DNA of 64,000 nt from an uncultured Flavobacteriaceae bacterium (lineage in GTDB: Bacteria; Bacteroidota; Bacteroidia; Flavobacteriales; Flavobacteriaceae). The position numbers and the translations under genes are program-made. This document shows, one piece after another, positions 1 to 64,000 of this stretch (positions are counted from its first letter, which is position 1; each line of letters opens with the position of its first letter). The DNA lies in NCBI GenBank assembly GCA_947494715.1, contig CANLWG010000008.1, positions 186,001 through 250,000 of the forward strand, in the 5' to 3' direction. Below the pieces are notes generated by a model that worked only from the letters and a program-made list of their open reading frames with translations, searched no databases and was not told the DNA's origin.

Positions 1-2
1 GG

Positions 3-719
3 GTGGAAAGATTTATTCATCATGACTCTATGGTTTATCCCTTTATTGTTGGGGATAGTCTCGGGAGGTTACCAAATACCTTTTATTTCAACAGTGACGG
101 TGAAGACAAAAATTATAAGGTTAAAAAGACCATTAAGATAAAAATGCCCAAGAATACCAAGATAAAAATGAACGTACGCCATGGGGAGGTAAAACTGGCG
201 AAGAATACCAAAAACATTAAGGCAACACTCTCCCATGCCTATTTATGGGCCAGTACGATAGATGGTGACCAAACCAATATCAAGGTTTCCTATTCCCCGG
301 TTAGCGTACAAAAATGGAATTATGGGCAATTGCAAACCGATTATTCCGAAAATGTAGATTTACGGGAAGTGCTCAACCTTCGTTTAAGTGCTACCTCTTC
401 GGATGTTTCCATAGACCATTTATTAAAAAGCGCCTTTATAAAAAGTGATTTGGGCCCTTTGCACATCAATACGATATCTGAAAACTTCAAGGAACTGGAT
501 ATTACCTTGCAAAATGCCGAGCTTATCTGCAATTTGCCCTCAACCGCCTATGCGATATACATCAATGGCACCAATTCCAGGGTCGATTGTCCCGACAAGC
601 TAAAACTTGACCGAAAAAAGAATCTTAATACGGAAATTGTAAAAGGGTATCATTTAGATGAAAACAACAAGGCATCTATCGTAATCCATTCCAAGTATAG
701 TAATATACTATTGGATTGA
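3..719 (+). CDS. DUF4097-like beta-strand repeat protein, C-terminal part
   Basis: The reading frame is open to the window edge and its first possible start is a GTG at base 3, so this is most likely the last 238 residues of a longer protein. The visible part has short alternating segments of the kind KTIKIKMPKNTKIKMNVRHG, followed by repeated Asp/Asn-rich turns (DGDQTNIKV, SATSSDVSIDHL, SDLGPLHI). This is the pattern of the right-handed beta-solenoid DUF4097 (putative adhesin) fold, which in Bacteroidetes often accompanies anti-sigma or PspC genes. No catalytic motif is visible. Its TGA stop directly abuts the stop codon of the convergent lipoprotein gene with no spacer. The family assignment rests on pattern only. 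Confidence 0.55.
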   Translation: MERFIHHDSMVYPFIVGDSLGRLPNTFYFNSDGEDKNYKVKKTIKIKMPKNTKIKMNVRHGEVKLAKNTKNIKATLSHAYLWASTIDGDQTNIKVSYSPVSVQKWNYGQLQTDYSENVDLREVLNLRLSATSSDVSIDHLLKSAFIKSDLGPLHINTISENFKELDITLQNAELICNLPSTAYAIYINGTNSRVDCPDKLKLDRKKNLNTEIVKGYHLDENNKASIVIHSKYSNILLD

Positions 720-1454
720 TTATTCTTCGAGCAAGAGCGTCCCAAAAATATCCGCATTGATCCATCCCTGATTTTTATCCTCTCCCGGAACAAACACCGA
801 TCCAATAAAGTTTTCCCTTTCCGTACTACTATCATTATCACAATAAGCTAGGGCAAAACCTATTTTCTTATTACTGTTCAAAGTTTTTGGAATGTTTTTT
901 CCTCCATCAACATAGGTATCGTCATACACATGGATGGCTATTTCCCAAGTAGTAGTTTGTCCCTCGGTAATATGTTTGGAAACAATATGTTCATTGTATA
1001 ATTGTGGTTCTTTGTTCGGTGCAAGATCCACTACGTTTCCATCCAGTGCGATATGATAAGCAAAGGCGTTATGGCTAAATTGGTGCAAACCTCCGGAATT
1101 GTCCTCATCAATAAAAACCTCCATGCAATCGTCGTTCCACCATAGTTTAAGAGGGTCTTCATATTGGTCGTAAAGGACATCATCGGTTATCTCGACCAAG
1201 ATATAGAGGGCATCCTCATCCCAACTCAATTTATAATACCCGTTAAAGTCGTCATGTTCATACGGCTTGCCCAACCAGTTCTGGTCCAGTGCATGCCAGT
1301 TGGTCTGGGCCCAAATGTTTTCGGTAGCCTTACCATCGATTGAAATGGAATTTGGATTCTTTTTTACGGAAATGATTTGATGGTCTTCCTTTTTCTTGGT
1401 GGAGTTACAGCATACAAAAAGGAAAGCCAAGCATAAGGTCATTGCAGCTTTCAT
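720..1454 (-). CDS. Lipoprotein with CBM9/DOMON-like carbohydrate-binding domain
   Basis: 244 residues. A short signal peptide ends in a lipobox (LFVCC, Cys15), so it is probably anchored in the outer membrane or periplasm. From about residue 28 the sequence follows the family 9 carbohydrate-binding module pattern: SISIDGKATENIWAQ, then KLSWDEDALYILVEITD, a WWNDDCMEVFIDEDN segment, and a late FALAYCDND stretch. Such domains in Bacteroidetes bind sugars or sit next to sugar-modifying enzymes. It is the last gene of the minus-strand series with two Gfo/Idh/MocA oxidoreductases and a TIM-barrel isomerase, about 100 bp downstream of the nearest one, which suggests a role in holding or sensing the same glycan. 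A sugar ligand cannot be named from sequence. Confidence 0.75.
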   Translation of the reverse strand: MKAAMTLCLAFLFVCCNSTKKKEDHQIISVKKNPNSISIDGKATENIWAQTNWHALDQNWLGKPYEHDDFNGYYKLSWDEDALYILVEITDDVLYDQYEDPLKLWWNDDCMEVFIDEDNSGGLHQFSHNAFAYHIALDGNVVDLAPNKEPQLYNEHIVSKHITEGQTTTWEIAIHVYDDTYVDGGKNIPKTLNSNKKIGFALAYCDNDSSTERENFIGSVFVPGEDKNQGWINADIFGTLLLEE

Positions 1455-1556
1455 CAGTAATAAGTATTGGGGTTACTCTATTAAAGATAGCAATTTTTGG
1501 CACTTTTTACCGCTTTTTGAAAAAGCAATGTCAAAAAGCAGGTCTTATTTCCGGTA

Positions 1557-2747
1557 CTAAAGATTCAAATCGGACTTCCAGTGAACGATTTTTTCGTTGT
1601 GCATGGCATCCAATCCCATTTGCACACAGACCGCTGCATTGGCACCTGTAGTAATATTGGATATGGGCTCTGTATTGTTCGCAACACTCTCCCTAAAATC
1701 CATTAAGGCCTGTTTACTGGGGTCTTCATGATCCACTTCAATGGGGTAGCCTTTGCCTTCGTCCCATTTTAAGGTAGCCCCGGCTACGCCGTCCACTTCG
1801 CCCATTTCCTTGTTCTTTTTGCCCTCTGGGTAGTACCAAGCCTTTGCATAATCCATAATGACAGTGCCTTGATCACCCATTACCTTTATTTTGTAATCGT
1901 TCATGGCATTACTGGTCAAACAAGTGAATTTTGCCTTTACCCCACTGGGATAGCTATAGAGCAGATGAATATTATCATAGGTTTCCCTACCGTCCTTCCA
2001 ATAATTAATACCGCCCACACCCATTACTTTTTCTGGGGTTTCATCCAAGACCCAATTTGAAAAATCGATTTGATGGGAACAGAGTTCCGCGACCAATCCG
2101 CCTGAAAACTCACGATACATACGCCAGTTGATCAAACGTTCCAATTCTGGATCCGGTACAGGTCGTCTCCAATTTCCGTTCCGGTTCCATTGGCATTCAA
2201 TAGCGGCAATTTTTCCGATTTCCCCTTTTTTGATCATGTCCACCACATAGGTATATAGTCGAGAACTGTGGTATTGGTGCCCGGTTTGAAATATTTTGTC
2301 CGATGCCTTGGCCTTATTTACCAGATGCTGTATGCCATCAAAACCTTTGGCCAAGGTCTTTTCACAGTATACGTGCTTTCCGGCATCAAGAGCATCCAAC
2401 GCAATTTTTGAATGTGTATTGAACGGGGTGGCGACCAGTACGGCATCCAGATCAGGGTGTTCCAGAAGTTTACGATAGTCTTTGAAGCCCTGTGCTTTGC
2501 CCTCAACTTTCCCAAGGCCTTGTTCCAATCGGAAAGGAAGAACATCGCAGCAGGCCACAACATTGAAGTTCTCGATTTGATTTATAAATGGAATCAATCC
2601 ACTGCCACGGTCCCCTGTACCTATAACACCAATATTTAAGGTTTCATTGGCACTTTCCTTTGGTATGATCTGTCCCATCGCCGTTGCGGATGTCGCCACC
2701 GCGGCGGAGGCCAGGCTACTTTTCACTACAAATTCCCTTCGCTTCAT
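1557..2747 (-). CDS. Gfo/Idh/MocA family oxidoreductase, Tat-exported
   Basis: 396 residues. The N-terminus MKRREFVVKSSLASAAVATS is a twin-arginine signal (RR at 3-4) followed by an Ala-rich hydrophobic stretch, so the enzyme is expected to fold with its nucleotide in the cytoplasm and be exported by Tat. The Rossmann motif is IGVIGTGDRGSG near residue 40. The family Lys is in CEKTLAKG near residue 130, a variant of the EKP motif. The C-terminal alpha/beta dimerisation domain follows (NRNGNWRRPVPDP, FSGGLVAELCSHQ). The family uses NAD(P) to oxidise or reduce sugars. It lies 45 bp downstream of a second member and is probably in one operon with it. Substrate unknown. Confidence 0.88.
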   Translation of the reverse strand: MKRREFVVKSSLASAAVATSATAMGQIIPKESANETLNIGVIGTGDRGSGLIPFINQIENFNVVACCDVLPFRLEQGLGKVEGKAQGFKDYRKLLEHPDLDAVLVATPFNTHSKIALDALDAGKHVYCEKTLAKGFDGIQHLVNKAKASDKIFQTGHQYHSSRLYTYVVDMIKKGEIGKIAAIECQWNRNGNWRRPVPDPELERLINWRMYREFSGGLVAELCSHQIDFSNWVLDETPEKVMGVGGINYWKDGRETYDNIHLLYSYPSGVKAKFTCLTSNAMNDYKIKVMGDQGTVIMDYAKAWYYPEGKKNKEMGEVDGVAGATLKWDEGKGYPIEVDHEDPSKQALMDFRESVANNTEPISNITTGANAAVCVQMGLDAMHNEKIVHWKSDLNL

Positions 2748-2792
2748 TTCAATCTATCGATTTTCTTTACGTGTCGTTTTAGGTCTTTGGGA

Positions 2793-4124
2793 TTAGATTT
2801 TCGGCTCCCAGCCGTTTTCGTATTCCCTTTTCCAATTTTTCATGGCTTTTTCACTGTTCAGCACCTTTCCCGTAGCGGTATCGATTTTTAGCATTTCCCC
2901 GGCATCTTGGGCCATGTTCCCCAAATGGCACAGCATGGTAGAGAAGCTGGCATCGTTGATGTCCGCGTGGAGGGACTGGTCTTTTCGAATGGCCTCAAAA
3001 AAGTTGCTCACATGATCTACGTCCAATCCGCCTATACCTTGGGTATTGGTGGTAGCACTGGCCGATTTCTCAAACTCCGACTTTATGGGATTCCCTTGAA
3101 GGTCGAACAATTTATAGAAATTACGATCCAATTGAATGGATCCCTTGCTTCCATAAATAGTGATGCCCCTTCCTGGTCGGGCCGGTTTTAATACGCCTCG
3201 ACTGTGTCCTGTCCACGTGATGAATTTATTACCTGGAAAAGCATAGGTCACTTGTTGGTTATCCACAAATTCCCAATCATCGTCATAAGTGTATTTGCCT
3301 CCGAATGAAGTGACGGTCTCGGGCAGGTCCACACCTAAGGCCCATCGGCAGATATCGATTTCATGGGTCCCGTTGTTGTGTACCTCACCGGTACCCCAGG
3401 TGCGGAACCAATGCCAGTTATAGGGATGGATATTGTCTCGATAACTTTCCCGGGGAGCAGGTCCTTGCCAAAGTTCCCAATCCAAGGATTTGGGTACGGG
3501 TATTTTGTTTCCCTTGCCTATGGAACCCCGATTGTTGGAGTAGTAGGCTTCACCTTTGAATACTTCACCAATAATTCCGTTTCGGATATCCTCAATGGCC
3601 ATGATGGAGGTCCGTGCCGAACGTTGTTGGTTGCCCATTTGAACCTTCTTGCCATATTTTTTCTGGGCCTGTACCAGAAGTTGATTTTCGTGTGGGTTGT
3701 GGCTACATGGTTTTTCCACATAAACATGTTTTCCGGCCTGAAGGGCTAAAATTGCCATGGGCGCATGCCAATGTTCCGGGGTTGCGATAAAGACGGCATT
3801 CACGTCCTTGTCTTCCAAAATCTTACGAAAATCCTTTTCTACTTTGGGAACATAACCAATATTCTCTTGGCACCATGCATTGTGCTCCTCTATGATTCCA
3901 TCGTCTACATCGCAATTGTATAGAATTAGGGCATTGGTATCTGCATGTATGGCCTTTACATGGGCCTTGGCCCGGCTCCGTACGCCTATTACGGCACAAT
4001 TAATATGATCATTGGCCCCAAGGATACGGGCGTTGCCCATATGCGGCATTACCAGTCCGCCCAAGGTTATTGCCGCAGTACCTGCTGTTGTTTTTTTAAT
4101 AAACTCCCTTCTGTTCGTACTCAT
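2793..4124 (-). CDS. Gfo/Idh/MocA family oxidoreductase, Tat-exported (second copy)
   Basis: 443 residues. I place the start at MSTNRREFIKK, not at the Met 13 codons upstream, because the twin-arginine motif is then correctly near the N-terminus and the gene no longer overlaps its upstream neighbour. The hydrophobic Tat segment is followed by the NAD-binding strand INCAVIGVRSRAKAH and the catalytic-type motif YVEKPCSHNPHE. The remainder matches the long periplasmic subfamily (SNNRGSIGKGNK, HNNGTHEIDICRWALG). It begins 10 bp after the TIM-barrel gene and is followed after 45 bp by the other Gfo/Idh gene, so all three are likely one transcript. The two Gfo/Idh proteins are not close paralogues and may act on successive steps. 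Confidence 0.88.
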   Translation of the reverse strand: MSTNRREFIKKTTAGTAAITLGGLVMPHMGNARILGANDHINCAVIGVRSRAKAHVKAIHADTNALILYNCDVDDGIIEEHNAWCQENIGYVPKVEKDFRKILEDKDVNAVFIATPEHWHAPMAILALQAGKHVYVEKPCSHNPHENQLLVQAQKKYGKKVQMGNQQRSARTSIMAIEDIRNGIIGEVFKGEAYYSNNRGSIGKGNKIPVPKSLDWELWQGPAPRESYRDNIHPYNWHWFRTWGTGEVHNNGTHEIDICRWALGVDLPETVTSFGGKYTYDDDWEFVDNQQVTYAFPGNKFITWTGHSRGVLKPARPGRGITIYGSKGSIQLDRNFYKLFDLQGNPIKSEFEKSASATTNTQGIGGLDVDHVSNFFEAIRKDQSLHADINDASFSTMLCHLGNMAQDAGEMLKIDTATGKVLNSEKAMKNWKREYENGWEPKI

Positions 4125-4134
4125 TTGGTTTAAG

Positions 4135-4983
4135 TTATAAGGTTGATAAAATGCCTTTGACATAGCCCATAGACTCGGCCATTCCCGGAAGTGGGTCCTT
4201 TGCTTCCGCTTCGTATTCCAAGGCCAATGTGCCTTGGTATCCTAATTTTTGTATCGTTTTTAAAAAGGTTGGAAAGTCGATGACGCCCCTGCCTATAATA
4301 CAGGTCTCTCCTTCGGCTTTGGCGGCCGTGACATCCTTCAAATGGATATCAAAGACCCGATCTGAAAAAGCGGTGACATCCGCTGCTGGGTCACGACCGA
4401 TGCGTTGGGTATGGCCAATATCGATACACAGCCCCATACGGGGATCCCGGTCTTGAACCTTAACATAGGCATCCTCAGGGCTTGAATACAATTTATCGCC
4501 TGGTCCATGGTTGTGAATGGCCAGTTTAATATCGGTTTCCTTTACCTTTTCTTCCACATAATCCAACAATTCATGATTGGGCACCCCGATTATCATTTTC
4601 ATGCTGGCGGTCTTGGCATAGTTAAAGGCCTGGTCCACCTCGTCCTTGCTTTTCATATAAATGACCCCGGCACCATAGAGTTCAACGCCTTTTTCCCTAC
4701 AGAGGGCCACCGCCTTTTCAATAGTCTCCTTATTGGAATCCAAGGGAAGGTGCATGCTCTTAAAGGTAATCCGATCGACCCCGCACCGCAACGTCATATC
4801 CAGGGCTTCTTCCATGGAAAATTCACGAAGCGTATAAGAAGCAACCCCAAGCTTTACATCTATTTCCACTGGGTTTGGAATACCCTTTAAACCGGATGCC
4901 TTGACTATTTCTGGAATTGTAACGGCGGTTATCCCCACAATTCCAGCGGATGCCTTTTTTATAAAATTTCTTCTGCTTTTCAT
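4135..4983 (-). CDS. Sugar phosphate isomerase/epimerase-like TIM barrel, Tat signal
   Basis: 282 residues. MKSRRNFIKKASAGIVGIT is a twin-arginine signal. The rest is the xylose-isomerase-like TIM barrel (AP endonuclease family 2 fold): LGVASYTLREF at the first strand, KLAIHNHGPGDK with metal-ligand His, MGLCIDIGHTQRIG, FDIHLKDV and a final LALEYEAEAKDP. The Glu/His/Asp ligands for a divalent metal are therefore present. Relatives isomerise, epimerise or, in keto-sugar pathways, cleave or hydrate sugar intermediates. As the first gene of the minus-strand operon with two exported Gfo/Idh dehydrogenases, it probably acts on their keto products in the periplasm. That is inference from context. 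Confidence 0.85.
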   Translation of the reverse strand: MKSRRNFIKKASAGIVGITAVTIPEIVKASGLKGIPNPVEIDVKLGVASYTLREFSMEEALDMTLRCGVDRITFKSMHLPLDSNKETIEKAVALCREKGVELYGAGVIYMKSKDEVDQAFNYAKTASMKMIIGVPNHELLDYVEEKVKETDIKLAIHNHGPGDKLYSSPEDAYVKVQDRDPRMGLCIDIGHTQRIGRDPAADVTAFSDRVFDIHLKDVTAAKAEGETCIIGRGVIDFPTFLKTIQKLGYQGTLALEYEAEAKDPLPGMAESMGYVKGILSTL

Positions 4984-5072
4984 GTTGGTTTTCCTCTTTG
5001 TTCAATAGGCTCATTACTGTACCATTACGAACTTCGTATTGGGCCGCGTCCATCCGTTCACGGAGCCGAAAA

Positions 5073-5118
5073 CCAGCAAGGAAAATCTACAACGTTTGCG
5101 TAAATTTAGGTACAACTG
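5073..5118 (-). promoter_or_regulatory. Possible promoter and LacI-like operator of the 4983-720 operon
   Basis: On the minus strand a GCAAACGTT core (near 5092-5100) matches most of the LacI-family consensus half-site pair GCAAACGTTTGC. It lies between a TTG (near 5117) and a TAGATTTT box (near 5082-5089), which is one base from the flavobacterial -7 consensus TAnnTTTG. The spacing of about 23 bases is at the long end. The site sits about 100 bp upstream of the TIM-barrel gene. No LacI-type regulator is encoded in the window. Confidence 0.3.
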
Positions 5119-5163
5119 GTTTCAAAAGCCACTAAACTATGACTATCGGATAAATTTACAAAT

Positions 5164-5191
5164 AAAAAAGCGACCGAATTAGGGTCGCTTT
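5164..5191 (-). terminator. Intrinsic terminator downstream of msrA
   Basis: A 9-bp perfect stem (AAAGCGACC with GGTCGCTTT) and a short loop are followed on the minus strand by a run of T. It lies 24 bp after the msrA stop codon and reads in the right direction. Confidence 0.85.
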
Positions 5192-5214
5192 ACAATTGAT
5201 GATCAAAAAAAGGA

Positions 5215-5913
5215 TCAATGCGAATCCTCCTTTAGATAATCTCCAAAATTCTTTTTAAACCGATTGAGACGTGGGATGGACACGTTGGTGATATAGGAAT
5301 TATTGGGATGTTTTCGCTCGTAATCCTGATGGTATTCCTCGGCCTTCCAAAACTTGATGAATTCTGTGACTTCGGTGGTTATGAGGGCACCCTCATATAC
5401 GTTTTGTTCCTTTAAGGCCGCTATATAGCTTTCAATAATTTTCTTTTCCTGTGGATTCTTGTAAAAAGCAACGGAACGGTATTGTGGTCCTCTATCCGGT
5501 CCTTGCCTGTTTAAGGTGGTGGGATCGTGGGAACCGAAGAAAACCTGTACCAATTCTATAAAGGATATGATTTCCGGGTCATAGTAGACTTCTACGGCTT
5601 CAGCGTGACTGGTCTGTCCGCGGGCCACCTGCTCATAGGAAGGGTTTTCCTCGCTCCCGCCCGAATATCCGGAAACTACCTCTTTAACCCCCTTTACACT
5701 TTCAAAAATGGCTTCCACGCACCAGAAACAACCACTGGCAAAATAGGCGGTCTCATAGGCGTTTAAGTCTTGAGTGGAAAGCTTCGCCATTTCCTTTTTT
5801 TCCTCTTGGACCCTATTATCAATGGCTACTTTTTTGTTTTCGTTGGCCTTGGATTGGCAACTGCCCAAAACCAAAAGAGCAAGAGCCAAAAAGGACGTTT
5901 TTAGAATCTTCAT
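5215..5913 (-). CDS. msrA: Peptide-methionine (S)-S-oxide reductase, lipoprotein form
   Basis: 232 residues from the start at MKILKTSF. An upstream in-frame Met would add 35 residues ahead of a clear lipoprotein signal, so I reject it. The lipobox LVLGSC puts the lipidated Cys at position 19. The MsrA active site GCFWC follows (catalytic Cys62), with the family segments GVKEVVSGYSGG, HAEAVEVYYDP, FFGSHDPTTLNRQGPD, QYRSVAFY and the C-terminal AEEYHQDY. It reduces methionine-S-sulfoxide in proteins. The lipoprotein signal implies repair of periplasmic or outer-membrane proteins, unlike the usual cytoplasmic enzyme. It stands alone, with its own terminator. No msrB is adjacent. Confidence 0.95.
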   Translation of the reverse strand: MKILKTSFLALALLVLGSCQSKANENKKVAIDNRVQEEKKEMAKLSTQDLNAYETAYFASGCFWCVEAIFESVKGVKEVVSGYSGGSEENPSYEQVARGQTSHAEAVEVYYDPEIISFIELVQVFFGSHDPTTLNRQGPDRGPQYRSVAFYKNPQEKKIIESYIAALKEQNVYEGALITTEVTEFIKFWKAEEYHQDYERKHPNNSYITNVSIPRLNRFKKNFGDYLKEDSH

Positions 5914-6156
5914 TGATTTTTCTTTTTCAAAGTTTGTTGCCGAAGTTACTAGCTCCTTACGGGAACTTTGGTTAAAAAATGTTAAGGTTTCGGTATACGA
6001 ATATAAGGGAGTTCTCAATTTGCGGTCTCAGCTGGTATAATGAGAGGGTACTTTTCATAGGTCTGGGCGGGGATATATCTAGATAGTGGTGGGTTCCATA
6101 GGATAAAAGTGTAAATTAGGGTGGATATAACAAGTTGGCACCAATGATAACTAAAA

Positions 6157-6660
6157 ATGAGTTTGAATAAATTATTTCCACTTATCTACATCCTTATTTG
6201 GCTTTCAGTAATTTTTTTTACACCTACAGAAGTATTTTATTCTGGAGACGGAATATTACGATGGATTGTATTCGCAGGAATCTTTTTGATGTTGCCATAT
6301 TTACTTTATAAATCCTTAGAATTAACTTCCCTTGCAAAAAAGACAAGAAAAGGAATAGCTTATTTGTCTGTTTTATTAGGGATTCCATTTGGGCTATGGC
6401 TAAATGCTCAAAGTGAAAAGGAATTAGAAGAAAATGGAAAGCTAACCCACGGAATAATTGACAAAGCCTGGTTAGTAGTTCGAAAAAGTAGAACAGATGT
6501 TTGGTCAGTTAGAGCGAAATATACTGTTGGAGACAAAATATTTTATACATCGACAAAGGCAAATCCTGAAAAGTCACTGTTTGAAGGAGACACCATAACA
6601 ATTATTTACTCAGAAACAACCCCTCAAATGAGTGAAATTATGGAATTAAAAAATAAATAA
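6157..6660 (+). CDS. Membrane protein of unknown function
   Basis: 167 residues. Three hydrophobic segments (about 5-22, 33-51 and 65-81) are followed by a soluble C-terminal domain of about 80 residues. That domain has strand-like segments (GIIDKAWLVV, VRAKYTVGDKIFY, DTITIIYSETTP) that resemble DUF3592-type or OB-like tails of small flavobacterial membrane proteins. I do not recognise a function. It is the first of four AT-rich plus-strand genes that differ in base composition from the flanking genes. Confidence 0.6.
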   Translation: MSLNKLFPLIYILIWLSVIFFTPTEVFYSGDGILRWIVFAGIFLMLPYLLYKSLELTSLAKKTRKGIAYLSVLLGIPFGLWLNAQSEKELEENGKLTHGIIDKAWLVVRKSRTDVWSVRAKYTVGDKIFYTSTKANPEKSLFEGDTITIIYSETTPQMSEIMELKNK

Positions 6661-6723
6661 CCGATGTTAACCAAATATAAACACAATTGAAATTAACAAT
6701 TATGGAGAATCGTTAACACACTT

Positions 6724-7230
6724 ATGAAAAGAGCTATTTTGATAATTGTAATGATTTTGATAATATCATGTGGACAGGGCAAAGAACAGCGAAACTTAGC
6801 AACGGTTGAAATAGAACCTTTCGAATTGACCGTAACCAAGTTCGATTTTTCTTTGGCTTATGGAATAGCTTATAGAATAACTCACAAAGATTTACATATT
6901 ATTTTTAGGGGTGAGTTAGAAGGCGAAAAGGACACCACACTATTTGAATCATTACTTAAAAAATCAGAGTCATTAAAGAATATGAGCAATATTGAATTTG
7001 GTAAATTGAAGGACAGATATTTCAATCCTTGTATCGCAGATGGTTCGCAAATAAATGTTCGTTTTCAAAAGGGTAAAACTAAAAAGTCAGTTTATCTGAG
7101 TAATTACTACCAAGAAGACATAGGTGAGATAATTGACTTTGTAAATCAAGTCGTACCTAACAAGTATCAAATCGATTATGATAAAAAATGGCTTGAAAAA
7201 CGTCTTAAGGAATGTATATTAATAGAGTGA
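6724..7230 (+). CDS. Hypothetical lipoprotein
   Basis: 168 residues. The signal MKRAILIIVMILIISC has a lipobox ending at Cys16. The mature part has no motif I can name. It is predicted mixed alpha/beta, with a single Cys in FNPCIADGSQINVRF and another near the end (KECIL). The start is supported by the signal peptide. It is AT-rich like its neighbours, and the 63-bp spacer before it shows no terminator, so it may be co-transcribed with the gene at 6157. Confidence 0.55.
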   Translation: MKRAILIIVMILIISCGQGKEQRNLATVEIEPFELTVTKFDFSLAYGIAYRITHKDLHIIFRGELEGEKDTTLFESLLKKSESLKNMSNIEFGKLKDRYFNPCIADGSQINVRFQKGKTKKSVYLSNYYQEDIGEIIDFVNQVVPNKYQIDYDKKWLEKRLKECILIE

Positions 7231-7383
7231 ATCTTATGTTTGAATGCGATTGCCGTAATCCATTGCACCAATCCCAAAATCTCTTGGGGATGCAACCGGT
7301 ACTTTACAAAAGGATGTAGTATGTATTCTCTTAGATATATCTAATAACAATTGCTCCATGATGGAGACAACTCAAAAAACTAT

Positions 7384-8142
7384 ATGCATAGAAAAGTCAT
7401 TTTAATGTTTTTTCTTTTAAGCAATTTATCTTTTTCTCAAACTGACTCTATCGATGACAAGGTTATGAGAATGATAGAGGTACTGGGTTCGACTGAAAGG
7501 ATGGAAGCGATAGTAGAAACTATGATTAAAATGCAGGAAGAAGAAAGTCCTGAATTAATAGAATCTGAATATTGGCAAAGTTTCAAAAATGAAGAGATCA
7601 ACTACGACGAACTAATTGGGTTACTAATTCCAATTTATAAAAAGCACCTTACAATTCAGGAAATTGAAACAATTACAGAATTTTACAGTAGCCCCATCGG
7701 ACAAAAGATGGTTGAAAAATTTCCTCTAATAGCAAATGAAGCAATGCAAGTAGGGTCGATATGGGGTGAAAATCTATTTAAAAGGGTTCGGACTAATTTC
7801 AACAAACCGCTAGCGGAAAAATTCGGTTCACCCACTAAGGATTGTTCTTCCTTGAAAAAAGGCAAGTTTAGATTTTTTGATAATCAGAACAATCAAATAC
7901 TAGTAAGCCGTAAAAACAATATTCAGGAGGAAAGAATTAATGGAAATCTAATCAAAGGTAAAATAGAATGGTTGAACGATTGTCAGTATAAACTATGGAA
8001 TTATCAAGAAGATGACAATTACGAAGATATTGAACCTTTTATTGTAACAGTTTATGAATTGACCGACGATAGTTACAAATTTATTTACAAACAAGAAAAT
8101 GGAATTGAATACTTTGAGGGCGAAATGGAAATACTAAAATAA
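7384..8142 (+). CDS. DUF2059-type secreted protein
   Basis: 252 residues from MHRKVILMFF, chosen over an upstream Met because it begins a cleavable signal peptide (ending near SFSQ). The region LIPIYKKHLTIQEIETITEF followed by YSSPIGQKMVEKFPLIANEA is the DUF2059 signature: a helical segment in which a polypeptide is probed by a Y-x-S-P-x-G-x-K motif. The C-terminal 90 residues form a separate small beta-rich domain with Cys-containing segments (KDCSSLKKGKF, LNDCQYKLW), found in lipocalin-like Bacteroidetes proteins. Function unknown; probably periplasmic. Confidence 0.6.
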   Translation: MHRKVILMFFLLSNLSFSQTDSIDDKVMRMIEVLGSTERMEAIVETMIKMQEEESPELIESEYWQSFKNEEINYDELIGLLIPIYKKHLTIQEIETITEFYSSPIGQKMVEKFPLIANEAMQVGSIWGENLFKRVRTNFNKPLAEKFGSPTKDCSSLKKGKFRFFDNQNNQILVSRKNNIQEERINGNLIKGKIEWLNDCQYKLWNYQEDDNYEDIEPFIVTVYELTDDSYKFIYKQENGIEYFEGEMEILK

Positions 8143-8269
8143 AGCCAAGCTGATAAAACAGAGAGTATAGTTAATTGGTTTTGTTAGCTCGGACACTTTT
8201 TAGATTATCAAAGAAAGAGTAAAGACGTATTTTATATCTAGATAAATACGTTGCAGAATATTTTGACCA

Positions 8270-8698
8270 ATGAGAAATTTAATACTTGGATTCTTCTGTC
8301 TTTCCTTAATTAATTGTGGGGAAAATAAAAGTGGAGAGAAACTCAAAATTAATGTTGATACGGAAACACCAACAATGGATAAATTTGACTTGGAAAATTT
8401 AGACAATATACCACACGTAGCTGGACGTTTGGCAACGGAAACTGATGTTAATTCAGGTGCGGCTACTTTCATTGTAGATAGCCAAGGACAGGAACATAAG
8501 CCGTTAGATATTCAGATTCCTGCTTTGGCTTTTAAAATTGACATAAACACAAATAAAAAAACTCCGGTTATTGTTATTCAAGGTGAGCAGGTGGGAGAGC
8601 AGCAAGTAGTTGGGATTAAGTATTTGGATGGTTCTGATGGAGTCTGCGCATTATCCGAATTGGAATTCGTGGAAAGTTCGGAGAAATTTGAAAATTAA
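8270..8698 (+). CDS. Small hypothetical lipoprotein
   Basis: 142 residues with a lipoprotein signal (FFCLSLINC, Cys16). The mature part is acidic and beta-rich (GAATFIVDSQGQEHKPLDIQ, TPVIVIQGEQVGEQQVVGI). I do not recognise a family. The last of the AT-rich orphan block; about 130 bp separate it from the preceding gene, so it may have its own promoter. Confidence 0.5.
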   Translation: MRNLILGFFCLSLINCGENKSGEKLKINVDTETPTMDKFDLENLDNIPHVAGRLATETDVNSGAATFIVDSQGQEHKPLDIQIPALAFKIDINTNKKTPVIVIQGEQVGEQQVVGIKYLDGSDGVCALSELEFVESSEKFEN

Positions 8699-8804
8699 AA
8701 ACGTTCTACAATATGAACCATTGCGAAAGGCCCTAGGCACTACTTTTCTGCATTAAAGCACAATTCTGTAGACCACTTTCTTTTCACAAGCTTCCCATCC
8801 AGCC

Positions 8805-8834
8805 TTGCCCAAATAAATACATATCATACATTTG
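8805..8834 (+). promoter_or_regulatory. Promoter TTG-N19-TACATTTG
   Basis: TTG at 8805-8807, a 19-base spacer, then TACATTTG at 8827-8834. This is a full match to the Bacteroidetes TTG / TAnnTTTG promoter. The expected start of transcription falls at or within a base or two of the ATG at 8839, so the M23 peptidase mRNA may be leaderless. Confidence 0.65.
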
Positions 8835-8838
8835 AGGT

Positions 8839-9519
8839 ATGCGTATCTTGGAAGAAACTCTTAGCGGAATTTCACAACAGCCATTAGCTATACTGGATAC
8901 TAAAATTCCGTTAAGTACCTATATACCGATCAATTTATCTTCCCATAACCCGGATTTGGAAGGTATGGCCATCACGGATCCCAACCAATGCCAGGCCTAT
9001 ATTGATAAAATCCTAAAGCAACATTCGGCAGCGGTCGCTTATGGGGGCTATTTGGAAAAACGAAATCTTTATGCGGATAAGTCGGGCTTTACCAAAAAAG
9101 GGGAATCGCCCCGAAATGTCCATTTGGGGATGGATTTTTGGGCATCGGCAGGAACCAAAGTAGTTTCCCCATTGTATGGAAGGGTACATAGTTTTCAAAA
9201 CAATACCACATCCGGGGATTATGGGCCTACAATTATCTTAACACATGAAGTCAACGAGATTACCTTCCACACATTGTATGGGCATCTTTCCCTAGAATCC
9301 CTGAAAGGCCTATATGTGGGAAAGGAGTTTCGACCAGGAGAAGTTTTGGCAACCTTGGGTACCCCAGATATCAATGTGAACTATGCCCCACACCTTCACT
9401 TTCAAATTATCCAAGACCTGGAAAACTACCAGGGAGATTATCCCGGAGTCTGTACTCGTAGGGACTTGGATTTTTATTCCGTTAATTGCCCGGACCCCAA
9501 CCTTCTGCTCAAGATATAG
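8839..9519 (+). CDS. M23 (LytM-type) metallopeptidase family protein
   Basis: 226 residues. The central domain carries the zinc ligands of the M23 family: HLGMD (first His and Asp), HTLYGHLS, and HLHFQ near residue 193. It has the usual GTKVVSPLYGRV and GEVLATLGTPD turns of the LytM beta-sheet. There is no signal peptide or membrane segment, and the N-terminal 80 residues (SGISQQPLAILDTKI...) are not a known localisation signal. It is therefore an unusual cytoplasmic-looking member, as in flavobacterial proteins where this domain occurs alone or fused to aminotransferases. It would be expected to cleave Gly-Gly or peptidoglycan cross-links if exported. Its 3' end is 8 bp from the convergent ene-reductase gene. 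Confidence 0.8.
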   Translation: MRILEETLSGISQQPLAILDTKIPLSTYIPINLSSHNPDLEGMAITDPNQCQAYIDKILKQHSAAVAYGGYLEKRNLYADKSGFTKKGESPRNVHLGMDFWASAGTKVVSPLYGRVHSFQNNTTSGDYGPTIILTHEVNEITFHTLYGHLSLESLKGLYVGKEFRPGEVLATLGTPDINVNYAPHLHFQIIQDLENYQGDYPGVCTRRDLDFYSVNCPDPNLLLKI

Positions 9520-9526
9520 TTATGGA

Positions 9527-10597
9527 TTAAACAAAACTATAATCCGTATAGCCATTTTCATCCGCCGTATAAAAGGTATTTTGATCCGGTTCGTTCAGTT
9601 GCAAATCCTCTTCCAGCCGTTTGGTCAGATCCGGATTGGCCAAAAGCGGTCTACCAAAGGCGACTAAATCGCCCTTGCCGCTTTCAAGATCGGTCTCCGC
9701 ACGTTCTTTGTCATATCCACCACTAAGGATAAATGTCCCCGAAAAAGCCTTTCGCATCGTTGCCTTGGTCTGTTGCGGAACTTCGGGAGCACCCAAAGCG
9801 GAATGGTCCACTACATGTAGATACACCAACCCCAGATCGGAAAGCCCCTGGGTAAGCTCGGAATAGGCTTCATCAATACCTTCAAAACTTCCCATTCCGT
9901 TAAAAGCGCCATAGGGTGAGAGCCGTATTCCTGTTCTATCGGCACCTATAGCCTCAGCAACGGCTTTAGCCACTTCCAAAGGAAATCTATTTCTATTGGG
10001 GATACTGCCACCATGGGAATCGTTCCTTTTATTGGTGATAGGGTTAATGAACTGATCTATAAGATAACCATTGGCGCCATGGAGTTCTACCCCGTCAAAA
10101 CCAGCTTCTATGGCATTTTTGGCAGCTTGGACATATTCGTTTTTGGCCGTTTCTATGTCTTGCAGGTCCATCTCCTTGGCCAAGGGGTAGGCTTGCATTC
10201 CATTCTGATCGGTATACATTTCACCATCAAGCGGAACGGCAGAGGGAGCAATAATCGTGGTTCCGTCGGGCATATTGTCCGGGTGGGAAACCCGCCCGGT
10301 ATGCATAAGCTGTATAAATATTTTCCCATTTTCCTCATGTACAGCTTCTGTTACCTTTTTCCAACCCTCTAGTTGTTGTTCGCTATATATCCCAGGGATA
10401 CGGGCATAACCCAAGCCATTTGGGGAAGGAGAGGTGCCTTCCGTAATAAGCAACCCGGCACTTGCCCTCTGGGCGTAATAGGTGGCCATTAAAGCATTGG
10501 GAATATTGTTCAAGGCCCGGCATCGTGTCATTGGAGCCATAACGATACGGTTCTTAAGTGTGAGTGTACCGAGATTATAGGGTTCAAATAGTTTCAT
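9527..10597 (-). CDS. Old Yellow Enzyme family ene-reductase
   Basis: 356 residues with the full FMN-dependent OYE fold. MKLFEPYNLGTLTLKNRIVM is at the first strand, APMTR at the FMN contact, FIQLMHTGRVSHP at strand 3, and the substrate-binding pair His/Asn in ELHGANGYLIDQF near residue 170. The catalytic Tyr is replaced by the usual GYLIDQFINP context, and FMN-phosphate contacts are in LSGGYDKE and GRPLLANPDL. It reduces activated C=C bonds with NAD(P)H (NemA/xenobiotic reductase type). The gene stands alone on the minus strand. Two GCAAT-N3-ATTGC palindromes lie upstream and may be operator sites. Confidence 0.93.
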   Translation of the reverse strand: MKLFEPYNLGTLTLKNRIVMAPMTRCRALNNIPNALMATYYAQRASAGLLITEGTSPSPNGLGYARIPGIYSEQQLEGWKKVTEAVHEENGKIFIQLMHTGRVSHPDNMPDGTTIIAPSAVPLDGEMYTDQNGMQAYPLAKEMDLQDIETAKNEYVQAAKNAIEAGFDGVELHGANGYLIDQFINPITNKRNDSHGGSIPNRNRFPLEVAKAVAEAIGADRTGIRLSPYGAFNGMGSFEGIDEAYSELTQGLSDLGLVYLHVVDHSALGAPEVPQQTKATMRKAFSGTFILSGGYDKERAETDLESGKGDLVAFGRPLLANPDLTKRLEEDLQLNEPDQNTFYTADENGYTDYSFV

Positions 10598-10633
10598 GTT
10601 TCTCGTTTTATTATCTAGTTACAGGTTAAAATC

Positions 10634-10650
10634 CTGCAATTCCATTGCAG
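10634..10650. promoter_or_regulatory. Palindrome CTGCAAT-TCC-ATTGCAG, possible operator
   Basis: Perfect 7-bp inverted repeat with a 3-bp centre, 37 bp upstream of the ene-reductase start. A related site with the same GCAAT-N3-ATTGC core lies at 10763-10779. Two similar dyads in one upstream region suggest binding by a dimeric repressor (for example a TetR or HxlR type), but no adjacent regulator is seen. Confidence 0.35.
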
Positions 10651-10762
10651 CTACTCTAGTTTTTATAAACACTTTAGCCCTAAGCGTTATTGGGTTAATG
10701 ATTATTGAGTTATTATGGAGAGCCTACAAAATAACCGAACAACTTAGTAACACAATAACAGT

Positions 10763-10779
10763 TTGCAATTTCATTGCTT
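10763..10779. promoter_or_regulatory. Second GCAAT-TTC-ATTGC palindrome
   Basis: Shares the 13-base core pattern GCAAT-TYC-ATTGC with the site at 10634-10650, 129 bp away. It overlaps a short stretch that could be a decayed gene tail, so its status as an operator is uncertain. Confidence 0.25.
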
Positions 10780-10900
10780 CTTTAAAAACTACGATTTCCA
10801 ATCCAAAGTAGTTTATTTTTCGAAGCCTGAAGATATGGATGTTCCTGGTAAATCCAAAGTACAATTGGATTTTAAGGACATGAAGACTGTTTTGGTTTGA
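10776..10900 (+). pseudogene. Possible decayed gene tail
   Basis: One frame from about 10776 to the TGA at 10898-10900 reads like the end of a protein (KVVYFSKPEDMDVPGKSKVQ, then LDFKDMKTVLV). It has no start and no plausible upstream continuation, so it may be the surviving 3' end of a gene interrupted where the first small-protein cassette now begins. The rest of the 370-bp stretch between 10598 and 10970 holds the two palindromes and nothing else that I can see. Confidence 0.25.
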
Positions 10901-10970
10901 AATAGTACACATTTTCAATAATCCAACTACTTTTTTAAGGCAATTTTTGGGATAAAAAGCAAAGAATACC

Positions 10971-11122
10971 GGTAAAGTGATTTTGGGTCTTTGCCCGTTC
11001 ACCGGTGCTATTATGCACTTTATCCCTATTCTTGTCAGATACCGAAAAATAAGGGGTTTTCAGCGAATCGAAACCCGGTAGGATACCCTTCACCGCGTTT
11101 TTATTATATAAAAACGCAAGTC
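10971..11122 (+). promoter_or_regulatory. Conserved 152-nt leader of small-protein cassette, copy 1
   Basis: Nearly identical to the leaders at 13084 and 14581, with the same 152-nt distance from GGTAAAGTG to the ATG. Three hairpins can be drawn: TAAAGTG with CACTTTA (10973-11022); GGGTTT with AAACCC (11054-11076); and a 10-bp stem GCGTTTTTAT/ATAAAAACGC with a TAT loop at 11095-11117, ending 5 nt before the ATG. The 5' arm of the last stem can instead pair over 10 positions (one U-G) with ATGAAAACGC at the start codon, which would hide it. Regulation at translation or mRNA level is inferred from this. Confidence 0.7.
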
Positions 11123-11362
11123 ATGAAAACGCTAATAACTTTAATCTTTGTTCTCTTCATCGGAATCACTGCCCAAGCTCAGGATACTACTTCTGAAGTA
11201 AAAGTTGTGACCATTGAAATGGGGATCGTTACCGAGACCGTTGAAGAAGGTATTTCCTTGGAGAACAAGACTGAGGTTGCCCGTTTGTACAAGCGTTCCA
11301 ATGCCAAGGTAAAGAAAGCGTTGTCATTCACTACTAAAAGAAGCAAGGCTAAATTGGCGTAA
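11123..11362 (+). CDS. Small secreted protein, cassette family copy 1
   Basis: 79 residues. MKTLITLIFVLFIGITAQAQ is a classical signal peptide with cleavage after AQA. The mature 59-60 residues are a short beta-prone acidic half (TTSEVKVVTIEMGIVTETVE) and a basic C-terminal half (VARLYKRSNAKVKKALSFTT followed by KRSKAKLA). No known domain is recognised. It differs from copy 2 by two residues and from copy 3 by four. It lies tail to tail with a sulfatase gene, 42 bp away. The real start is fixed by the signal peptide and the shared leader. Confidence 0.85.
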   Translation: MKTLITLIFVLFIGITAQAQDTTSEVKVVTIEMGIVTETVEEGISLENKTEVARLYKRSNAKVKKALSFTTKRSKAKLA

Positions 11363-11404
11363 TCCTCCCTCTTATTGATAACATTCACGAAGGCGCGGCA
11401 TTAT

Positions 11405-12922
11405 TCACTTAAGGTTTAAAGAAGTATACTGATCGGCCAACTCCTTTACCTTTTCAGGATAAGTCGAAGCCAAGTTATTTAGTTCCGTAGGATCTTCTTT
11501 CATCTGGTACAGTTCCCAATCCCCACCATTGAGCCTTACAATTTTATAATCCCCTTTTCTAAACATCCGGAACTTATCCAGGCCTGAAACAAAAAAATCG
11601 GGTTCCTTTCTTTCTTCGCCCTTAAAAATGGGAAGCAGGGAACTCCCTTGAAGGGGTAGTGTCGCATAGCCGTTTATAGAGTCCGGATAGGAGGTTTTCA
11701 ATACATCCAAAAAAGTGGGGGCCATATCTACCACATGGCCGGGCTGCTGGGTAATAGTTCCTGGGGCTATACGATTGGGCCAATACGCGATAAAAGGGGT
11801 ATGGCTCCCCCCTTCGTGCCCGCATTGTTTGTATTGCCGAAAGGGCGTATTTCCCAAATTAGCCCAAGTGGCCCGTAGGCTCCAATAGGAATCCGCCGGG
11901 CCCGGGGCTACATCTTTTACTTTATTGGTATAAAAAGGACATGAACCATTATCTACGAGAAATAGGATGATGGTATTCTCCAACTTTCCATTTTCCCGAA
12001 GTCTGTCCAGCACCCGACCTATGTTCTGGTCCATTCGGTCTACTATGGCCGCAAACACGGACATTTCCAGATCTAGGGAATCCTTGGCGGAAGCGGATAA
12101 GCCATCCCAAGGATAATACTCCACATATTCCGGTACCAAAGGCTTTCTAAACTGGTTGAGGTTGCCTTCCGGTGGACTTAGCTCGGTATTTTCGGGTACT
12201 ACACCTAATTGTTTCATCTTGGCAAAGCGCTCCCTTCGTAGCTCATCCCATCCCTTTAGATATTTACCCCGGTACTTGGCTATGTCCTCGGGTCTCGCTT
12301 GTAGAGGATAATGTGCCGCGTGATAGGGAAGGTAAAGAAAGAAGGGTTTATCCTTTTCAAAAGTGTCGTCCAACCAGTTTAACGCGTAATCCGTTATAAA
12401 ATCGGTTTTGTACATGGGAGATTGTTCAAATTGAATTTCTTCGGCCTTTAATTCCCTACCATTCAGGTAAAACGGCCGTTCGAAATCCCCGGATGGCGGA
12501 CGAAAATATTCGGTCGTGGCCCAAAAGGTAAATGCATTGTCAAAAACATTTTCGGCCTTGCAATACTCGGGAACCCAAGGGTCAAAGTGCTCCTTTCCGC
12601 TCATGATGTTTTCATATCCCGCTTTTTTGGTGAGGTGTGCCAAGTGAACGGCCCCATTTCCACCATTGTACAATCCGGTCAATAAGGACGAGCGTGTGGG
12701 ATTGCACTTGGCCATATTATAGAAGGTAGTAAAGCGCATTCCACCTTCGGCTAAAAAATCGATATTCGGGGTTTGGATTTCACTTCCGTAACTGCCAATA
12801 TCCGAAAAGCCGATATCATCTGCCATAATTAAAACAATATTGGGTCTTTCTAAAACCTCCTCTTGGGTATCACAGGAGTATAGGGTACCGAGTAACAGGG
12901 CAAATAGCATGTATTTTTTCAT
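11405..12922 (-). CDS. Type I sulfatase, lipoprotein
   Basis: 505 residues from MKKYMLFALLLG, chosen because it begins a lipoprotein signal (TLYSC, Cys17) while the longer form puts eight extra residues ahead of it. The sulfatase fold begins NIVLIMADDIG with metal ligands Asp35-Asp36. The formylglycine motif is CNPTRSSLLTG with Cys73 as the residue to be oxidised. SGKEHFD and the DNGSCPF metal-site segment follow, and the C-terminal small domain is present. The family hydrolyses sulfate esters. In this setting the likely substrates are sulfated algal polysaccharides, acted on in the periplasm or at the surface. A formylglycine-generating enzyme is not in the window. Confidence 0.93.
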   Translation of the reverse strand: MKKYMLFALLLGTLYSCDTQEEVLERPNIVLIMADDIGFSDIGSYGSEIQTPNIDFLAEGGMRFTTFYNMAKCNPTRSSLLTGLYNGGNGAVHLAHLTKKAGYENIMSGKEHFDPWVPEYCKAENVFDNAFTFWATTEYFRPPSGDFERPFYLNGRELKAEEIQFEQSPMYKTDFITDYALNWLDDTFEKDKPFFLYLPYHAAHYPLQARPEDIAKYRGKYLKGWDELRRERFAKMKQLGVVPENTELSPPEGNLNQFRKPLVPEYVEYYPWDGLSASAKDSLDLEMSVFAAIVDRMDQNIGRVLDRLRENGKLENTIILFLVDNGSCPFYTNKVKDVAPGPADSYWSLRATWANLGNTPFRQYKQCGHEGGSHTPFIAYWPNRIAPGTITQQPGHVVDMAPTFLDVLKTSYPDSINGYATLPLQGSSLLPIFKGEERKEPDFFVSGLDKFRMFRKGDYKIVRLNGGDWELYQMKEDPTELNNLASTYPEKVKELADQYTSLNLK

Positions 12923-13083
12923 GGCTTTACATATAAAATTGGGCATAAATCGCTCACCCTATAAAGTTAGTATTATCTCCTTTACCTTTTAAATACACTG
13001 ATTTTATAGTATCCATTCTTAAAATAAACGAATTTTTTTGATGAAATCGAGAGCTTTAATCCCGTTAAAGTACACCTTCTTTC

Positions 13084-13235
13084 GGTAAAGTGATTTTGGG
13101 TCTTCGTCCGTTCACCGATGCAATTGTGCACTTTATCTCTATTCTTGTCAGATACCGAAAAATAAGGGGTTTTCAGCGAATCGAAACCCGGTAGGATACC
13201 CTTCGCCGCGTTTTTATTATATAAAAACGCAAGTC
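13084..13235 (+). promoter_or_regulatory. Conserved leader of small-protein cassette, copy 2
   Basis: Same 152-nt length and almost the same sequence as copies 1 and 3. The start-proximal hairpin is at 13208-13230 and is identical in all three. Changes relative to copy 1 lie mainly in loops, and the H1 stem end changes G-C to G-U. The 160 bp before it, back to the sulfatase start at 12922, shows no gene. Confidence 0.7.
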
Positions 13236-13475
13236 ATGAAAACGCTAATAACTTTAATCTTTGTTCTCTTCATCGGAATCACTGCCCAGGCTCAGGATAC
13301 TACTTCTGAAGTAAAGGTTGTGACCATTGAAATGAGTATCGTTACCGAGACTGTTGAAGAAGGAATTTCCTTGGAGAACAAGACTGAGGTTGCCCGTTTG
13401 TACAAGCGTTCCAATGCCAAGGTAAAAAAAGCGTTGTCTTTTACTACTAAAAGAAGCAGAGCTAAGTTGGCTTAA
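13236..13475 (+). CDS. Small secreted protein, cassette family copy 2
   Basis: 79 residues, differing from copy 1 by Gly to Ser (EMSIVTE) and Lys to Arg in the tail (KRSRAKLA). Same signal peptide and same basic C-terminal block. It ends 20 bp from the stop of the convergent DUF1080 gene. Most nucleotide differences from copy 1 are synonymous, which suggests selection on the protein, recent duplication, or both. Function unknown. Confidence 0.85.
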   Translation: MKTLITLIFVLFIGITAQAQDTTSEVKVVTIEMSIVTETVEEGISLENKTEVARLYKRSNAKVKKALSFTTKRSRAKLA

Positions 13476-13494
13476 GAAATATCCATCAAAAAAA

Positions 13495-14364
13495 CTACCT
13501 GTATTTCTCCGGAACTTCGGTTATCTGTTTTAAGTATAGGTCTTTATAAAACACTTCGGCACCTTCAGATTGTAATATTATCTTTCCCGAATCGAGTTTT
13601 TCCTTGGTCGACATTTTCCTGGAATTGAAAAGTCGCATGACTACTTTACCATTTATAATATGAATGCTGGAATCACCGAGGGCAATCAATTCAACATCAT
13701 TCCACTCACCGTGGGCCTTTTCGGCATCAAAAGCTTTAAAGACTCTTCGCTTCGCCAAGCTATCATGAGTTGCTGTTTTAAGTATATCGGCATAGTAATA
13801 GGAGCGTAAAGGCGCGTTATCCTGATAGATATAATACAAACTGTCCTTGGGAACACTCGGGATATCGATTTCCACATCGCCTACAGGCCAGTAATCGCCC
13901 ATATCACCTTGTTGCACTTGAAGTTCCTGGGAGTCCGTCCAATTATTTACCGCACCGGGCACCCCAAAGCCATGGTAGAGCAAACCACTGTCCCTAGGCC
14001 CTTTTTCCCTTGGGGGATGCATACCTTCGCCCCATTTCGTTTTTAACTTCAAATGATAGTTTTGATAATCCTGTTCCGTATAGATCATACCCCAAGCCAC
14101 GCCGGAAATACGGATGGCATTCCCATCATTGGTATCCACGATGGTAATTACTCCCAAAGGGTCGTTATCTATTCCAAAAGGGGTTAGGGTATTGCCCAGA
14201 CTATCGGTTTGTACTTGATACGGTGTTCCCAGATGACTATGCCAACCGCTCAAGTCCTTGCCATTCCAGAGGGAAATCCATTGTTCAGCGGTTTCGGTAT
14301 TTTTCTTTTCAGATTTGCAGGAGTTGAGGGCAATAATCAGGAATAGGATGAAAAACCTTTTCAT
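13495..14364 (-). CDS. DUF1080 (3-keto-disaccharide hydrolase-type) lipoprotein
   Basis: 289 residues. Lipobox IALNSC at Cys16. The DUF1080 jelly-roll begins WISLWNGKDLSGWHSHLG, with later GVAWGMIYTEQDYQNYHLKL, GPRDSGLLYHGF, DSQELQVQQGDMGDYW and WNDVELIALGD. This domain is known to hydrolyse 3-keto glycosides, and the tandem W/D/E-rich loops are the expected binding face. It is therefore a plausible partner of the Gfo/Idh and TIM-barrel proteins elsewhere in the window, although it is not in their operon. It is flanked by two small-protein cassettes. Exact substrate unknown. Confidence 0.9.
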   Translation of the reverse strand: MKRFFILFLIIALNSCKSEKKNTETAEQWISLWNGKDLSGWHSHLGTPYQVQTDSLGNTLTPFGIDNDPLGVITIVDTNDGNAIRISGVAWGMIYTEQDYQNYHLKLKTKWGEGMHPPREKGPRDSGLLYHGFGVPGAVNNWTDSQELQVQQGDMGDYWPVGDVEIDIPSVPKDSLYYIYQDNAPLRSYYYADILKTATHDSLAKRRVFKAFDAEKAHGEWNDVELIALGDSSIHIINGKVVMRLFNSRKMSTKEKLDSGKIILQSEGAEVFYKDLYLKQITEVPEKYR

Positions 14365-14409
14365 GGTAGGGTTATCTTAGGTTGATGCCTTAAGATAGTG
14401 TAAATTAAT

Positions 14410-14545
14410 TCATTTCTGTAACACACCCTCCAAAACTGTCCAAACGTTATTGGCCACGATTTTTTGACCTTCAATAGTGGGATGTATTCCGTCCTCTTGG
14501 TTCAGTTCAGGATTGCCTGCTACTCCTTCCACAAAAACAGAATTA
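14410..14545 (-). pseudogene. Remnant of a GDSL esterase gene 3' end
   Basis: About 45 codons ending in TGA at 14410-14412 encode VEGVAGNPELNQEDGIHPTI and then EGQKIVANNVWTVLEGVLQK. This matches the last 45 residues of the intact esterase at 14981-15673 (EGVAGNPKLNQEDGIHPTVE). Homology stops near 14545, about 35 bp before the leader of cassette copy 3 begins. It has no start, lacks the catalytic Ser block and keeps only the Asp-His block. It looks like the leftover of a duplicated esterase-cassette unit. Confidence 0.8.
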
Positions 14546-14580
14546 GGGGGTCGGATGCTCGATAAAGTGCATATCCTTTC

Positions 14581-14732
14581 GGTAAAGTGATTTTGGGTCT
14601 TCGTCCGTTCGCCGATGCAATTGTGCACTTTATCCCTATTCTTGTCAGATGCCGAAAAATAAGGGGTTTTCAGCGAATCAAAACCCGGTAGGATACCCTT
14701 CGCCGCGTTTTTATTATATAAAAACGCAAGTC
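14581..14732 (+). promoter_or_regulatory. Conserved leader of small-protein cassette, copy 3
   Basis: 152 nt to the ATG as in copies 1 and 2. The GGGTTTT/AAAACCC hairpin is one pair longer than in the other copies because of a G to A change. The start-proximal hairpin lies at 14705-14727 and is unchanged. Confidence 0.7.
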
Positions 14733-14972
14733 ATGAAAACGCTAATAACTTTAATCTTTGTTCTCTTCATCGGAATCACTGCCCAGGCTCAGGATACTAC
14801 TTCTGAAGTAAAGGTTGTGACCATTGAAATGGGTATCGTTACCGAGAGCGTTGAAGAAGGAATTTCCTTGGAGAACAAGACTGAGGTTGCTCGTTTGTAC
14901 AAGCGTTCCAATGCCAAGGTAAAGAAAGCCTTGTCATTTACAACGAAAAGGAACAAATCCAAGATGGCTTAA
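14733..14972 (+). CDS. Small secreted protein, cassette family copy 3
   Basis: 79 residues. Differs from copy 1 in four positions (TESVEEG, and tail KRNKSKMA). Signal peptide identical. It ends 8 bp from the stop of the convergent GDSL esterase. The variable positions cluster in the C-terminal tail and one middle residue, while the signal peptide and VARLYKRSNAKVKKALSF block are fixed. Confidence 0.85.
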   Translation: MKTLITLIFVLFIGITAQAQDTTSEVKVVTIEMGIVTESVEEGISLENKTEVARLYKRSNAKVKKALSFTTKRNKSKMA

Positions 14973-14980
14973 GAAATATT

Positions 14981-15673
14981 TTATTCTAGAACAACATCTT
15001 CCAAAACGGCCCATACATTATTTGCCACGATTTTTTGACCTTCAACAGTGGGGTGTATGCCGTCCTCTTGGTTCAATTTAGGGTTGCCCGCTACTCCTTC
15101 CAGCAAAAAAGGAATCAAGGGCAAACTATTCTTTTCTGCCAGATCTGGGAATATTTTACGGAATTCTGTGGTATAGGCCTGTCCCATATTGGGCGGTATC
15201 TGCATACCGGCAAGAATAATTTGAGTGTCCGGATTTTTTTGCCGTACGGCCTCGATAATGGCCTGTAAGTTGGTTCGGGTCTCATCCAAAGGAATTCCTC
15301 GTAGTCCATCATTGGCCCCTAGTTCCAGTATAAAAATATCAGCCTTTTGGTTCAATACCCAGTCCAATCGGTTTCTTCCACTCGCCGTGGTCTCCCCGCT
15401 AAGTCCGGAATTAATGACAGTATAATTCATATCCAAGGAATCCAATGTATCCTGAATAACAGCCGGGAATGCTTCCTGGGGATCTAGGCCTAATCCGGCG
15501 GTAAGGCTATCGCCAAAGAAAATAATGGTTTTGCTGTCCTTCTTGCTTGTCTCCTCTGTTGGAGAATCTACCGATTCGTTAGAGGTATCATCGGGTTTCT
15601 GTGTGGATTTGCCACCGCAGGACAGCAAAAGGAACAGGGAGAAAAAATAACAAAGTTTTAAGAGTGTCTGCAT
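14981..15673 (-). CDS. tesA: GDSL/SGNH arylesterase (TesA-like), lipoprotein
   Basis: 230 residues. Lipobox LLLLSC (Cys19). The SGNH blocks are all present: block I IIFFGDSLTAG with Ser56, block II NSGLSGETTASG, block III ELGANDGLRG with Asn, and block V DGIHPTVEGQ with the catalytic Asp and His. This is the TesA / arylesterase family, and it lies divergent to an ABC ATPase-permease pair as tesA lies beside ybbA-ybbP in Escherichia coli. The lipoprotein signal and a long Ser/Thr/Glu linker place it in the periplasm. A remnant of its 3' end is at 14410-14545. Confidence 0.9.
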   Translation of the reverse strand: MQTLLKLCYFFSLFLLLSCGGKSTQKPDDTSNESVDSPTEETSKKDSKTIIFFGDSLTAGLGLDPQEAFPAVIQDTLDSLDMNYTVINSGLSGETTASGRNRLDWVLNQKADIFILELGANDGLRGIPLDETRTNLQAIIEAVRQKNPDTQIILAGMQIPPNMGQAYTTEFRKIFPDLAEKNSLPLIPFLLEGVAGNPKLNQEDGIHPTVEGQKIVANNVWAVLEDVVLE

Positions 15674-15747
15674 GCTGCCGAGGTCTAAATATCAAAATCA
15701 TTTCCTTATTTTGTCCTTTTTGCCCTTGGGCATTTCAGAAAAGGACC

Positions 15748-16437
15748 ATGACAAAGATATTAAACGTTAGCCACCTTGGGAAGACATATACCAGTGGTTC
15801 CAAAGAATTAACCGTATTGGACGATATATCCTTTACCATAAATGAAGGGGATACCTTTGCTATCGTAGGACCTTCAGGAAGCGGTAAGACCACATTATTG
15901 GGGCTTTGCGCGGGACTGGACCGACCCGGTACAGGTAGCATTGAACTTTGTGGAACCGAACTTCAATCCCTTAACGAGGATGAAAGGGCATTGCTACGTA
16001 ACCAAAAAGTAGGGTTCATTTTTCAGGATTTTCAATTGCTGCCTACCCTAACCGCTTTAGAGAACGTAAGTGTACCCCTGGAATTGCAGGGGGCTAAAAA
16101 TGCAAATGTCGTGGCCAGGGAGCTTTTGGAAAAAGTTGGATTGGCCGACCGTGTAAACCATTACCCCTCGCAGCTTTCTGGAGGGGAACAACAACGTGTG
16201 GCTTTGGCCCGGGCCTTTTCCAATAGTCCCTCAATCTTGTTTGCGGACGAGCCTACGGGAAATCTGGATGAGGAAACAGGAGAAAAGGTGGTACAATTAC
16301 TTTTTGAACTTAATAAGGAAGCCGGTACTACCTTGGTGATCGTAACCCACGATTTGGACCTTGCCCGAAAAACACGACATATTTTAAGACTAAAAGGCGG
16401 TAAGATTTTGGCAGAGGAAAAAGCAACGGCGTTGTGA
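15748..16437 (+). CDS. ybbA: ABC transporter ATPase, YbbA/LolD type
   Basis: 229 residues from MTKILNVSHLGKTY; the open frame extends upstream but the homologous start is here. Walker A is GPSGSGKTT, Q-loop IFQDFQLLP, signature LSGGEQQR, Walker B ILFADEPTG, and H-loop VTHD. It powers a MacB/LolE-like permease that moves hydrophobic molecules or lipoproteins without forming a classical channel. Its TGA overlaps the GTG start of the permease by four bases, so the two are translationally coupled. Divergent from the esterase at 15673, as in E. coli. Confidence 0.92.
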   Translation: MTKILNVSHLGKTYTSGSKELTVLDDISFTINEGDTFAIVGPSGSGKTTLLGLCAGLDRPGTGSIELCGTELQSLNEDERALLRNQKVGFIFQDFQLLPTLTALENVSVPLELQGAKNANVVARELLEKVGLADRVNHYPSQLSGGEQQRVALARAFSNSPSILFADEPTGNLDEETGEKVVQLLFELNKEAGTTLVIVTHDLDLARKTRHILRLKGGKILAEEKATAL

Positions 16438-18989
16438 ACAAGACCGACCGAAATTTAAAAACTACGGCCGGTACCCAATGGTTATTCAAGATGGCCTGGC
16501 GGGATAGTAAGGCAAGCGGCAAACGATTGTTACTGTTTATGGCCTCTATCATTTTGGGTATTGCAGCCGTGGTATCCATTCAATCCTTCAGTGAAAGTCT
16601 TAAAGAAAACATTGCCTTGCAATCCAAGGCACTTATGGGAGCCGATTTTAGGATAGACACCAGGCAATTCCCTACCGAAAAAGTTCAAGCCATTATTGAT
16701 TCCCTAGGCGCGGAGGCGATGGAAGTAAAGTTTGTTTCCATGGCCGCTTTTCCTAAAAATGGGTCGACCAAGTTGGTGGAAATTCGAGGTATGGAAGGAG
16801 GATATCCTTTGTACGGCGATTTGGAAACCTATCCGGAGAATGCTGGTGATACCTATCAAGAGAAGAACGGGGCTTTAGTGGATGCCACTGTAATGCTTCA
16901 GTTTGACCTGAAAGTTGGGGATAGTATTAAAGTCGGGGATGTTACCTTTCCCATTATAGGACGATTGGATTCCGGTCCGGGAACCACTGGCGTATTTAGT
17001 TCGATTGCCCCACCAGTCTGGTTACCTTACGGTTCCATTGAAGCTACGGGATTGCTACAGACCGGAAGTCGTATAGAGTATAATTATTTTTTTAAGGCCG
17101 ATGCGGATACCGACCTGGAAAAGTTAAATGATGAACTTGATCCCTTGCTGGACGCTGAAAAAGCTGATTTGGATGTTCACACCGTAACGAGTCAACGTAT
17201 GGGGCGGAGGTTCGGAAATGTAGGTAAGTTTTTAAATTTAGTGGCTTTCATTGCCCTGTTATTGGGCTGCGTGGGTATTGCCAGTTCAGTACATATCTAT
17301 ATCAAGGAAAAATTACGTTCCGTTGCGGTGCTTAAGTGTATTGGGGCCACCCGCAAACAGACCTTTCTGATTTATCTACTACAAATTGCAGGATTGGGAC
17401 TTTTTGGTGGGATTATAGGTACCGTGGCCGGGTTGATTCTCCAGCAATCCTTTCCTTTGTTGTTACAGGACTTTCTACCCTTTGAAGTGGTGCTCTCGCT
17501 GTCGGCGCGGCCCATTATTATGGGATTGTTGTTGGGCATTTTAATGTCTGTCCTATTTGCTCTATTACCCTTGTTGAGTACCTGGTTCGTATCGCCCTTA
17601 CAGGTTCTTCGCATACAAGAAGGAACTCCGGTGCGTTCCCGAAGGGCAGTGGCACTGGTCATGGGTGGCATTCTGTTGTTCGTTCTGGGATTTGCCCAGT
17701 GGTTATTGGATAATTGGAGATATTCTCTCTATTTCGTTCTCAGTGTATTGGCCGTTTTTTCAGTTTTGGGTGGATTGGCCAATTTGCTCATGCGGGGTGT
17801 AAAGAAATATTTCCCTACTTCATGGGGATTCACCGCCCGCCAAAGTCTGCTGAATCTCTTTCGTCCCAATAATCAGACATTGGTCTTGATCTTGGCCATT
17901 GGGGTGGGGGCTTTCCTGATCAGCACGCTTTATTTTAGCAAAGATATTCTTTTGGCCAAGGCCCGGGTTGAAGATAGCTCAAATAGTCCCAATATCATTC
18001 TATTGGACATACAGACCGAACAGAAAGACGCTGTGACCGAGAGCATCCTGCCTAGAGGGCTTCCGGTCATTGATAATATTCCCATTGTTACTATGCGCAT
18101 TCATAGCATAAAAGGGAAGGCCGTAAACGAACTTCGGCAGGATACTACCTTGAACATGAATAAATGGATTCTTAACCATGAGTTTAGGGTAACCTATCGC
18201 GATTCATTGATCGATTCAGAAATGCTCACTGATGGCGAATGGATTTCCCAGGCCGATGCAGATGTTCCTATCCCCATTTCCGTGGCAGATAATATCGCTC
18301 GGGATGCTCGGGTGGTGGTAGGCGATACGATATTGTTCAATGTACAGGGCGTATTAATGAAGACTTTTGTAGGGAGTGTGCGGATAGTGGACTGGGGCCG
18401 GATGCAACCCAATTTTTCCATACTTTTTCCGAAAGGTATATTGGAGAATGCCCCTCAATTTCATGTAATGACCACCAGAGCTCCGGACGAGGCCGCTTCC
18501 GCCCAATTGCAACGGGAATTGGTTCGCAAGTTTCCAAATGTTTCCATTTTGGACCTACGTCAACTGCTCGGGGTATTGGAAGGCATTCTAGATAAAATTT
18601 CCTGGGTTATCAACTTTATGGCCTTTTTTAGCATCCTAACGGGCATTATTGTACTAATAGGCTCAGTGCGTACTAGTAAGTATCAACGTATTCGAGAAAA
18701 TGTATTGTTACGTACCTTAGGGGCCAAAAGCCCTCAAATATTAAGGATTACCGCTTTGGAATACTTTTATTTGGGTGTTTTGGGAAGCACCATGGGCGTT
18801 TTACTCTCCCTCTTCGGGGCGCAACTGCTGGCACGCTTTGTATTCGAAGTACCTTTTGTACCCTCATGGGCACCCTTCTTGATTTTATTACCGGGTATTA
18901 CGGCTTTGGTGTTATTGATCGGATTGGGCAATAGCCGAAGTGTTATCCAAAGTCCACCTTTGGAAGTATTGCGGAAGGAGGGAGGTTAA
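16434..18989 (+). CDS. ybbP: ABC transporter permease with two FtsX domains, YbbP type
   Basis: 851 residues from a GTG that overlaps the preceding stop. After a first membrane segment (LLLFMASIILGIAAVVSIQ) comes a large periplasmic domain. An FtsX core of three helices follows (VAFIALLLGCVGIASSVHIY, FLIYLLQIAGLGLFGGIIGT and one more). Further helices and a second FtsX core near the C-terminus (INFMAFFSILTGIIVLIGSV) complete about ten membrane segments. Relatives in the MacB/LolCE superfamily handle lipids or lipoproteins. The pairing with TesA suggests lysophospholipid or acyl metabolism, which is inference. Confidence 0.9.
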   Translation: MNKTDRNLKTTAGTQWLFKMAWRDSKASGKRLLLFMASIILGIAAVVSIQSFSESLKENIALQSKALMGADFRIDTRQFPTEKVQAIIDSLGAEAMEVKFVSMAAFPKNGSTKLVEIRGMEGGYPLYGDLETYPENAGDTYQEKNGALVDATVMLQFDLKVGDSIKVGDVTFPIIGRLDSGPGTTGVFSSIAPPVWLPYGSIEATGLLQTGSRIEYNYFFKADADTDLEKLNDELDPLLDAEKADLDVHTVTSQRMGRRFGNVGKFLNLVAFIALLLGCVGIASSVHIYIKEKLRSVAVLKCIGATRKQTFLIYLLQIAGLGLFGGIIGTVAGLILQQSFPLLLQDFLPFEVVLSLSARPIIMGLLLGILMSVLFALLPLLSTWFVSPLQVLRIQEGTPVRSRRAVALVMGGILLFVLGFAQWLLDNWRYSLYFVLSVLAVFSVLGGLANLLMRGVKKYFPTSWGFTARQSLLNLFRPNNQTLVLILAIGVGAFLISTLYFSKDILLAKARVEDSSNSPNIILLDIQTEQKDAVTESILPRGLPVIDNIPIVTMRIHSIKGKAVNELRQDTTLNMNKWILNHEFRVTYRDSLIDSEMLTDGEWISQADADVPIPISVADNIARDARVVVGDTILFNVQGVLMKTFVGSVRIVDWGRMQPNFSILFPKGILENAPQFHVMTTRAPDEAASAQLQRELVRKFPNVSILDLRQLLGVLEGILDKISWVINFMAFFSILTGIIVLIGSVRTSKYQRIRENVLLRTLGAKSPQILRITALEYFYLGVLGSTMGVLLSLFGAQLLARFVFEVPFVPSWAPFLILLPGITALVLLIGLGNSRSVIQSPPLEVLRKEGG

Positions 18990-19029
18990 CGATTCCGTAT
19001 TTTGCATTGCAATAACGAAAAATAACTAT

Positions 19030-19191
19030 GAGCCTGTTTTGAAATATGTCAATTGTTTTTTTATGGTTCTTTTTGCGCCTAACTTCGTTAAAATTTTCGG
19101 CCGTAGCCCATGCTATGCCCTCAAATTTTGCCTAGTTATGCATCAAAAACAGCCTATAAGAAATTTCAATCACATATTTCAAAACAGGCTC
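19030..19191. mobile_element. 162-bp palindromic MITE-like element, copy A
   Basis: Ends are perfect inverted repeats (GAGCCTGTTTTGAAATATGT with ACATATTTCAAAACAGGCTC), flanked by TAT on both sides as a likely 3-bp target duplication. The interior folds back on itself (TTTTTGCGCC... with ...GCATCAAAAA; GTAGC-CCAT-GCTAT at the tip). There is no open reading frame. It ends 29 bp before the aldo/keto reductase ATG. Confidence 0.75.
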
Positions 19192-19220
19192 TATATTAAA
19201 TTCCAATTAAGACATATACC

Positions 19221-20174
19221 ATGAATTACAGGAATATTCCTAAAACCGATTTAAAGGTATCCGAAATTTGTCTCGGTACCTGGGCTATGGGCAATGATTT
19301 TTGGGGAGATGTAGATGACGATGCCTCCATACGGACCATACAGGCTGCCTTGGACTCGGGCATTAATTTTATCGATACCGCACCGGCCTATGGTGCCGGA
19401 CATGCAGAGGGTGTGGTGGGCAAGGCCATAAAGGGGCGTCGTGATAAAATGATTCTCGGAACAAAGACCGGGGTTACCCGTACGTCCGACAGTTTTTTAC
19501 GAGATCTTAGGCCGGAGACCATTCTTAGGGAAATAGATGAATCACTTTCACGCTTGGGAACAGATTATATAGATTTATATCAGATACATTGGCCGGATGT
19601 CAATACCCCTTTGGAGGATTCCCTGGAGACACTTTTGAAGCTTCAGGAACAGGGCAAGTTCCGTTATTTGGGTGTTTCCAATTTTACGATGGAGTTGATG
19701 GAACAGGCCAAGAGTTTGGTCAATATTGTAAGCCTACAGCCCAACTATTCCATGCTTCAGCGAAAGATAGAGGAAACGCTGGTGCCCTACTGCCTTAAAA
19801 ATGAAATAGGTCTTACTACCTATGGCACCCTTGCAGGCGGACTGCTGACCGGAAAATATCGGGAGCTCCCCAGTTTTGAGGAAAATGATAATCGCAGCCA
19901 CTTTTACAACTATTATAGACCTGAAATTTGGCCGCAGATTCAAGGACTTCTGGCGCTTTTGGATGATTTCGCTGAAAAGTATGAATGCCCTGTATCCCAC
20001 ATTGCAATTGCCTGGGCTTTGCAACAGCCTGGTATTATTTCGGTGCTAGTTGGGGCCAAGAACGAAAAACAAGCGATTTCCAATGCGGCCGCTTCCAAAA
20101 TCAAATTAACGGAGGCCGAAGGTCGGGAAATAGACCGGTACACTAGAAAGGAGCTGGCGAATGTAGCCTTTTAG
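19221..20174 (+). CDS. Aldo/keto reductase
   Basis: 317 residues with the complete AKR barrel. The catalytic tetrad is visible: Asp in FIDTAPAYG (with Tyr), Lys in LGTKTGV, and His in YQIHWPD. The NADP-binding C-terminal segment is VLVGAKNEKQAISNAA. The N-terminal start MNYRNIPKTDLKVSEICLG is typical. It reduces or oxidises sugar aldehydes or similar carbonyls. The gene is alone on the plus strand, preceded at 29 bp by the palindromic element, and convergent with the phosphotriesterase-like gene 10 bp away. Confidence 0.93.
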   Translation: MNYRNIPKTDLKVSEICLGTWAMGNDFWGDVDDDASIRTIQAALDSGINFIDTAPAYGAGHAEGVVGKAIKGRRDKMILGTKTGVTRTSDSFLRDLRPETILREIDESLSRLGTDYIDLYQIHWPDVNTPLEDSLETLLKLQEQGKFRYLGVSNFTMELMEQAKSLVNIVSLQPNYSMLQRKIEETLVPYCLKNEIGLTTYGTLAGGLLTGKYRELPSFEENDNRSHFYNYYRPEIWPQIQGLLALLDDFAEKYECPVSHIAIAWALQQPGIISVLVGAKNEKQAISNAAASKIKLTEAEGREIDRYTRKELANVAF

Positions 20175-20184
20175 GAACAAAGAC

Positions 20185-21276
20185 CTAAGGTGTTAAGGAA
20201 TACGCTTTTATGGGATTTTTGATCGTTATCAGGTCTATTTCCGCTTTGGTAAACCCTAACTTTTGAAGCCGCGGCAACAATACTTCATCTATGGTTTGGT
20301 AGGGCACATTTTTTCCCTTATCAAAAGGTGCCAGTTTAATAGTGCCATTGTCGTCCTCAACGCTCCATCCATTATCATGGGAAATCAAGAGCCTGGAAAG
20401 TAGCTGGTTTTCCTTTAAGACCCGTATCATGTTTATATAGTTGTCCAATTTTTCGGAACTTACCCCATCCAGACTTATCCATACCCCTTTTTTGGCAAGA
20501 GCTACCCTTTCCTCATCCTTGGCGTTTTGGGCATGGACCCATATCATGTTTTTACCATCTACACCTGCCTCTGTGATCATTTGATATTCCGAAAGGGCCG
20601 CTTCACCATCACCGGTATGCATGGCCATTTGTAAGCCACTTTTTTTATGTAGGATGATGGCCGCCTGCAACAATTTCTCCTCAATTGCATCCAAGGGTCC
20701 CTTTCCAACACCTAGTTTTATAAATCCGGGCCGGATACCTGTATCCCCAATGCCTTCCCGCCACTCCTTTTCCCAGCGTTTTGCTAGGGTTTTGCTACTT
20801 TCGCTATAGGCATGTTTGGGCAAGAATTTTTTGTCAACTGCTGCGTAGTAACCTGTATTGGTAACAATTTTAAGACCAGAAAGCTCAGAGAGCGCTTTTA
20901 GCAACTCCACATCCCGACCAATATAGTTGGGGGTACATTCAAAGAAGAGTCCATAGCCCATTTCCTTTAGATTTTTAAGATGGGGCAAAATAGAGGTTAT
21001 AGCGACATCCCTGGAGTAACGGGGTTGCGGTGCGATTTCCGCACCTAGAAAATCCGTGGTGGCATGCTCATGAGGTAGTATGCTGCCTAGATTTTCCAAA
21101 CCGATTTTTCCGGTGACCGTCATGATAAAAGCACCCTTATTTTTCTCTTGGGACTGCAAAGAAACTGGTCCCGATAGGAGTGCGCTGAGAATAAGCAGCT
21201 TCCATAGCCTTCTATGGAACTGATTTTGATTCCTTTTGCTTAAGTGAACATCTCCGGTGCCAAGAGAATTTTTCAT
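20185..21276 (-). CDS. Phosphotriesterase-family metal hydrolase, exported
   Basis: 363 residues. After a basic N-terminus (RRLWKLLILSALLSGPVSLQ) that looks like a signal peptide, the family core begins ENLGSILPHEHATTD with the H-x-H metal ligands. The carboxylated Lys is in FIKLGVG, further His in MAMHTGDGE and WVHAQN, and the metal Asp in LLISHDNGW. That is the binuclear site of PTE/PHP lactonases. Members hydrolyse lactones or phosphotriesters. Substrate unknown. It lies between two palindromic elements. Confidence 0.85.
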   Translation of the reverse strand: MKNSLGTGDVHLSKRNQNQFHRRLWKLLILSALLSGPVSLQSQEKNKGAFIMTVTGKIGLENLGSILPHEHATTDFLGAEIAPQPRYSRDVAITSILPHLKNLKEMGYGLFFECTPNYIGRDVELLKALSELSGLKIVTNTGYYAAVDKKFLPKHAYSESSKTLAKRWEKEWREGIGDTGIRPGFIKLGVGKGPLDAIEEKLLQAAIILHKKSGLQMAMHTGDGEAALSEYQMITEAGVDGKNMIWVHAQNAKDEERVALAKKGVWISLDGVSSEKLDNYINMIRVLKENQLLSRLLISHDNGWSVEDDNGTIKLAPFDKGKNVPYQTIDEVLLPRLQKLGFTKAEIDLITIKNPIKAYSLTP

Positions 21277-21344
21277 ATAGAAAGTTATTAATTGTCCCCC
21301 AGTATAACAAGACTTTGGACAGATGATTTATAATATTATATTTA

Positions 21345-21506
21345 GAGACTGTTCTGAAATATGTCAATTATTTTTTTATGCCCCTTTTTGCGTCTTATTT
21401 CGTTAAAATTTTGAACCGTAGCTAAGGCTATGCTTAAAAATTTTGCCTCATAACCCATCAAAAATAGCCTATAAAGAATTCTAACCACATATTTCAAAAC
21501 AGTCTC
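21345..21506. mobile_element. 162-bp palindromic MITE-like element, copy B
   Basis: Same length as copy A, ends GAGACTGTTCTGAAATATGT and ACATATTTCAAAACAGTCTC, flanked by TTA on both sides. Differences from copy A are paired: C-G becomes A-T at the fourth terminal position, and GG/CC near the tip becomes AA/TT around a GTAGC-TAAG-GCTAT loop. No open reading frame. It ends 27 bp before the PepSY gene ATG. Confidence 0.75.
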
Positions 21507-21533
21507 TTAGTGTTTTAGCAGACCTGTCCAAGA

Positions 21534-22634
21534 ATGAAGAAAGGACTTTTCAAAAGAATTATACACAATATCCATTTATATGTGGGTCTCACTATTGGCC
21601 TTCTGTTTTTTATCATTGCTTTTTCCGGTGCATTGTATGCCTGGGATGCCGAAATCAGCCATAGGATTTACAAGCAAAGTGTTGTGGCTCAGGATGAACC
21701 TTTCGTATCCGTCTCCGAATTGAGGGCCAAACTGACCCAAAAGTTTCCCGAAGGGGATTTTCGGGCGGTTACCTTTCAGGGGAAATCTTCCGCTGCCAAA
21801 GTACTGGTATATGCACCGGGCACCTATTACTATGCTTTTATGAATCCTTATACGGGAGGGATTCAACATTTGCAGAATATGAAAGAGGGTTGGTTGAACC
21901 ACTTGAAATCCTTGCACCGCAATTTGCTTTTGGGCGATGTAGGGAGGGTAATTGTACATTGGGTTACCCTTTTATCCTTTTTCATGGTATTGACCGGATT
22001 GGTCCTTTGGTGGCCACACCGGAAATCGCGAAGAAAATACCATTTTGCCATTAATTTAAGGTCCAGACCGGTAAAACTGAATTACGACCTACATAATGTA
22101 TTGGGTTTTTATGCTTCATGTATTGGAATTTTTACCATTCTAACAGGCATCTTTTGGGGATTTGAACCCATACGAAATGGGTTAAAGATATTGACCCAGG
22201 AAAATGAAGTGGTGTATGACATTCCTGTTTCGGGTATAGAAAGCAAGACCCTGGATTATGATCCAAACCAGAAAGTGGATAGCTTGGCCACCGCTTTTTT
22301 AGTGAAATTCCCGGACAGGCGTGTACGTATAAGTTACCCTCACAAGGAGACGGATGCGATACAACTTGCCGTAATACACCCTCAAGAATTGGTATATAGC
22401 ACGGACCATTATCATTTTGACCAATATACGGGGGCTTTGCTCCAAGGGAATTTTCAGAATGAGCTCCATAGCAGAGCCAGTGCTTTTACTACCTTAAACG
22501 GACTGGTCTATGATATTCATTTGGGAAACCTAGGTCACTTTTTGGGCCGCCTTTTGGTCAGCCTTACCGCTTTGGTCTTGGCCTCCCTACCGATTACGGG
22601 TTTTATTATTTGGTGGGGGAAACGAAACGCTTAG
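21534..22634 (+). CDS. PepSY-associated transmembrane protein
   Basis: 366 residues. The N-terminus IIHNIHLYVGLTIGLLFFII is the first helix of the PepSY_TM family, with further helices around 150 (HWVTLLSFFMVLTGLVLWWP), 195 (LGFYASCIGIFTILTGIFWG) and the C-terminus (LVSLTALVLASLPITGFIIWW). PepSY segments lie between them (DHYHFDQYTGALL). The family is usually next to TonB-dependent siderophore receptors and is thought to reduce or help release ferric siderophores. No receptor is adjacent here, so the role is unsure. Confidence 0.85.
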   Translation: MKKGLFKRIIHNIHLYVGLTIGLLFFIIAFSGALYAWDAEISHRIYKQSVVAQDEPFVSVSELRAKLTQKFPEGDFRAVTFQGKSSAAKVLVYAPGTYYYAFMNPYTGGIQHLQNMKEGWLNHLKSLHRNLLLGDVGRVIVHWVTLLSFFMVLTGLVLWWPHRKSRRKYHFAINLRSRPVKLNYDLHNVLGFYASCIGIFTILTGIFWGFEPIRNGLKILTQENEVVYDIPVSGIESKTLDYDPNQKVDSLATAFLVKFPDRRVRISYPHKETDAIQLAVIHPQELVYSTDHYHFDQYTGALLQGNFQNELHSRASAFTTLNGLVYDIHLGNLGHFLGRLLVSLTALVLASLPITGFIIWWGKRNA

Positions 22635-22708
22635 GGGTAAAGAACCCGAAGTTCATACTCTCAATTTCTAGATATACGGATTCAGGGGTTTATGGTTCAC
22701 TTTGAAGA

Positions 22709-24001
22709 CTATTCGTTTAGCCTTCCATATAACCATTCATTTCGCAATTCCCTTTGCTCCGGAAAAGTCCAATGTTGTGTTTCTTGAAAAACGTGTAATT
22801 CCTTTTTGGCATCGATTACGTTATAGGCAGCGAACATGGAGGCCGGCGGACATACATTATCGTTGTATCCCCAACTATACCATCCCGGGACTTTTACGAA
22901 TCTGGCAAAGTTGACGACATCAAAATATTTTGAGGTTTCGATTTTTTCAGGTTTATTGGTATACTCGTCTACGAAAATTTGGGGCCAGCCTCCGGCACGA
23001 CCGTGCAAAAATCCAGTTAAGTCGGAAAGTGCGGGGTAAAAAGCGCCCAAATAATCGATTCGTTCATCCAAGCCTGCGGTAACGATAGAAAGCGCACCAC
23101 CCTGACTTCCACCGGTGACCCCAATATCCTCACCATTAAAGCTTTCAAGGCTTTCGATAAAATCCACGGCCCTAACACAACCTAAATAGACGCGTTTGTA
23201 GTAGGCATTGTCTTTATCGTCCAAATTGGTGGTCCAATAACTGTTCAACGCACCCTGCATAAGATTGTCATACACTTTCTTCTCCAGATTTACCGGTATC
23301 CCGTGAATACCTATGGTAAAAGATAGAAATCCAGCCTCGGCATCGGAGACCTCTCCATAGTAGGGTCGGATACCGGCCCCAGGAACCCGCAGGATTGCCG
23401 GGTATTTTCCTTCCTTTTTAGGTTTACATAAAATCCCATAAATTTTGCCTTTGATGTTGTCCAATTCTACATGGTAGACGTCCACTTTGTCCGTACATCT
23501 TTCCGGTAATAAGGTCATGACCGGGTTTATGGGGATCTCTGCCAGTTCTTCCTTACCCTTGTTCCAAAATTCCTCAAAATCCTTCGGTAAGGTAGTGGTC
23601 GGTTTTATTTTATTGGGAGCAAAACCCACCGTGGTATAGGAGGAATATTCCTTGCCATCTACCGTTACGGTCGCCGTACAACGCAGAAAACCGGGTTCAT
23701 CCATTTTCTTGGCCTTGATTTTGGCCGTCCCGTTTTTTAGGGATACGGTTCCTTCGTCCCAAATTTTTATCGTTCGATAACCGGGATCCGGTTCAATGAT
23801 ATAGCCAATTTCCACTCCTTCCAAGGAAACATTGTTTCGCAAAGCAGAAATGGAAAATTCAGGGCGATCCCCAACAGCATAGGTCCAATCCGTCTGGTCC
23901 GGGGACACGATTATTTTTACCAATTTCCTTTGTGGTTGGGCATGTGTGCTGAAGCACAGGAGTGCGATACAGACAATGGGGAGGTACATTTTGAAATTCA
24001 T
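22709..24001 (-). CDS. Exported CE7-like acetyl xylan esterase with Ig-like N-terminal domain
   Basis: 430 residues. A signal peptide (IVCIALLCFSTHAQ) is followed by a beta-sandwich segment of about 110 residues (SFALRNNVSLEGVEIGYIIE style), then the alpha/beta-hydrolase of the CE7 acetyl xylan / cephalosporin-C deacetylase family. The nucleophile is Ser in GVTGGSQGGALS, the Asp is in NDNVCPP and the His in ETQHWTF. It removes acetyl groups from plant or algal polysaccharides or oligosaccharides in the periplasm. Monocistronic; neighbours do not obviously share its substrate. Confidence 0.85.
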   Translation of the reverse strand: MNFKMYLPIVCIALLCFSTHAQPQRKLVKIIVSPDQTDWTYAVGDRPEFSISALRNNVSLEGVEIGYIIEPDPGYRTIKIWDEGTVSLKNGTAKIKAKKMDEPGFLRCTATVTVDGKEYSSYTTVGFAPNKIKPTTTLPKDFEEFWNKGKEELAEIPINPVMTLLPERCTDKVDVYHVELDNIKGKIYGILCKPKKEGKYPAILRVPGAGIRPYYGEVSDAEAGFLSFTIGIHGIPVNLEKKVYDNLMQGALNSYWTTNLDDKDNAYYKRVYLGCVRAVDFIESLESFNGEDIGVTGGSQGGALSIVTAGLDERIDYLGAFYPALSDLTGFLHGRAGGWPQIFVDEYTNKPEKIETSKYFDVVNFARFVKVPGWYSWGYNDNVCPPASMFAAYNVIDAKKELHVFQETQHWTFPEQRELRNEWLYGRLNE

Positions 24002-24186
24002 GTCGGATATTTTAAAGTTTGATAGGGTTGGTTCAATTAGATGTTACAAATTGTGGGAATATACTAAAATGGACGCATATTATTGGAAACAACAAACGAA
24101 AGGTTTGGATTGATTTGGAAATTCTGGACTACACGGATTTTAGGTCTTCGATTGTCCCAAAGGTCTTTCTTACGGTAATAATTGCG

Positions 24187-24987
24187 TTACTTTTTGATAC
24201 TTGCGGGCTTCTTACCGATTATATACAAATAATCCCCTAAATCATTTTCGTAGGATTTTCTTATTTGCTCATATTTTCCAGTATCCAGATCTTTTCTCAA
24301 ATCTGCCAACCCTTCTTCTACTTCTGTCCTATGGGCCAAGGACGAAAAAGAGGAAATCCCATGCCTGACGCTGTCATCAAAATAGATTTCGGGGTTTTGC
24401 TTTCCGCAGTACAGGAACTTATCCTGTAGGTCTGGTAGAACAAAATATTTTTCGGTTTTGCATTTTTCAAAGCCAGAAGCTGTCATTGCTGTTTCCACCG
24501 CAGCGTAGGAAGGCATTTGGGTCATGGAATCGGACAGCATTTTTGGAAAGTACCGATTTAACCAATACCCTTTCATCTGTTCCGGAGTGGATGTAAAAAC
24601 CACCATCGCCCCTCCTTCCCTTAAAACTCTAAAAAGCTCTGAAAACCCTTTTTTTAAGTCAGGCCAATGATGGATAGTCAGTGACGCCATTATGCCGTCA
24701 ATAGATGCACTCTCCAACCCAGTGTTTTCGGCAGTACCGATACGCCAAGAAATCTGTTGGTTCCGGGATTTGGCTTTTTCCAACATTTTATTGGACGGGT
24801 CGATTCCAATGAATTTGAACCCTCTTTTTTGCAGTGCATCCGTATAATTTCCTGTCCCACAACCTATATCCAGATACTGCCCATTTTTATTGGGACTTAG
24901 ATGATGGAGTAAGCGCTCCGTAAGATATTTATCAGCTTTGCGGGTCTGGTCATAATTGTGACCTATGGTATCGTATTTTATTCCCAT
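24187..24987 (-). CDS. Class I SAM-dependent methyltransferase
   Basis: 266 residues from MGIKYDTIGHNYDQTRKADK, a start that matches the family; the longer form adds 27 low-complexity residues. Motif I is LDIGCGTGNYTD, motif II GTAENTGLESASIDGIMA, then ASLTIHHWPDL and FTSTPEQMKG. This is the UbiE/Coq5-like fold without a recognisable substrate signature. It is separated from both neighbours and no operon is obvious. Confidence 0.85.
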   Translation of the reverse strand: MGIKYDTIGHNYDQTRKADKYLTERLLHHLSPNKNGQYLDIGCGTGNYTDALQKRGFKFIGIDPSNKMLEKAKSRNQQISWRIGTAENTGLESASIDGIMASLTIHHWPDLKKGFSELFRVLREGGAMVVFTSTPEQMKGYWLNRYFPKMLSDSMTQMPSYAAVETAMTASGFEKCKTEKYFVLPDLQDKFLYCGKQNPEIYFDDSVRHGISSFSSLAHRTEVEEGLADLRKDLDTGKYEQIRKSYENDLGDYLYIIGKKPASIKK

Positions 24988-25155
24988 AACTCGTTTGCAA
25001 AGGTAACACGATCGATTAGTGTGGTAGGTGCTATTCTTTAATTTTGTTTCCTGTTTTCGTTCCGGCAATTAGTCCCATAAGCCATTAAGTTTAACATAAC
25101 CCGGCACACACATATTACCAAAAGGAGCTCATGGCTTTCTAAAACGAAATTAAAT

Positions 25156-27426
25156 CTATTTCACAATAAAAGTTGATTTTAATAAATCGTCTTCCACAGA
25201 TGAACTGCCCACATAAAGTTCATATTCCATGTTTTCAACCTCCCAGTTTTCCGTATTCGGGTTGTACCACGCAAAGTCTTGTACGGCAACATCAAGTACA
25301 ACCCTTTTGGTCTCACCTGCTTTTAGGTGAATTTTTTTGAACCCTCGCAATAGTTTTACCGGACGGTCAACAGCTGAATTGGAAAAGCCAATGTAAAGCT
25401 GAACCACCTCTTTTCCGTCTATCTCACTCCTGTTTGTGACATTTACTTCAACTTCTAGTGCGTCCTCTTTGGAGATTTCTTGGTTTTTGACGGCAAGTGA
25501 ATCATAAGCAAAGTTGGCATAGCTCAAACCAAAGCCAAAAGGGTACGCCGGGGTTATTTCTTTTTTATCAAAAAGAGTATACCCATGGTAGTACCCGTAT
25601 TTGATGTTTTTGGTATACGGCGTAAAAGGCGGATAATCTTTTTGCTCTTTGGCAATTGAAAAAGGTAGTTTTCCACTGGGATTTACATCACCATATAGAA
25701 TATTGGCCAAAGCTGTTCCTCCCTCCATACCCCCATACCAAGAAAACAGTATGGCCGGCACGTCATCTTCCCATGTGGACATATCAATAGCACTACCACC
25801 TATGTAAACCACCGCCATGTTATTATTGATAGAATTCATGGCCTTTATGAGTTCTTCGTCTTGTTCCAAAAGGCTTAAATCTGCCCTGTCGCCACCGATG
25901 GTAACTTTTCCAAGGGATTTACCGGCTTCCGCGGCTTCTTCCATTTGTTCCCTACTGAAAATAATATATTCCCCTTCATCTTCATGCGTAAAGCCAACCA
26001 CCAGAATAATTTCGTCAGCGCTCCGGGCCAATTCTTTTGCCTTTTCCAGGTCACTTCCGTCATTTAAAACAACTTTGTTTCCTTTGGCCTCTTGATGTTT
26101 TTTGATTCCTTCAAAAGGAGTTTCCACATATAAAGGTTTGGAATCACTGCTACCGCGATCACCTGTATTTTCTATATCAGCAAGCCTACCGATAACAGCA
26201 ACTGTTTTTGGTCCTTGTTTTTTAAAGGGTAGGACGTCATCATTTTTTAGAAGTACCATACTCTCCTCAGCGACTTCCCGGGCAAGTTCAATACTGGAAG
26301 GCTTACCTATATCACTTATCGGATAGTTGTCTTGGTCGTCGACCAATGCATATTTTAATCGTGTGGAAAGGGATCTAGTTACGATTCTATCAATGTCCGA
26401 CTCTGCTATCTCTCCTGTATCTATACCTTCTTGAATGACCTCAGGAGTATATACTTGTTGAAATGGCATCTCTACGTCCAATCCGGCCTTTATACCTCCA
26501 ATACCATCATACACACCCATTAACCAATCCGTGGTAACAAAGCCCTCAAACCCCCAATCATCACGTAAAATATGGGTTAGCAGTTCCTTATTGCTTCCAC
26601 AGAACTCTCCGTTTACCGCATTATAGGCACTCATAATGGATGCTGGTCTACCTTCTTGAACGGTTTTTTTAAAATGCGGAAGGTATACTTCACGCAGTGT
26701 TCTTTCATCCGCTTCCACATCAACAACCCATCTTGAATTCTCAATGCTATTCAATGCAAAATGTTTGGGGCATGCCATTACATTATGCTTTTCCAAACCT
26801 TTGACGGCAGCAACCCCGAACTCACCTAGTAACCAAGGGTCTTCCCCATAGGTTTCCTGCGCTCTTCCCCATCCCGGATGCCGCAATAGATTAATGCATG
26901 GTGTGGCCGCATAATTCACTTTATTGGCCCGCATTTCGGAGGCGATGACTTGGTTGATACGATACTCTAGATCTGGATTCCAACTTGCTCCACGGGCCAT
27001 ACCCACCGGAAATGTGGTTACCCCTTTAACGTTCTTGTCCAAAACCCGTGCCCCGCGAGGTCCATCGGATAATACCCAGGGCGGTATGCCCAGCCTTTCA
27101 TTTTCCCCTACATAAATGTGGGCAAACCGCTTCTTGACCAGAAAATTGGTCGCTAGCTTTGCCATCCCGCTACCATAAGGTTCACCAGACATCTGCTCTA
27201 TCTTTTCATCTAAACTCATCTGCGCGACCAACTTTTCAGCGATAGACTTGGTATTGGTATGCGCATATTCCTTTTGAAGATTGTCTTCGGAAACATAAAG
27301 TGAAGGCCTATCGTAGTTGAGGTTAACGATTACGACAATGCTAAGGACTACTAAAATTAGGGCAACTAGGATACCTAACCACTTGAGTAGTTTTAATACG
27401 ATTCTTTTAAATTTTGACTTGGCCAT
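25156..27426 (-). CDS. Glycoside hydrolase family 3 (beta-glucosidase-like), membrane-anchored
   Basis: 756 residues from MAKSKFKRIVLKLLKWLG. The upstream Met is rejected because the cited start lies just after a strong promoter. The N-terminus has one membrane helix (LLKWLGILVALILVVLSIVV), so the enzyme is anchored and faces the periplasm. The GH3 barrel carries the nucleophile Asp in GFVTTDWLMG, with the substrate Lys/His in ACPKHFALN. The second alpha/beta domain and a C-terminal fibronectin III-like domain (KEVVQLYIGF) follow. Its promoter region is shared with the divergent Nudix regulator and holds a palindromic operator, so it is probably the sugar-induced target of that regulator. Confidence 0.93.
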   Translation of the reverse strand: MAKSKFKRIVLKLLKWLGILVALILVVLSIVVIVNLNYDRPSLYVSEDNLQKEYAHTNTKSIAEKLVAQMSLDEKIEQMSGEPYGSGMAKLATNFLVKKRFAHIYVGENERLGIPPWVLSDGPRGARVLDKNVKGVTTFPVGMARGASWNPDLEYRINQVIASEMRANKVNYAATPCINLLRHPGWGRAQETYGEDPWLLGEFGVAAVKGLEKHNVMACPKHFALNSIENSRWVVDVEADERTLREVYLPHFKKTVQEGRPASIMSAYNAVNGEFCGSNKELLTHILRDDWGFEGFVTTDWLMGVYDGIGGIKAGLDVEMPFQQVYTPEVIQEGIDTGEIAESDIDRIVTRSLSTRLKYALVDDQDNYPISDIGKPSSIELAREVAEESMVLLKNDDVLPFKKQGPKTVAVIGRLADIENTGDRGSSDSKPLYVETPFEGIKKHQEAKGNKVVLNDGSDLEKAKELARSADEIILVVGFTHEDEGEYIIFSREQMEEAAEAGKSLGKVTIGGDRADLSLLEQDEELIKAMNSINNNMAVVYIGGSAIDMSTWEDDVPAILFSWYGGMEGGTALANILYGDVNPSGKLPFSIAKEQKDYPPFTPYTKNIKYGYYHGYTLFDKKEITPAYPFGFGLSYANFAYDSLAVKNQEISKEDALEVEVNVTNRSEIDGKEVVQLYIGFSNSAVDRPVKLLRGFKKIHLKAGETKRVVLDVAVQDFAWYNPNTENWEVENMEYELYVGSSSVEDDLLKSTFIVK

Positions 27427-27436
27427 ATTTGTGTCG

Positions 27437-27474
27437 TTTTGCCACAAATATATTAAATGTGGCACTTTGCCACA
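27437..27474. promoter_or_regulatory. Operator with three TGCCACA half-sites between GH3 and Nudix regulator
   Basis: A perfect dyad TGTGGCA-CTT-TGCCACA lies at 27458-27474, with an extra TTTTGCCACA half-site at 27437-27446 about one helical turn away. The dyad overlaps the -33 to -7 region of the GH3 promoter, so binding should block it. The divergent gene encodes a Nudix-family regulator, the expected ligand-responsive repressor. Confidence 0.75.
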
Positions 27475-27476
27475 AA
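27445..27476 (-). promoter_or_regulatory. GH3 promoter TTTG-N20-TATATTTG
   Basis: On the minus strand TTTG (27473-27476) is followed 20 bases on by TATATTTG (27445-27452), a full match to the Bacteroidetes promoter. The untranslated leader would be only about 12 nt. It is embedded in the operator. Confidence 0.75.
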
Positions 27477-27488
27477 TTTTTACCTTTG
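27459..27488 (+). promoter_or_regulatory. Promoter of the Nudix regulator, TACCTTTG
   Basis: TACCTTTG at 27481-27488 matches TAnnTTTG, with a weak TGG in place of the -33 TTG 19 bases upstream. The ATG is 5 nt after the box, so the transcript would be leaderless or nearly so. Overlap with the operator suggests autoregulation. Confidence 0.5.
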
Positions 27489-27493
27489 TATTT

Positions 27494-28210
27494 ATGGACG
27501 TGCAAAAATTTTTAGATCAAGGGGAAAAACTATATCTGCCCAATGTCTCCGTGGATATCGTTATTCTTGGTTTTAAGGATGGAGAGTTAAAGGTTTTGTT
27601 ACTCGAATTTGAAGGGAGTTGGGCCTTGCCTGGAGGATATGTTGGGAAAGGCGAATCCGTTTCCGATGCGGCTATCAGGGTATTGGAAGAACGGACCGGG
27701 TTACAACAACCCTATTTACGCCTTTTCCAGGTATTTGGTGATAAAGATCGAAACTTTGCTTCAGAATTTGAACAATTGCTAAAAGCAGCAGGATATCAGT
27801 GGGACAAGGAGTTGTGGATCAACAAGCGCTTCGTATCACTGGCCTATTATGCGTTGATCCATATCGAGGATGCCCAACCTACGGGCGGAATCTTTTCCCA
27901 ACCCTGTGCTTGGCACAACTTGGATGATTTGCCCCATATGCTGATGGATCATGCAGATATCGCACTTGAATCGCGAACGCAACTTAAAAGGGATATCGGT
28001 ATGGAACAAATTTCCTTTAATCTTTTGCCCGAAGAGTTTACCATGCCCCAATTGCACAAACTACACGAATGTATTCTTGAAAAGAAATTGGAACGGAGCA
28101 GATTTCAAAAGAAAATGTTATCCCTGGACATATTTGAAAGATTGCCGGAACCCAAGGCGGACGCACCGCGACGAAAACCTTTTTTGTATCGCTTTAAAAA
28201 AGGAGGTTAA
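27494..28210 (+). CDS. Nudix-family transcriptional regulator (NrtR/AraR type)
   Basis: 238 residues from MDVQKFLDQGEKLYLPNVSV. The N-terminal Nudix fold has GYVGKGESVSDAAIRVLEER, where the two catalytic Glu of the REUXEE box are replaced (R-V-L-E-E-R), so hydrolysis is unlikely. The C-terminal 75 residues (FTMPQLHKLHECILEKKLE, then SRFQKKMLSLDIFERLPE) form the winged-helix DNA-binding part of the NrtR/AraR group. In Bacteroidetes such proteins sense sugars. Its only visible target is the divergent GH3 gene through the TGCCACA operator. The inducer is probably a mono- or disaccharide released by that enzyme. Confidence 0.88.
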   Translation: MDVQKFLDQGEKLYLPNVSVDIVILGFKDGELKVLLLEFEGSWALPGGYVGKGESVSDAAIRVLEERTGLQQPYLRLFQVFGDKDRNFASEFEQLLKAAGYQWDKELWINKRFVSLAYYALIHIEDAQPTGGIFSQPCAWHNLDDLPHMLMDHADIALESRTQLKRDIGMEQISFNLLPEEFTMPQLHKLHECILEKKLERSRFQKKMLSLDIFERLPEPKADAPRRKPFLYRFKKGG

Positions 28211-28340
28211 CCAAGGTGTAATCTGTTTTCAAAACTAAATGTTTTAGAAGCAAAAGGCATAATAACCTGTTAAACGTACAGGGTATACGCTATGATTTCT
28301 TAGAGATAGATTTCCAAACCACCGATAAAAGCCCCATTTT

Positions 28341-28497
28341 TTCGGTGAGTTGAATTGGGATAAAATTCCGTTTGCCGGAGCTTTTTTACACTTCATCCAT
28401 ATTTTTTACACTGACCGAAAATAGGTGTCGTTCAGCGACTTACAAGGCATCCCAGCCTGTAATCGGGGTTATCTTTAAGTAACCCAATCGCACTGAC
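28341..28497 (+). promoter_or_regulatory. Divergent leader of small-protein cassette, copy 4
   Basis: 157 nt from the TTCGGT block to the ATG, against 155 in copy 2. Blocks in common order include TTCGGT, CACTTYATC, the ACCGAAAA segment and TTCAGCGA. Two hairpins fall where copies 1-3 have theirs: TTACAaGGC/GCCTGTAA near 28439-28462 and GGGTTA/TAACCC at 28466-28485, 12 nt before the ATG. So length and structure are kept while sequence has changed. Confidence 0.6.
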
Positions 28498-28755
28498 ATG
28501 AAATCTATTTTAACCTTGCTTATCGTCCTTCTCTTCGGAGCTATGGCATTGGCACAAAACACACAAACCGATGTTAAAGTGGAGTCTATTAAAATGGGTG
28601 TTGTTCTGGATGGTAGCCTTACTATTTCTATCGCTACTTTCCAAAGTTCGCAACCCGTCCAAGACCAAGTCGCGCGTTTATACAAGTTCAGAAATGCAAG
28701 AGTGAAGAAAGCCCTGTCTTTCCGCACCAAAAAAACGAAAGCCAAATTAGCCTAA
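28498..28755 (+). CDS. Small secreted protein, cassette family copy 4 (divergent)
   Basis: 85 residues. MKSILTLLIVLLFGAMALAQ is a signal peptide. The middle is different and longer than in copies 1-3 (IKMGVVLDGSLTISIATFQS), but the C-terminal block is clearly homologous: VARLYKFRNARVKKALSFRT and KKTKAKLA. The conserved family part is therefore V-A-R-L-Y-K-x2-N-A-x-V-K-K-A-L-S-F-x-T-K. Unlike the other three it is not convergent with an enzyme gene at once; a 36-residue gene follows. Confidence 0.8.
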   Translation: MKSILTLLIVLLFGAMALAQNTQTDVKVESIKMGVVLDGSLTISIATFQSSQPVQDQVARLYKFRNARVKKALSFRTKKTKAKLA

Positions 28756-28791
28756 AGGTTCCCCAATACCTTAACCTTAAATCTATAAGCT

Positions 28792-28902
28792 ATGATCTTT
28801 GCATTTATTACCGTTTCAACTCTTTTAGTAGTTGCGTATGTTACCGTTTTTCCAAAGACCAAAGGTGTTTTGCGACCTTTAAAAGTACCTGTACGTAAAT
28901 AA
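28792..28902 (+). CDS. 36-residue hydrophobic peptide
   Basis: Starts MIFAFITVSTLLVVAYVTVF with one membrane segment, then a short basic tail (PKTKGVLRPLKVPVRK). It begins 36 bp after cassette copy 4 and is followed by a strong terminator, which supports co-transcription and a real small gene. No homologue is recognised. Confidence 0.5.
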   Translation: MIFAFITVSTLLVVAYVTVFPKTKGVLRPLKVPVRK

Positions 28903-28971
28903 GAAATCTAATGATGTTAATCAAATAATGTTTCCAACCGCCACTTTCTCATGTTAACCGCATGATTTATT

Positions 28972-28999
28972 CCCCTTCTTTTAAAAGAAGGGGATTTTT
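28972..28999 (+). terminator. Intrinsic terminator after the cassette 4 / 36-residue gene unit
   Basis: An 11-bp perfect inverted repeat (CCCCTTCTTTT / AAAAGAAGGGG) is followed by TTTTT on the plus strand. It also lies 3 bp from the stop codon of the convergent amidohydrolase gene, so it could serve both strands. Confidence 0.9.
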
Positions 29000-29001
29000 C
29001 T

Positions 29002-30582
29002 TTATTCCTTTACCCCGGGTTGTAGAATTTTATACCCTGTTTTTTGTTTTTCCAAGGAGACCATTTGCTTTACTTCTTCCAGTAAAGCCTTGGCATCATA
29101 GACAATACCATCCTTGATGGTATATTTTACACCGCCCACACGTACCACCTCATTGTCTTTCGTCAATTTAATGGCCCCGGTGCCATAGAGTACCTTTAAG
29201 TTTTTTAAGGGGTTTTCCTCTACCACTACAAAATCGGCCAACTTGCCAATGGCTACAGTACCCAAAGTATTATCCACACCCAAGGCTTCGGCCCCGTTCA
29301 AGGTAGCTGCGCGGATGACCTCCAAAGGGTGGAAGCCCGCTTCACGTAATAGCTCCAGTTCACGAACATAGGCAAAGCCGTACAATTGAAAAATAAATCC
29401 GGAGTCCGAACCTGTGGTGACCCGCCCACCCCGATTTTTATATTCATTGATAAAGGTCATCCACAGTTGGTAATTTTCCTTCCAGGCCACTTCCTGCTCC
29501 GTGCCCCAGTCATGCCAATAGCTACCGTGCGATATCTTGCTAGGTTGATAAAACTCCCAGAGCGAGGGGAGGGTATAGGCCTCATGCCATTCGGCGCGCC
29601 TTGCCCGTTGCAGGTCGCGACTCGCCTCATAAATATTAAAGGTGGGGTCTATAGTAAAGTCTAGTTTCAGAAGCTCGTCCATTACCGCGTTCCAATGTTC
29701 AGAGTAGGGTTTGGCGGCCTGGGCCCAAAGTTTCCCTGCATTTTCGAAACGATGTTGTTCGTTTTGATAGTTGTAGTCCAAAGGATAATCCTGTACCGTA
29801 CGTTCATTGAACAAGGCCTCGGGCAGTCCATACCAGTGTTCCATACTCGTAAGTCCTGCGCGTGCTGAATGCAGAACGTTCCATCGGGCGACGCTCAATT
29901 GGGCATGATGACAAGCGGAGCCCAATCCCAGTTTTTTGTTTTCGTCCAGGGCAGCCTCCATAATTTCGGGCTCGGCCCCAAAGAATTTAATGCCGTCCGC
30001 CCCTTTTTTGGCATTGGCTCGTACCCACTCCCTGGCCTGTTCCGGTGTAGTGATGGGTACACCCTTTAAAGGATCAAAACGGGCACTGGTCTGCCCAAAA
30101 CCGGTATAGGCAAAAATACGAGGCGCCACGATTTCATTCTTTGCACTTTTTCGTTTTAGGTCAAGGGCAAAATCTATCCCCCTACCACTTGGTTCCCTAA
30201 CTGTGGTGATTCCATGGCCCATCCATAGACGAAAGACATAATCAGGTTCTGCTCCTTGCGCCACCCCACCGATATGTCCGTGCATATCAATAAATCCTGG
30301 AAGAAGGTACATGCCCGAGCAGTCCAATTCCTTTCCCCCTGGCTTTAACAAGGGCCTTTTGCCTGCATTAATTTTAACGCCTGGATAACCTACCACTTGA
30401 ATATCCTTGATAATATTGTTCTCCACCACTATATCAATGGGGCCTTGTGGCGGAGCCCCGTTCCCATTGATCAGCGTAACCCCTCGGATAATAAGCTGGT
30501 TATGAGGGCCATCCCCTTCTGGGGATTGGGAATAGGCCATTTGTGCTAAAACGAATATTGTGAGTAAGATTCTTTTTTTCAT
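29002..30582 (-). CDS. Exported amidohydrolase
   Basis: 526 residues. A signal peptide (ILLTIFVLAQMAYSQ) is followed by the amidohydrolase beta-sandwich and barrel. Metal ligands are in FIDMHGHIGG (H-x-H), FFGAEPEIM, GSACHHAQLS, SMEHWYGL and the Asp in TGSDSGF. The C-terminal sandwich is GKLADFVVVEENPLKN, as in imidazolonepropionase-like and prolidase-like hydrolases. It is periplasmic, and probably hydrolyses amides or cyclic imides. It lies upstream-adjacent (112 bp) to an M14 carboxypeptidase gene on the same strand, which suggests peptide catabolism. Confidence 0.9.
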   Translation of the reverse strand: MKKRILLTIFVLAQMAYSQSPEGDGPHNQLIIRGVTLINGNGAPPQGPIDIVVENNIIKDIQVVGYPGVKINAGKRPLLKPGGKELDCSGMYLLPGFIDMHGHIGGVAQGAEPDYVFRLWMGHGITTVREPSGRGIDFALDLKRKSAKNEIVAPRIFAYTGFGQTSARFDPLKGVPITTPEQAREWVRANAKKGADGIKFFGAEPEIMEAALDENKKLGLGSACHHAQLSVARWNVLHSARAGLTSMEHWYGLPEALFNERTVQDYPLDYNYQNEQHRFENAGKLWAQAAKPYSEHWNAVMDELLKLDFTIDPTFNIYEASRDLQRARRAEWHEAYTLPSLWEFYQPSKISHGSYWHDWGTEQEVAWKENYQLWMTFINEYKNRGGRVTTGSDSGFIFQLYGFAYVRELELLREAGFHPLEVIRAATLNGAEALGVDNTLGTVAIGKLADFVVVEENPLKNLKVLYGTGAIKLTKDNEVVRVGGVKYTIKDGIVYDAKALLEEVKQMVSLEKQKTGYKILQPGVKE

Positions 30583-30599
30583 TTTTGGTTTTTATCTTT

Positions 30600-30689
30600 T
30601 CATTGCGAATCCATCTGCTGCGGATGAAGCAATCCGTTTAGTTTGCTTTCAAAAGGAACAGTTTGCTTCACTGCGTTCGCAAAGACGTA
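30600..30689. repeat. REP-like imperfect palindromic intergenic repeat
   Basis: The left half CATTGCGAAT...GATGAAGCAATCC and the right half AGTTTGCTTCACTGCGTTCGC are imperfect inverted copies. They match the general pattern (CATTGCGA...GAAGCAATC) of dispersed palindromes seen in many genomes. It fills the gap between the amidohydrolase and the M14 peptidase genes. Confidence 0.5.
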
Positions 30690-30693
30690 CTTG

Positions 30694-33213
30694 CTAATCC
30701 TCACTTGGCACATTGATTTTATCCCCCAAAAACAAGGCGTTCAAAAACAACCGATTTGTACCATACCAGGAGCCCCTAAAATTGGGATTGTCCGCAAAAA
30801 GAATGACCCGCCCGTTCCCAAGCTTACTGACCAATAATGAGGCCGAAGGTTTTAAAAATTCCTCCATGTTCTTTTGGGTTATAAACCCATCTATATGGGG
30901 TTCGTTGGCATATTGGGCCACGGTGGCATAGGCATTCTTGCTGGGTGAGAGCCATACCTCATTATTCTTGTAGACCGGAATTTGTTGATCTCGGTAGCCA
31001 AAACCTAAGGGGTGGGTAGTGTCCAGGTCCACTTTAAGGATAACACCGCCTATTTGATCCTTACCGATGTTCTCTGGGGCATCAACATAGGGCTTTCGTT
31101 TTACAACTGCCATGGAATCCGTCTCGGTTTTGGTTAATTTTTCGCTTACTAACTTCTTTTCAATCGCCCATTTGGCGGCCGTACCAATGGTAATTAAGGT
31201 ATTTCCCTTGTTTACCCAATCTTTAATTTTGTCCCTTTGTTTTTGGGTCAAGTCATAACTTCCAGAAACCATGACCAGCAAGTTATATTTACCTAGGTTT
31301 ACCCTATTAAAATTCCGCATTGGGAGTTTGGTGATGGGCATGCCCACACGGGTATCCAACAAGTGCCAGACTTCCCCTGCCTCATAGGAACGTACGCCAT
31401 GACCAATCAACATGGCGGCTTTGGGGGTTTTCAAGGTCTTAACGTTACGACTGCCCAGATCGATGCCCTTTGCATTATAACCTGTGGGGACCCCATATAC
31501 AGGGACCTGAAATTTTTGTTGCGCCTTTTGGATAAGCTGGTATACTTCATCTGCCGATTTCTTTTGGAGTGATACGGGTATCACCAAGGCACCATAATTG
31601 AATTTTTTTCCGTTGGGGCCTATTTTTGCCGTAAAAGGTTTAAAGGATGAAGAGACCACCAGACCTTTGTGTTGAAGTTGGTTGAGCAGGGCAGGGGCAT
31701 TGTAATCGTCCCAATCAATGATATAAGCGTAGTCCGATTTCTGGACGGGGGCAACGGTAACCAAATTGTCGGTCGATTCAATTTTTTCGCCTAAACTAGC
31801 GGAGTTTAACGGTCGGTATCGCATATTGTAAAAATTGGCCACGGACCAAGCAGAAGCATCATAATATACACTATCCCGATACTTTTCATAGGTTTCGAAC
31901 ATCGTCTGTACCATCCGATATTGTGGTTGTCCCGTAGGGACTATATATTTTTCACCAGATTTATACACATCTATTTTATGTAGTAAGAGCTTATCGATAA
32001 AAGCCTTGGTGCGGTTGGCGTCATGGGTATCCCCGAAGGAATACCCCCTAATTTTGCTTTTACCGGCATTGGTCAGGGCACTTTTAAAGAAGTCCTGCTG
32101 GTACCTACGCAAATAGGCTTTGTTTTCCACCGCCGCCTTTACCGTAGCTATGCTTGAGGTATATTGGTTCCGAATGGTAAACGGAAAGGTAATTTCACCA
32201 AAAACAGTTTTTTGTCGATGCCCCCGGCTACTGGCCTGCTCGAACAACAGTCCTAGACCACCTTGTACATCTGGATAAGAGGAACCATAGCCTGGATACG
32301 TTCCATCAAAGGCCTCTTTGGTAAAATAAAACGAACCAATACTGTCCAGTGCCCGGGCAAAATAGTTCCCGAACATCTCGTTCAGGTCCTCATAGTTTTC
32401 TTTAGGCATAATAGGGTTTAGGGAACCATTAGTCTTCATAGGTTCAAAAAAGTAACTACTTTGCGTTCCCATTTCATGAAAATCGGTTACAACATTCGGG
32501 TACCATTGATGGTACCATGTGAGTTTTCCACGACTTTCCGGATTGATACCCAAAAGCCAGTCCCGGTTTAGATCAAACCAATAGTGATTGGTCCGTCCCC
32601 CAGGCCAGTATTCATTATGTTCGGCATCCTGCGGGTCGGCGACTTCAGGATTTCCTTGATACATATTGGCCCATTGTGTATGCCGATCACGACCATCCGG
32701 GTTGATGGTAGGGTCTATGAAAAGAATGGCATTTTTACGATAGTTTTGGATTTCAGGATGGTTTGAAGCTACCAAAGTATAGGCTGTTAACAAAGCAGCC
32801 TCAGAGCTTGAAGGTTCGTTGCCGTGTACATTGTATCCCAAATTGATGAATATGGGAACCTCGTCATAATTGGAAACATTTTTTGAGGGGTCCGTAAAGG
32901 CCAAATGTTGCTGTTTTAAAGTGGCCAGATTGGAAAAATTATCTGGGCTCGTAACAGTAAGGATGACCAACTTGCGCCCCTCATGGGTTTTTCCATATTC
33001 CTGTATGGAAGCCCGATTTGACAATTCAGCCAATTTTTCCAGATAGGCAACAATCAGATCATGGCGGGTATGATGCTCACCGATACCGTAGCCCAAAAAT
33101 TCCTGAGGGCTTGGAATATCAGTGGAGAACGGTTGGAATTTTTTGTAGAAATAATCCTGTGCCTGAAGGGCGCCACTGCAGAACAGCAGCAAAAAAAGAG
33201 TTTTTTTGAGCAT
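30694..33213 (-). CDS. Zinc carboxypeptidase, M14 family, exported
   Basis: 839 residues. Signal peptide LFLLLFCSGALQAQ. The peptidase domain covers about residues 40-380: the first zinc ligands are in NVHGNEPSSSEAA (H and E), substrate Arg in DLNRDWLLG, the third ligand in VTDFHEMGTQSS, and the catalytic Glu in LLFEQASSRGH. The C-terminal half is a large glutamine-amidotransferase-like and beta region (AAMLIGHGVRSYEAGEVWHL, VILFADNPNFRGSWYG) common in flavobacterial members. It probably degrades peptides in the periplasm. Probably in one transcript with the amidohydrolase downstream. Confidence 0.9.
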   Translation of the reverse strand: MLKKTLFLLLFCSGALQAQDYFYKKFQPFSTDIPSPQEFLGYGIGEHHTRHDLIVAYLEKLAELSNRASIQEYGKTHEGRKLVILTVTSPDNFSNLATLKQQHLAFTDPSKNVSNYDEVPIFINLGYNVHGNEPSSSEAALLTAYTLVASNHPEIQNYRKNAILFIDPTINPDGRDRHTQWANMYQGNPEVADPQDAEHNEYWPGGRTNHYWFDLNRDWLLGINPESRGKLTWYHQWYPNVVTDFHEMGTQSSYFFEPMKTNGSLNPIMPKENYEDLNEMFGNYFARALDSIGSFYFTKEAFDGTYPGYGSSYPDVQGGLGLLFEQASSRGHRQKTVFGEITFPFTIRNQYTSSIATVKAAVENKAYLRRYQQDFFKSALTNAGKSKIRGYSFGDTHDANRTKAFIDKLLLHKIDVYKSGEKYIVPTGQPQYRMVQTMFETYEKYRDSVYYDASAWSVANFYNMRYRPLNSASLGEKIESTDNLVTVAPVQKSDYAYIIDWDDYNAPALLNQLQHKGLVVSSSFKPFTAKIGPNGKKFNYGALVIPVSLQKKSADEVYQLIQKAQQKFQVPVYGVPTGYNAKGIDLGSRNVKTLKTPKAAMLIGHGVRSYEAGEVWHLLDTRVGMPITKLPMRNFNRVNLGKYNLLVMVSGSYDLTQKQRDKIKDWVNKGNTLITIGTAAKWAIEKKLVSEKLTKTETDSMAVVKRKPYVDAPENIGKDQIGGVILKVDLDTTHPLGFGYRDQQIPVYKNNEVWLSPSKNAYATVAQYANEPHIDGFITQKNMEEFLKPSASLLVSKLGNGRVILFADNPNFRGSWYGTNRLFLNALFLGDKINVPSED

Positions 33214-33373
33214 GAAAAAACGTTTTTGAATTAGTCGCTTAAATATAGGGATAATGGTGCAGAATCCCCCTACAACGCGGACAGATACCTAGATTATTGT
33301 TGATGCCCCAAAATAGAAGAATTTCTGTTGTATTGGTGATGATTTTATCTCTGAAATTCAGGATTTTTGGCAA

Positions 33374-34594
33374 TCAAGCCAGGGATGGCACCTTTTGATG
33401 GATTTCCCTAAACTTCACAATGTAATAGGTGCCTTTTTTGGTAACATCTCGAATTATGGAACCTCTTAACTGTCGGGCCAGATTGTGGATAAGTTTTAGC
33501 CCCAAGGATTTAGTAGTCTTATGGTTCATAGTTTCCGGAAATCCGATACCGTTATCACCGATGTTCAACTGATATTCACCGTCATCACCTCTTCGTAATT
33601 TAATAAAGATTTCCCCTTTGGAATCATCCACAATACCATATTTAAGCGCATTCGTTACGGCTTCATTGATCAGTAGGCCCAAGGGAATGGCGGTGTCAAT
33701 ATTTAGTTTAATATCCGGAATGTCAATATCTAGGGTGATGTTACTACTGGTTCCCTTAATGGAACGCACCAGATACTCCGCCAGTTCCTCTACATAGGAT
33801 TTGTATTCTATTTTGGAAAGATCTTCGCGCATATATAACATCTCATGCACCATGGCCATAGAGATAACGCGATTTTGACTGTTTTTCAATAAATCCTTGG
33901 TCTGTTTGTCATCAATATTCCGTGATTGAAGACTCAAAAGACTGGATACCGTTTGCAAGTTGTTTTTTACCCGGTGGTGTACTTCCTTGAGTAAGGTTTC
34001 CTTTTCCTTTATTTTTTCCTCCACCTCGCTTTTTGTCTTGTAGAGCTTGTGATGGACACGCAATAGGTTCTTTCCGAATACCCCGCCTAGGAGATATACG
34101 GAAAATAACACGCTCAACAAGGCGAATAAATTCTTGGAACCTTCCGGTACTGCATTGGTCGTGAAACTAAAATCTGCAATACTTTGTGCATAAATAAGGA
34201 GGATAATCAATGAAATAAGATATAGGTACAACGCACCATAAGACTTTGTACTTACATACCCGGCCACAACGACCAATGCCAATACGAATATAAACGGACT
34301 GTTGATGCCTCCACTATATAAAGTTATAATAGTTGCCCCCATCAGTGCCATGATAGAAACGATATTATAGGCAAGTGCCAGGTTTTTATGATATTTATAG
34401 AGAAAGGTGTTAAGTAAGTTGAGCACACCGAATGCCAGAAAAACGTAGGGAATAACCTTGGTAATGTTGAGCGCAAACAAGCAGAGCAAACAGAAGACCA
34501 AGGAACAAACGGAAGTGAAGTAATTTACCTTGAGTACCAATTTGGCCTTGTCCCGTAATCTTTCTTCCATTCCCTTGTTGTACTGCATATCCAA
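33374..34594 (-). CDS. Sensor histidine kinase, HisKA_2 type, with six-helix N-terminus
   Basis: 406 residues. The N-terminal 170 residues contain about six hydrophobic helices, with no extracellular sensor domain larger than a loop. A coiled linker (LYKTKSEVEEKIKEKETLLK) leads to the HisKA_2 phosphoacceptor LKEVHHRVKNNLQTVSSLLS. The HATPase has the N-box INEAVTNALKYG and the G-box IGDNGIGFPE, with GLKLIHNLARQLRG. No response regulator is next to it. Kinases of this type often act on a stand-alone REC or RNA-binding ANTAR partner. The signal is unknown. Confidence 0.9.
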   Translation of the reverse strand: MDMQYNKGMEERLRDKAKLVLKVNYFTSVCSLVFCLLCLFALNITKVIPYVFLAFGVLNLLNTFLYKYHKNLALAYNIVSIMALMGATIITLYSGGINSPFIFVLALVVVAGYVSTKSYGALYLYLISLIILLIYAQSIADFSFTTNAVPEGSKNLFALLSVLFSVYLLGGVFGKNLLRVHHKLYKTKSEVEEKIKEKETLLKEVHHRVKNNLQTVSSLLSLQSRNIDDKQTKDLLKNSQNRVISMAMVHEMLYMREDLSKIEYKSYVEELAEYLVRSIKGTSSNITLDIDIPDIKLNIDTAIPLGLLINEAVTNALKYGIVDDSKGEIFIKLRRGDDGEYQLNIGDNGIGFPETMNHKTTKSLGLKLIHNLARQLRGSIIRDVTKKGTYYIVKFREIHQKVPSLA

Positions 34595-34813
34595 TCGTAT
34601 TAGATACCGATGCTGTTGGCGTATGCCATAGAAAGGGTAGGTCAGGTTAGGGTTATACCGTAAAACTAACTATGTTTTGATATATCTTCCAAATGGTGCT
34701 GCTACTATTTTAGATGGAGGGAAGTTTTTTTTGCCTTTTGACAGAACACACCCTCAGTACAATACCTCAACTACGCTTCAAGAAGTCTGCTCACATTTTT
34801 TACAGGGTTGCCG

Positions 34814-36208
34814 TCAACTTCTTTTTACCTTAGGTTTCAAGTCGGTCAAATCTGCAATCTTAATGGGTTTGCCACCTTCAATACTGCGGCGCGCACCCAC
34901 ACCGATAAGTATGGACATTGCCCCGTCCCTGACACCGGCGGTACGTCCAAATTCATCTTCTGTTTCCGGGGTCTTAAAGATTTTATCGTGCAAACGTTTA
35001 TCACCGCCACCGTGACCACTTTTCTCCATGGGCACTTCCACGGTTTCATGGGTTTTCCAGAGCTTATGTAATATTACGGGCTCGTAGTATATTTCATCCT
35101 TACTGGTCTGCTCCATTTCCTTGGTATGCTTTTCAGCTTCCTCTGTGGTCTCCTTTTTGAGGTATGGAATATCCTGCCAAGCCTCGATCCTACCTTCAGT
35201 ACCATTAATGGCCGCGCGCCAACCTTCATACGGCGAATATGTGGTCAATGAATAGTTTAGAATGGTATTGTCCTCATACTTTACCTGGGCCGACATTTTA
35301 TCATAGATGTCGATTTCTTCCCGGAACAGACAGTTATCGCGAATGTAACCATCTTCATGCTCGTGGTCTACATAGAGCTTTTTACTGAATTCGTCCTTAT
35401 TAATGTCCCAATAAAAATCACATTTGGATTGATGTTCACAGGTTCTGCACTTATCGCCACGGAAAGGTCCGTTCTTGCCATAAAATTCCAGATCTCCATA
35501 GGCGAATACTTCCTCGGGCTCGGAATCTATCCACCAATTAAGAAGGTCAAAATGATGTGTAGCCTTATGTACCCAAAGGGAACCACCGCTTTCCATCTGT
35601 CCGTGCCAACGTCTAAAATAGGAGGCTCCATGATAGGTGTTGAGGTACCAGTGAAAATCTATGGAAACCAATTTTCCAATGGCATTATTGGCCAAAAGTT
35701 CCTTTACTTTGGTAGCATACGGGCTCCATCTATAATTAAACCCGACAATAAGATTTTTATTAGATTTTTTTTCGGCATCCAAAATCGCCTGACATTTGGT
35801 TTCGTCAGTGGTCAAAGGTTTTTCCGTAAGTACATCGCAGCCCATTTCCAATCCCTTGATAATGAACTCATGGTGGGTAGAATCCTTAGTGGTCACAATG
35901 ACCAAATCCGGTTTTGTACTGGATACCATTTTCTCAAAGTCCGTAAAGGTAGGGCAGGAGACACCAATATAACCTTTCCCATATTCCAGTCTGCTGGAGT
36001 TGATATCGCTCAATCCCACAAATTCTAAAATATCGGAGTACTCATCCACCAAACGCTTGCCCCAAAAGGTAATACCCCGGATGCCTGTGCCAACCAATGC
36101 TACTTTAAGCTTTTTTGAAGCACCAAAATCAAAGGCATGTATAGGCAGTGCGGAACTTGCCGCCAACATACTGATGGAAGAAAGGAATTTACGTCTGGAT
36201 GTTGTCAT
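34814..36208 (-). CDS. Gfo/Idh/MocA oxidoreductase with Cys cluster, Tat-exported
   Basis: 464 residues. Twin-arginine signal MTTSRRKFLSSISMLAASSA. NAD fold LKVALVGTGIRGITF, catalytic-type motif TEKPLTTDE near residue 125. The central part has a Cys cluster C-x2-C-x5-C (DKCRTCEHQSKCDFYWD) and a later Cys in DGYIRDNCLFREE, a trait of one subfamily and suited to bind a metal. The gene is alone; the 220 bp downstream of it shows nothing recognisable. Substrate unknown; the export signal points to a periplasmic sugar oxidation. Confidence 0.85.
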   Translation of the reverse strand: MTTSRRKFLSSISMLAASSALPIHAFDFGASKKLKVALVGTGIRGITFWGKRLVDEYSDILEFVGLSDINSSRLEYGKGYIGVSCPTFTDFEKMVSSTKPDLVIVTTKDSTHHEFIIKGLEMGCDVLTEKPLTTDETKCQAILDAEKKSNKNLIVGFNYRWSPYATKVKELLANNAIGKLVSIDFHWYLNTYHGASYFRRWHGQMESGGSLWVHKATHHFDLLNWWIDSEPEEVFAYGDLEFYGKNGPFRGDKCRTCEHQSKCDFYWDINKDEFSKKLYVDHEHEDGYIRDNCLFREEIDIYDKMSAQVKYEDNTILNYSLTTYSPYEGWRAAINGTEGRIEAWQDIPYLKKETTEEAEKHTKEMEQTSKDEIYYEPVILHKLWKTHETVEVPMEKSGHGGGDKRLHDKIFKTPETEDEFGRTAGVRDGAMSILIGVGARRSIEGGKPIKIADLTDLKPKVKRS

Positions 36209-36312
36209 TTTTGAAAAACTTAGGTTTGTTTTAAAGATATTGAATTTTTGGGTTATCTGGGTTGAAGCCTACTGGATTTGGATGAAAAAGACCATCTTTT
36301 GAGTTATTTGCA

Positions 36313-36340
36313 TAAAAAACGGCGGCCTATTGGCCGCCGT
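36313..36340 (-). terminator. Intrinsic terminator of secA
   Basis: A 9-bp GC-rich stem (ACGGCGGCC / GGCCGCCGT) with an AATA loop is followed on the minus strand by TTTTTT, 22 bp after the secA stop. Confidence 0.95.
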
Positions 36341-36362
36341 ATATCGTATAAAGACATTGATT

Positions 36363-39300
36363 TTAGTCTTCGGTCAATACCCACTCACCTTTGTCGATTA
36401 AAGGTTCGGCCTGCTTATACTTAACAGTTTTACTTTCTCCCGACATGATATTCTTAATGGTAACCCTTTCATTCCTACCAATTTTAGGACGTTCCCGAAC
36501 AATGGTTTCCGTAACTTGTGGTCTTTGTCCTTGGGTCTGACCTGCAGCCCGATTGCGTGCTGCCAATTCGTCACTATTCGGAATTTCTTCCTTACTGGTC
36601 TGAAGATTTTCTTTGGGCCTACGAATGTTTCCGGCCTCCTGTATCTCATTTGGATTTGCGGTAGGCAGTTCCCCCTTGAACAAGAACGAGACTACCTCTC
36701 GGTTCACCTTGTCGATCACACTTTTGAAAAGCTCAAAAGCTTCGAATTTATAGATCAACAAAGGATCTTTTTGCTCATGGACCGCCAATTGTACGGACTG
36801 TTTCAATTCGTCCATTTTACGTAGGTGGGTTTTCCAGGAATCATCTATAATGGCCAAGGTGATGTTCTTTTCAAAATCCGTAACCAATTGCTTGCCATCA
36901 CTTTCATAGGCATCCTTAAGGTTGGTCACCACATTCAAGCTCTTTACACCATCCGTAAATGGTACAACGATGCGCTCAAATTTATTGGCATTGTCCTCAT
37001 ATACTTTTTTGATTACCGGAAATGCAGCTGATGCGTTACGCTCCATTTTACTCTGATAGTATTCATAACCTGCCGAATACACTTTGTTTGCAATTTCCTG
37101 AACACTTAACCTTGTAAACTCCTCTTCGGATACCGGGGAGGTAATGGAGAAGTACTTAATGAGTTCAAACTCAAAATTTTTATAGTCGTTAGCTGCCTTG
37201 TTGGTATCGGCTATAACCTCACAGGTATCATAGACCATATTGGCAATATCTACCTTAAGGCGCTCACCTTGAAGGGCATGCCGTCTTCTTTTATAGACCA
37301 CTTCCCGTTGGGCGTTCATTACATCGTCATATTCCAATAAGCGTTTCCGGACCCCAAAATTGTTTTCCTCTACTTTTTTCTGGGCTCTTTCTATGGATTT
37401 GGTCATCATGGAATGCTGAATGACTTCGCCTTCTTCCAATCCCATCCTATCCATCATTTTGGCTACACGTTCCGAACCAAAGAGGCGCATTAGATTATCT
37501 TCCAAGGATACATAGAACTGGGAGCTTCCCGGATCTCCCTGACGACCGGAACGGCCCCTTAGCTGTCTATCCACTCGCCTGGAATCATGACGTTCCGTAC
37601 CCACGATGGCCAATCCGCCTGCTTTTTTGACGGTATCCGTTAGTTTAATATCCGTTCCCCGGCCCGCCATATTGGTAGCAATGGTTACCACGCCAGGGTT
37701 ACCGGCCTCGGCCACAACATCGGCTTCTTTTTTATGAAGTTTGGCATTCAACACATTGTGCTCTACCTTTCTAATGGCCAACATCCGTGAGAGCAGTTCC
37801 GAAATCTCTACCGACGTGGTACCGATCAAAATAGGTCTACCTTGCTGGGAGAGTTTGGTAACTTCATCAATAATAGCATTGTATTTTTCCCTTTTGGTCT
37901 TGTAAATAAGATCGTTCCTGTCGTCACGGGCAATGGGTCTGTTCGTGGGGATTTCCACGACATCCAATTTATAGATTTCCCAGAACTCGCCGGCTTCGGT
38001 AACGGCAGTTCCCGTCATACCGGCCAATTTACGGTACATCCTAAAATAGTTTTGTAAGGTAACCGTGGCAAAGGTCTGCGTAAGGGCCTCTATCTTTACA
38101 TTTTCCTTGGCCTCGATTGCTTGATGCAAGCCATCCGAATAACGGCGTCCATCCATAATTCGGCCGGTCTGTTCATCCACGATAAGAACTTTGTTTTCGA
38201 TGACCACATATTCCACATCTTTTTCAAAAAGCGTATAGGCCTTTAACAATTGGGTCAAGGTGTGGATACGTTCACTTTTAACCGTAAAATCCTTAAATAG
38301 GTCTTCCTTAAGCTCTGCCTCTTTTTCGATTTCCAAATTTTGGTTTTCGATCTTGGCAATTTCACTACCGATATCCGGCATCACAAAAAAGTCTCGATTT
38401 TGTTCCCCGGAAAGGTAATCTATCCCTTTGTCCGTAAGTTCTATTTGATTGTTCTTTTCTTCAATTACAAAAAGCAGGTCCTCATCTACCTTGGGCATTT
38501 CCCTGTTGTTGTCCTGCATGTAGAAATTCTCTGTCTTCTGCAATAACTGTTTTACGCCCTCTTCGCTCAGAAATTTGATTAATGCCTTGTTCTTGGGCAG
38601 GCCCCGGTGTACACGTAGTAATAGAAAACCACCTTCCTTGGTGTCACCCTCTGCAATCAGTTTTTTGGCCTCCGCTAGAACTCCTGTCAAGTGTTGGCGT
38701 TGTTTTTGGACAATTTCTGAAATCTTAGGTTTTAGTTCATTGAATTCATGTCGGTCGCCTTCAGGTACAGGACCTGAGATAATCAACGGGGTACGGGCAT
38801 CATCGATCAGTACGGAATCCACTTCATCCACAATGGCGTAGTGATGAGGACGTTGTACCAGATCCTTAGGGGTATGGGCCATATTGTCCCGCAGATAATC
38901 AAAACCAAATTCGTTATTGGTACCATAGGTAATATCCGCATTGTAGGCGGCTCTTCTCCCGTCCGAATTAGGACGATGATGGTCTATACAATCTACGGAA
39001 AGCCCATGGAATTCAAAAATAGGAGCCATCCAAGCACTGTCCCGTTTGGCCAGATAATCGTTTACCGTAACCAAGTGGGCGCCTTTACCGGAAAGGGCGT
39101 TAAGGTATAGGGGGAGCGTGGCGACCAAGGTTTTTCCTTCCCCGGTATGCATTTCCGCTATTTTTCCTTGATGCAAGGCGATGCCTCCAATGAGCTGCAC
39201 ATCATAATGTACCATGTCCCAAGTAACCTCTTTGCCAGCGGCGTCCCAAGAATTTTTCCATGTGGCATTATCACCGTCCAAGGACACATAGTCTTTTTTT

Positions 39301-39725
39301 CCTGACAGTTCACGATCAAATTCCGTGGCTTTTACGTTAAGGGTCTCATTTTCAACGAATCGCTTGGCGGTTTCCTTTACCACCCCAAAGGCCTCAGGTA
39401 GGATTTCATTCAGCGTGTTTTCAGACAGTTTATAGACCTCTTCCTTGAGCTTATCTATTTCCGCATAGATTTCCTCGTTTTTATCAATGTCGTTTGAGGC
39501 CTGTACCTCTTCTTCCAACTGTACTATTTTATCACTGGCATCCTTGCAATCCTCTTGAATCCTTTTTTTGAATTCTACGGTCTTGTTCCGCAACTCATCG
39601 TGACTCAGCGCTTCCAATTGTGATTCGAAAGATTTTATTTTAACGACCAAAGGCTGTAGCTCCTTGACATCCTTTTTGGATTTATCGCCCACAAAGGCCT
39701 TTAGAACTGAATTTAACAAACTCAT
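36363..39725 (-). CDS. secA: Preprotein translocase ATPase SecA
   Basis: 1120 residues, about 220 longer than the E. coli protein. This is the usual Bacteroidetes form, with a large insertion in the second half of the first ATPase region. Walker A is MHTGEGKTL, Walker B AIVDEVDSVLID, helicase motifs TNMAGRGTDIKL and GTERHDSRRVDRQLRGRSGR, preprotein-binding DYLRDNMA. It drives export of unfolded proteins through SecYEG. The C-terminus lacks the usual zinc-binding SecB-contact Cys motif and instead ends RVTIKNIMSGESKTVKYKQA followed by EPLIDKGEWVLTED. It has its own terminator. Confidence 0.98.
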   Translation of the reverse strand: MSLLNSVLKAFVGDKSKKDVKELQPLVVKIKSFESQLEALSHDELRNKTVEFKKRIQEDCKDASDKIVQLEEEVQASNDIDKNEEIYAEIDKLKEEVYKLSENTLNEILPEAFGVVKETAKRFVENETLNVKATEFDRELSGKKDYVSLDGDNATWKNSWDAAGKEVTWDMVHYDVQLIGGIALHQGKIAEMHTGEGKTLVATLPLYLNALSGKGAHLVTVNDYLAKRDSAWMAPIFEFHGLSVDCIDHHRPNSDGRRAAYNADITYGTNNEFGFDYLRDNMAHTPKDLVQRPHHYAIVDEVDSVLIDDARTPLIISGPVPEGDRHEFNELKPKISEIVQKQRQHLTGVLAEAKKLIAEGDTKEGGFLLLRVHRGLPKNKALIKFLSEEGVKQLLQKTENFYMQDNNREMPKVDEDLLFVIEEKNNQIELTDKGIDYLSGEQNRDFFVMPDIGSEIAKIENQNLEIEKEAELKEDLFKDFTVKSERIHTLTQLLKAYTLFEKDVEYVVIENKVLIVDEQTGRIMDGRRYSDGLHQAIEAKENVKIEALTQTFATVTLQNYFRMYRKLAGMTGTAVTEAGEFWEIYKLDVVEIPTNRPIARDDRNDLIYKTKREKYNAIIDEVTKLSQQGRPILIGTTSVEISELLSRMLAIRKVEHNVLNAKLHKKEADVVAEAGNPGVVTIATNMAGRGTDIKLTDTVKKAGGLAIVGTERHDSRRVDRQLRGRSGRQGDPGSSQFYVSLEDNLMRLFGSERVAKMMDRMGLEEGEVIQHSMMTKSIERAQKKVEENNFGVRKRLLEYDDVMNAQREVVYKRRRHALQGERLKVDIANMVYDTCEVIADTNKAANDYKNFEFELIKYFSITSPVSEEEFTRLSVQEIANKVYSAGYEYYQSKMERNASAAFPVIKKVYEDNANKFERIVVPFTDGVKSLNVVTNLKDAYESDGKQLVTDFEKNITLAIIDDSWKTHLRKMDELKQSVQLAVHEQKDPLLIYKFEAFELFKSVIDKVNREVVSFLFKGELPTANPNEIQEAGNIRRPKENLQTSKEEIPNSDELAARNRAAGQTQGQRPQVTETIVRERPKIGRNERVTIKNIMSGESKTVKYKQAEPLIDKGEWVLTED

Positions 39726-39888
39726 ATTGGTATAGTATTACTATCAAAAACCATGGTAAAATTAAAAAGTACAAATGACCATGATCTTTATTAAATGTGT
39801 CTTTCTTTTGGGATACCTGCTAAGTGAACAAAAGGCATTCCAGTTTTTAAAATCACCCAAAATATGGGGATTTCCTGCCAAAATTACA

Positions 39889-39918
39889 TAAAAAAAAAGC
39901 CTCGTTAGAGACTTTTTT
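39889..39918 (-). terminator. Intrinsic terminator of the DUF2795 gene
   Basis: An AAGCCTC/GAGACTT stem with one mismatch and a GTTA loop is followed on the minus strand by a run of nine T. It lies 21 bp after the stop of the gene at 39940. Confidence 0.75.
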
Positions 39919-39939
39919 GTTGCAATTGCGTTAATGTTA

Positions 39940-40164
39940 TCAATATTCGTCCTCGTTCCAGAGGTAATCTTCCTCGGTAGGATAATCGGGCCATATCTCT
40001 TCAATGGATTCATATATTTCCCCACCTTCTTCTTCCATAGATTGAAGGTTTTCCACAACCTCCAAAGGAGCACCGGTACGGATGGAGTAATCTATTAATT
40101 CATCCTTGGTAGCTGGCCATGGCGCATCACTCAAATAGGATGCTAATTCTAATGTCCAATACAT
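39940..40164 (-). CDS. DUF2795 family protein
   Basis: 74 residues, MYWTLELASYLSDAPWPATK. The family has the helical pattern ELASYLSDAPWPATKDELID then YSIRTGAPLEVVENLQ, and a strongly acidic tail (EEIWPDYPTEEDYLWNEDEY). It is a small conserved Bacteroidetes protein of unknown function, very often adjacent to secA. It has its own terminator. The 150 bp upstream shows no further gene. Confidence 0.85.
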   Translation of the reverse strand: MYWTLELASYLSDAPWPATKDELIDYSIRTGAPLEVVENLQSMEEEGGEIYESIEEIWPDYPTEEDYLWNEDEY

Positions 40165-40358
40165 GGTAATAGTTTGATTTTAAATTTTTTGCAAAAATAG
40201 ATTTTAAAACGACATTATCAAGTTATTTCACAAGTATTTAAGCCGTTTTGCCTATTTATTTTTGTTTTAATAGTTTGATAACGAAGAAATAATGAAATTA
40301 TTAGAGAAACGCAAACTTAACCGATGAATATTCAACTTTTGAGCTCATCTGCTGTCTT

Positions 40359-40934
40359 TTACTTTCCCTTTTCCGGAATCCATTTAACCTCCTCCGCCTG
40401 CAAATCTTTTGACAACTTTCGTGCCAATACAAAGAGGTAGTCGGAAAGTCTATTTATATATGACAAAACATGATCATCAAACGGTTCTTTTTCATGTAAT
40501 TGAACCGCCAAACGCTCTGCCCGCCTGCAGATGGTTCTGGCAATATGGCAGTATGACACTGTTGTATGGCCTCCCGGTAGTATAAAATGTGTCATTGGCG
40601 GAAGGGTTTCATCCATTTTATCCATTTCCTTTTCCAGCAGTGCGATATCTGTACTCCCTATCTTCGGAATATTCAATCTTTCCTGCCCATTTTTTAATTG
40701 TGCCTTTTCTGGATCTGTGGCCAAAATAGCACCGACCGTAAACAATTTATCCTGGATCTTGGCCAATAGCTGCTTGGTATGGTCGTCTATCTTCTGGTCT
40801 CGGATCAGTCCTAACCAGGAATTGAGCTCGTCCACGGTGCCATAGCTATCAATTCGTATATGGTGCTTTGCGACCCGTGTCCCCCCATACAATGCCGTGG
40901 TGCCATCATCGCCCGTCTTGGTGTATATTTTCAT
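40359..40934 (-). CDS. Cob(I)alamin adenosyltransferase, PduO type
   Basis: 191 residues from MKIYTKTGDDGTTALYGGTR, the family start; a longer form adds nine residues. ATP/cobalamin signature GDDGTTALYGGTRVAK is at the N-terminus, with the usual DSYGTVDELNSWLG, RRAERLAVQLHEKE and YINRLSDYLFVLAR later. It transfers adenosyl from ATP to cob(I)alamin to make coenzyme B12. Gene symbol left open because PduO- and CobO-named forms overlap in this phylum. It stands alone; no B12 riboswitch is visible upstream. Confidence 0.92.
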   Translation of the reverse strand: MKIYTKTGDDGTTALYGGTRVAKHHIRIDSYGTVDELNSWLGLIRDQKIDDHTKQLLAKIQDKLFTVGAILATDPEKAQLKNGQERLNIPKIGSTDIALLEKEMDKMDETLPPMTHFILPGGHTTVSYCHIARTICRRAERLAVQLHEKEPFDDHVLSYINRLSDYLFVLARKLSKDLQAEEVKWIPEKGK

Positions 40935-41029
40935 TTTGATAAATACAAATTCAAAAATCAACTACAAACCCAAATGACAAGTGTCAAGTTTGTAGTTTGG
41001 TTTATTCGTGGGCTGTTAAAAGTTAATAA

Positions 41030-41143
41030 TGGCTTCATTGAACTTTGAACATGGAACCTGGAACTACATATTTTCGTACCTCGTATTTTGTACTTCAAAT
41101 TTAGTATTTCCTGAAACCACAAACCAAAAACTGAAATCGCCTA
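41030..41143. repeat. Quasi-repetitive spacer
   Basis: Short degenerate repeats (TTGAAC/TGGAAC near 41038-41060, then GTACCTCGTATTTTGTACTTC) follow one another in a non-coding stretch. A similar spacer lies at 47068-47140 and a shorter one at 58050-58088. They look like slippage-prone intergenic simple sequence. Confidence 0.35.
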
Positions 41144-41293
41144 CTACTTTTCTCCGTCTTTCTTCCTGTGCCGTCCATACCCATCCATAAACTTCCGATC
41201 TCTTCGTCTTCTGGACTGTCTTTTGTTGTAAAAGATAATGAACAAATAGACCACCGACAATATACCTAAAACGGCCCAAACGTTATAATCCAT
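41144..41293 (-). CDS. 49-residue membrane protein
   Basis: MDYNVWAVLGILSVVYLFII is a single membrane helix, followed by a basic tail (FYNKRQSRRRRDRKFMDGYG, HRKKDGEK). It sits between the adenosyltransferase and the methyltransferase-like gene. The helix-plus-Arg/Lys tail pattern and a position 39 bp after the next upstream gene make it a likely real small gene. No function can be named. Confidence 0.6.
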   Translation of the reverse strand: MDYNVWAVLGILSVVYLFIIFYNKRQSRRRRDRKFMDGYGRHRKKDGEK

Positions 41294-41332
41294 ATCCTTT
41301 TTTTTAAAATTACTATTCCTAAAGTTACAGTT

Positions 41333-41839
41333 TCACAAGCGAATTTTAAAATGTTCCTTTGCCTGTTCTTTTCTAAAGAACACGGCACCACAGTAAAAGA
41401 AATCTAAGGTCACTGTAACATGTTCCCATTTTTTGATGTTTTCCCAGTGTGTCTCCGTTTTTTTGTTTTTGTGGATGGAATTGATCAGTAGCATGCTATC
41501 GTTATGTACCATGTTTCCTGATGGGTTATATTCTTGGAGGTACACTTCATCCGGATGCTCCAAATAGACAAAGTCATACGACTTTCCTTGAAATACTGTT
41601 TTAAGTGAGTTCTCCCGAATCAAATCCTTCAAAACATTGTCCTCATTGGGAAGTTGAATTACCTTGGCGTCAAAATAGATAATGCTTTTTAACAGCACGT
41701 CAAGGACCTTATTGCTTCGGTACCTGGGTTTGGAATATAGGGATCGGGTAATGAAATTATAAACAAAAGGTGAATGCACCCCATGTTGATTGTTAGAAGT
41801 AAACAGGAATTTCAGATATTTAAATAGGCTTAACAACAC
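41333..41839 (-). CDS. Degenerate SAM-methyltransferase-like protein
   Basis: 168 residues. The start MLLSLFKYLKFLFTSNNQHG followed by VHSPFVYNFITR is typical of a flavobacterial class I methyltransferase of about 240 residues. The end, VTVTLDFFYCGAVFFRKEQA then KEHFKIRL, is also typical. The middle part with the SAM-binding glycine-rich motif I and motif II is missing; between the two conserved ends are only about 90 unrelated-looking residues. It therefore probably does not bind SAM and may be a relict with another role. Confidence 0.7.
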   Translation of the reverse strand: MLLSLFKYLKFLFTSNNQHGVHSPFVYNFITRSLYSKPRYRSNKVLDVLLKSIIYFDAKVIQLPNEDNVLKDLIRENSLKTVFQGKSYDFVYLEHPDEVYLQEYNPSGNMVHNDSMLLINSIHKNKKTETHWENIKKWEHVTVTLDFFYCGAVFFRKEQAKEHFKIRL

Positions 41840-41938
41840 TAGTATTATTCAATTGGGCCACTATTTTCGAAGGCTGGGCTAGTTTTCAAATGTGATGGGT
41901 ATATTTGGCGAACTTAAATTCTATCCATACAATAAAGG

Positions 41939-43813
41939 CTACTCCAGCATTGCCGATAATTCAAACCACCGTTCGGTTTTTTCGTCTATGGCATCTGTTA
42001 CTTTTTGTAACTCGATGGATAATACATCGATTTTCTCTCCGCCAAGTGAGGGATCCATAAATTTTTGCTCCAATTCAATTTTTTTACGCTCCAATTTTTG
42101 GATTTCTTTTTCCAACTGTTTGTATTCCTTTTGTTCCAGGTAGGAAATCTTAGCTCTATTGTCCTCCGTTTTCCATGTGTTTTTGGGCTCTGATTCAGAA
42201 GCATCTCCCTTTTCCTGTCTCGCTACATTAACTTTGCTGTCCTCATAGGTCCTATAGTCCGAATAATTACCTGGAAAGTTCTCGATAACTGTGTTGCCCT
42301 TGAAAACAAAAAGGTGGTCCACAATCTTATCCATAAAATAGCGATCATGGGATACCACAACAAGACAACCGGGAAAATCGAGTAAAAAATTCTCCAATAC
42401 ATTTAGCGTTACAATATCCAGATCGTTAGTAGGTTCATCCAAAATCAAAAAATTGGGATTTTGAATGAGCACTGTACACAGATAAAGTCGCTTTCGCTCT
42501 CCACCACTCAGTTTTTCAACAAAATCATATTGCTTTTTACGGTCAAAAAGAAAGCGCTCCAATAGTTGCTGGGCCGAAATCTGCCGACCTTTTTTTAAGG
42601 GAATATAGTCGCCAAACTCCCGGATGACATCAATGACCTTTTGGCCCTCCTTAATATTGATTCCGGCTTGCGTATAATAGCCGAATTTAATGGTATCCCC
42701 GACCACTATTTTACCGCTATCGGGTCGATCGGTTCCAGTAATGATATTCAAAAACGTGGATTTTCCGGTACCATTTTTTCCAATAATTCCGACACGCTCA
42801 CCTTTGGTGAAGGTATAATCAAACTTATCCAGAATGGGTTTTTCCGGATAGGATTTGGAAACCTTATGGAGCTCCAGGATTTTGCTGCCCATACGCTCCA
42901 TATTTATTTCCAGCTGTATTTCATGTTCCTTCCTACGTTGATGGGTTTTTTCCTTGATCGTATGAAAATCATCGATACGGGATTTGGATTTCGTGGTACG
43001 TGCCTTGGGTTGCCTGCGCATCCAATCCAGTTCTTTTTTATATAGACGTTGGGATTTATGTTGTTCTACCGACACCTGTTCCAAGCGAGCTTCCTTTTTT
43101 TCCAAATAATAGGAATAATTGCCCTTATATGCATATAGCTTTCCATTATCCAGTTCCAAAATTTCATTGCATACCCGTTCCAGAAAATAACGATCATGGG
43201 TAACCATGAAAAGGGTCATATTTTCCTTTGCGAAATAGTGTTCCAGCCATTCTATCATTTCCAGGTCCAAATGGTTGGTAGGCTCATCCAAAATGAGAAG
43301 ATCAGGTTTGTTGATCAATGCATTGGCCAATGCCAAACGCTTTTTCTGCCCCCCGGACAAAAGTCCTACCTTGGTATCTAAATTTTCCAGCTTAAGCTTA
43401 AAAAGAATCTGTTTGTATTGGGTTTCAAAATCCCAGGCACCATGGCGCTCCATAGCCTCAAATGCCTGTTGATAGGTATCTTGATCATCGGAATTTGTCA
43501 ATGCCCTTTCATAATCCGAAATTATTTTGAGCACTTCGTTATCGGATGCAAGGATGGTCTGCTCTACAGTGAGTTGTGGATTTAAGTCCGGTTCCTGTTC
43601 CAAATACGAGATGCGGATACCTTTTCGGTAGTTTACTTGCCCGGAATCAGGAGCGTCCCGCCCGGAAAGGATATTTAGAATCGAAGTTTTTCCAGTACCA
43701 TTTTTGGCAATCAAGGCTATTTTTTGATTCTTGTTGATACCAAAGGATATATGCTGGAAAAGCACGAGTTCCCCGTAGGCTTTGGCTATATTTTCTACAG
43801 TGGTCAGATTCAT
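41939..43813 (-). CDS. ABC-F family ATPase, Uup-like
   Basis: 624 residues with two ABC domains and no membrane segment. First domain: IAKNGTGKTSIL, LSGGQKKRLALA, LLILDEPTNHLDLEM. Second: GIIGKNGTGKSTFLN, LSGGERKRLYLC, FLILDEPTNDLDIV. Between them is the long P-site tRNA-interaction linker rich in Lys/Arg, and the C-terminus is a coiled coil (YLEQKEYKQLEKEIQKLERK). ABC-F proteins act on the ribosome; the Uup group is linked to 23S or translation repair, but resistance-type members look similar. The gene directly follows the DUF4105 gene (3 bp). Confidence 0.92.
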   Translation of the reverse strand: MNLTTVENIAKAYGELVLFQHISFGINKNQKIALIAKNGTGKTSILNILSGRDAPDSGQVNYRKGIRISYLEQEPDLNPQLTVEQTILASDNEVLKIISDYERALTNSDDQDTYQQAFEAMERHGAWDFETQYKQILFKLKLENLDTKVGLLSGGQKKRLALANALINKPDLLILDEPTNHLDLEMIEWLEHYFAKENMTLFMVTHDRYFLERVCNEILELDNGKLYAYKGNYSYYLEKKEARLEQVSVEQHKSQRLYKKELDWMRRQPKARTTKSKSRIDDFHTIKEKTHQRRKEHEIQLEINMERMGSKILELHKVSKSYPEKPILDKFDYTFTKGERVGIIGKNGTGKSTFLNIITGTDRPDSGKIVVGDTIKFGYYTQAGINIKEGQKVIDVIREFGDYIPLKKGRQISAQQLLERFLFDRKKQYDFVEKLSGGERKRLYLCTVLIQNPNFLILDEPTNDLDIVTLNVLENFLLDFPGCLVVVSHDRYFMDKIVDHLFVFKGNTVIENFPGNYSDYRTYEDSKVNVARQEKGDASESEPKNTWKTEDNRAKISYLEQKEYKQLEKEIQKLERKKIELEQKFMDPSLGGEKIDVLSIELQKVTDAIDEKTERWFELSAMLE

Positions 43814-43816
43814 CTT

Positions 43817-44998
43817 TTAAAATGTCCTGGAATTCCGAAATTGTAGCAGTAAATAGAAATAACGGGTTCCCAAGGCCAGCAGAATAGGTAAAAGCAAAGG
43901 TGAGAAAACCTGGATTTTAAAAAGCCCAAAAATTATTATCAAAACCAAAAACCCCATAAGTATCTTTAGATATCTGGATAACCACTTGGGAGCCTTGGTT
44001 TTTCGAATCAGGAAAAGAGATGGAATTAAATTTAAAGGGAACGCCCATAATATATTAAAGTTGCCCGCCGTGGCGGTATGATCCGTTAAAAACCATAGGT
44101 AAAAGATAAGGCACCCGGCCAATCCGGTAATAAAAAAAAGTGTAAAATCAAGCCAGCGGCTTCTTTTGTTCTTCTTAAAGTCAATAAAGGTGATTATCCA
44201 AACCATTGCCAATAAAATCAAAAGCCAAAATAAAGGTGTCAAGAAAAAATTGTTGTTCTTTTTGATGGGGAGCGTCTGCAAAAGGGTTTTGGTAGCATAG
44301 GCAAAGGGTTTTTCTCCCAATTGAGAACCCTCCAATTGTTGCATCACGTAAATAGGTAAGAACATATGTTCTTTGGGCGAAGCTTTTTTATCAATGACAG
44401 ATCCCAACGCCAAATCAATTCCAAAAGCCGACCAAGAATTTGTTTCCAAATGCTGATGGATTAATTCTCGAAACGTATACAGTATTTTTAAATAACCTTT
44501 TGTTAATTGCAATTGTTCACCATATACTTCTTTAAGTACATCCCAAATCTTTGAAGCGCAATTATTATAGAAAAAATCATATTTATACGCCCTGTTTTCT
44601 GGCTGGTTGTTTACTTCTAAAAACTGGAACAGTTTTTGGCGCTCCTGCTGGGTGATGTCTAATATCTGTTCCTTTACCCATCGGTTTTCGTACTTGTAGA
44701 CGTTCAGAAAACGATCCATGTTCTGTCTGCTTAACGAATACAACAATTTGCCCTGTGCAAACTCAAAATAGAATTCCGGAGGATTAAAATCAAAGGTCCC
44801 ATAATTATACACTACATCTATCCCAAGAGATGGGTCGTTTACCCTAATGGCGCTATGGCCAAAAGTGGTATACAGGTCGCTCCCGGAACTGCAGGTAAGA
44901 ACGCTTATTCTGGATAGTTGTGAAAGTTGTACTTCTTGGGAAATGCCCCAAAAAGACAAGCTAAAAAACAGTGCCAACAAAAGTCCTTTTAATCGCAT
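43817..44998 (-). CDS. DUF4105 (Lnb-like) membrane protein
   Basis: 393 residues. Signal peptide (GLLLALFFSLSFWGISQ) and a periplasmic N-terminal domain with the DUF4105 signature: DLYTTFGHSAIRVNDPSLGI, then VVYNYGTFDFNPPEFYFEFA, and YDFFYNNCASKIWDVLKEVY with a conserved Cys. Four membrane segments follow in the C-terminal half. The Lnb-type family transfers acyl chains between lipoproteins and lipids, so a role in lipoprotein maturation is likely. Overlaps in strand and spacing with the ABC-F gene. Confidence 0.85.
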   Translation of the reverse strand: MRLKGLLLALFFSLSFWGISQEVQLSQLSRISVLTCSSGSDLYTTFGHSAIRVNDPSLGIDVVYNYGTFDFNPPEFYFEFAQGKLLYSLSRQNMDRFLNVYKYENRWVKEQILDITQQERQKLFQFLEVNNQPENRAYKYDFFYNNCASKIWDVLKEVYGEQLQLTKGYLKILYTFRELIHQHLETNSWSAFGIDLALGSVIDKKASPKEHMFLPIYVMQQLEGSQLGEKPFAYATKTLLQTLPIKKNNNFFLTPLFWLLILLAMVWIITFIDFKKNKRSRWLDFTLFFITGLAGCLIFYLWFLTDHTATAGNFNILWAFPLNLIPSLFLIRKTKAPKWLSRYLKILMGFLVLIIIFGLFKIQVFSPLLLPILLALGTRYFYLLLQFRNSRTF

Positions 44999-45095
44999 GA
45001 TTTGCTAAGTGATGGTAGCTGAGCAAATATCCGAATAAAATATGGACTAATCCGATTGCTCGAAAATTGTCTTATTTTTACGGAAACCGACTTCA

Positions 45096-45839
45096 ATGAA
45101 ACGGCATATTCCCAATATGATTACCTTATTGAACGCTCTTTCTGGTTGTATAGCCACCGTATTTGCCGTGGCCAATGTATTGGAAATATCAGCACTTTTT
45201 GTTTGCTTGGGTATTTTCTTTGACTTTTTGGATGGATTGGCCGCCAGGCTTTTGCAGGTAAAAAGTGAATTAGGTGTTCAGTTGGATTCTTTGGCGGACA
45301 TGATTACAAGTGGTTTGGTGCCTGGTATCATCATGTTTCAATTATTGAATATGTCCGAACTAGGCGGTTGGAACATGGCCTCAGAAGTTTCTTGGGCCAT
45401 TAATGGAGATGTTTCTATCTTGCCTTTTTTTGGATTTCTGATTACTTTGGCCTCTGCCTACCGTCTGGCCAAGTTCAATATTGATGAAAATCAGGTGACT
45501 TCATTTATCGGGTTACCTACACCGGCCAATGCCTTGTTGATTATCTCACTCCCGTTGATTTTGTTGTACCAGAATAATGACATACTCAATAAAATTATCC
45601 TCAATCAATGGTTTTTGATCGGCCTAACTCTTTTGAGTGGATATTTATTAAATTCAAAAATTGAACTTTTCGCCTTTAAATTTGAAAATTGGAGTTTCAA
45701 GGACAATGCCTTGCGCTACATTTTTATAGTTATTAGTTTGGTTCTATTAATTACCATGCGTTTTTTGGGCATACCTCTTATCGTTGTTTTTTATGTATTA
45801 GGATCCTTGACCCAAAATTTGAATGGCAAAAACAAATAG
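45096..45839 (+). CDS. pssA: CDP-diacylglycerol-serine O-phosphatidyltransferase
   Basis: 247 residues. The CDP-alcohol phosphatidyltransferase motif is complete: DGLAARLLQVKSELGVQLDS with LAD after, i.e. D-G-x2-A-R-x8-G-x3-D-x3-D. About seven membrane helices follow the usual order. It makes phosphatidylserine from CDP-diacylglycerol and serine, the route to phosphatidylethanolamine. The next gene is read in the same frame immediately after its TAG. Confidence 0.93.
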   Translation: MKRHIPNMITLLNALSGCIATVFAVANVLEISALFVCLGIFFDFLDGLAARLLQVKSELGVQLDSLADMITSGLVPGIIMFQLLNMSELGGWNMASEVSWAINGDVSILPFFGFLITLASAYRLAKFNIDENQVTSFIGLPTPANALLIISLPLILLYQNNDILNKIILNQWFLIGLTLLSGYLLNSKIELFAFKFENWSFKDNALRYIFIVISLVLLITMRFLGIPLIVVFYVLGSLTQNLNGKNK

Positions 45840-45842
45840 AGA

Positions 45843-46301
45843 TTGGATACCATAGAATATATAAAGTTTAATAAGGCACATTTTAACGAATGGCGTAAAA
45901 TGTCTTTGGAACTCTTTCCAGGATATTCAATAGATCATTTGGAAAGAGATTTGCTTCAGGTTATAGAATCTGCTAATCAGGAAACTTTCTTTGCCAAAAG
46001 TAGGGAGGGGATAATCGGTTTTATAAACGTATCTATACGGCATGACTACGTGGAGGGTTCCAATTCTTCACCGGTAGGTTATATAGAAGCTATTTTTATT
46101 AAACCCGATTATAGGAAACATGGTGTTGCAAGACGATTGGTGGATCTAGGGGAGAAGTGGGTCCTACAAAAGGGATGTACACAAATGGGTTCGGATACAT
46201 GGGCTTCCAATGAGCACTCCCGTAAATTTCATTTGGGATTGGGTTTTAAGGAAGAGGATACTTTGGTACACTATATAAAAGATATAAAAACAGACTTTTA
46301 A
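45843..46301 (+). CDS. GNAT acetyltransferase (aminoglycoside 6'-acetyltransferase-like)
   Basis: 152 residues. I take the start at TTG (45843), one codon after the pssA TAG. A later ATG would lose the conserved first strand IEYIKFNKAHFNEWRKMSLE. The acetyl-CoA site is KPDYRKHGVARRLVDLGEKW, with the family C-terminal YIEAIFIK and ASNEHSRKFHLGLGFKEED. Similar sequences are often annotated AAC(6')-like, but resistance cannot be inferred. In frame with pssA. Confidence 0.75.
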   Translation: MDTIEYIKFNKAHFNEWRKMSLELFPGYSIDHLERDLLQVIESANQETFFAKSREGIIGFINVSIRHDYVEGSNSSPVGYIEAIFIKPDYRKHGVARRLVDLGEKWVLQKGCTQMGSDTWASNEHSRKFHLGLGFKEEDTLVHYIKDIKTDF

Positions 46302-46324
46302 TAGTCCTTTATACGGTATCAAGT

Positions 46325-47065
46325 TTAAAAATCCAGCTTCTTCTTCCTAAGCTCAAAATTCTGTCCCAAGTAGACTTTTCGTACCATTTCATCGGCGGCC
46401 AAATCTTCAGGAATACCGGATTTCAGAATGCCCCCTTCGAACATAAGATATGACCGTTCCGTAATTGCCAAGGTTTCCTGTACATTGTGATCCGTAATGA
46501 GTATGCCAATATTCTTGTCTTTTAGTTGAGCCACAATACGCTGTATGTCTTCTACAGCTACGGGATCAACGCCTGCAAAAGGTTCGTCCAAAAGAATAAA
46601 TTTGGGGTCTGTAGCCAGTGCCCGGGCAATTTCCGTGCGCCTACGCTCACCCCCAGAAAGCAGGTCGCCGCGACTTTTACGGATATGGCCAAGGCCGAAT
46701 TCCTCGATTAAGGATTCCATCTTCATGAGCTGTTCCTTTTTGCTCAATTTGGTAAGTTGCAATACACTCAGGATATTTTTTTCAATACTCAATTTTCGAA
46801 ATACCGAAGCTTCCTGCGCCAAATAGCCAATGCCGTTCTGCGCCCTTTTATACATGGGGAAGTTGGTAATTTCCATATCATTCAGGAATATTCTTCCATC
46901 ATTAGGTTTAATAAGCCCCACAATCATGTAAAAGCATGTAGTCTTACCAGCACCATTGGGCCCCAACAGACCCACAATTTCACCTTGGTTTACTTCCAGT
47001 GAAATCCCCTTCACTACTTTTCGGCCCCGATAGGCTTTCATGATGTTTTCCGCTCTTAGCTTCAT
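46325..47065 (-). CDS. lptB: LPS export ABC transporter ATPase LptB
   Basis: 246 residues. Walker [20 protein letters not shown]-loop [14 protein letters not shown], signature [17 protein letters not shown], Walker [21 protein letters not shown]-loop LITDHNV. The ATG-downstream segment and the linker to LptFG are typical of LptB. It powers transport of lipopolysaccharide from the inner to the outer membrane. Followed at 114 bp by tatC on the same strand in the reverse-order cluster. Confidence 0.95.
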
Positions 47066-47175
47066 TTCCTGTGTTTCACGTTTCTGGTTTTGTGTTTCAA
47101 GTTTTTGATGATTTTACATTTCGCATATAGCATAAACTAAAACAAAAGAAACAAGAAACTTTTGAAACGTTTTAT
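47066..47175. repeat. Quasi-repetitive spacer between lptB and tatC
   Basis: Degenerate TGTTTCA/AGTTTCA/GTTTCACG words recur through this non-coding stretch. No gene or terminator is recognised. Compare 41030-41143. Confidence 0.35.
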
Positions 47176-47178
47176 TAT

Positions 47179-48033
47179 TTAGGTCTTTTTTAACCCCTGT
47201 CCTTTTATTTTCATTTCCTTCTTCGCCTGCCGTTTCAAAACTATTTTGGAAATTTGGATGCTAACCTGATAAAGAATCAATACGGGAACCGCAACAATAA
47301 TCTGACTGGTCACATCCGGGGGTGTAATTACCGCGGATAAGATCAATACGATCACCAGTGCTATCTTTCTGTATTTTTTAAGGATTTCTGGGGTTACCAG
47401 ACCCACTTTGGTCAAAAAGTAGATAATTATAGGCAATTCAAAAAGGATACCGCAGGCAATAACCGATGTCCTTACGGTACTAATGTATGAGCTGAGATCA
47501 AATTCGTTGAGTACTATTTCACTGACTTGGTAGGTACCCAAAAAGTTGATGGACAGGGGAGCCACTACATAATACCCAAACAGTACCCCCATAAAAAATA
47601 GTATTGAGGCAACGGAAATAAATCCCCTGGAATGTTTGCGTTCATTGGGATGTAGCCCTGGACTTATAAATCTCCATAGCTCATAGAGCACGTAGGGGAA
47701 CCCTACCACGAATCCTACCCAAATAGCAGTCCAAATGTCCGCCGAAAATTGCCCGCCCATGGTACGACTTTGTATGGTAAATGGAAGCTTGTCCGCACAA
47801 AAATCCGACTCAATACCAATAAAGGTGGCTGCCCTACAAAAGAAGCGATAGGTAGGGAAATCCATTTGCGAGGGGCCAAAGATGATGGTATCAAATACAA
47901 AACCACTAAAAACAAAGGCCACGCATCCAATGATTACAATGGCCAGGGTGGAGCGTATCAAATGCCAACGTAATTCTTCCAAATGGTCCAAAAAGGACAT
48001 TTCATTCGGGTTTTTATCCACTTTTTTTGCCAT
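47179..48033 (-). CDS. tatC: Twin-arginine translocase subunit TatC
   Basis: 284 residues with six hydrophobic helices and the TatC start motif MSFLDHLEELRWHLIRSTLA. SAVITPPDVTSQIIVAVPVL marks the later helices. It recognises twin-arginine signal peptides and recruits the translocation pore, which fits the several twin-arginine proteins in this window. Its start codon overlaps the kpsF stop by one base (TAATG), so the two are coupled. No tatA is nearby. Confidence 0.95.
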   Translation of the reverse strand: MAKKVDKNPNEMSFLDHLEELRWHLIRSTLAIVIIGCVAFVFSGFVFDTIIFGPSQMDFPTYRFFCRAATFIGIESDFCADKLPFTIQSRTMGGQFSADIWTAIWVGFVVGFPYVLYELWRFISPGLHPNERKHSRGFISVASILFFMGVLFGYYVVAPLSINFLGTYQVSEIVLNEFDLSSYISTVRTSVIACGILFELPIIIYFLTKVGLVTPEILKKYRKIALVIVLILSAVITPPDVTSQIIVAVPVLILYQVSIQISKIVLKRQAKKEMKIKGQGLKKT

Positions 48034-48998
48034 TAGAGTATTCCTTCATTGATTAGATTGTGCAAATGTACTACACCCATATACTTCTTTCCCTCCACCG
48101 CCAATACTTGGGATATGCCTTTGTCCTGCATTAATTCCAACGCTTTTATGGCCAATACGTCGGTTTCAATGGTCTTTGGATTTAACGTCATGATATCCTT
48201 TGCGGTAAGTCCGTTAATGTTATCGTATTTATTCAGCATTCTTCGGACATCTCCATCCGTGACGATTCCAACAATTTCATCATCCTTTATGACAGCACTT
48301 ACACCGAGCATTTTTTCGGAAATCTCCACAATGACCTTTTTGACATCGGTATCCATTTCCACTTGAGGTCGTTGATTGTTTTGTGCAATATCCGCTACCC
48401 TTAAATAAAGTCGCTTTCCTAAGGATCCTCCGGGATGGTACTTGGCAAAATCCTTACTGCTAAAACCCTTAAGCTCCAGCAGGCATATGGCCAGGGCATC
48501 TCCCATAACCAATTGTGCGGTGGTACTCGTGGTGGGGGCCAGATTATTTGGGCAGGCTTCCTTAGCCACAAAAGTATTTAGGACAAAATGGGACTGTTTG
48601 GCCAAAAATGAATCCAAATTACCGGTCATTCCGATTAATTTGTTTTTGCCGCGCTTTATGAGAGGAACCAACATTTTAATTTCGGGAGTGTTACCACTTT
48701 TTGAAATGCAGATGACCACGTCGTTTTCTTGTATGGTACCCAAATCACCATGAATGGCATCACCGGCATGCATAAAAATGGCCGGGGTTCCTGTGGAATT
48801 TAAGGTTGCTGATATTTTAGAGGCGATTATGGCACTCTTACCAATGCCAGAAACGATTACCCTTCCTTTGGATTTTATGATACATTCAACCGCACTTGGA
48901 AAATCATCATTTAATAAAGAGGCTAGATGCCCAATGGACTTACTTTCCGTATCAAAAGTTTTTTTTGCCAAGGCAAGTATGGCTTCGTTTTTGCTCAA
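48033..48998 (-). CDS. kdsD: Arabinose-5-phosphate isomerase, KpsF/KdsD type
   Basis: 321 residues. An N-terminal SIS domain (VIVSGIGKSAIIASKISATL, NSTGTPAIFMHAGDAIHGDL, ISKSGNTPE) is followed by two CBS domains (LRVADIAQNNQRPQVEMDTD; TAKDIMTLNPKTIETDVLAI). It converts ribulose-5-phosphate to arabinose-5-phosphate for KDO in lipopolysaccharide. It is coupled to tatC and divergent from recQ, an arrangement common in this family. Confidence 0.94.
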   Translation of the reverse strand: MSKNEAILALAKKTFDTESKSIGHLASLLNDDFPSAVECIIKSKGRVIVSGIGKSAIIASKISATLNSTGTPAIFMHAGDAIHGDLGTIQENDVVICISKSGNTPEIKMLVPLIKRGKNKLIGMTGNLDSFLAKQSHFVLNTFVAKEACPNNLAPTTSTTAQLVMGDALAICLLELKGFSSKDFAKYHPGGSLGKRLYLRVADIAQNNQRPQVEMDTDVKKVIVEISEKMLGVSAVIKDDEIVGIVTDGDVRRMLNKYDNINGLTAKDIMTLNPKTIETDVLAIKALELMQDKGISQVLAVEGKKYMGVVHLHNLINEGIL

Positions 48999-49193
48999 TC
49001 TAAATGTATAAATTGTAGATAGTATTCCTAAAAGAATGCTATATTTAAGTTTACAAAATTACGTAAACTTAATTTTATGGAATACTTTATGTTTTAATAA
49101 AGTTAAATTGGACAAAAAGCGATTTAAATTTTTAAAAATACGTATCTTAAGTAATTGAAATTTTGACTACGCGCTAATTCAACACATTTAAAA

Positions 49194-51407
<2,214 letters not shown>

Positions 51408-51555
51408 ATACTTCATAAGTTTGCTATTAGAGGAATTGTTTTGATTAAAGGACGTTATGAAAAGTCCAGCAGTAGATTTTGATGTTTCCCATAAGACTAT
51501 CCAAGCCACTAGTGGCTTCAATTCTCTAAAATATGGAGAGAATTAATAAAAAAAG

Positions 51556-51592
51556 AAAAAGCCGCTGAAAATATATTTTCAGCGGCTTTTTT
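51556..51592. terminator. Bidirectional terminator between recQ and the carboxypeptidase-regulatory gene
   Basis: A 16-bp perfect inverted repeat (AAAAAGCCGCTGAAAA / TTTTCAGCGGCTTTTT) has T runs on both strands, and the genes on each side converge on it. Confidence 0.95.
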
Positions 51593-51614
51593 GTATTCTC
51601 CTCTCTCCCATAGT

Positions 51615-52943
51615 TTAAGGAGCTGATGCTCCACCTTTGGATTTAGCTCTTTTCAATTGTCGTTGTATCTTTTTAATAGCGGATTCAATGGACTTTTCAG
51701 GCTCTATAATATTATATTCTCCCCAGAAATCAGGGTCGGAAAAACCACTGGCCGCTTCGGCCAAAATAATGGAAGACCTCATTCTTTCCTTTGATTTTGG
51801 AAATTCACTGGCCAAATTTTTCTCCCAATCGGTTACAGCCATTTCGCACGTCATACTATAAACCGAATTGAACAATCTTTTGTCCCAATTGACCTTGAAT
51901 TCCAAGAGCACATTGCTATAGCCATAGTACCATTTACCATCTTTTTCCCGGTAATCCACCCTGTAAGCCACTTCCGTAGGCCATACCTTCGCATTTCTTG
52001 GCTTTCTACGGACAAACATTCTCGAGGCCAGGTTCTTATCGGTAATATTAAGCGAAAATATAGCACTGGTAAGAATCTTGTTCTCCACATCTATATATAG
52101 TTTTCCCTCATAAAGTGGTTCAAAAATACTGCTGTGCTGTTCAAAATTAACAACATAAATGAGTTTATCGTTGACCCTAGTGGAACGATCAAAACTGAAT
52201 ACATACTTATCTATGGATTCCTCGGTAAAGATATATTCCGGATATTTCATAACATCCACGAACAAGGTATTGAAAGGGCCTCCCTGAAGCTTTAAGGCCA
52301 CCGTGTCCAATTTGCTATAATCCGTACTCTTTCTGGATTTATACAACTGCACGGCATCCTTGCGAGGTGATGTATATGGTGTTTTATAGATATTGACCAC
52401 GGCTTCCGACAAGGAAACATTTTTCCTCCTTTTTTTAATGGTCTCCCTATAAAAAGCTGTCATTAAAGTAGGGTCATCAAAATAATTGTCGCCCTTTCTT
52501 TTCAAAGTCTGTCTAACCAACTCACCGGCATCCTTGGGAATTTCAATGTTAACCTCGGAAAGTTCCATAACGGAAACCTCCATTTGTATCTTATTGTTAT
52601 TGCTCTCAAATTGTGCCAAGGGCACTATCTTATCCTTATACCCCAAGAAAGAGACCATAACATTACCTTCTGTTATGTCCTTGGACACTTTCAAGGCAAA
52701 TTCACCTTCCGTGTTGGTAATGGTACTTATATTGGTTCCCTCAATGGTTAAGGTGGCGAACACCAATGGTTTTTTATTTGCCGCGTCCATCACTTCTCCC
52801 TTATATTGATTAAAAGAGGTATCTTGTTGTTGGGCATCCTGGAAAAAAGCAGACGCCTTATGTGTTCCGGTTACCCCAATGAGAAACACTACTAATAATG
52901 TCGCCACCAAGGATTTGTTGGGTAATTGTATAAAATTTTGCAT
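51615..52943 (-). CDS. Exported protein with carboxypeptidase regulatory-like domain
   Basis: 442 residues. A signal peptide (LVATLLVVFLIGVTGTHKAS) and then a CarboxypepD_reg-like domain (YKGEVMDAANKKPLVFATLT), the beta-sandwich often found at the N-terminus of TonB-dependent receptors. The remaining 330 residues (DNYFDDPTLMTAFYRETIKK, YVVNFEQHS...) are of the DUF5686-neighbour type in Bacteroidetes with no catalytic signature. No TonB barrel follows. Periplasmic or outer-membrane role, unknown. Confidence 0.75.
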   Translation of the reverse strand: MQNFIQLPNKSLVATLLVVFLIGVTGTHKASAFFQDAQQQDTSFNQYKGEVMDAANKKPLVFATLTIEGTNISTITNTEGEFALKVSKDITEGNVMVSFLGYKDKIVPLAQFESNNNKIQMEVSVMELSEVNIEIPKDAGELVRQTLKRKGDNYFDDPTLMTAFYRETIKKRRKNVSLSEAVVNIYKTPYTSPRKDAVQLYKSRKSTDYSKLDTVALKLQGGPFNTLFVDVMKYPEYIFTEESIDKYVFSFDRSTRVNDKLIYVVNFEQHSSIFEPLYEGKLYIDVENKILTSAIFSLNITDKNLASRMFVRRKPRNAKVWPTEVAYRVDYREKDGKWYYGYSNVLLEFKVNWDKRLFNSVYSMTCEMAVTDWEKNLASEFPKSKERMRSSIILAEAASGFSDPDFWGEYNIIEPEKSIESAIKKIQRQLKRAKSKGGASAP

Positions 52944-53183
52944 CGTTATTGATATTTGGCACTCAACTAAATAATTTAACCCTAAGGTAGTGATTTTTAA
53001 CGAAATGCTTTGTTAAAAAGATGGTAATAAACCATAATTTATTTGTATATTTTGAACGTTGGCCCAGTATTCTTCAAATCCAGTTTTTAAGTTAAAATCT
53101 AAATAAAAAGTAGTCACCTACTTTCGCCGAAATGATATTATTTTTGAAGCTATCAAAAGATACGGCAACTCCGGATTATTGGT

Positions 53184-54230
53184 CTATTCTATTGGTGAAG
53201 TATCCTTCAATTCATGCAATATTTTTTCCAAATGATTTCGAATGAGTGAAAAATGGCCTTCGTTTTCGAGTACGTGGAGCTTGGAATTCATTAACTCCGA
53301 ATCCAAATAAATGCCTCTGTGGTAAGGGGACATTTTATCCTCGGTCCCATACCAAAGATGAATAGGAGCATCTATGTCCTTAATTCGGAAGCCCCAATCG
53401 TTTACATATAGCTTCCATTCCTGTACCACACCATCAATGCCATTTTTATAGGCCTCAACACTACCATCGATAAATTCCCATCCATATTGCGGTCTTTGGG
53501 TCATAATGGCCCTATCCGGCACAGGAAGATAATTCTGAAACTGTTTTAGACGGCTCCCAGGTTTTTCCAATAAGGTCTTAAAGTCGTTACGGATTACCTT
53601 TCTCAATCCGTTGTCATTTTTCCGGGAAGCCAACCAATGGATGAATTTCACGGGAGGCCACATATCCTTTAAGCTACCTTTGTAATCATAAGGCGCAGCT
53701 CCACAAACTATGGCACTTTTATACACCCTATTGGAGATTTCATGGGCACATGCCAACACATGGGGTGACCCACCGGATAGGCCAAAAACCGAAAATTTTT
53801 CCAATTGTAGATGATCGGCGAGTTCGGCCATGTCCTTGGGCCAGCCCAAGAAAGTCCTGTTTTTCTTAAAGGAGGACAAACCAATACCCGACCTATCCGG
53901 TGCAATGATCCGTATTCCCATAATTTGGGCCGTGCTATCCATGAATGCAGAGGACAACCTGCTTTCCTGTCCCCCATGAAAGTAGAATATTGGAAATCCG
54001 ATCAGGTCCCCATATTCGGCATACCCTAATGTCCTGCCGTCTTTAAGGATCAGCTTGTTGTCGGTTTTCATTCCCGATTTTACCATAGTATTCCCTTTAC
54101 TTATTTGTGAGGAAACTTTTAAGCTAGAAACGGATACGGGCAATAGGAACAAATACACATAACCAAAAATTGGAATTAGAAGTATAATTGCCGTTATTAC
54201 AATAAGTGCGATTTTCAATTTCCTTTTCAT
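53184..54230 (-). CDS. Alpha/beta hydrolase, membrane-anchored
   Basis: 348 residues. An N-terminal membrane helix (IALIVITAIILLIPIFGYVY) is followed by the alpha/beta-hydrolase fold: HGGQESR (oxyanion), nucleophile Ser in FGLSGGSPH, Asp in WYGTEDKMSP, His in ENEGHFSL. Substrate unknown. The 240 bp upstream to 52943 shows no gene, and I see nothing else there. Confidence 0.85.
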   Translation of the reverse strand: MKRKLKIALIVITAIILLIPIFGYVYLFLLPVSVSSLKVSSQISKGNTMVKSGMKTDNKLILKDGRTLGYAEYGDLIGFPIFYFHGGQESRLSSAFMDSTAQIMGIRIIAPDRSGIGLSSFKKNRTFLGWPKDMAELADHLQLEKFSVFGLSGGSPHVLACAHEISNRVYKSAIVCGAAPYDYKGSLKDMWPPVKFIHWLASRKNDNGLRKVIRNDFKTLLEKPGSRLKQFQNYLPVPDRAIMTQRPQYGWEFIDGSVEAYKNGIDGVVQEWKLYVNDWGFRIKDIDAPIHLWYGTEDKMSPYHRGIYLDSELMNSKLHVLENEGHFSLIRNHLEKILHELKDTSPIE

Positions 54231-54265
54231 GTTGACCTAAAGGTCGTTTAGATTATTCCTGCTTT

Positions 54266-55018
54266 TTATCTTTTGTTCTGCTCATCATGAGTCTTGGAAG
54301 AAGCCCTGACCAATCGGTGGATTTCGTTAAGTTCATTTTCGCTAAGATGTCGCCATTTCCCCACGGGAATATCCAAATTGACATTCATAATGCGGATACG
54401 TTTCAAGGTTTTTACCCGATATCCCAAATATTCGCACATACGACGTATCTGTCTATTTAAGCCTTGTGTCAGTACAATCTTGAATTCCTGGCGACCCGTT
54501 TGTTCCACTTTACATTTGCGGGTCACCGTGTCCAGTATAGGCACGCCATTGGCCATTTTGTGTACAAAATCGTAGTCTATGGGCTTGTTTACGGTAACCA
54601 TATACTCCTTTTCATGACGGTTCCTTGCCCTAAGAATCTTGTTTACTATGTCGCCGTCGTTGGTTAAAAAGATTAGGCCCTCGCTCATTTTGTCCAAGCG
54701 GCCAATAGGAAAGATACGTTTGGGGTAACCGATAAAATCTATGATATTGTCCTTCTCTACCTGGGTATCCGTGGTACAAACAATACCTATTGGTTTGTTA
54801 AAGGCCAAATACACCGGTTTTTCCTTCGGTTCGGAGATAAGTTCCCCATCCACCCGTACCGTATCGTTTTCCGAAATTTTGGAACCCATTTCAGGGATTT
54901 GCCCATTAACGGTCACCCGGCCTTGCCTAATAAGTTTGTCGGCCTCACGCCGGGAGCAATAGCCTACTTCGCTCAAGTATTTGTTGATTCGAATGGGTTT
55001 TGGGTCCGACACTTGCAA
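54266..55018 (-). CDS. rluF: 23S rRNA pseudouridine synthase RluF
   Basis: 250 residues. N-terminal S4 domain ([20 protein letters not shown]) and RsuA-type catalytic domain: [17 protein letters not shown] with the catalytic Asp, [20 protein letters not shown], and the family end [13 protein letters not shown]. The 17-residue N-terminal and C-terminal segments match RluF more than RsuA or RluB. It converts uridine to pseudouridine in the 23S rRNA. It is separated by 110 bp from the YfcE gene on the same strand. Confidence 0.9.
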
Positions 55019-55128
55019 TTATTTGGAATTTGTAAAGATAGCGGTTTTGATCAGGTATTCTTAAATACGGGAAAGACGTTCTTGCTCCAGTGTAAAGAAG
55101 GGACAATGCATCTTGTGGAAGCTTTCTT

Positions 55129-55641
55129 CTAAAGGGTGAATACTTCAGTTTCCAATGTTTCGGTATCCAAGATGAGAAAGGTGGCCGGAATGGCCTTCAA
55201 ACTACCGCCATGAAAGCCCATGAGGGTTCCGGGGTTTATAAATAGGGTATTGTTTATGGTTTCGTGATCCATCAGGTTGTGATCGTGTCCGTAGCAGACC
55301 ACATCGAAGACCCCATGTTCTGCCAATATCTTGGCTTTTTCGGGATAATGGTTCATGGCGAAAGACTTGCCGCCCAATTCACCTTTGTAATATTCCCCAT
55401 GGATATGAATATTCGGATAGTTGTTCGAAACCTGGATGAGGGCAGCGACATCACCATCATTATTGCCCAAAACCATATGTATAGGTTGGGTATAGGCCCG
55501 TCCAAGAAGTTTAATGATAAAGGGCGAACATAGATCCCCGCAGTACAACATAGTTGAGGTAGCTTGTAACTCAGGCATTTCCAGTGCCCTTTGAAGGTTA
55601 TTGATATGATCGTGAATATCTGAAACGATGGCAATTTTCAT
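55129..55641 (-). CDS. YfcE-family metallophosphoesterase
   Basis: 170 residues. The five metallophosphoesterase blocks are visible: AIVSDIHDHINN, LYCGDLCSP, LGNNDGDV, MNHYPEKAK and YGHDHNLM with NPGTLMG. Relatives hydrolyse phosphodiesters such as bis-pNPP in vitro; the biological substrate is open. Divergent from the sugar-oxidation operon. Confidence 0.9.
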   Translation of the reverse strand: MKIAIVSDIHDHINNLQRALEMPELQATSTMLYCGDLCSPFIIKLLGRAYTQPIHMVLGNNDGDVAALIQVSNNYPNIHIHGEYYKGELGGKSFAMNHYPEKAKILAEHGVFDVVCYGHDHNLMDHETINNTLFINPGTLMGFHGGSLKAIPATFLILDTETLETEVFTL

Positions 55642-55704
55642 AGTATGGAAGATTAAGTTTGGCGATTCAAATCTTTTACGAATTTACCAATATTAAATCA
55701 CAAA

Positions 55705-55722
55705 AACTTGTACGTACAAGTT
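55705..55722. promoter_or_regulatory. Perfect 18-bp palindrome, probable operator of the 55781 operon
   Basis: AACTTGTAC-GTACAAGTT is fully self-complementary. It resembles the T-N-G-T...A-C-N-A pattern of GntR/FadR-type operators. It covers the -33 TTG (55708-55710) of the promoter below, so binding would block transcription. No matching regulator is in the window. Confidence 0.7.
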
Positions 55723-55738
55723 GCTTTGGTTATCTTTA
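55708..55738 (+). promoter_or_regulatory. Promoter of the sugar-oxidation operon, TTG-N20-TATCTTTA
   Basis: TTG at 55708 and TATCTTTA at 55731-55738, seven of eight bases of the TAnnTTTG box, at the usual spacing. The leader to the ATG at 55781 would be about 40 nt. Confidence 0.6.
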
Positions 55739-55780
55739 GCCAGTCCCATCCTAATTGGGATAAACCTACCCTTTCTAAAC

Positions 55781-56713
55781 ATGGAAAAAAAAATAAATAG
55801 AAGAAGTTTTGTTCAAAGGTCAAGCTTGGGTTCTGCAGGTATGCTATTGTCGCCAAGTATCTTACTATCGTCATTCAAATGCCATAAAACCCAAAAAGAA
55901 ATTTCCATAAATGCCCATCTCTGGATTTATGCCAGTAAATTTCCCCCGGACTGGGATTGCACACCTGTCTTGGATACCGTATTTTCCGATTTGAGCTATG
56001 CTGGTATCGAAGGCGTGGAAATTATGGAAGGCCAATTGCGTCATGACGATTCCATCGAGCGCCTAAACGGACTGATAGAAAAATATAATCTACCCGTTTC
56101 GGGATCTTCCTATGGGGTCGGTTTTAAGATGTGGGATGTTGCGCAGCACAAGGAAATCATGGAAGACATCGAAACGGTGGTCCCACGATTGGCCCAGGTA
56201 GGTGGAAAAACATTTGGCATATCGGTGGGGGCCAAGAAAGACGGACTTAAAACCGAAGCCGAACTCGATGCGCAAGCTACCCTTTTAAAAAAAGTCAGAT
56301 CTATTTGTCAGGGCAATGGTATAGAGGCCAATTTACACAATCATACCTATGAAGTGGAAAATGATATGCACGATTTAAGAGGTACTTTGGCCAGGATTCC
56401 TGATTTTAAATTAGGCCCGGATTTAAATTGGTTAATTCGGGGAGGAGTGGACCCGGTAGATTTTATCAATGCTTATGGTCAGCAAATTGTATATCTTCAT
56501 ATACGAGATCAGTACAAAGATGGAACTTGGTCTGAATATGTTGGTCAAGGCGATACAAATTTTGAACCCATCGCGGCTGCTCTTAAGGCTCAAAATTTTG
56601 AAGGTAAAGCCGCGATAGAATTAGCTTTTCCCAATGATTTCACACCTAAAAATGAGTTGAGGGAAGATTGGAAAATGAGCCGGGAATTTGTACAAAAGAC
56701 TTTCGGGTGGTAA
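55781..56713 (+). CDS. TIM-barrel sugar isomerase/epimerase-like protein, Tat signal
   Basis: 310 residues from MEKKINRRSFVQRSSLGSAG, a twin-arginine signal; an upstream in-frame Met adds 20 residues without one. The isomerase barrel follows with metal and substrate residues in EGVEIMEGQLRHD, EANLHNHTYEVEN, GPDLNWLIRGG and VYLHIRDQY, and the final Glu in AAIELAFPND. First gene of the plus-strand operon behind an operator palindrome. Likely epimerises or opens an oxidised sugar in the periplasm. Confidence 0.85.
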   Translation: MEKKINRRSFVQRSSLGSAGMLLSPSILLSSFKCHKTQKEISINAHLWIYASKFPPDWDCTPVLDTVFSDLSYAGIEGVEIMEGQLRHDDSIERLNGLIEKYNLPVSGSSYGVGFKMWDVAQHKEIMEDIETVVPRLAQVGGKTFGISVGAKKDGLKTEAELDAQATLLKKVRSICQGNGIEANLHNHTYEVENDMHDLRGTLARIPDFKLGPDLNWLIRGGVDPVDFINAYGQQIVYLHIRDQYKDGTWSEYVGQGDTNFEPIAAALKAQNFEGKAAIELAFPNDFTPKNELREDWKMSREFVQKTFGW

Positions 56714-56850
56714 AGTAGTAGTAAATATCCTGCTCATGAATATAGTATATGCCAGGAACAATACAATCGCCTTGAAATAAAATAGGGTAGTAATAGCTGC
56801 TTTTAAAAGGCTATTCCATTAAATATTGAATTTGAAACAATAACAAGATT

Positions 56851-58047
56851 ATGAAAATCGCCATGCTAGGTTCGGGTTTTATCGCCCGCTTTTATGCAGA
56901 ATCGCTACATGCGCAGAGACGCAAGGATCATGTGATCATGGTCTATTCAAGAAACAATGCAAATGCCGAACGTTTTGCCAAGGACTATGGGCTGCCTTTT
57001 TATAGTACTTCTATGGAAGAGGCCATCTCACATCCGGATGTAGATGTAGTGCTGATTTCTTTACCTAATCATTTGCACGAGGCTGCTGTACTGGCTTGTG
57101 CCAAGGCCAAAAAACATGTCATTTGTACAAAGCCGCTAGGACGTACGGCCGAGGAAGCCAAACGTATGCTTGATGCAGTAGAAGAGGCAGGAATTTTTGG
57201 CGGTTATCTGGAAGACCTTTGTTATACCCCCAAATTCTTGAAATCGATGGAAAGCGTAAACCGGGGAGATATCGGTCGAGTACTTTGGGCAAAATCCCGT
57301 GAAGCCCATCCAGGACCACATAGCGATTGGTTTTGGGACAAGGAAAAATCCGGTGGCGGGGCCATTATAGACCTAGGTTGCCATTGTGTGGAAATAAGCC
57401 GGAACTTTATCGGAAAGAACATAAAACCGATCGAGGTAATGTGTTGGGCAGACACCCAGGTACATCCCATAGATGCCGAAGACCATGCCATCGGGCTGGT
57501 AAAATACGCAAATGGCGCCATTGGGCAGTTTGAGGTGAGTTGGACGTTTAGAGGCGGAATGGATTTACGGGACGAGGTCATGGGTACCGAAGGTACTATA
57601 TGGGTCAATAGCTTTTTGCGCACTGGTTTTGAAATGTTCACTACGGGAAAAGGTGGTGAGGGCTATGTGGCCGAAAAAGCAGAATCGAATGTAGGCTGGC
57701 TGTTTCCGGTTGGTGACGAAGCCCATGAATTAGGATATCCACACATGTTTACGGACATGTTCACGGCCATCGAGGAAAATCGTGACCCCTTGGAAACTTT
57801 CTATGATGGTTATGTGGTCAATGCTATCTTGGATGCCGCCTTTAAGTCGGCCGATAGTAAGACCTGGGAACCGGTAATTCTAGAGGATTGGCGGGGGGAT
57901 GAACCTGAAGACCATCAAAAAGATTGGGAATCCTATGATGATGATCACTATCTGATCAAGAAAGAAATTTTGCCCAACGGAGATGTCACGGTGATATTAA
58001 AGCACAAAAAAACAGGAAAGGTTTCCAGAAAAGTAACCTTGGCCTAG
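56851..58047 (+). CDS. Gfo/Idh/MocA oxidoreductase, cytoplasmic
   Basis: 398 residues, with no export signal. MKIAMLGSGFIARFYAESLH is the NAD fold, CTKPLGRTAEEA the catalytic-type Lys motif (T in place of E), and GGGAIIDLGCHCVEISRNF the substrate site. Later SWTFRGGMDLRDE and a C-terminal extension with DDDHYLIKKEILPNGD. It lies 137 bp after the TIM barrel. The absence of a signal differs from the Gfo/Idh proteins at 1557-4124 and 34814, so it probably finishes a step inside the cell. Confidence 0.9.
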   Translation: MKIAMLGSGFIARFYAESLHAQRRKDHVIMVYSRNNANAERFAKDYGLPFYSTSMEEAISHPDVDVVLISLPNHLHEAAVLACAKAKKHVICTKPLGRTAEEAKRMLDAVEEAGIFGGYLEDLCYTPKFLKSMESVNRGDIGRVLWAKSREAHPGPHSDWFWDKEKSGGGAIIDLGCHCVEISRNFIGKNIKPIEVMCWADTQVHPIDAEDHAIGLVKYANGAIGQFEVSWTFRGGMDLRDEVMGTEGTIWVNSFLRTGFEMFTTGKGGEGYVAEKAESNVGWLFPVGDEAHELGYPHMFTDMFTAIEENRDPLETFYDGYVVNAILDAAFKSADSKTWEPVILEDWRGDEPEDHQKDWESYDDDHYLIKKEILPNGDVTVILKHKKTGKVSRKVTLA

Positions 58048-58091
58048 GCATACAATCTCATGTCTAATGTCTCAAATCTAACATCTTAAAA

Positions 58092-59789
58092 ATGTACATC
58101 AACGGGAAGGCAATTACCGAAAACACCTACGACGCCATCGTTATTGGATCGGGTATAAGTGGTGGCTGGGCTGCAAAGGAATTATGTGAAAAAGGATTGA
58201 AAACCCTAGTGCTGGAACGTGGCCGAATGGTGGTGCATATAAAGGATTACACCACGGCGAGCATGCATCCATGGGAGTTCGAACATCGCGGAGTCATTCC
58301 GCAAAAAATCAAGGAGGAAAACCCGGTGATTAGCCGTTGTTATGCCTTTAGTGAAGCTACGGAACATTTTTTTGTAAAGGACACCGAACATCCATACGAA
58401 CAGACCAAACCTTTCGACTGGATAAGGGGTTATCAGGTGGGAGGTAAATCCTTGCTCTGGGCGCGATGGACGCAACGTTGGAGCGACCTTGATTTTGAGG
58501 CCAATGCCAAAGAAGGTATCGCAATCGATTGGCCCATACGGTACAAGGACATAGCTCCATGGTACAGCTATGTTGAAAAATTTGTGGGCATAAGCGGAAA
58601 TAGGGATGGGCTTTCGGTTATTCCCGATGGGGAATTTCTGCCGCCCATGGAAATGAACTGCCTTGAAAAACATGTGAAAGAGCAATTGACAAAACAGTAT
58701 AAAGACCGCCACCTGGTAATTTCAAGAACCGCCAACCTTACCACAAGGCATAAAGGTCGCGGCCCCTGTCAATATCGTAGCCTATGTAATCGAGGATGTC
58801 CGTTTGGTGGCTATTTTAGCAGCAACTCCTCCACACTTCCAGCTGCGGAAAAAACAGGAAACCTGACTATCCGGCCTTTTTCCGTGGCACAATCCATTAT
58901 TTACGATGAAACTACCGAGAAGGTCACAGGCGTCCGCATAGTAGATACCAATACCAAGGAAAGTATCGAATATTTTGCTAAGATCATCTTTGTAAACGGT
59001 TCAACTTTGAATTCCACCCTTTTGCTAATGAATTCCACCTCATCACGTTTTCCGGATGGAATGGGCAATGATTGTGGTGAATTGGGCCACAACTTGATGG
59101 ACCATAATTATAACTGCAAGGTACAGGGAGAATATGACGGTTTCAAGAATAAATATTACTCTGGAAGACGGCCAACCGGAACGTATCTGGCCAGGTTTAG
59201 AAATTTCGGCAAGGACAAACAAAAAGATTTCAGACGGGGCTACGCGTATGCCGCAGGAGGTTCACGGCCAGCACAGAGCGAGCTAAGCAAAATAGTCATT
59301 GGTGAAACCCTCAAAACCGATTTGACACGGTTGGGACCTTGGAAATTTGGTTTTAGCGGTATGGGCGAATGCCTCCCCTATCATGAAAACAAGATAACTT
59401 TGAGCAAAGACAGGACGGATGAGTGGGGTATGCCGATATTGAATATCGATGCAGAATACAAGGAGAATGAGACCGCTATGACCAAAGATATGGTCAATAC
59501 GGCGCTGGAAATGTTGGATTCGTTAAATTTTAAGAATATCGAGGATAAGAAACAGGTACGAAATATAGGCCTGAACATTCACGAAATGGGAACCGCCCGG
59601 ATGGGCCATGACCCGAAAACCTCCGTACTTAATGGAAATAATCAAGTCTGGGGCGCTAAAAATGTTTTTGTCACAGATGGTGCCTGTATGACCTCAAGTG
59701 CCTGTCAAAATCCATCGTTGACCTATATGGCCTTGACGGCCAGAGCCGCGGATTTTGCAGTAAGCGAATTAAAGAAGATGAACCTCTAA
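58092..59789 (+). CDS. GMC-family FAD oxidoreductase
   Basis: 565 residues. FAD motif AIVIGSGISGGWAAKELCE near residue 17, RGYQVGGKSLLWARWTQRWS, a GMC-type ENMGTARM-like segment (IHEMGTARMGHDPKTSVL), and the catalytic end GACMTSSACQNPSLTYMALT with His/Asn. The family relatives with a small partner protein (next gene) are large subunits of gluconate-2-dehydrogenase or 3-keto-glycoside-forming enzymes. No cytochrome subunit is seen in the window. The electron acceptor is unknown. Confidence 0.9.
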   Translation: MYINGKAITENTYDAIVIGSGISGGWAAKELCEKGLKTLVLERGRMVVHIKDYTTASMHPWEFEHRGVIPQKIKEENPVISRCYAFSEATEHFFVKDTEHPYEQTKPFDWIRGYQVGGKSLLWARWTQRWSDLDFEANAKEGIAIDWPIRYKDIAPWYSYVEKFVGISGNRDGLSVIPDGEFLPPMEMNCLEKHVKEQLTKQYKDRHLVISRTANLTTRHKGRGPCQYRSLCNRGCPFGGYFSSNSSTLPAAEKTGNLTIRPFSVAQSIIYDETTEKVTGVRIVDTNTKESIEYFAKIIFVNGSTLNSTLLLMNSTSSRFPDGMGNDCGELGHNLMDHNYNCKVQGEYDGFKNKYYSGRRPTGTYLARFRNFGKDKQKDFRRGYAYAAGGSRPAQSELSKIVIGETLKTDLTRLGPWKFGFSGMGECLPYHENKITLSKDRTDEWGMPILNIDAEYKENETAMTKDMVNTALEMLDSLNFKNIEDKKQVRNIGLNIHEMGTARMGHDPKTSVLNGNNQVWGAKNVFVTDGACMTSSACQNPSLTYMALTARAADFAVSELKKMNL

Positions 59790-59798
59790 GCGATACCA

Positions 59799-60374
59799 AT
59801 GCTACGAAAAACTTTTATCAACCGATTGGCCCTAGGGAGTGGAAGTGCGCTTTTACTCCCAGCGGCAAGCCTACTGCAAGGTTGTGAATACAAACCAACT
59901 CTACGAACTGCTCTGACCGATGCTGATATTCCTTTGCTGGATGAACTGGGAAATACCATTATTCCGGATACGATGTCTTCTCCAGGAGCCAAGGCCGCAG
60001 ACATTGGAGAATATATGCTAGTCATGTACTCGGATTGTATGCCCTGGGAAGAACAAAATATCTTCCTGAACGGAATCAACGAATTGGATTCAAGAGCGGC
60101 ACAGACTTTTTCAGGTTCTTTTGTTGAGGCCGATTCCACTCAAAAATTGGAGCTGTTGGAGGTTGTACAGACCGAGGCGACAGCCTATCAGCTTAAAATG
60201 GAAAAAGAGGAAAAGACATTACCTCATTACTTTGACCTTTTAAAAGGTTTGACCATTTCGGGATACTTCTCTTCGGAAATTGGAATGACCCAAGCTAGAA
60301 ATTACCTTCCGCTACCCGGAAAATTTGAGGCCTACATTCCTTATGATCAGGATAACAAACCTTGGGCAACCTAG
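59799..60374 (+). CDS. Gluconate 2-dehydrogenase subunit 3-like protein
   Basis: 191 residues, 9 bp after the GMC gene. The N-terminus MLRKTFINRLALGSGSALLL is signal-like, ending in a lipobox-like SLLQGC; the twin-arginine pair is absent (R-K). The core (LDELGNTIIPDTMSSPGAKA then ADIGEYMLVMYSDCMPWEEQ) is the family that accompanies GMC large subunits and may carry them across the membrane. The partner relation is supported by spacing and by the family pairing. Confidence 0.85.
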   Translation: MLRKTFINRLALGSGSALLLPAASLLQGCEYKPTLRTALTDADIPLLDELGNTIIPDTMSSPGAKAADIGEYMLVMYSDCMPWEEQNIFLNGINELDSRAAQTFSGSFVEADSTQKLELLEVVQTEATAYQLKMEKEEKTLPHYFDLLKGLTISGYFSSEIGMTQARNYLPLPGKFEAYIPYDQDNKPWAT

Positions 60375-60379
60375 AAGTT

Positions 60380-61165
60380 ATGGACTTTAAAAACACCTCA
60401 TATATCGTCATGGGCGGCACCACGGGAATGGGTCTCACCGTGGCCAAGGCATTGGAAACCAACGGGGCCCAGGTTCTCGTTGTCGGAAGAAATCCAGATA
60501 ATTGTAAAAAGGCGGGGAAAGCCTTAGGGCAAGGCAGTATTTCGCTGAGCGGGGATGCCACGGACCCCGAAACCATGAAAATCGCAATTCAAATGGCCCA
60601 TAACGCTTTTGGAAGTATTACTGGGTTATTCCATGTAGCTGGTGGAAGTGGTCGCAAATGGGGCGATGGCCCTTTGGATCAAATTACTTTGGACGGTTGG
60701 AACAAGACCTTGGAACTGAACCTAACCTCCTTGATGCTCGCAAACCAGGCAATGATTCAGTATTTCCTTGAACATGAAAAGGAAGGTATTATTTTGAACA
60801 TGGGATCCGTATTGGGTTTCTCCCCATCTCCAAAGTACTTTGTTACCCATGCCTACGCCGCTGCGAAATCGGCTATTATTGGTTTTTCTAAGTCCATTGC
60901 CGCCTACTATGCCCAACATAACATCCGGGTTAATGTCATTGCTCCGAGCCTATTTGTTACACCCATGGCAAAACGGGCCACGGAAGATAAGGAGATATTA
61001 GAATTTCTGAAAACGAAACAACCGTTGGATGGAGGACGCGCGGGGGCATCCGAAGATATCAATAATGCCGCGCTAATGTTCTTGCATCCGGATTCCAAAT
61101 TTATTACCGGACAGGTCTTGTCCGTGGATGGAGGTTGGACTATTAGTGAAGGGCAATATAAATAA
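60380..61165 (+). CDS. SDR-family oxidoreductase
   Basis: 261 residues from MDFKNTSYIVMGGTTGMGLT, 5 bp after the previous stop. NAD motif GGTTGMG, catalytic Ser in NMGSVLGFS, Tyr and Lys in AYAAAKSAI. The C-terminal MFLHPDSKFITGQVLSVDGG is typical of sugar-alcohol or 3-oxo-acid SDRs. It presumably reduces or oxidises an intermediate made by the GMC enzyme. Confidence 0.93.
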   Translation: MDFKNTSYIVMGGTTGMGLTVAKALETNGAQVLVVGRNPDNCKKAGKALGQGSISLSGDATDPETMKIAIQMAHNAFGSITGLFHVAGGSGRKWGDGPLDQITLDGWNKTLELNLTSLMLANQAMIQYFLEHEKEGIILNMGSVLGFSPSPKYFVTHAYAAAKSAIIGFSKSIAAYYAQHNIRVNVIAPSLFVTPMAKRATEDKEILEFLKTKQPLDGGRAGASEDINNAALMFLHPDSKFITGQVLSVDGGWTISEGQYK

Positions 61166-61177
61166 GTCTTTGGGAAA

Positions 61178-62089
61178 ATGACAAAGCATTATTTGGGCAT
61201 CGACATCGGAGGAACAAAAATCAAGACCGTTATCCTCAATGGGGAAGGTAAAATCCTGGAGCAAAACGAGGTTCTGACAGAGGATGGTTCTATGGATACG
61301 GAGCTTTGGAAGAAAAAAATAGTTTCCCAAATCGCTGAAAAGACTCACCAATATGCTGAAAAGGGTGACCGGTTGCTGCAATGTGCCATCTCGGCTCCCG
61401 GTCTGGTTGATAAAAAAAACCAGATGATTCTCCACATGCCAGAACGCCTACAGGGCATAGAAAATTTCAATTGGTCCGAAGAATTACGGCAAGACATCAA
61501 AATCATCAACGACGGGCATTCGGCCTGCTTGGCCGAATATGAGTCTTTTTACAAGGGGCAGGAAATACGGCATATGCTTATGCTTACTTTGGGTACCGGC
61601 GTAGGCGGAGGTATCATTATCAATGGAGAATTGTATCAGGGAGATCTGCAACGGGCAGGACACGTAGGCCATATGACCGTTGCCTATGATGGCGCGCCTA
61701 CCATGACGAATATGCCGGGCAGTTTGGAACATGCTATCGGCAACTTTTCGGTTTCCGAACGGACCAAAGGTCGATACAAAAGTGTTCGCGAACTAGTCGA
61801 TGCCTATGAAAATGGGGAAGAAAATGCAGAAAAATGGTGGTTGGAATCCGTTCAAAAACTAGCCGTTGCATTGGCTTCCTTGACCAATATACTTTCCCCG
61901 GAACTGATTGTTTTGGGCGGTGGTATAACAGCAGGTGCCAAAGCTTCATTGATGGAACCCTTACAAGATTTCATGGCCCGTTATGAATGGCGGCCAAAAG
62001 GATATAAAATAAAAATAGAGGCAGCAAAGCATGGTAGTTTCGCCGGCGCCATTGGAGCCGCTTTTTTTGCCAGGAACAACAATAGCTAA
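61178..62089 (+). CDS. ROK-family sugar kinase, lacking zinc-site Cys
   Basis: 303 residues. Phosphate motif GIDIGGTKIKTVILN, catalytic Asp in KIINDGHSACLAEYE, LTLGTGVGGGIIINGELYQG. In the usual ROK zinc motif (G-H...C-x-C-G-x2-G-C-x-E) the sequence is GHVGHMTVAYDGAPTMTNMPG then SLEHAIGN, with no Cys. It probably phosphorylates a sugar; with no winged helix it is not a repressor. It lies in the same run of genes as the SIS protein that follows. Confidence 0.88.
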   Translation: MTKHYLGIDIGGTKIKTVILNGEGKILEQNEVLTEDGSMDTELWKKKIVSQIAEKTHQYAEKGDRLLQCAISAPGLVDKKNQMILHMPERLQGIENFNWSEELRQDIKIINDGHSACLAEYESFYKGQEIRHMLMLTLGTGVGGGIIINGELYQGDLQRAGHVGHMTVAYDGAPTMTNMPGSLEHAIGNFSVSERTKGRYKSVRELVDAYENGEENAEKWWLESVQKLAVALASLTNILSPELIVLGGGITAGAKASLMEPLQDFMARYEWRPKGYKIKIEAAKHGSFAGAIGAAFFARNNNS

Positions 62090-62099
62090 TCAGAGATAA

Positions 62100-62885
62100 A
62101 TGAGCGTTACAAAACAGTATTTGGAAAAAGGAAGGGATATCATTAGCACGATAGAAAAACAGGAGCCCGTAATTCAAGAGGTGGCACAACTGTTCGCCAA
62201 ATCTATTTTAAATGGTAGAATGGTACACTTGTTCGGATCAGGGCATAGCAGAATAATGGTCGAGGAAATGTGGCCGCGTTACGGATCGTTCCCTGGTTTT
62301 AATCCGATTGTGGAGTTGTCCCTGTCCTTTCATAATCTAGTGGTCGGTGCTAATGGACAACGGCAGGCGATGTTCCTTGAAAATGTATCGGGGCTCGCGG
62401 CACGTATCCTTCGAAACTTTGATACCAGTCCGGTGGATACGGCACTGATTATCTCGTCTAGTGGTTGCAATGTGGTTCCCATAGAAATAGCCGAGGAATT
62501 TCAAAAACGAAACATCAAGGTGGTGGCCTTGGTGAGCAGCCTACATTTGCTAGGCAGCACTTCAAAAAGAGCCGATGGCAAAAAGTTGACAGATTTTGCC
62601 GATCACGTACTGGATACAGGGGCTCCTCTGGGTGATGCCATGATTTATCTAGATGGACTCGATTCCCCCGTGGCACCTGGTTCAACCTTGGGTGGTGTTT
62701 TGATCGTAAACTCGGTCAAGGCGGAAGTAGCCAACATTCTCCATAAGAACGGGAAATCGCCCAAGGTGTTGAGTAGCGGGAAAATCATTGGGGAGAAACG
62801 AGCGATGGACCTATTCGAATCGGCTTATGACGAGCATGCCCATTTAATGGCAAAATTGTATGAAAATGTAGGGCCTCAAAAATAA
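62100..62885 (+). CDS. SIS-domain sugar isomerase-like protein
   Basis: 261 residues. SIS fold with GRMVHLFGSGHSRIMVEEMW, DTALIISSSGCNVVPIEIAE, VVALVSSLHLLGSTSKRADG. It belongs to the SIS_2 group that includes phosphosugar isomerases and deaminases. It follows the ROK kinase by 10 bp and could act on its phosphorylated product. Exact reaction unknown. Confidence 0.85.
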   Translation: MSVTKQYLEKGRDIISTIEKQEPVIQEVAQLFAKSILNGRMVHLFGSGHSRIMVEEMWPRYGSFPGFNPIVELSLSFHNLVVGANGQRQAMFLENVSGLAARILRNFDTSPVDTALIISSSGCNVVPIEIAEEFQKRNIKVVALVSSLHLLGSTSKRADGKKLTDFADHVLDTGAPLGDAMIYLDGLDSPVAPGSTLGGVLIVNSVKAEVANILHKNGKSPKVLSSGKIIGEKRAMDLFESAYDEHAHLMAKLYENVGPQK

Positions 62886-62889
62886 TCAT

Positions 62890-64000
62890 ATGCACTTTAC
62901 CTCAAAAATCAGAAAAAACTATCGCACGGACATTCTCATCATCGGTAGTGGAAGTGCCGGGTCTACCGCGGCAATTGGCGCTTCCTCGGGAAAATACAAA
63001 GTAACTCTTGTAGAACGTTACGGGTTTCCTGGGGGTACCTCCACACAAATGCTTGATACGTTTTATGGTTTTTTTACCCCGTCTGATAACCCAAAAAAAA
63101 TTGTTGGAGGTATACCGGATAAAGTAGTGGATACCTTAAATACATCGGGAAATATATTTCTAAGGCCCAATACGTACGGGGCCGGGACGGGAGTTAATTA
63201 TAACCCTGAAAAACTGAAACAGGTTTGGGATAATATATTAGTGGAAAGCGGTGTAGAAGTCTTTTACCATTCCACCTTGGTGGGAGTGGAAAGTGTAGGG
63301 GAAACTTCTACCTGCATCTTTTTTCATAAGGGAATGGGTTTTTTTTCCATAAGTGCAAGGCGTATTATTGATGCTTCCGGCGATGCAGATTATTGCCATT
63401 GGGCAGACATTCCATATGAACTTGCCGGAGAAAAGGAACCTGCCCAGAGTTTGACTACAACCTTTAGGATGTCAAATGTGGAGCACCAAGTCTATGAAGC
63501 AGCGGGAGGCAAGAAAATGCTCAAGGAAAAAATGGCGACTGCTTATGAAAAAGGCTCACATCCCCTGCCACGAAAAGAAGGTTCTGCCCATGAAATGTGC
63601 CAACCCAAATGTATATCTACTGTGGCCGTAAAAGTGGTTGACCTTGATCCCTTGGATGTGGAAGGCATTACCAAGGCAGAGATTGAGGGACGCAAGCAAG
63701 CCTTTATTTTTGAAGATTTCTTTAGGGCTGAGGTTCCAGGCTATGAAAACGCTAAAATAATTGGACTTTCCCATCAAATTGGTGTTCGGGAAACCCGTCG
63801 CGTCTTTGGTGAATACCGATTGACGAAAGCGGATTGTATGTCCGCAAAAATGTTTGATGACCAGATTTTTCTCTGTGGTGCGCCTATTGAGGATCATCGT
63901 AAGTCCGATGACGGCGGATCGGAGACCTTTTGGCAATATGTCCCCAATGGGGGAACATATGGCGTCCCATACGGCACCATTATTCCAAGGGAAAGTACAA
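62890..64000 (+). CDS. FAD-dependent oxidoreductase, N-terminal part
   Basis: Starts MHFTSKIRKNYRTDILIIGS and has GSGSAGSTAAIGAS as FAD motif; about 370 residues are visible and the frame stays open at the window end, so it is partial. YGVPYGTIIPRES-like GVPYGTIIPRE near the edge and RRIIDASGDADYCHWADIPY match PF12831 (FAD-dependent oxidoreductases of sugar or secondary metabolism). It lies 4 bp after the SIS gene and extends the same operon. Confidence 0.88.
   Translation, partial: MHFTSKIRKNYRTDILIIGSGSAGSTAAIGASSGKYKVTLVERYGFPGGTSTQMLDTFYGFFTPSDNPKKIVGGIPDKVVDTLNTSGNIFLRPNTYGAGTGVNYNPEKLKQVWDNILVESGVEVFYHSTLVGVESVGETSTCIFFHKGMGFFSISARRIIDASGDADYCHWADIPYELAGEKEPAQSLTTTFRMSNVEHQVYEAAGGKKMLKEKMATAYEKGSHPLPRKEGSAHEMCQPKCISTVAVKVVDLDPLDVEGITKAEIEGRKQAFIFEDFFRAEVPGYENAKIIGLSHQIGVRETRRVFGEYRLTKADCMSAKMFDDQIFLCGAPIEDHRKSDDGGSETFWQYVPNGGTYGVPYGTIIPREST

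Follow-up and report, generated by a model that had tools for sequence, protein, structure and literature searches.

Class II bacteriocins under LytTR control are small, exported, cationic products that carry double-glycine leaders and are accompanied by immunity genes. LytTR sites are described, in the accessible part of one account, as repeats of 9-11 nt with spacers of 11-13 nt that have no common consensus (PMC4847170), and according to an excerpt of another, LytTR direct repeats control bacteriocin genes of Streptococcus mutans (PMC6193735). As far as the available portions of the sources go, the promoters of AlgR, YpdB and HdrR/BrsR have paired repeats of 9-11 nt close by, at a distance of about two helical turns from each other (PMC4847170, PMC6193735, PMC4064291), and arrangements of this kind likewise precede the genes described here, in a 64,000-nt stretch of DNA from an uncultured Flavobacteriaceae bacterium (hereafter, the window). 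In contrast to those promoters, three pairs stand in a fixed array with one pair inverted, the array is nearly private to one gene family, and no cognate regulator was seen beside it. In common with the class II bacteriocins, the product is predicted to be small, exported and cationic, and the promoter is putatively of the LytTR type. However, the proteins have an apparent Sec-type start and are conserved clade-wide, and no immunity gene was seen among neighbouring ORFs of at least 100 aa.

The small-protein gene is present in four copies in the whole 5.97 Mb genome, all of them inside the window and on the + strand: c1 (11123-11362), c2 (13236-13475) and c3 (14733-14972) form class A with 79 aa each, and c4 (28498-28755), with 85 aa, represents class B. 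An earlier note on this DNA had proposed these four copies, and they are real. It put the differences among the close copies at 2-4 of 79 residues, which is correct for c1-c2 (2) and c1-c3 (4) but omits c2-c3, which differ at 6 (92% identity). The divergent c4 has 51% protein identity to c2 and a leader of its own. What is repeated is indeed a unit of gene plus leader: identity to the reference copy is 92% and 96% over 300 nt, but outside the unit, 200-400 nt upstream and immediately downstream of the copies, it falls to 23-30%. The constant leader-to-ATG distance, previously given as 152 nt, is equivalent to the 150 nt between the start of a TAAAGTG block and the ATG in c1-c3. The view that the repeat is not a mobile element was borne out as well: c1-c3 share no flanks, no transposase was found among the nine window ORFs scanned, and the copies occupy matching syntenic places in Ulvibacterium marinum.

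Family proteins comprise 72-95 residues. Like c1, with its acidic middle, they combine a signal-peptide-like start (judged by eye, and supporting the earlier description of small proteins of this type), a middle part variable in length and sequence, and a conserved basic C-terminal block that mostly ends in KLA or KMA. The family set contained 179 ORFs assembled from loci, some representing one gene met twice. In an alignment of 91 non-redundant members, M1, L67 and F69 were invariant and A was the last residue in 83. Median charges of these 91 members were -3 for the middle part and +9 for the last 29 residues, with a median pI of 9.9 after residue 20. Within the last 28 codons, differences amounted to 0.27, 0.22 and 0.54 at the three codon positions, i.e., they fell mostly on third positions. 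This bias, together with recurrence in 49 of 299 genomes, indicates that the family is more than a chance resemblance.

In agreement with the earlier note, no named family was reached. Neither Pfam nor NCBIfam gave a hit at cut-off for c1-c4, the listed hits (among them GLV1-2, DUF3316, GLPGLI and RclB) all lying below theirs, and in a Pfam scan of the 91 members at E <= 0.01 no family matched more than four members (best E 5.1e-4). The best match among solved structures had an E value of 0.26, plasmids gave no family match at E <= 0.01, and PADLOC anti-phage defence models returned no families for c2, c4 or gene 7 of the Maribacter phage Molly at E <= 1. An AlphaFold model was of low confidence (pLDDT 65.7), insufficient as a basis for comparing folds, and the amphipathicity of the C-terminal segment was inconsistent, with one of four sequences exceeding its shuffles at the 5% level. 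Among the papers found, no title or abstract opening describes the family, which lacks a name to search for, and it appears to be undescribed.

Across 75 leaders, conservation takes the form of a phased array of some six half-sites, spaced at 20-21 bp inside each pair. A conserved C within the boxes lies at about -173/-153 (inverted), -120/-99 and -80/-59 (both forward), and the spacing of the C anchors within the three pairs is 20, 21 and 21 bp. Before c1, the array extends over 10950-11066 on the + strand (leader model R1 matching 10950-11065, E 3.7e-23); column conservation places the inverted boxes at about 10950-10961 and 10970-10980, and the forward boxes at about 10996-11005, 11016-11025, 11040-11046 and 11059-11066. 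The arrays before c2 (13060-13178, E 1.9e-24), c3 (14559-14675, E 1.3e-22) and c4 (28321-28437, E 1.6e-19) lie on the same strand. A weakly conserved candidate -7 promoter element of c1 may occupy 11084-11091 (+ strand, columns -39 to -32); the consensus given in the accessible part of PMC9723704 is TAnnTTTG.

In its own genome, R1 found four strong sites, all before c1-c4; among all its hits there, weak ones included (the 20 of 24 with loci were checked for an ORF of 60 aa or more starting with ATG just downstream), no kind of gene was shared beyond the known copies. Of 138 hits at E <= 1e-3 in another 54 genomes, 118 were located 56-80 nt before a family gene, as were 114 of the 120 hits below 1e-6; four of the other six strong hits were at contig ends. 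Conversely, 20 of the 138 family hits used had no leader hit. The link between leader and gene is near one-to-one and the leader nearly private to the family, which is new.

The leader is mostly a DNA element and not a structured RNA. RNAalifold predicted no pairs on the 75 leaders, and no Rfam family reached its gathering score anywhere in the window, with just two hits below threshold within 10900-11200. The exception is a hairpin close to the start codon, which is palindromic in c1 (11095-11117, directly before the ATG), c2 (13208-13230) and c3 (14705-14727) and is represented before c4 by a class B form, GGGTTA/TAACCC (28466-28485), all on the + strand. When the pairing of the two arms within a leader was compared with the pairing to another leader's arm, the observed stem score was reached by none of 200 re-pairings with 95 leaders and by none of 500 with 34 dissimilar leaders. 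A second apparent hairpin failed the same test (36 of 200 re-pairings). The conserved leader announced in the earlier note stands, as a phased box array with one supported hairpin before the ATG and not as a structured RNA throughout. An RNA leader was set aside in view of RNAalifold, Rfam and the re-pairing test, the start-proximal hairpin excepted.

The boxes are putative sites of a LytTR-type response regulator, as suggested by analogy. Relative to the spacing rule in the available part of the literature (about 20-24 bp start to start), the bacterial pairs fall within the range, at its short end. Some of the boxes may resemble the AlgR core CCGTTCGTC, as given in an excerpt of the AlgR literature; the core was exact in 1 of 149 leaders, and 53 of 149 had it between -140 and -110 when up to two mismatches were allowed, a count without chance control. 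The genome has 34 LytTR matches, and among the 32 listed none is in the window. A co-occurrence sample of at least 108 LytTR loci was drawn from 12 genomes, half of them with the family and half without; two orthologue groups were reciprocal best hits in every one of the six carriers and had distant matches only in the other six genomes. The first group is at least 78% identical in exactly the 49 carriers, yet 56-75% identical in nine family-free genomes. The second separates carriers less cleanly, occurring in 48 of 49 carriers at 49-100% identity (none listed for G135) with non-carriers reaching 50%. Given the nine family-free orthologues and this unclean separation, co-occurrence only marks the clade and is confounded by shared ancestry.

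Carriers of the family account for 49 of 299 sampled genomes of the Flavobacteriaceae; occurrence of the block in the four loci only, named in the earlier note as a refuting outcome, is thus not what was observed. In 22 of the carriers the gene is present in one or two copies. The carriers coincide exactly with the 49 genomes in which one LytTR regulator has a copy of at least 78% identity, and hence no family loss was seen among genomes marked in this way; the nine genomes with a 56-75% identical orthologue contain no family member. Six further genomes gave weak hits only, which look like signal-peptide similarity, and in these six and the nine the family profile found partial hits, mostly to the signal segment only. 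Class-wide, hits at E <= 1e-3 came from 24 of 395 genomes, and the match was full-length in three only, all known carriers. In the sample the family is confined to one clade, and this restriction is new. In Ulvibacterium marinum, copies occur at the same syntenic positions, with surroundings 83-88% identical. Coding identity was 0.92-0.95 within species versus 0.89-0.91 between positional orthologues, although one cross-species pair (w2-u1, 0.928) was as similar as some within-species pairs; leaders showed little within- versus between-species contrast, and tree support was 81/96. Gene conversion may keep the copies alike, for which these identities provide moderate support.

Sequence comparison also pointed to relatives in phages, a new lead. 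Homologues were found in the Maribacter phages Molly and Colly. The Molly protein (Molly_1 gene 7, QQO97555) has a similar C-terminal block and a signal-peptide-like start (by eye) and is shorter than the bacterial members. Upstream of the phage homologue is CCGTTTAACG, a perfect 10-nt repeat pair 21 bp apart (11 nt between). With up to three mismatches, the 124.7 kb phage genome contains three such pairs, located 77, 77 and 84 nt before a gene, compared with none on the other strand and none for a control pattern. Searched with the complete leader model, the Molly upstream region gave no significant match (E 0.16), and only the box pair is in common. Phage-type pairs in the bacterial genome reflect chance, given five hits versus nine for the control pattern. 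In the Cellulophaga phages Calle, phi38:1 and phi40:1, we found a lysine-rich protein of 50 aa (phi38:1 gp072, AGO48102) that ends in a similar block, is shorter and lacks a signal peptide. Its identity is 64-67% over 27-28 of 29 query residues, the match alone had an E value of 0.5 in the all-phage search, and no convincing leader was found upstream (best E 0.62). Among viral contigs, a family match was obtained in the Molly contig only. The PHROGs family phrog_26162 (59 aa, unknown function) weakly resembles c2 and the Molly and Calle/phi38:1 proteins (E 0.0009 to 0.025), and we do not claim membership in it. Both QQO97555 and AGO48102 are annotated as hypothetical proteins only.

The family, its distribution in the sample, the leader-gene linkage, the box phasing, the hairpin, the syntenic copies and the phage relatives were all computed here. 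Tentatively, and with somewhat less than even confidence, we read them as an activator-controlled family of envelope proteins of one clade that was taken up by phages. The products would be small Sec-exported proteins of the cell envelope, each gene having its own activator-dependent promoter. In the simplest reading, the three half-site pairs, one inverted and two direct, would be bound by a LytTR-type response regulator in dimeric form; downstream of them would lie a -7-like element and then the short hairpin, at or near the presumed 5' end of the mRNA. Some signal, probably envelope-related, would activate the regulator and thereby induce all copies at once, and having several near-identical copies, homogenised by gene conversion, would raise dosage. 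After cleavage of the signal peptide, the variable middle would probably serve as a flexible spacer, and the basic block would be the functional part and dock to an acidic component of the envelope or to a partner. Flavobacterial phages may have acquired the block, in one group with a similar box pair ahead of it, presumably as it is useful inside the infected cell. Since the family is kept on one branch and carried by few phages, a role at the envelope is probable and one during infection conceivable; the Cellulophaga form without signal peptide argues against an envelope-only role. A family that all sampled genomes of one clade share, and that has a near-private multi-box promoter and phage relatives, offers an entry to an unstudied envelope response of marine flavobacteria. 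The leader model and box spacing provide a means to find the controlling regulator among dozens of LytTR proteins, and Maribacter forsetii (Molly/Colly) and Cellulophaga baltica (phi38:1) are cultured hosts with isolated phages.

A rather unlikely variant is a phage-host contest, in which the dedicated LytTR-type promoter would turn on several host copies upon surface damage and the phage copies, in one group behind paired activator sites of a like kind, would alter the envelope, e.g., to block superinfection, or neutralise the host factor. We also consider it unlikely that the proteins are precursors of antimicrobial peptides or bacteriocins, in which the acidic part would mask a cationic C-terminal peptide released against competitors. 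The charge pattern and pI fit such a function, as does the LytTR control of bacteriocin genes in S. mutans (PMC6193735, in the part available). However, amphipathicity is weak, and no recurrent immunity or export gene was seen by eye among neighbouring ORFs of at least 100 aa from 75 sources. Moreover, the block is conserved across 49 carrier genomes, and such conservation is not expected of arms-race peptides. A comparably improbable role is one inside the cell, e.g., on nucleic acid or a conserved host protein, with the phage form that lacks a signal peptide displaying the original activity and the secreted form as an exported variant: the 50-aa phage proteins suggest it, but nearly all bacterial members and the Molly form have the signal-peptide-like start, and the Cellulophaga match is weak on its own.

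Decidedly unlikely is a signalling circuit in which the protein would be processed to a secreted signal peptide acting back, via a sensor kinase and a LytTR regulator, on the promoter of its own gene. Several copies that are near-identical in both gene and promoter would suit such a circuit, and relatives of a HisKA_2 histidine kinase (33374-34594) lie close to family members in 13 of 75 sources, the window included; against this, the kinase belongs to a larger stretch of conserved synteny, no regulator was seen beside it, and the middle part of the protein varies in length and sequence. A riboswitch or thermometer in the leader is very unlikely: the hairpin just before the ATG is in its favour, but the folding, Rfam and pairing results speak against it, and the model of the box region is matched on both strands at several of the same sites. 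That the repeats are a functionless spreading element or an assembly artefact has a negligible probability. Near-identical copies, and contigs of other assemblies that end at copies, would fit such a case, but the copies share syntenic positions in two species, show the codon-position bias and belong to a family that none of the 49 genomes with the marker LytTR orthologue lacks.

Beside c3, a partial copy of the end of a GDSL esterase region, with no strand assigned, lies at 14403-14540 and is 81% identical to 14974-15111. It was absent from the earlier note and is probably a duplication scar.

The window carries four copies of a small-protein gene family on the forward strand: c1 (11123-11362), c2 (13236-13475) and c3 (14733-14972), together class A, and c4 (28498-28755), class B. 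When the source genome (5.97 Mb, 72 contigs) was searched with c2, these were all the convincing matches, the next having an E value of 0.23. The repeat unit of c1-c3 is about 300 nt long including the leader, i.e., the DNA before each ATG, to which negative positions below refer. Within the unit, identity to the reference copy is 92% and 96%; the flanks of the copies, compared over stretches 200-400 nt upstream and immediately downstream, are 23-30% identical. The neighbouring and intervening genes, all on the opposite strand and unrelated to the family, encode a sulfatase, a 3-keto-disaccharide hydrolase and a GDSL esterase. The end of the GDSL esterase region recurs in part over 138 nt at 14403-14540 (81% to 14974-15111), probably as a remnant of the duplication that produced c3. 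A HisKA_2 histidine kinase is encoded at 33374-34594, with no adjoining response regulator seen; in Zobellia (loci L038-L040, L042 and L047), 2-3 relatives of this kinase lie downstream of the last family member.

In Ulvibacterium marinum, three copies occupy the same places, and their surroundings are 83-88% identical to those in the window. Coding identity between copies of one species was 0.92-0.95, mostly above the 0.89-0.91 of positional orthologues, although one cross-species pair (w2-u1, window and U. marinum copies, respectively) reached 0.928. The tree split had a support of 81/96, and the leaders alone gave little contrast within versus between species. Together this lends moderate support to gene conversion among the copies.

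To describe the protein, 179 family ORFs were assembled from the loci to hand, some genes being counted twice. Leaving out two truncated ORFs (<70 aa) gave 177, which were reduced to 91 by near-duplicate removal and aligned. These members are 72-95 aa long, and nearly all start with MK and a hydrophobic, signal-peptide-like segment (judged by eye). The middle part is variable (median net charge -3), while the last 29 residues are conserved (median +9) and end in alanine in 83 of 91 members, mostly as KMA (41) or KLA (32). Among the 29 members of 79 codons, the C-terminal 28 codons showed 0.27/0.22/0.54 differences per codon position and the middle part 0.40/0.36/0.61. None of the four window proteins reached a Pfam or NCBIfam cut-off, and no Pfam family matched more than four of the 91 members at E <= 0.01. 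AlphaFold2 modelling from the 91-row alignment (mean pLDDT 65.7) predicted a helix at residues 2-20 and two short helices at 49-56 and 58-67. More divergent, family-like members of a YRS/YRR...VKxxLFF type, at L359 342-590 (reverse strand) and L050 1249-1497, suggest a third class.

Across the bacterial family, 55 of 299 sampled genomes, the source genome among them, had a match at E <= 0.01. Six of these, with best E values between 6.6e-4 and 0.009, were rejected: no match to them in a profile search was more than partial (strongest E 3.9e-5, covering positions 1-42), and the leader was missing in five and did not rise above noise (9e-4) in the other. The 49 carriers, including Ulvibacterium, Zobellia, Maribacter, Eudoraea, Muriicola and Lentiprolixibacter, have 1-8 matches each, contig-split pieces counting as matches: one in 4 genomes, two in 18, three in 13, four in 6, five in 6, seven in 1 and eight in 1. 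In the class, 24 of 395 genomes matched at E <= 1e-3, full-length matches being confined to the source genome and two other known carriers. One LytTR regulator occurs at >= 78% identity in a set of genomes identical to the 49 carriers, and at 56-75% in nine more, all without a family member. This regulator is strongly conserved, and at L346 (3950-4702) its neighbour is a gene judged by eye to be menA-like. The simplest reading is a single origin of the family in one clade, with no loss within the sample.

The leader is closely tied to the gene. R1, a sequence-only leader model of 120 positions built on 47 leaders, found four strong sites in the source genome, each before one of c1-c4; the next two matches were such sites read on the opposite strand. 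R1 was also run on 54 other genomes, made up of 48 carriers plus the six with weak hits; with strict filters, at which weak matches are lost, it gave 138 sites at E <= 1e-3. These were compared with 138 family matches from the 299-genome search, a set leaving out the source genome's four, eight weaker rows and any unlisted ones. A family match lay 56-80 nt downstream of 118 of the 138 sites, and of 114 of the 120 sites below 1e-6. Of the six unpaired sites below 1e-6, four are at contig ends, one of them (L353) with a family gene start running off the contig; L350 precedes an apparently decayed family gene, and at L351 no family gene was seen. Conversely, 20 of the 138 family matches had no leader match, three of them at contig starts. 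Ten of the 14 weaker unmatched sites were inspected: L359 precedes its divergent family member, and L362 and L364 (E 2.5e-4 and 8.4e-4), from two genomes, are each followed by a PorP/SprF gene (Pfam), at 110 and 103 nt, respectively. PorP/SprF genes belong to type IX secretion, and these weak sites hint at a wider regulon.

An alignment of 75 leaders yielded no consensus RNA structure (0 pairs). Column conservation revealed short blocks that each hold a conserved C; the Cs near -173 and -153 are in inverted orientation and those near -120, -99, -80 and -59 in forward orientation, giving spacings of 20, 21 and 21 bp within the three box pairs. LytTR response regulators bind two 9-11 nt repeats with an 11-13 nt spacer (PMC4847170), often directly upstream of promoters (PMC6193735), and the leader boxes fit this spacing, at the short end of the range. 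Of 149 leaders, 1 has an exact copy of the AlgR core site, CCGTTCGTC (PMC4064291), and 53 have it between -140 and -110 with up to two mismatches, a count made without a chance control. We infer a leader regulator of LytTR type, which would be one of the 34 LytTR matches in the source genome.

Closer to the gene, positions -39 to -32, which are weakly conserved, form a candidate -7 element; in Flavobacterium psychrophilum, with a median 5' UTR of 24 nt, this element reads TAnnTTTG (PMC9723704). If the candidate is right, transcription would start near a hairpin at -28 to -6. This hairpin is supported, as its own arms pair better than arms from different leaders: mean scores were 15.9 versus 12.6 after re-pairing for 95 leaders (reached by 0 of 200 re-pairings) and 13.4 versus 11.2 for 34 dissimilar leaders (0 of 500). 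A second apparent hairpin, further upstream, was unsupported, its score being reached by 36 of 200 re-pairings.

Among 50,697 phage records, c2 matched (E <= 0.01) Molly and Colly alone, two Maribacter phages with 8 records between them (2 of these RefSeq duplicates; 41% identity across 92% of the query). Their 65-residue homologue begins with a signal-peptide-like segment, carries the C-terminal block and is preceded by two perfect copies of CCGTTTAACG set 21 bp apart. In the Molly genome (124.7 kb) there are three CCGTTTAACG-type pairs (<=3 mismatches); the opposite strand and a control pattern gave no pair. In Molly_1 (L167, L172) they lie 77, 77 and 84 nt before genes 7, 10 and 192, respectively, with a [TC]ACTTTG element and downstream sequence common to all three promoters. 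Gene 7 is the family homologue and gene 10 is annotated as a matrixin metalloprotease; excerpts of the phage paper (PMC8776804) mention the metallopeptidase and not gene 7. The full leader model fails on the Molly region (E 0.16), its likeness to the bacterial leader being confined to box core and spacing. The Molly annotation, viewed for all but ~106-117 kb, lists no LytTR protein, but most genes in these stretches are 'hypothetical'. PADLOC gave no match for c2, c4 or the Molly protein.

The most economical reading is that the family is an exported envelope protein with the C-terminal block as its working part, which several co-regulated copies would make on demand. An antimicrobial peptide, a secreted signal peptide or a protein with an intracellular target is possible, and we rank each of these lower. 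Counting against the exported envelope protein is a 50-residue protein in the Cellulophaga phages Calle, phi38:1 and phi40:1 (7 records, 2 of them RefSeq duplicates), found by a block-consensus phage search (E 0.5) and its follow-up: it is lysine-rich, with a similar C-terminal block and the same KLA terminus, and lacks a signal peptide. Carriage by phages raises the hypothesis of a role in infection. In Calle_1 (L366) and phi38:1 (L367), the 50-aa gene lies beside a tRNA array, opposite in strand to its nearest annotated neighbours.
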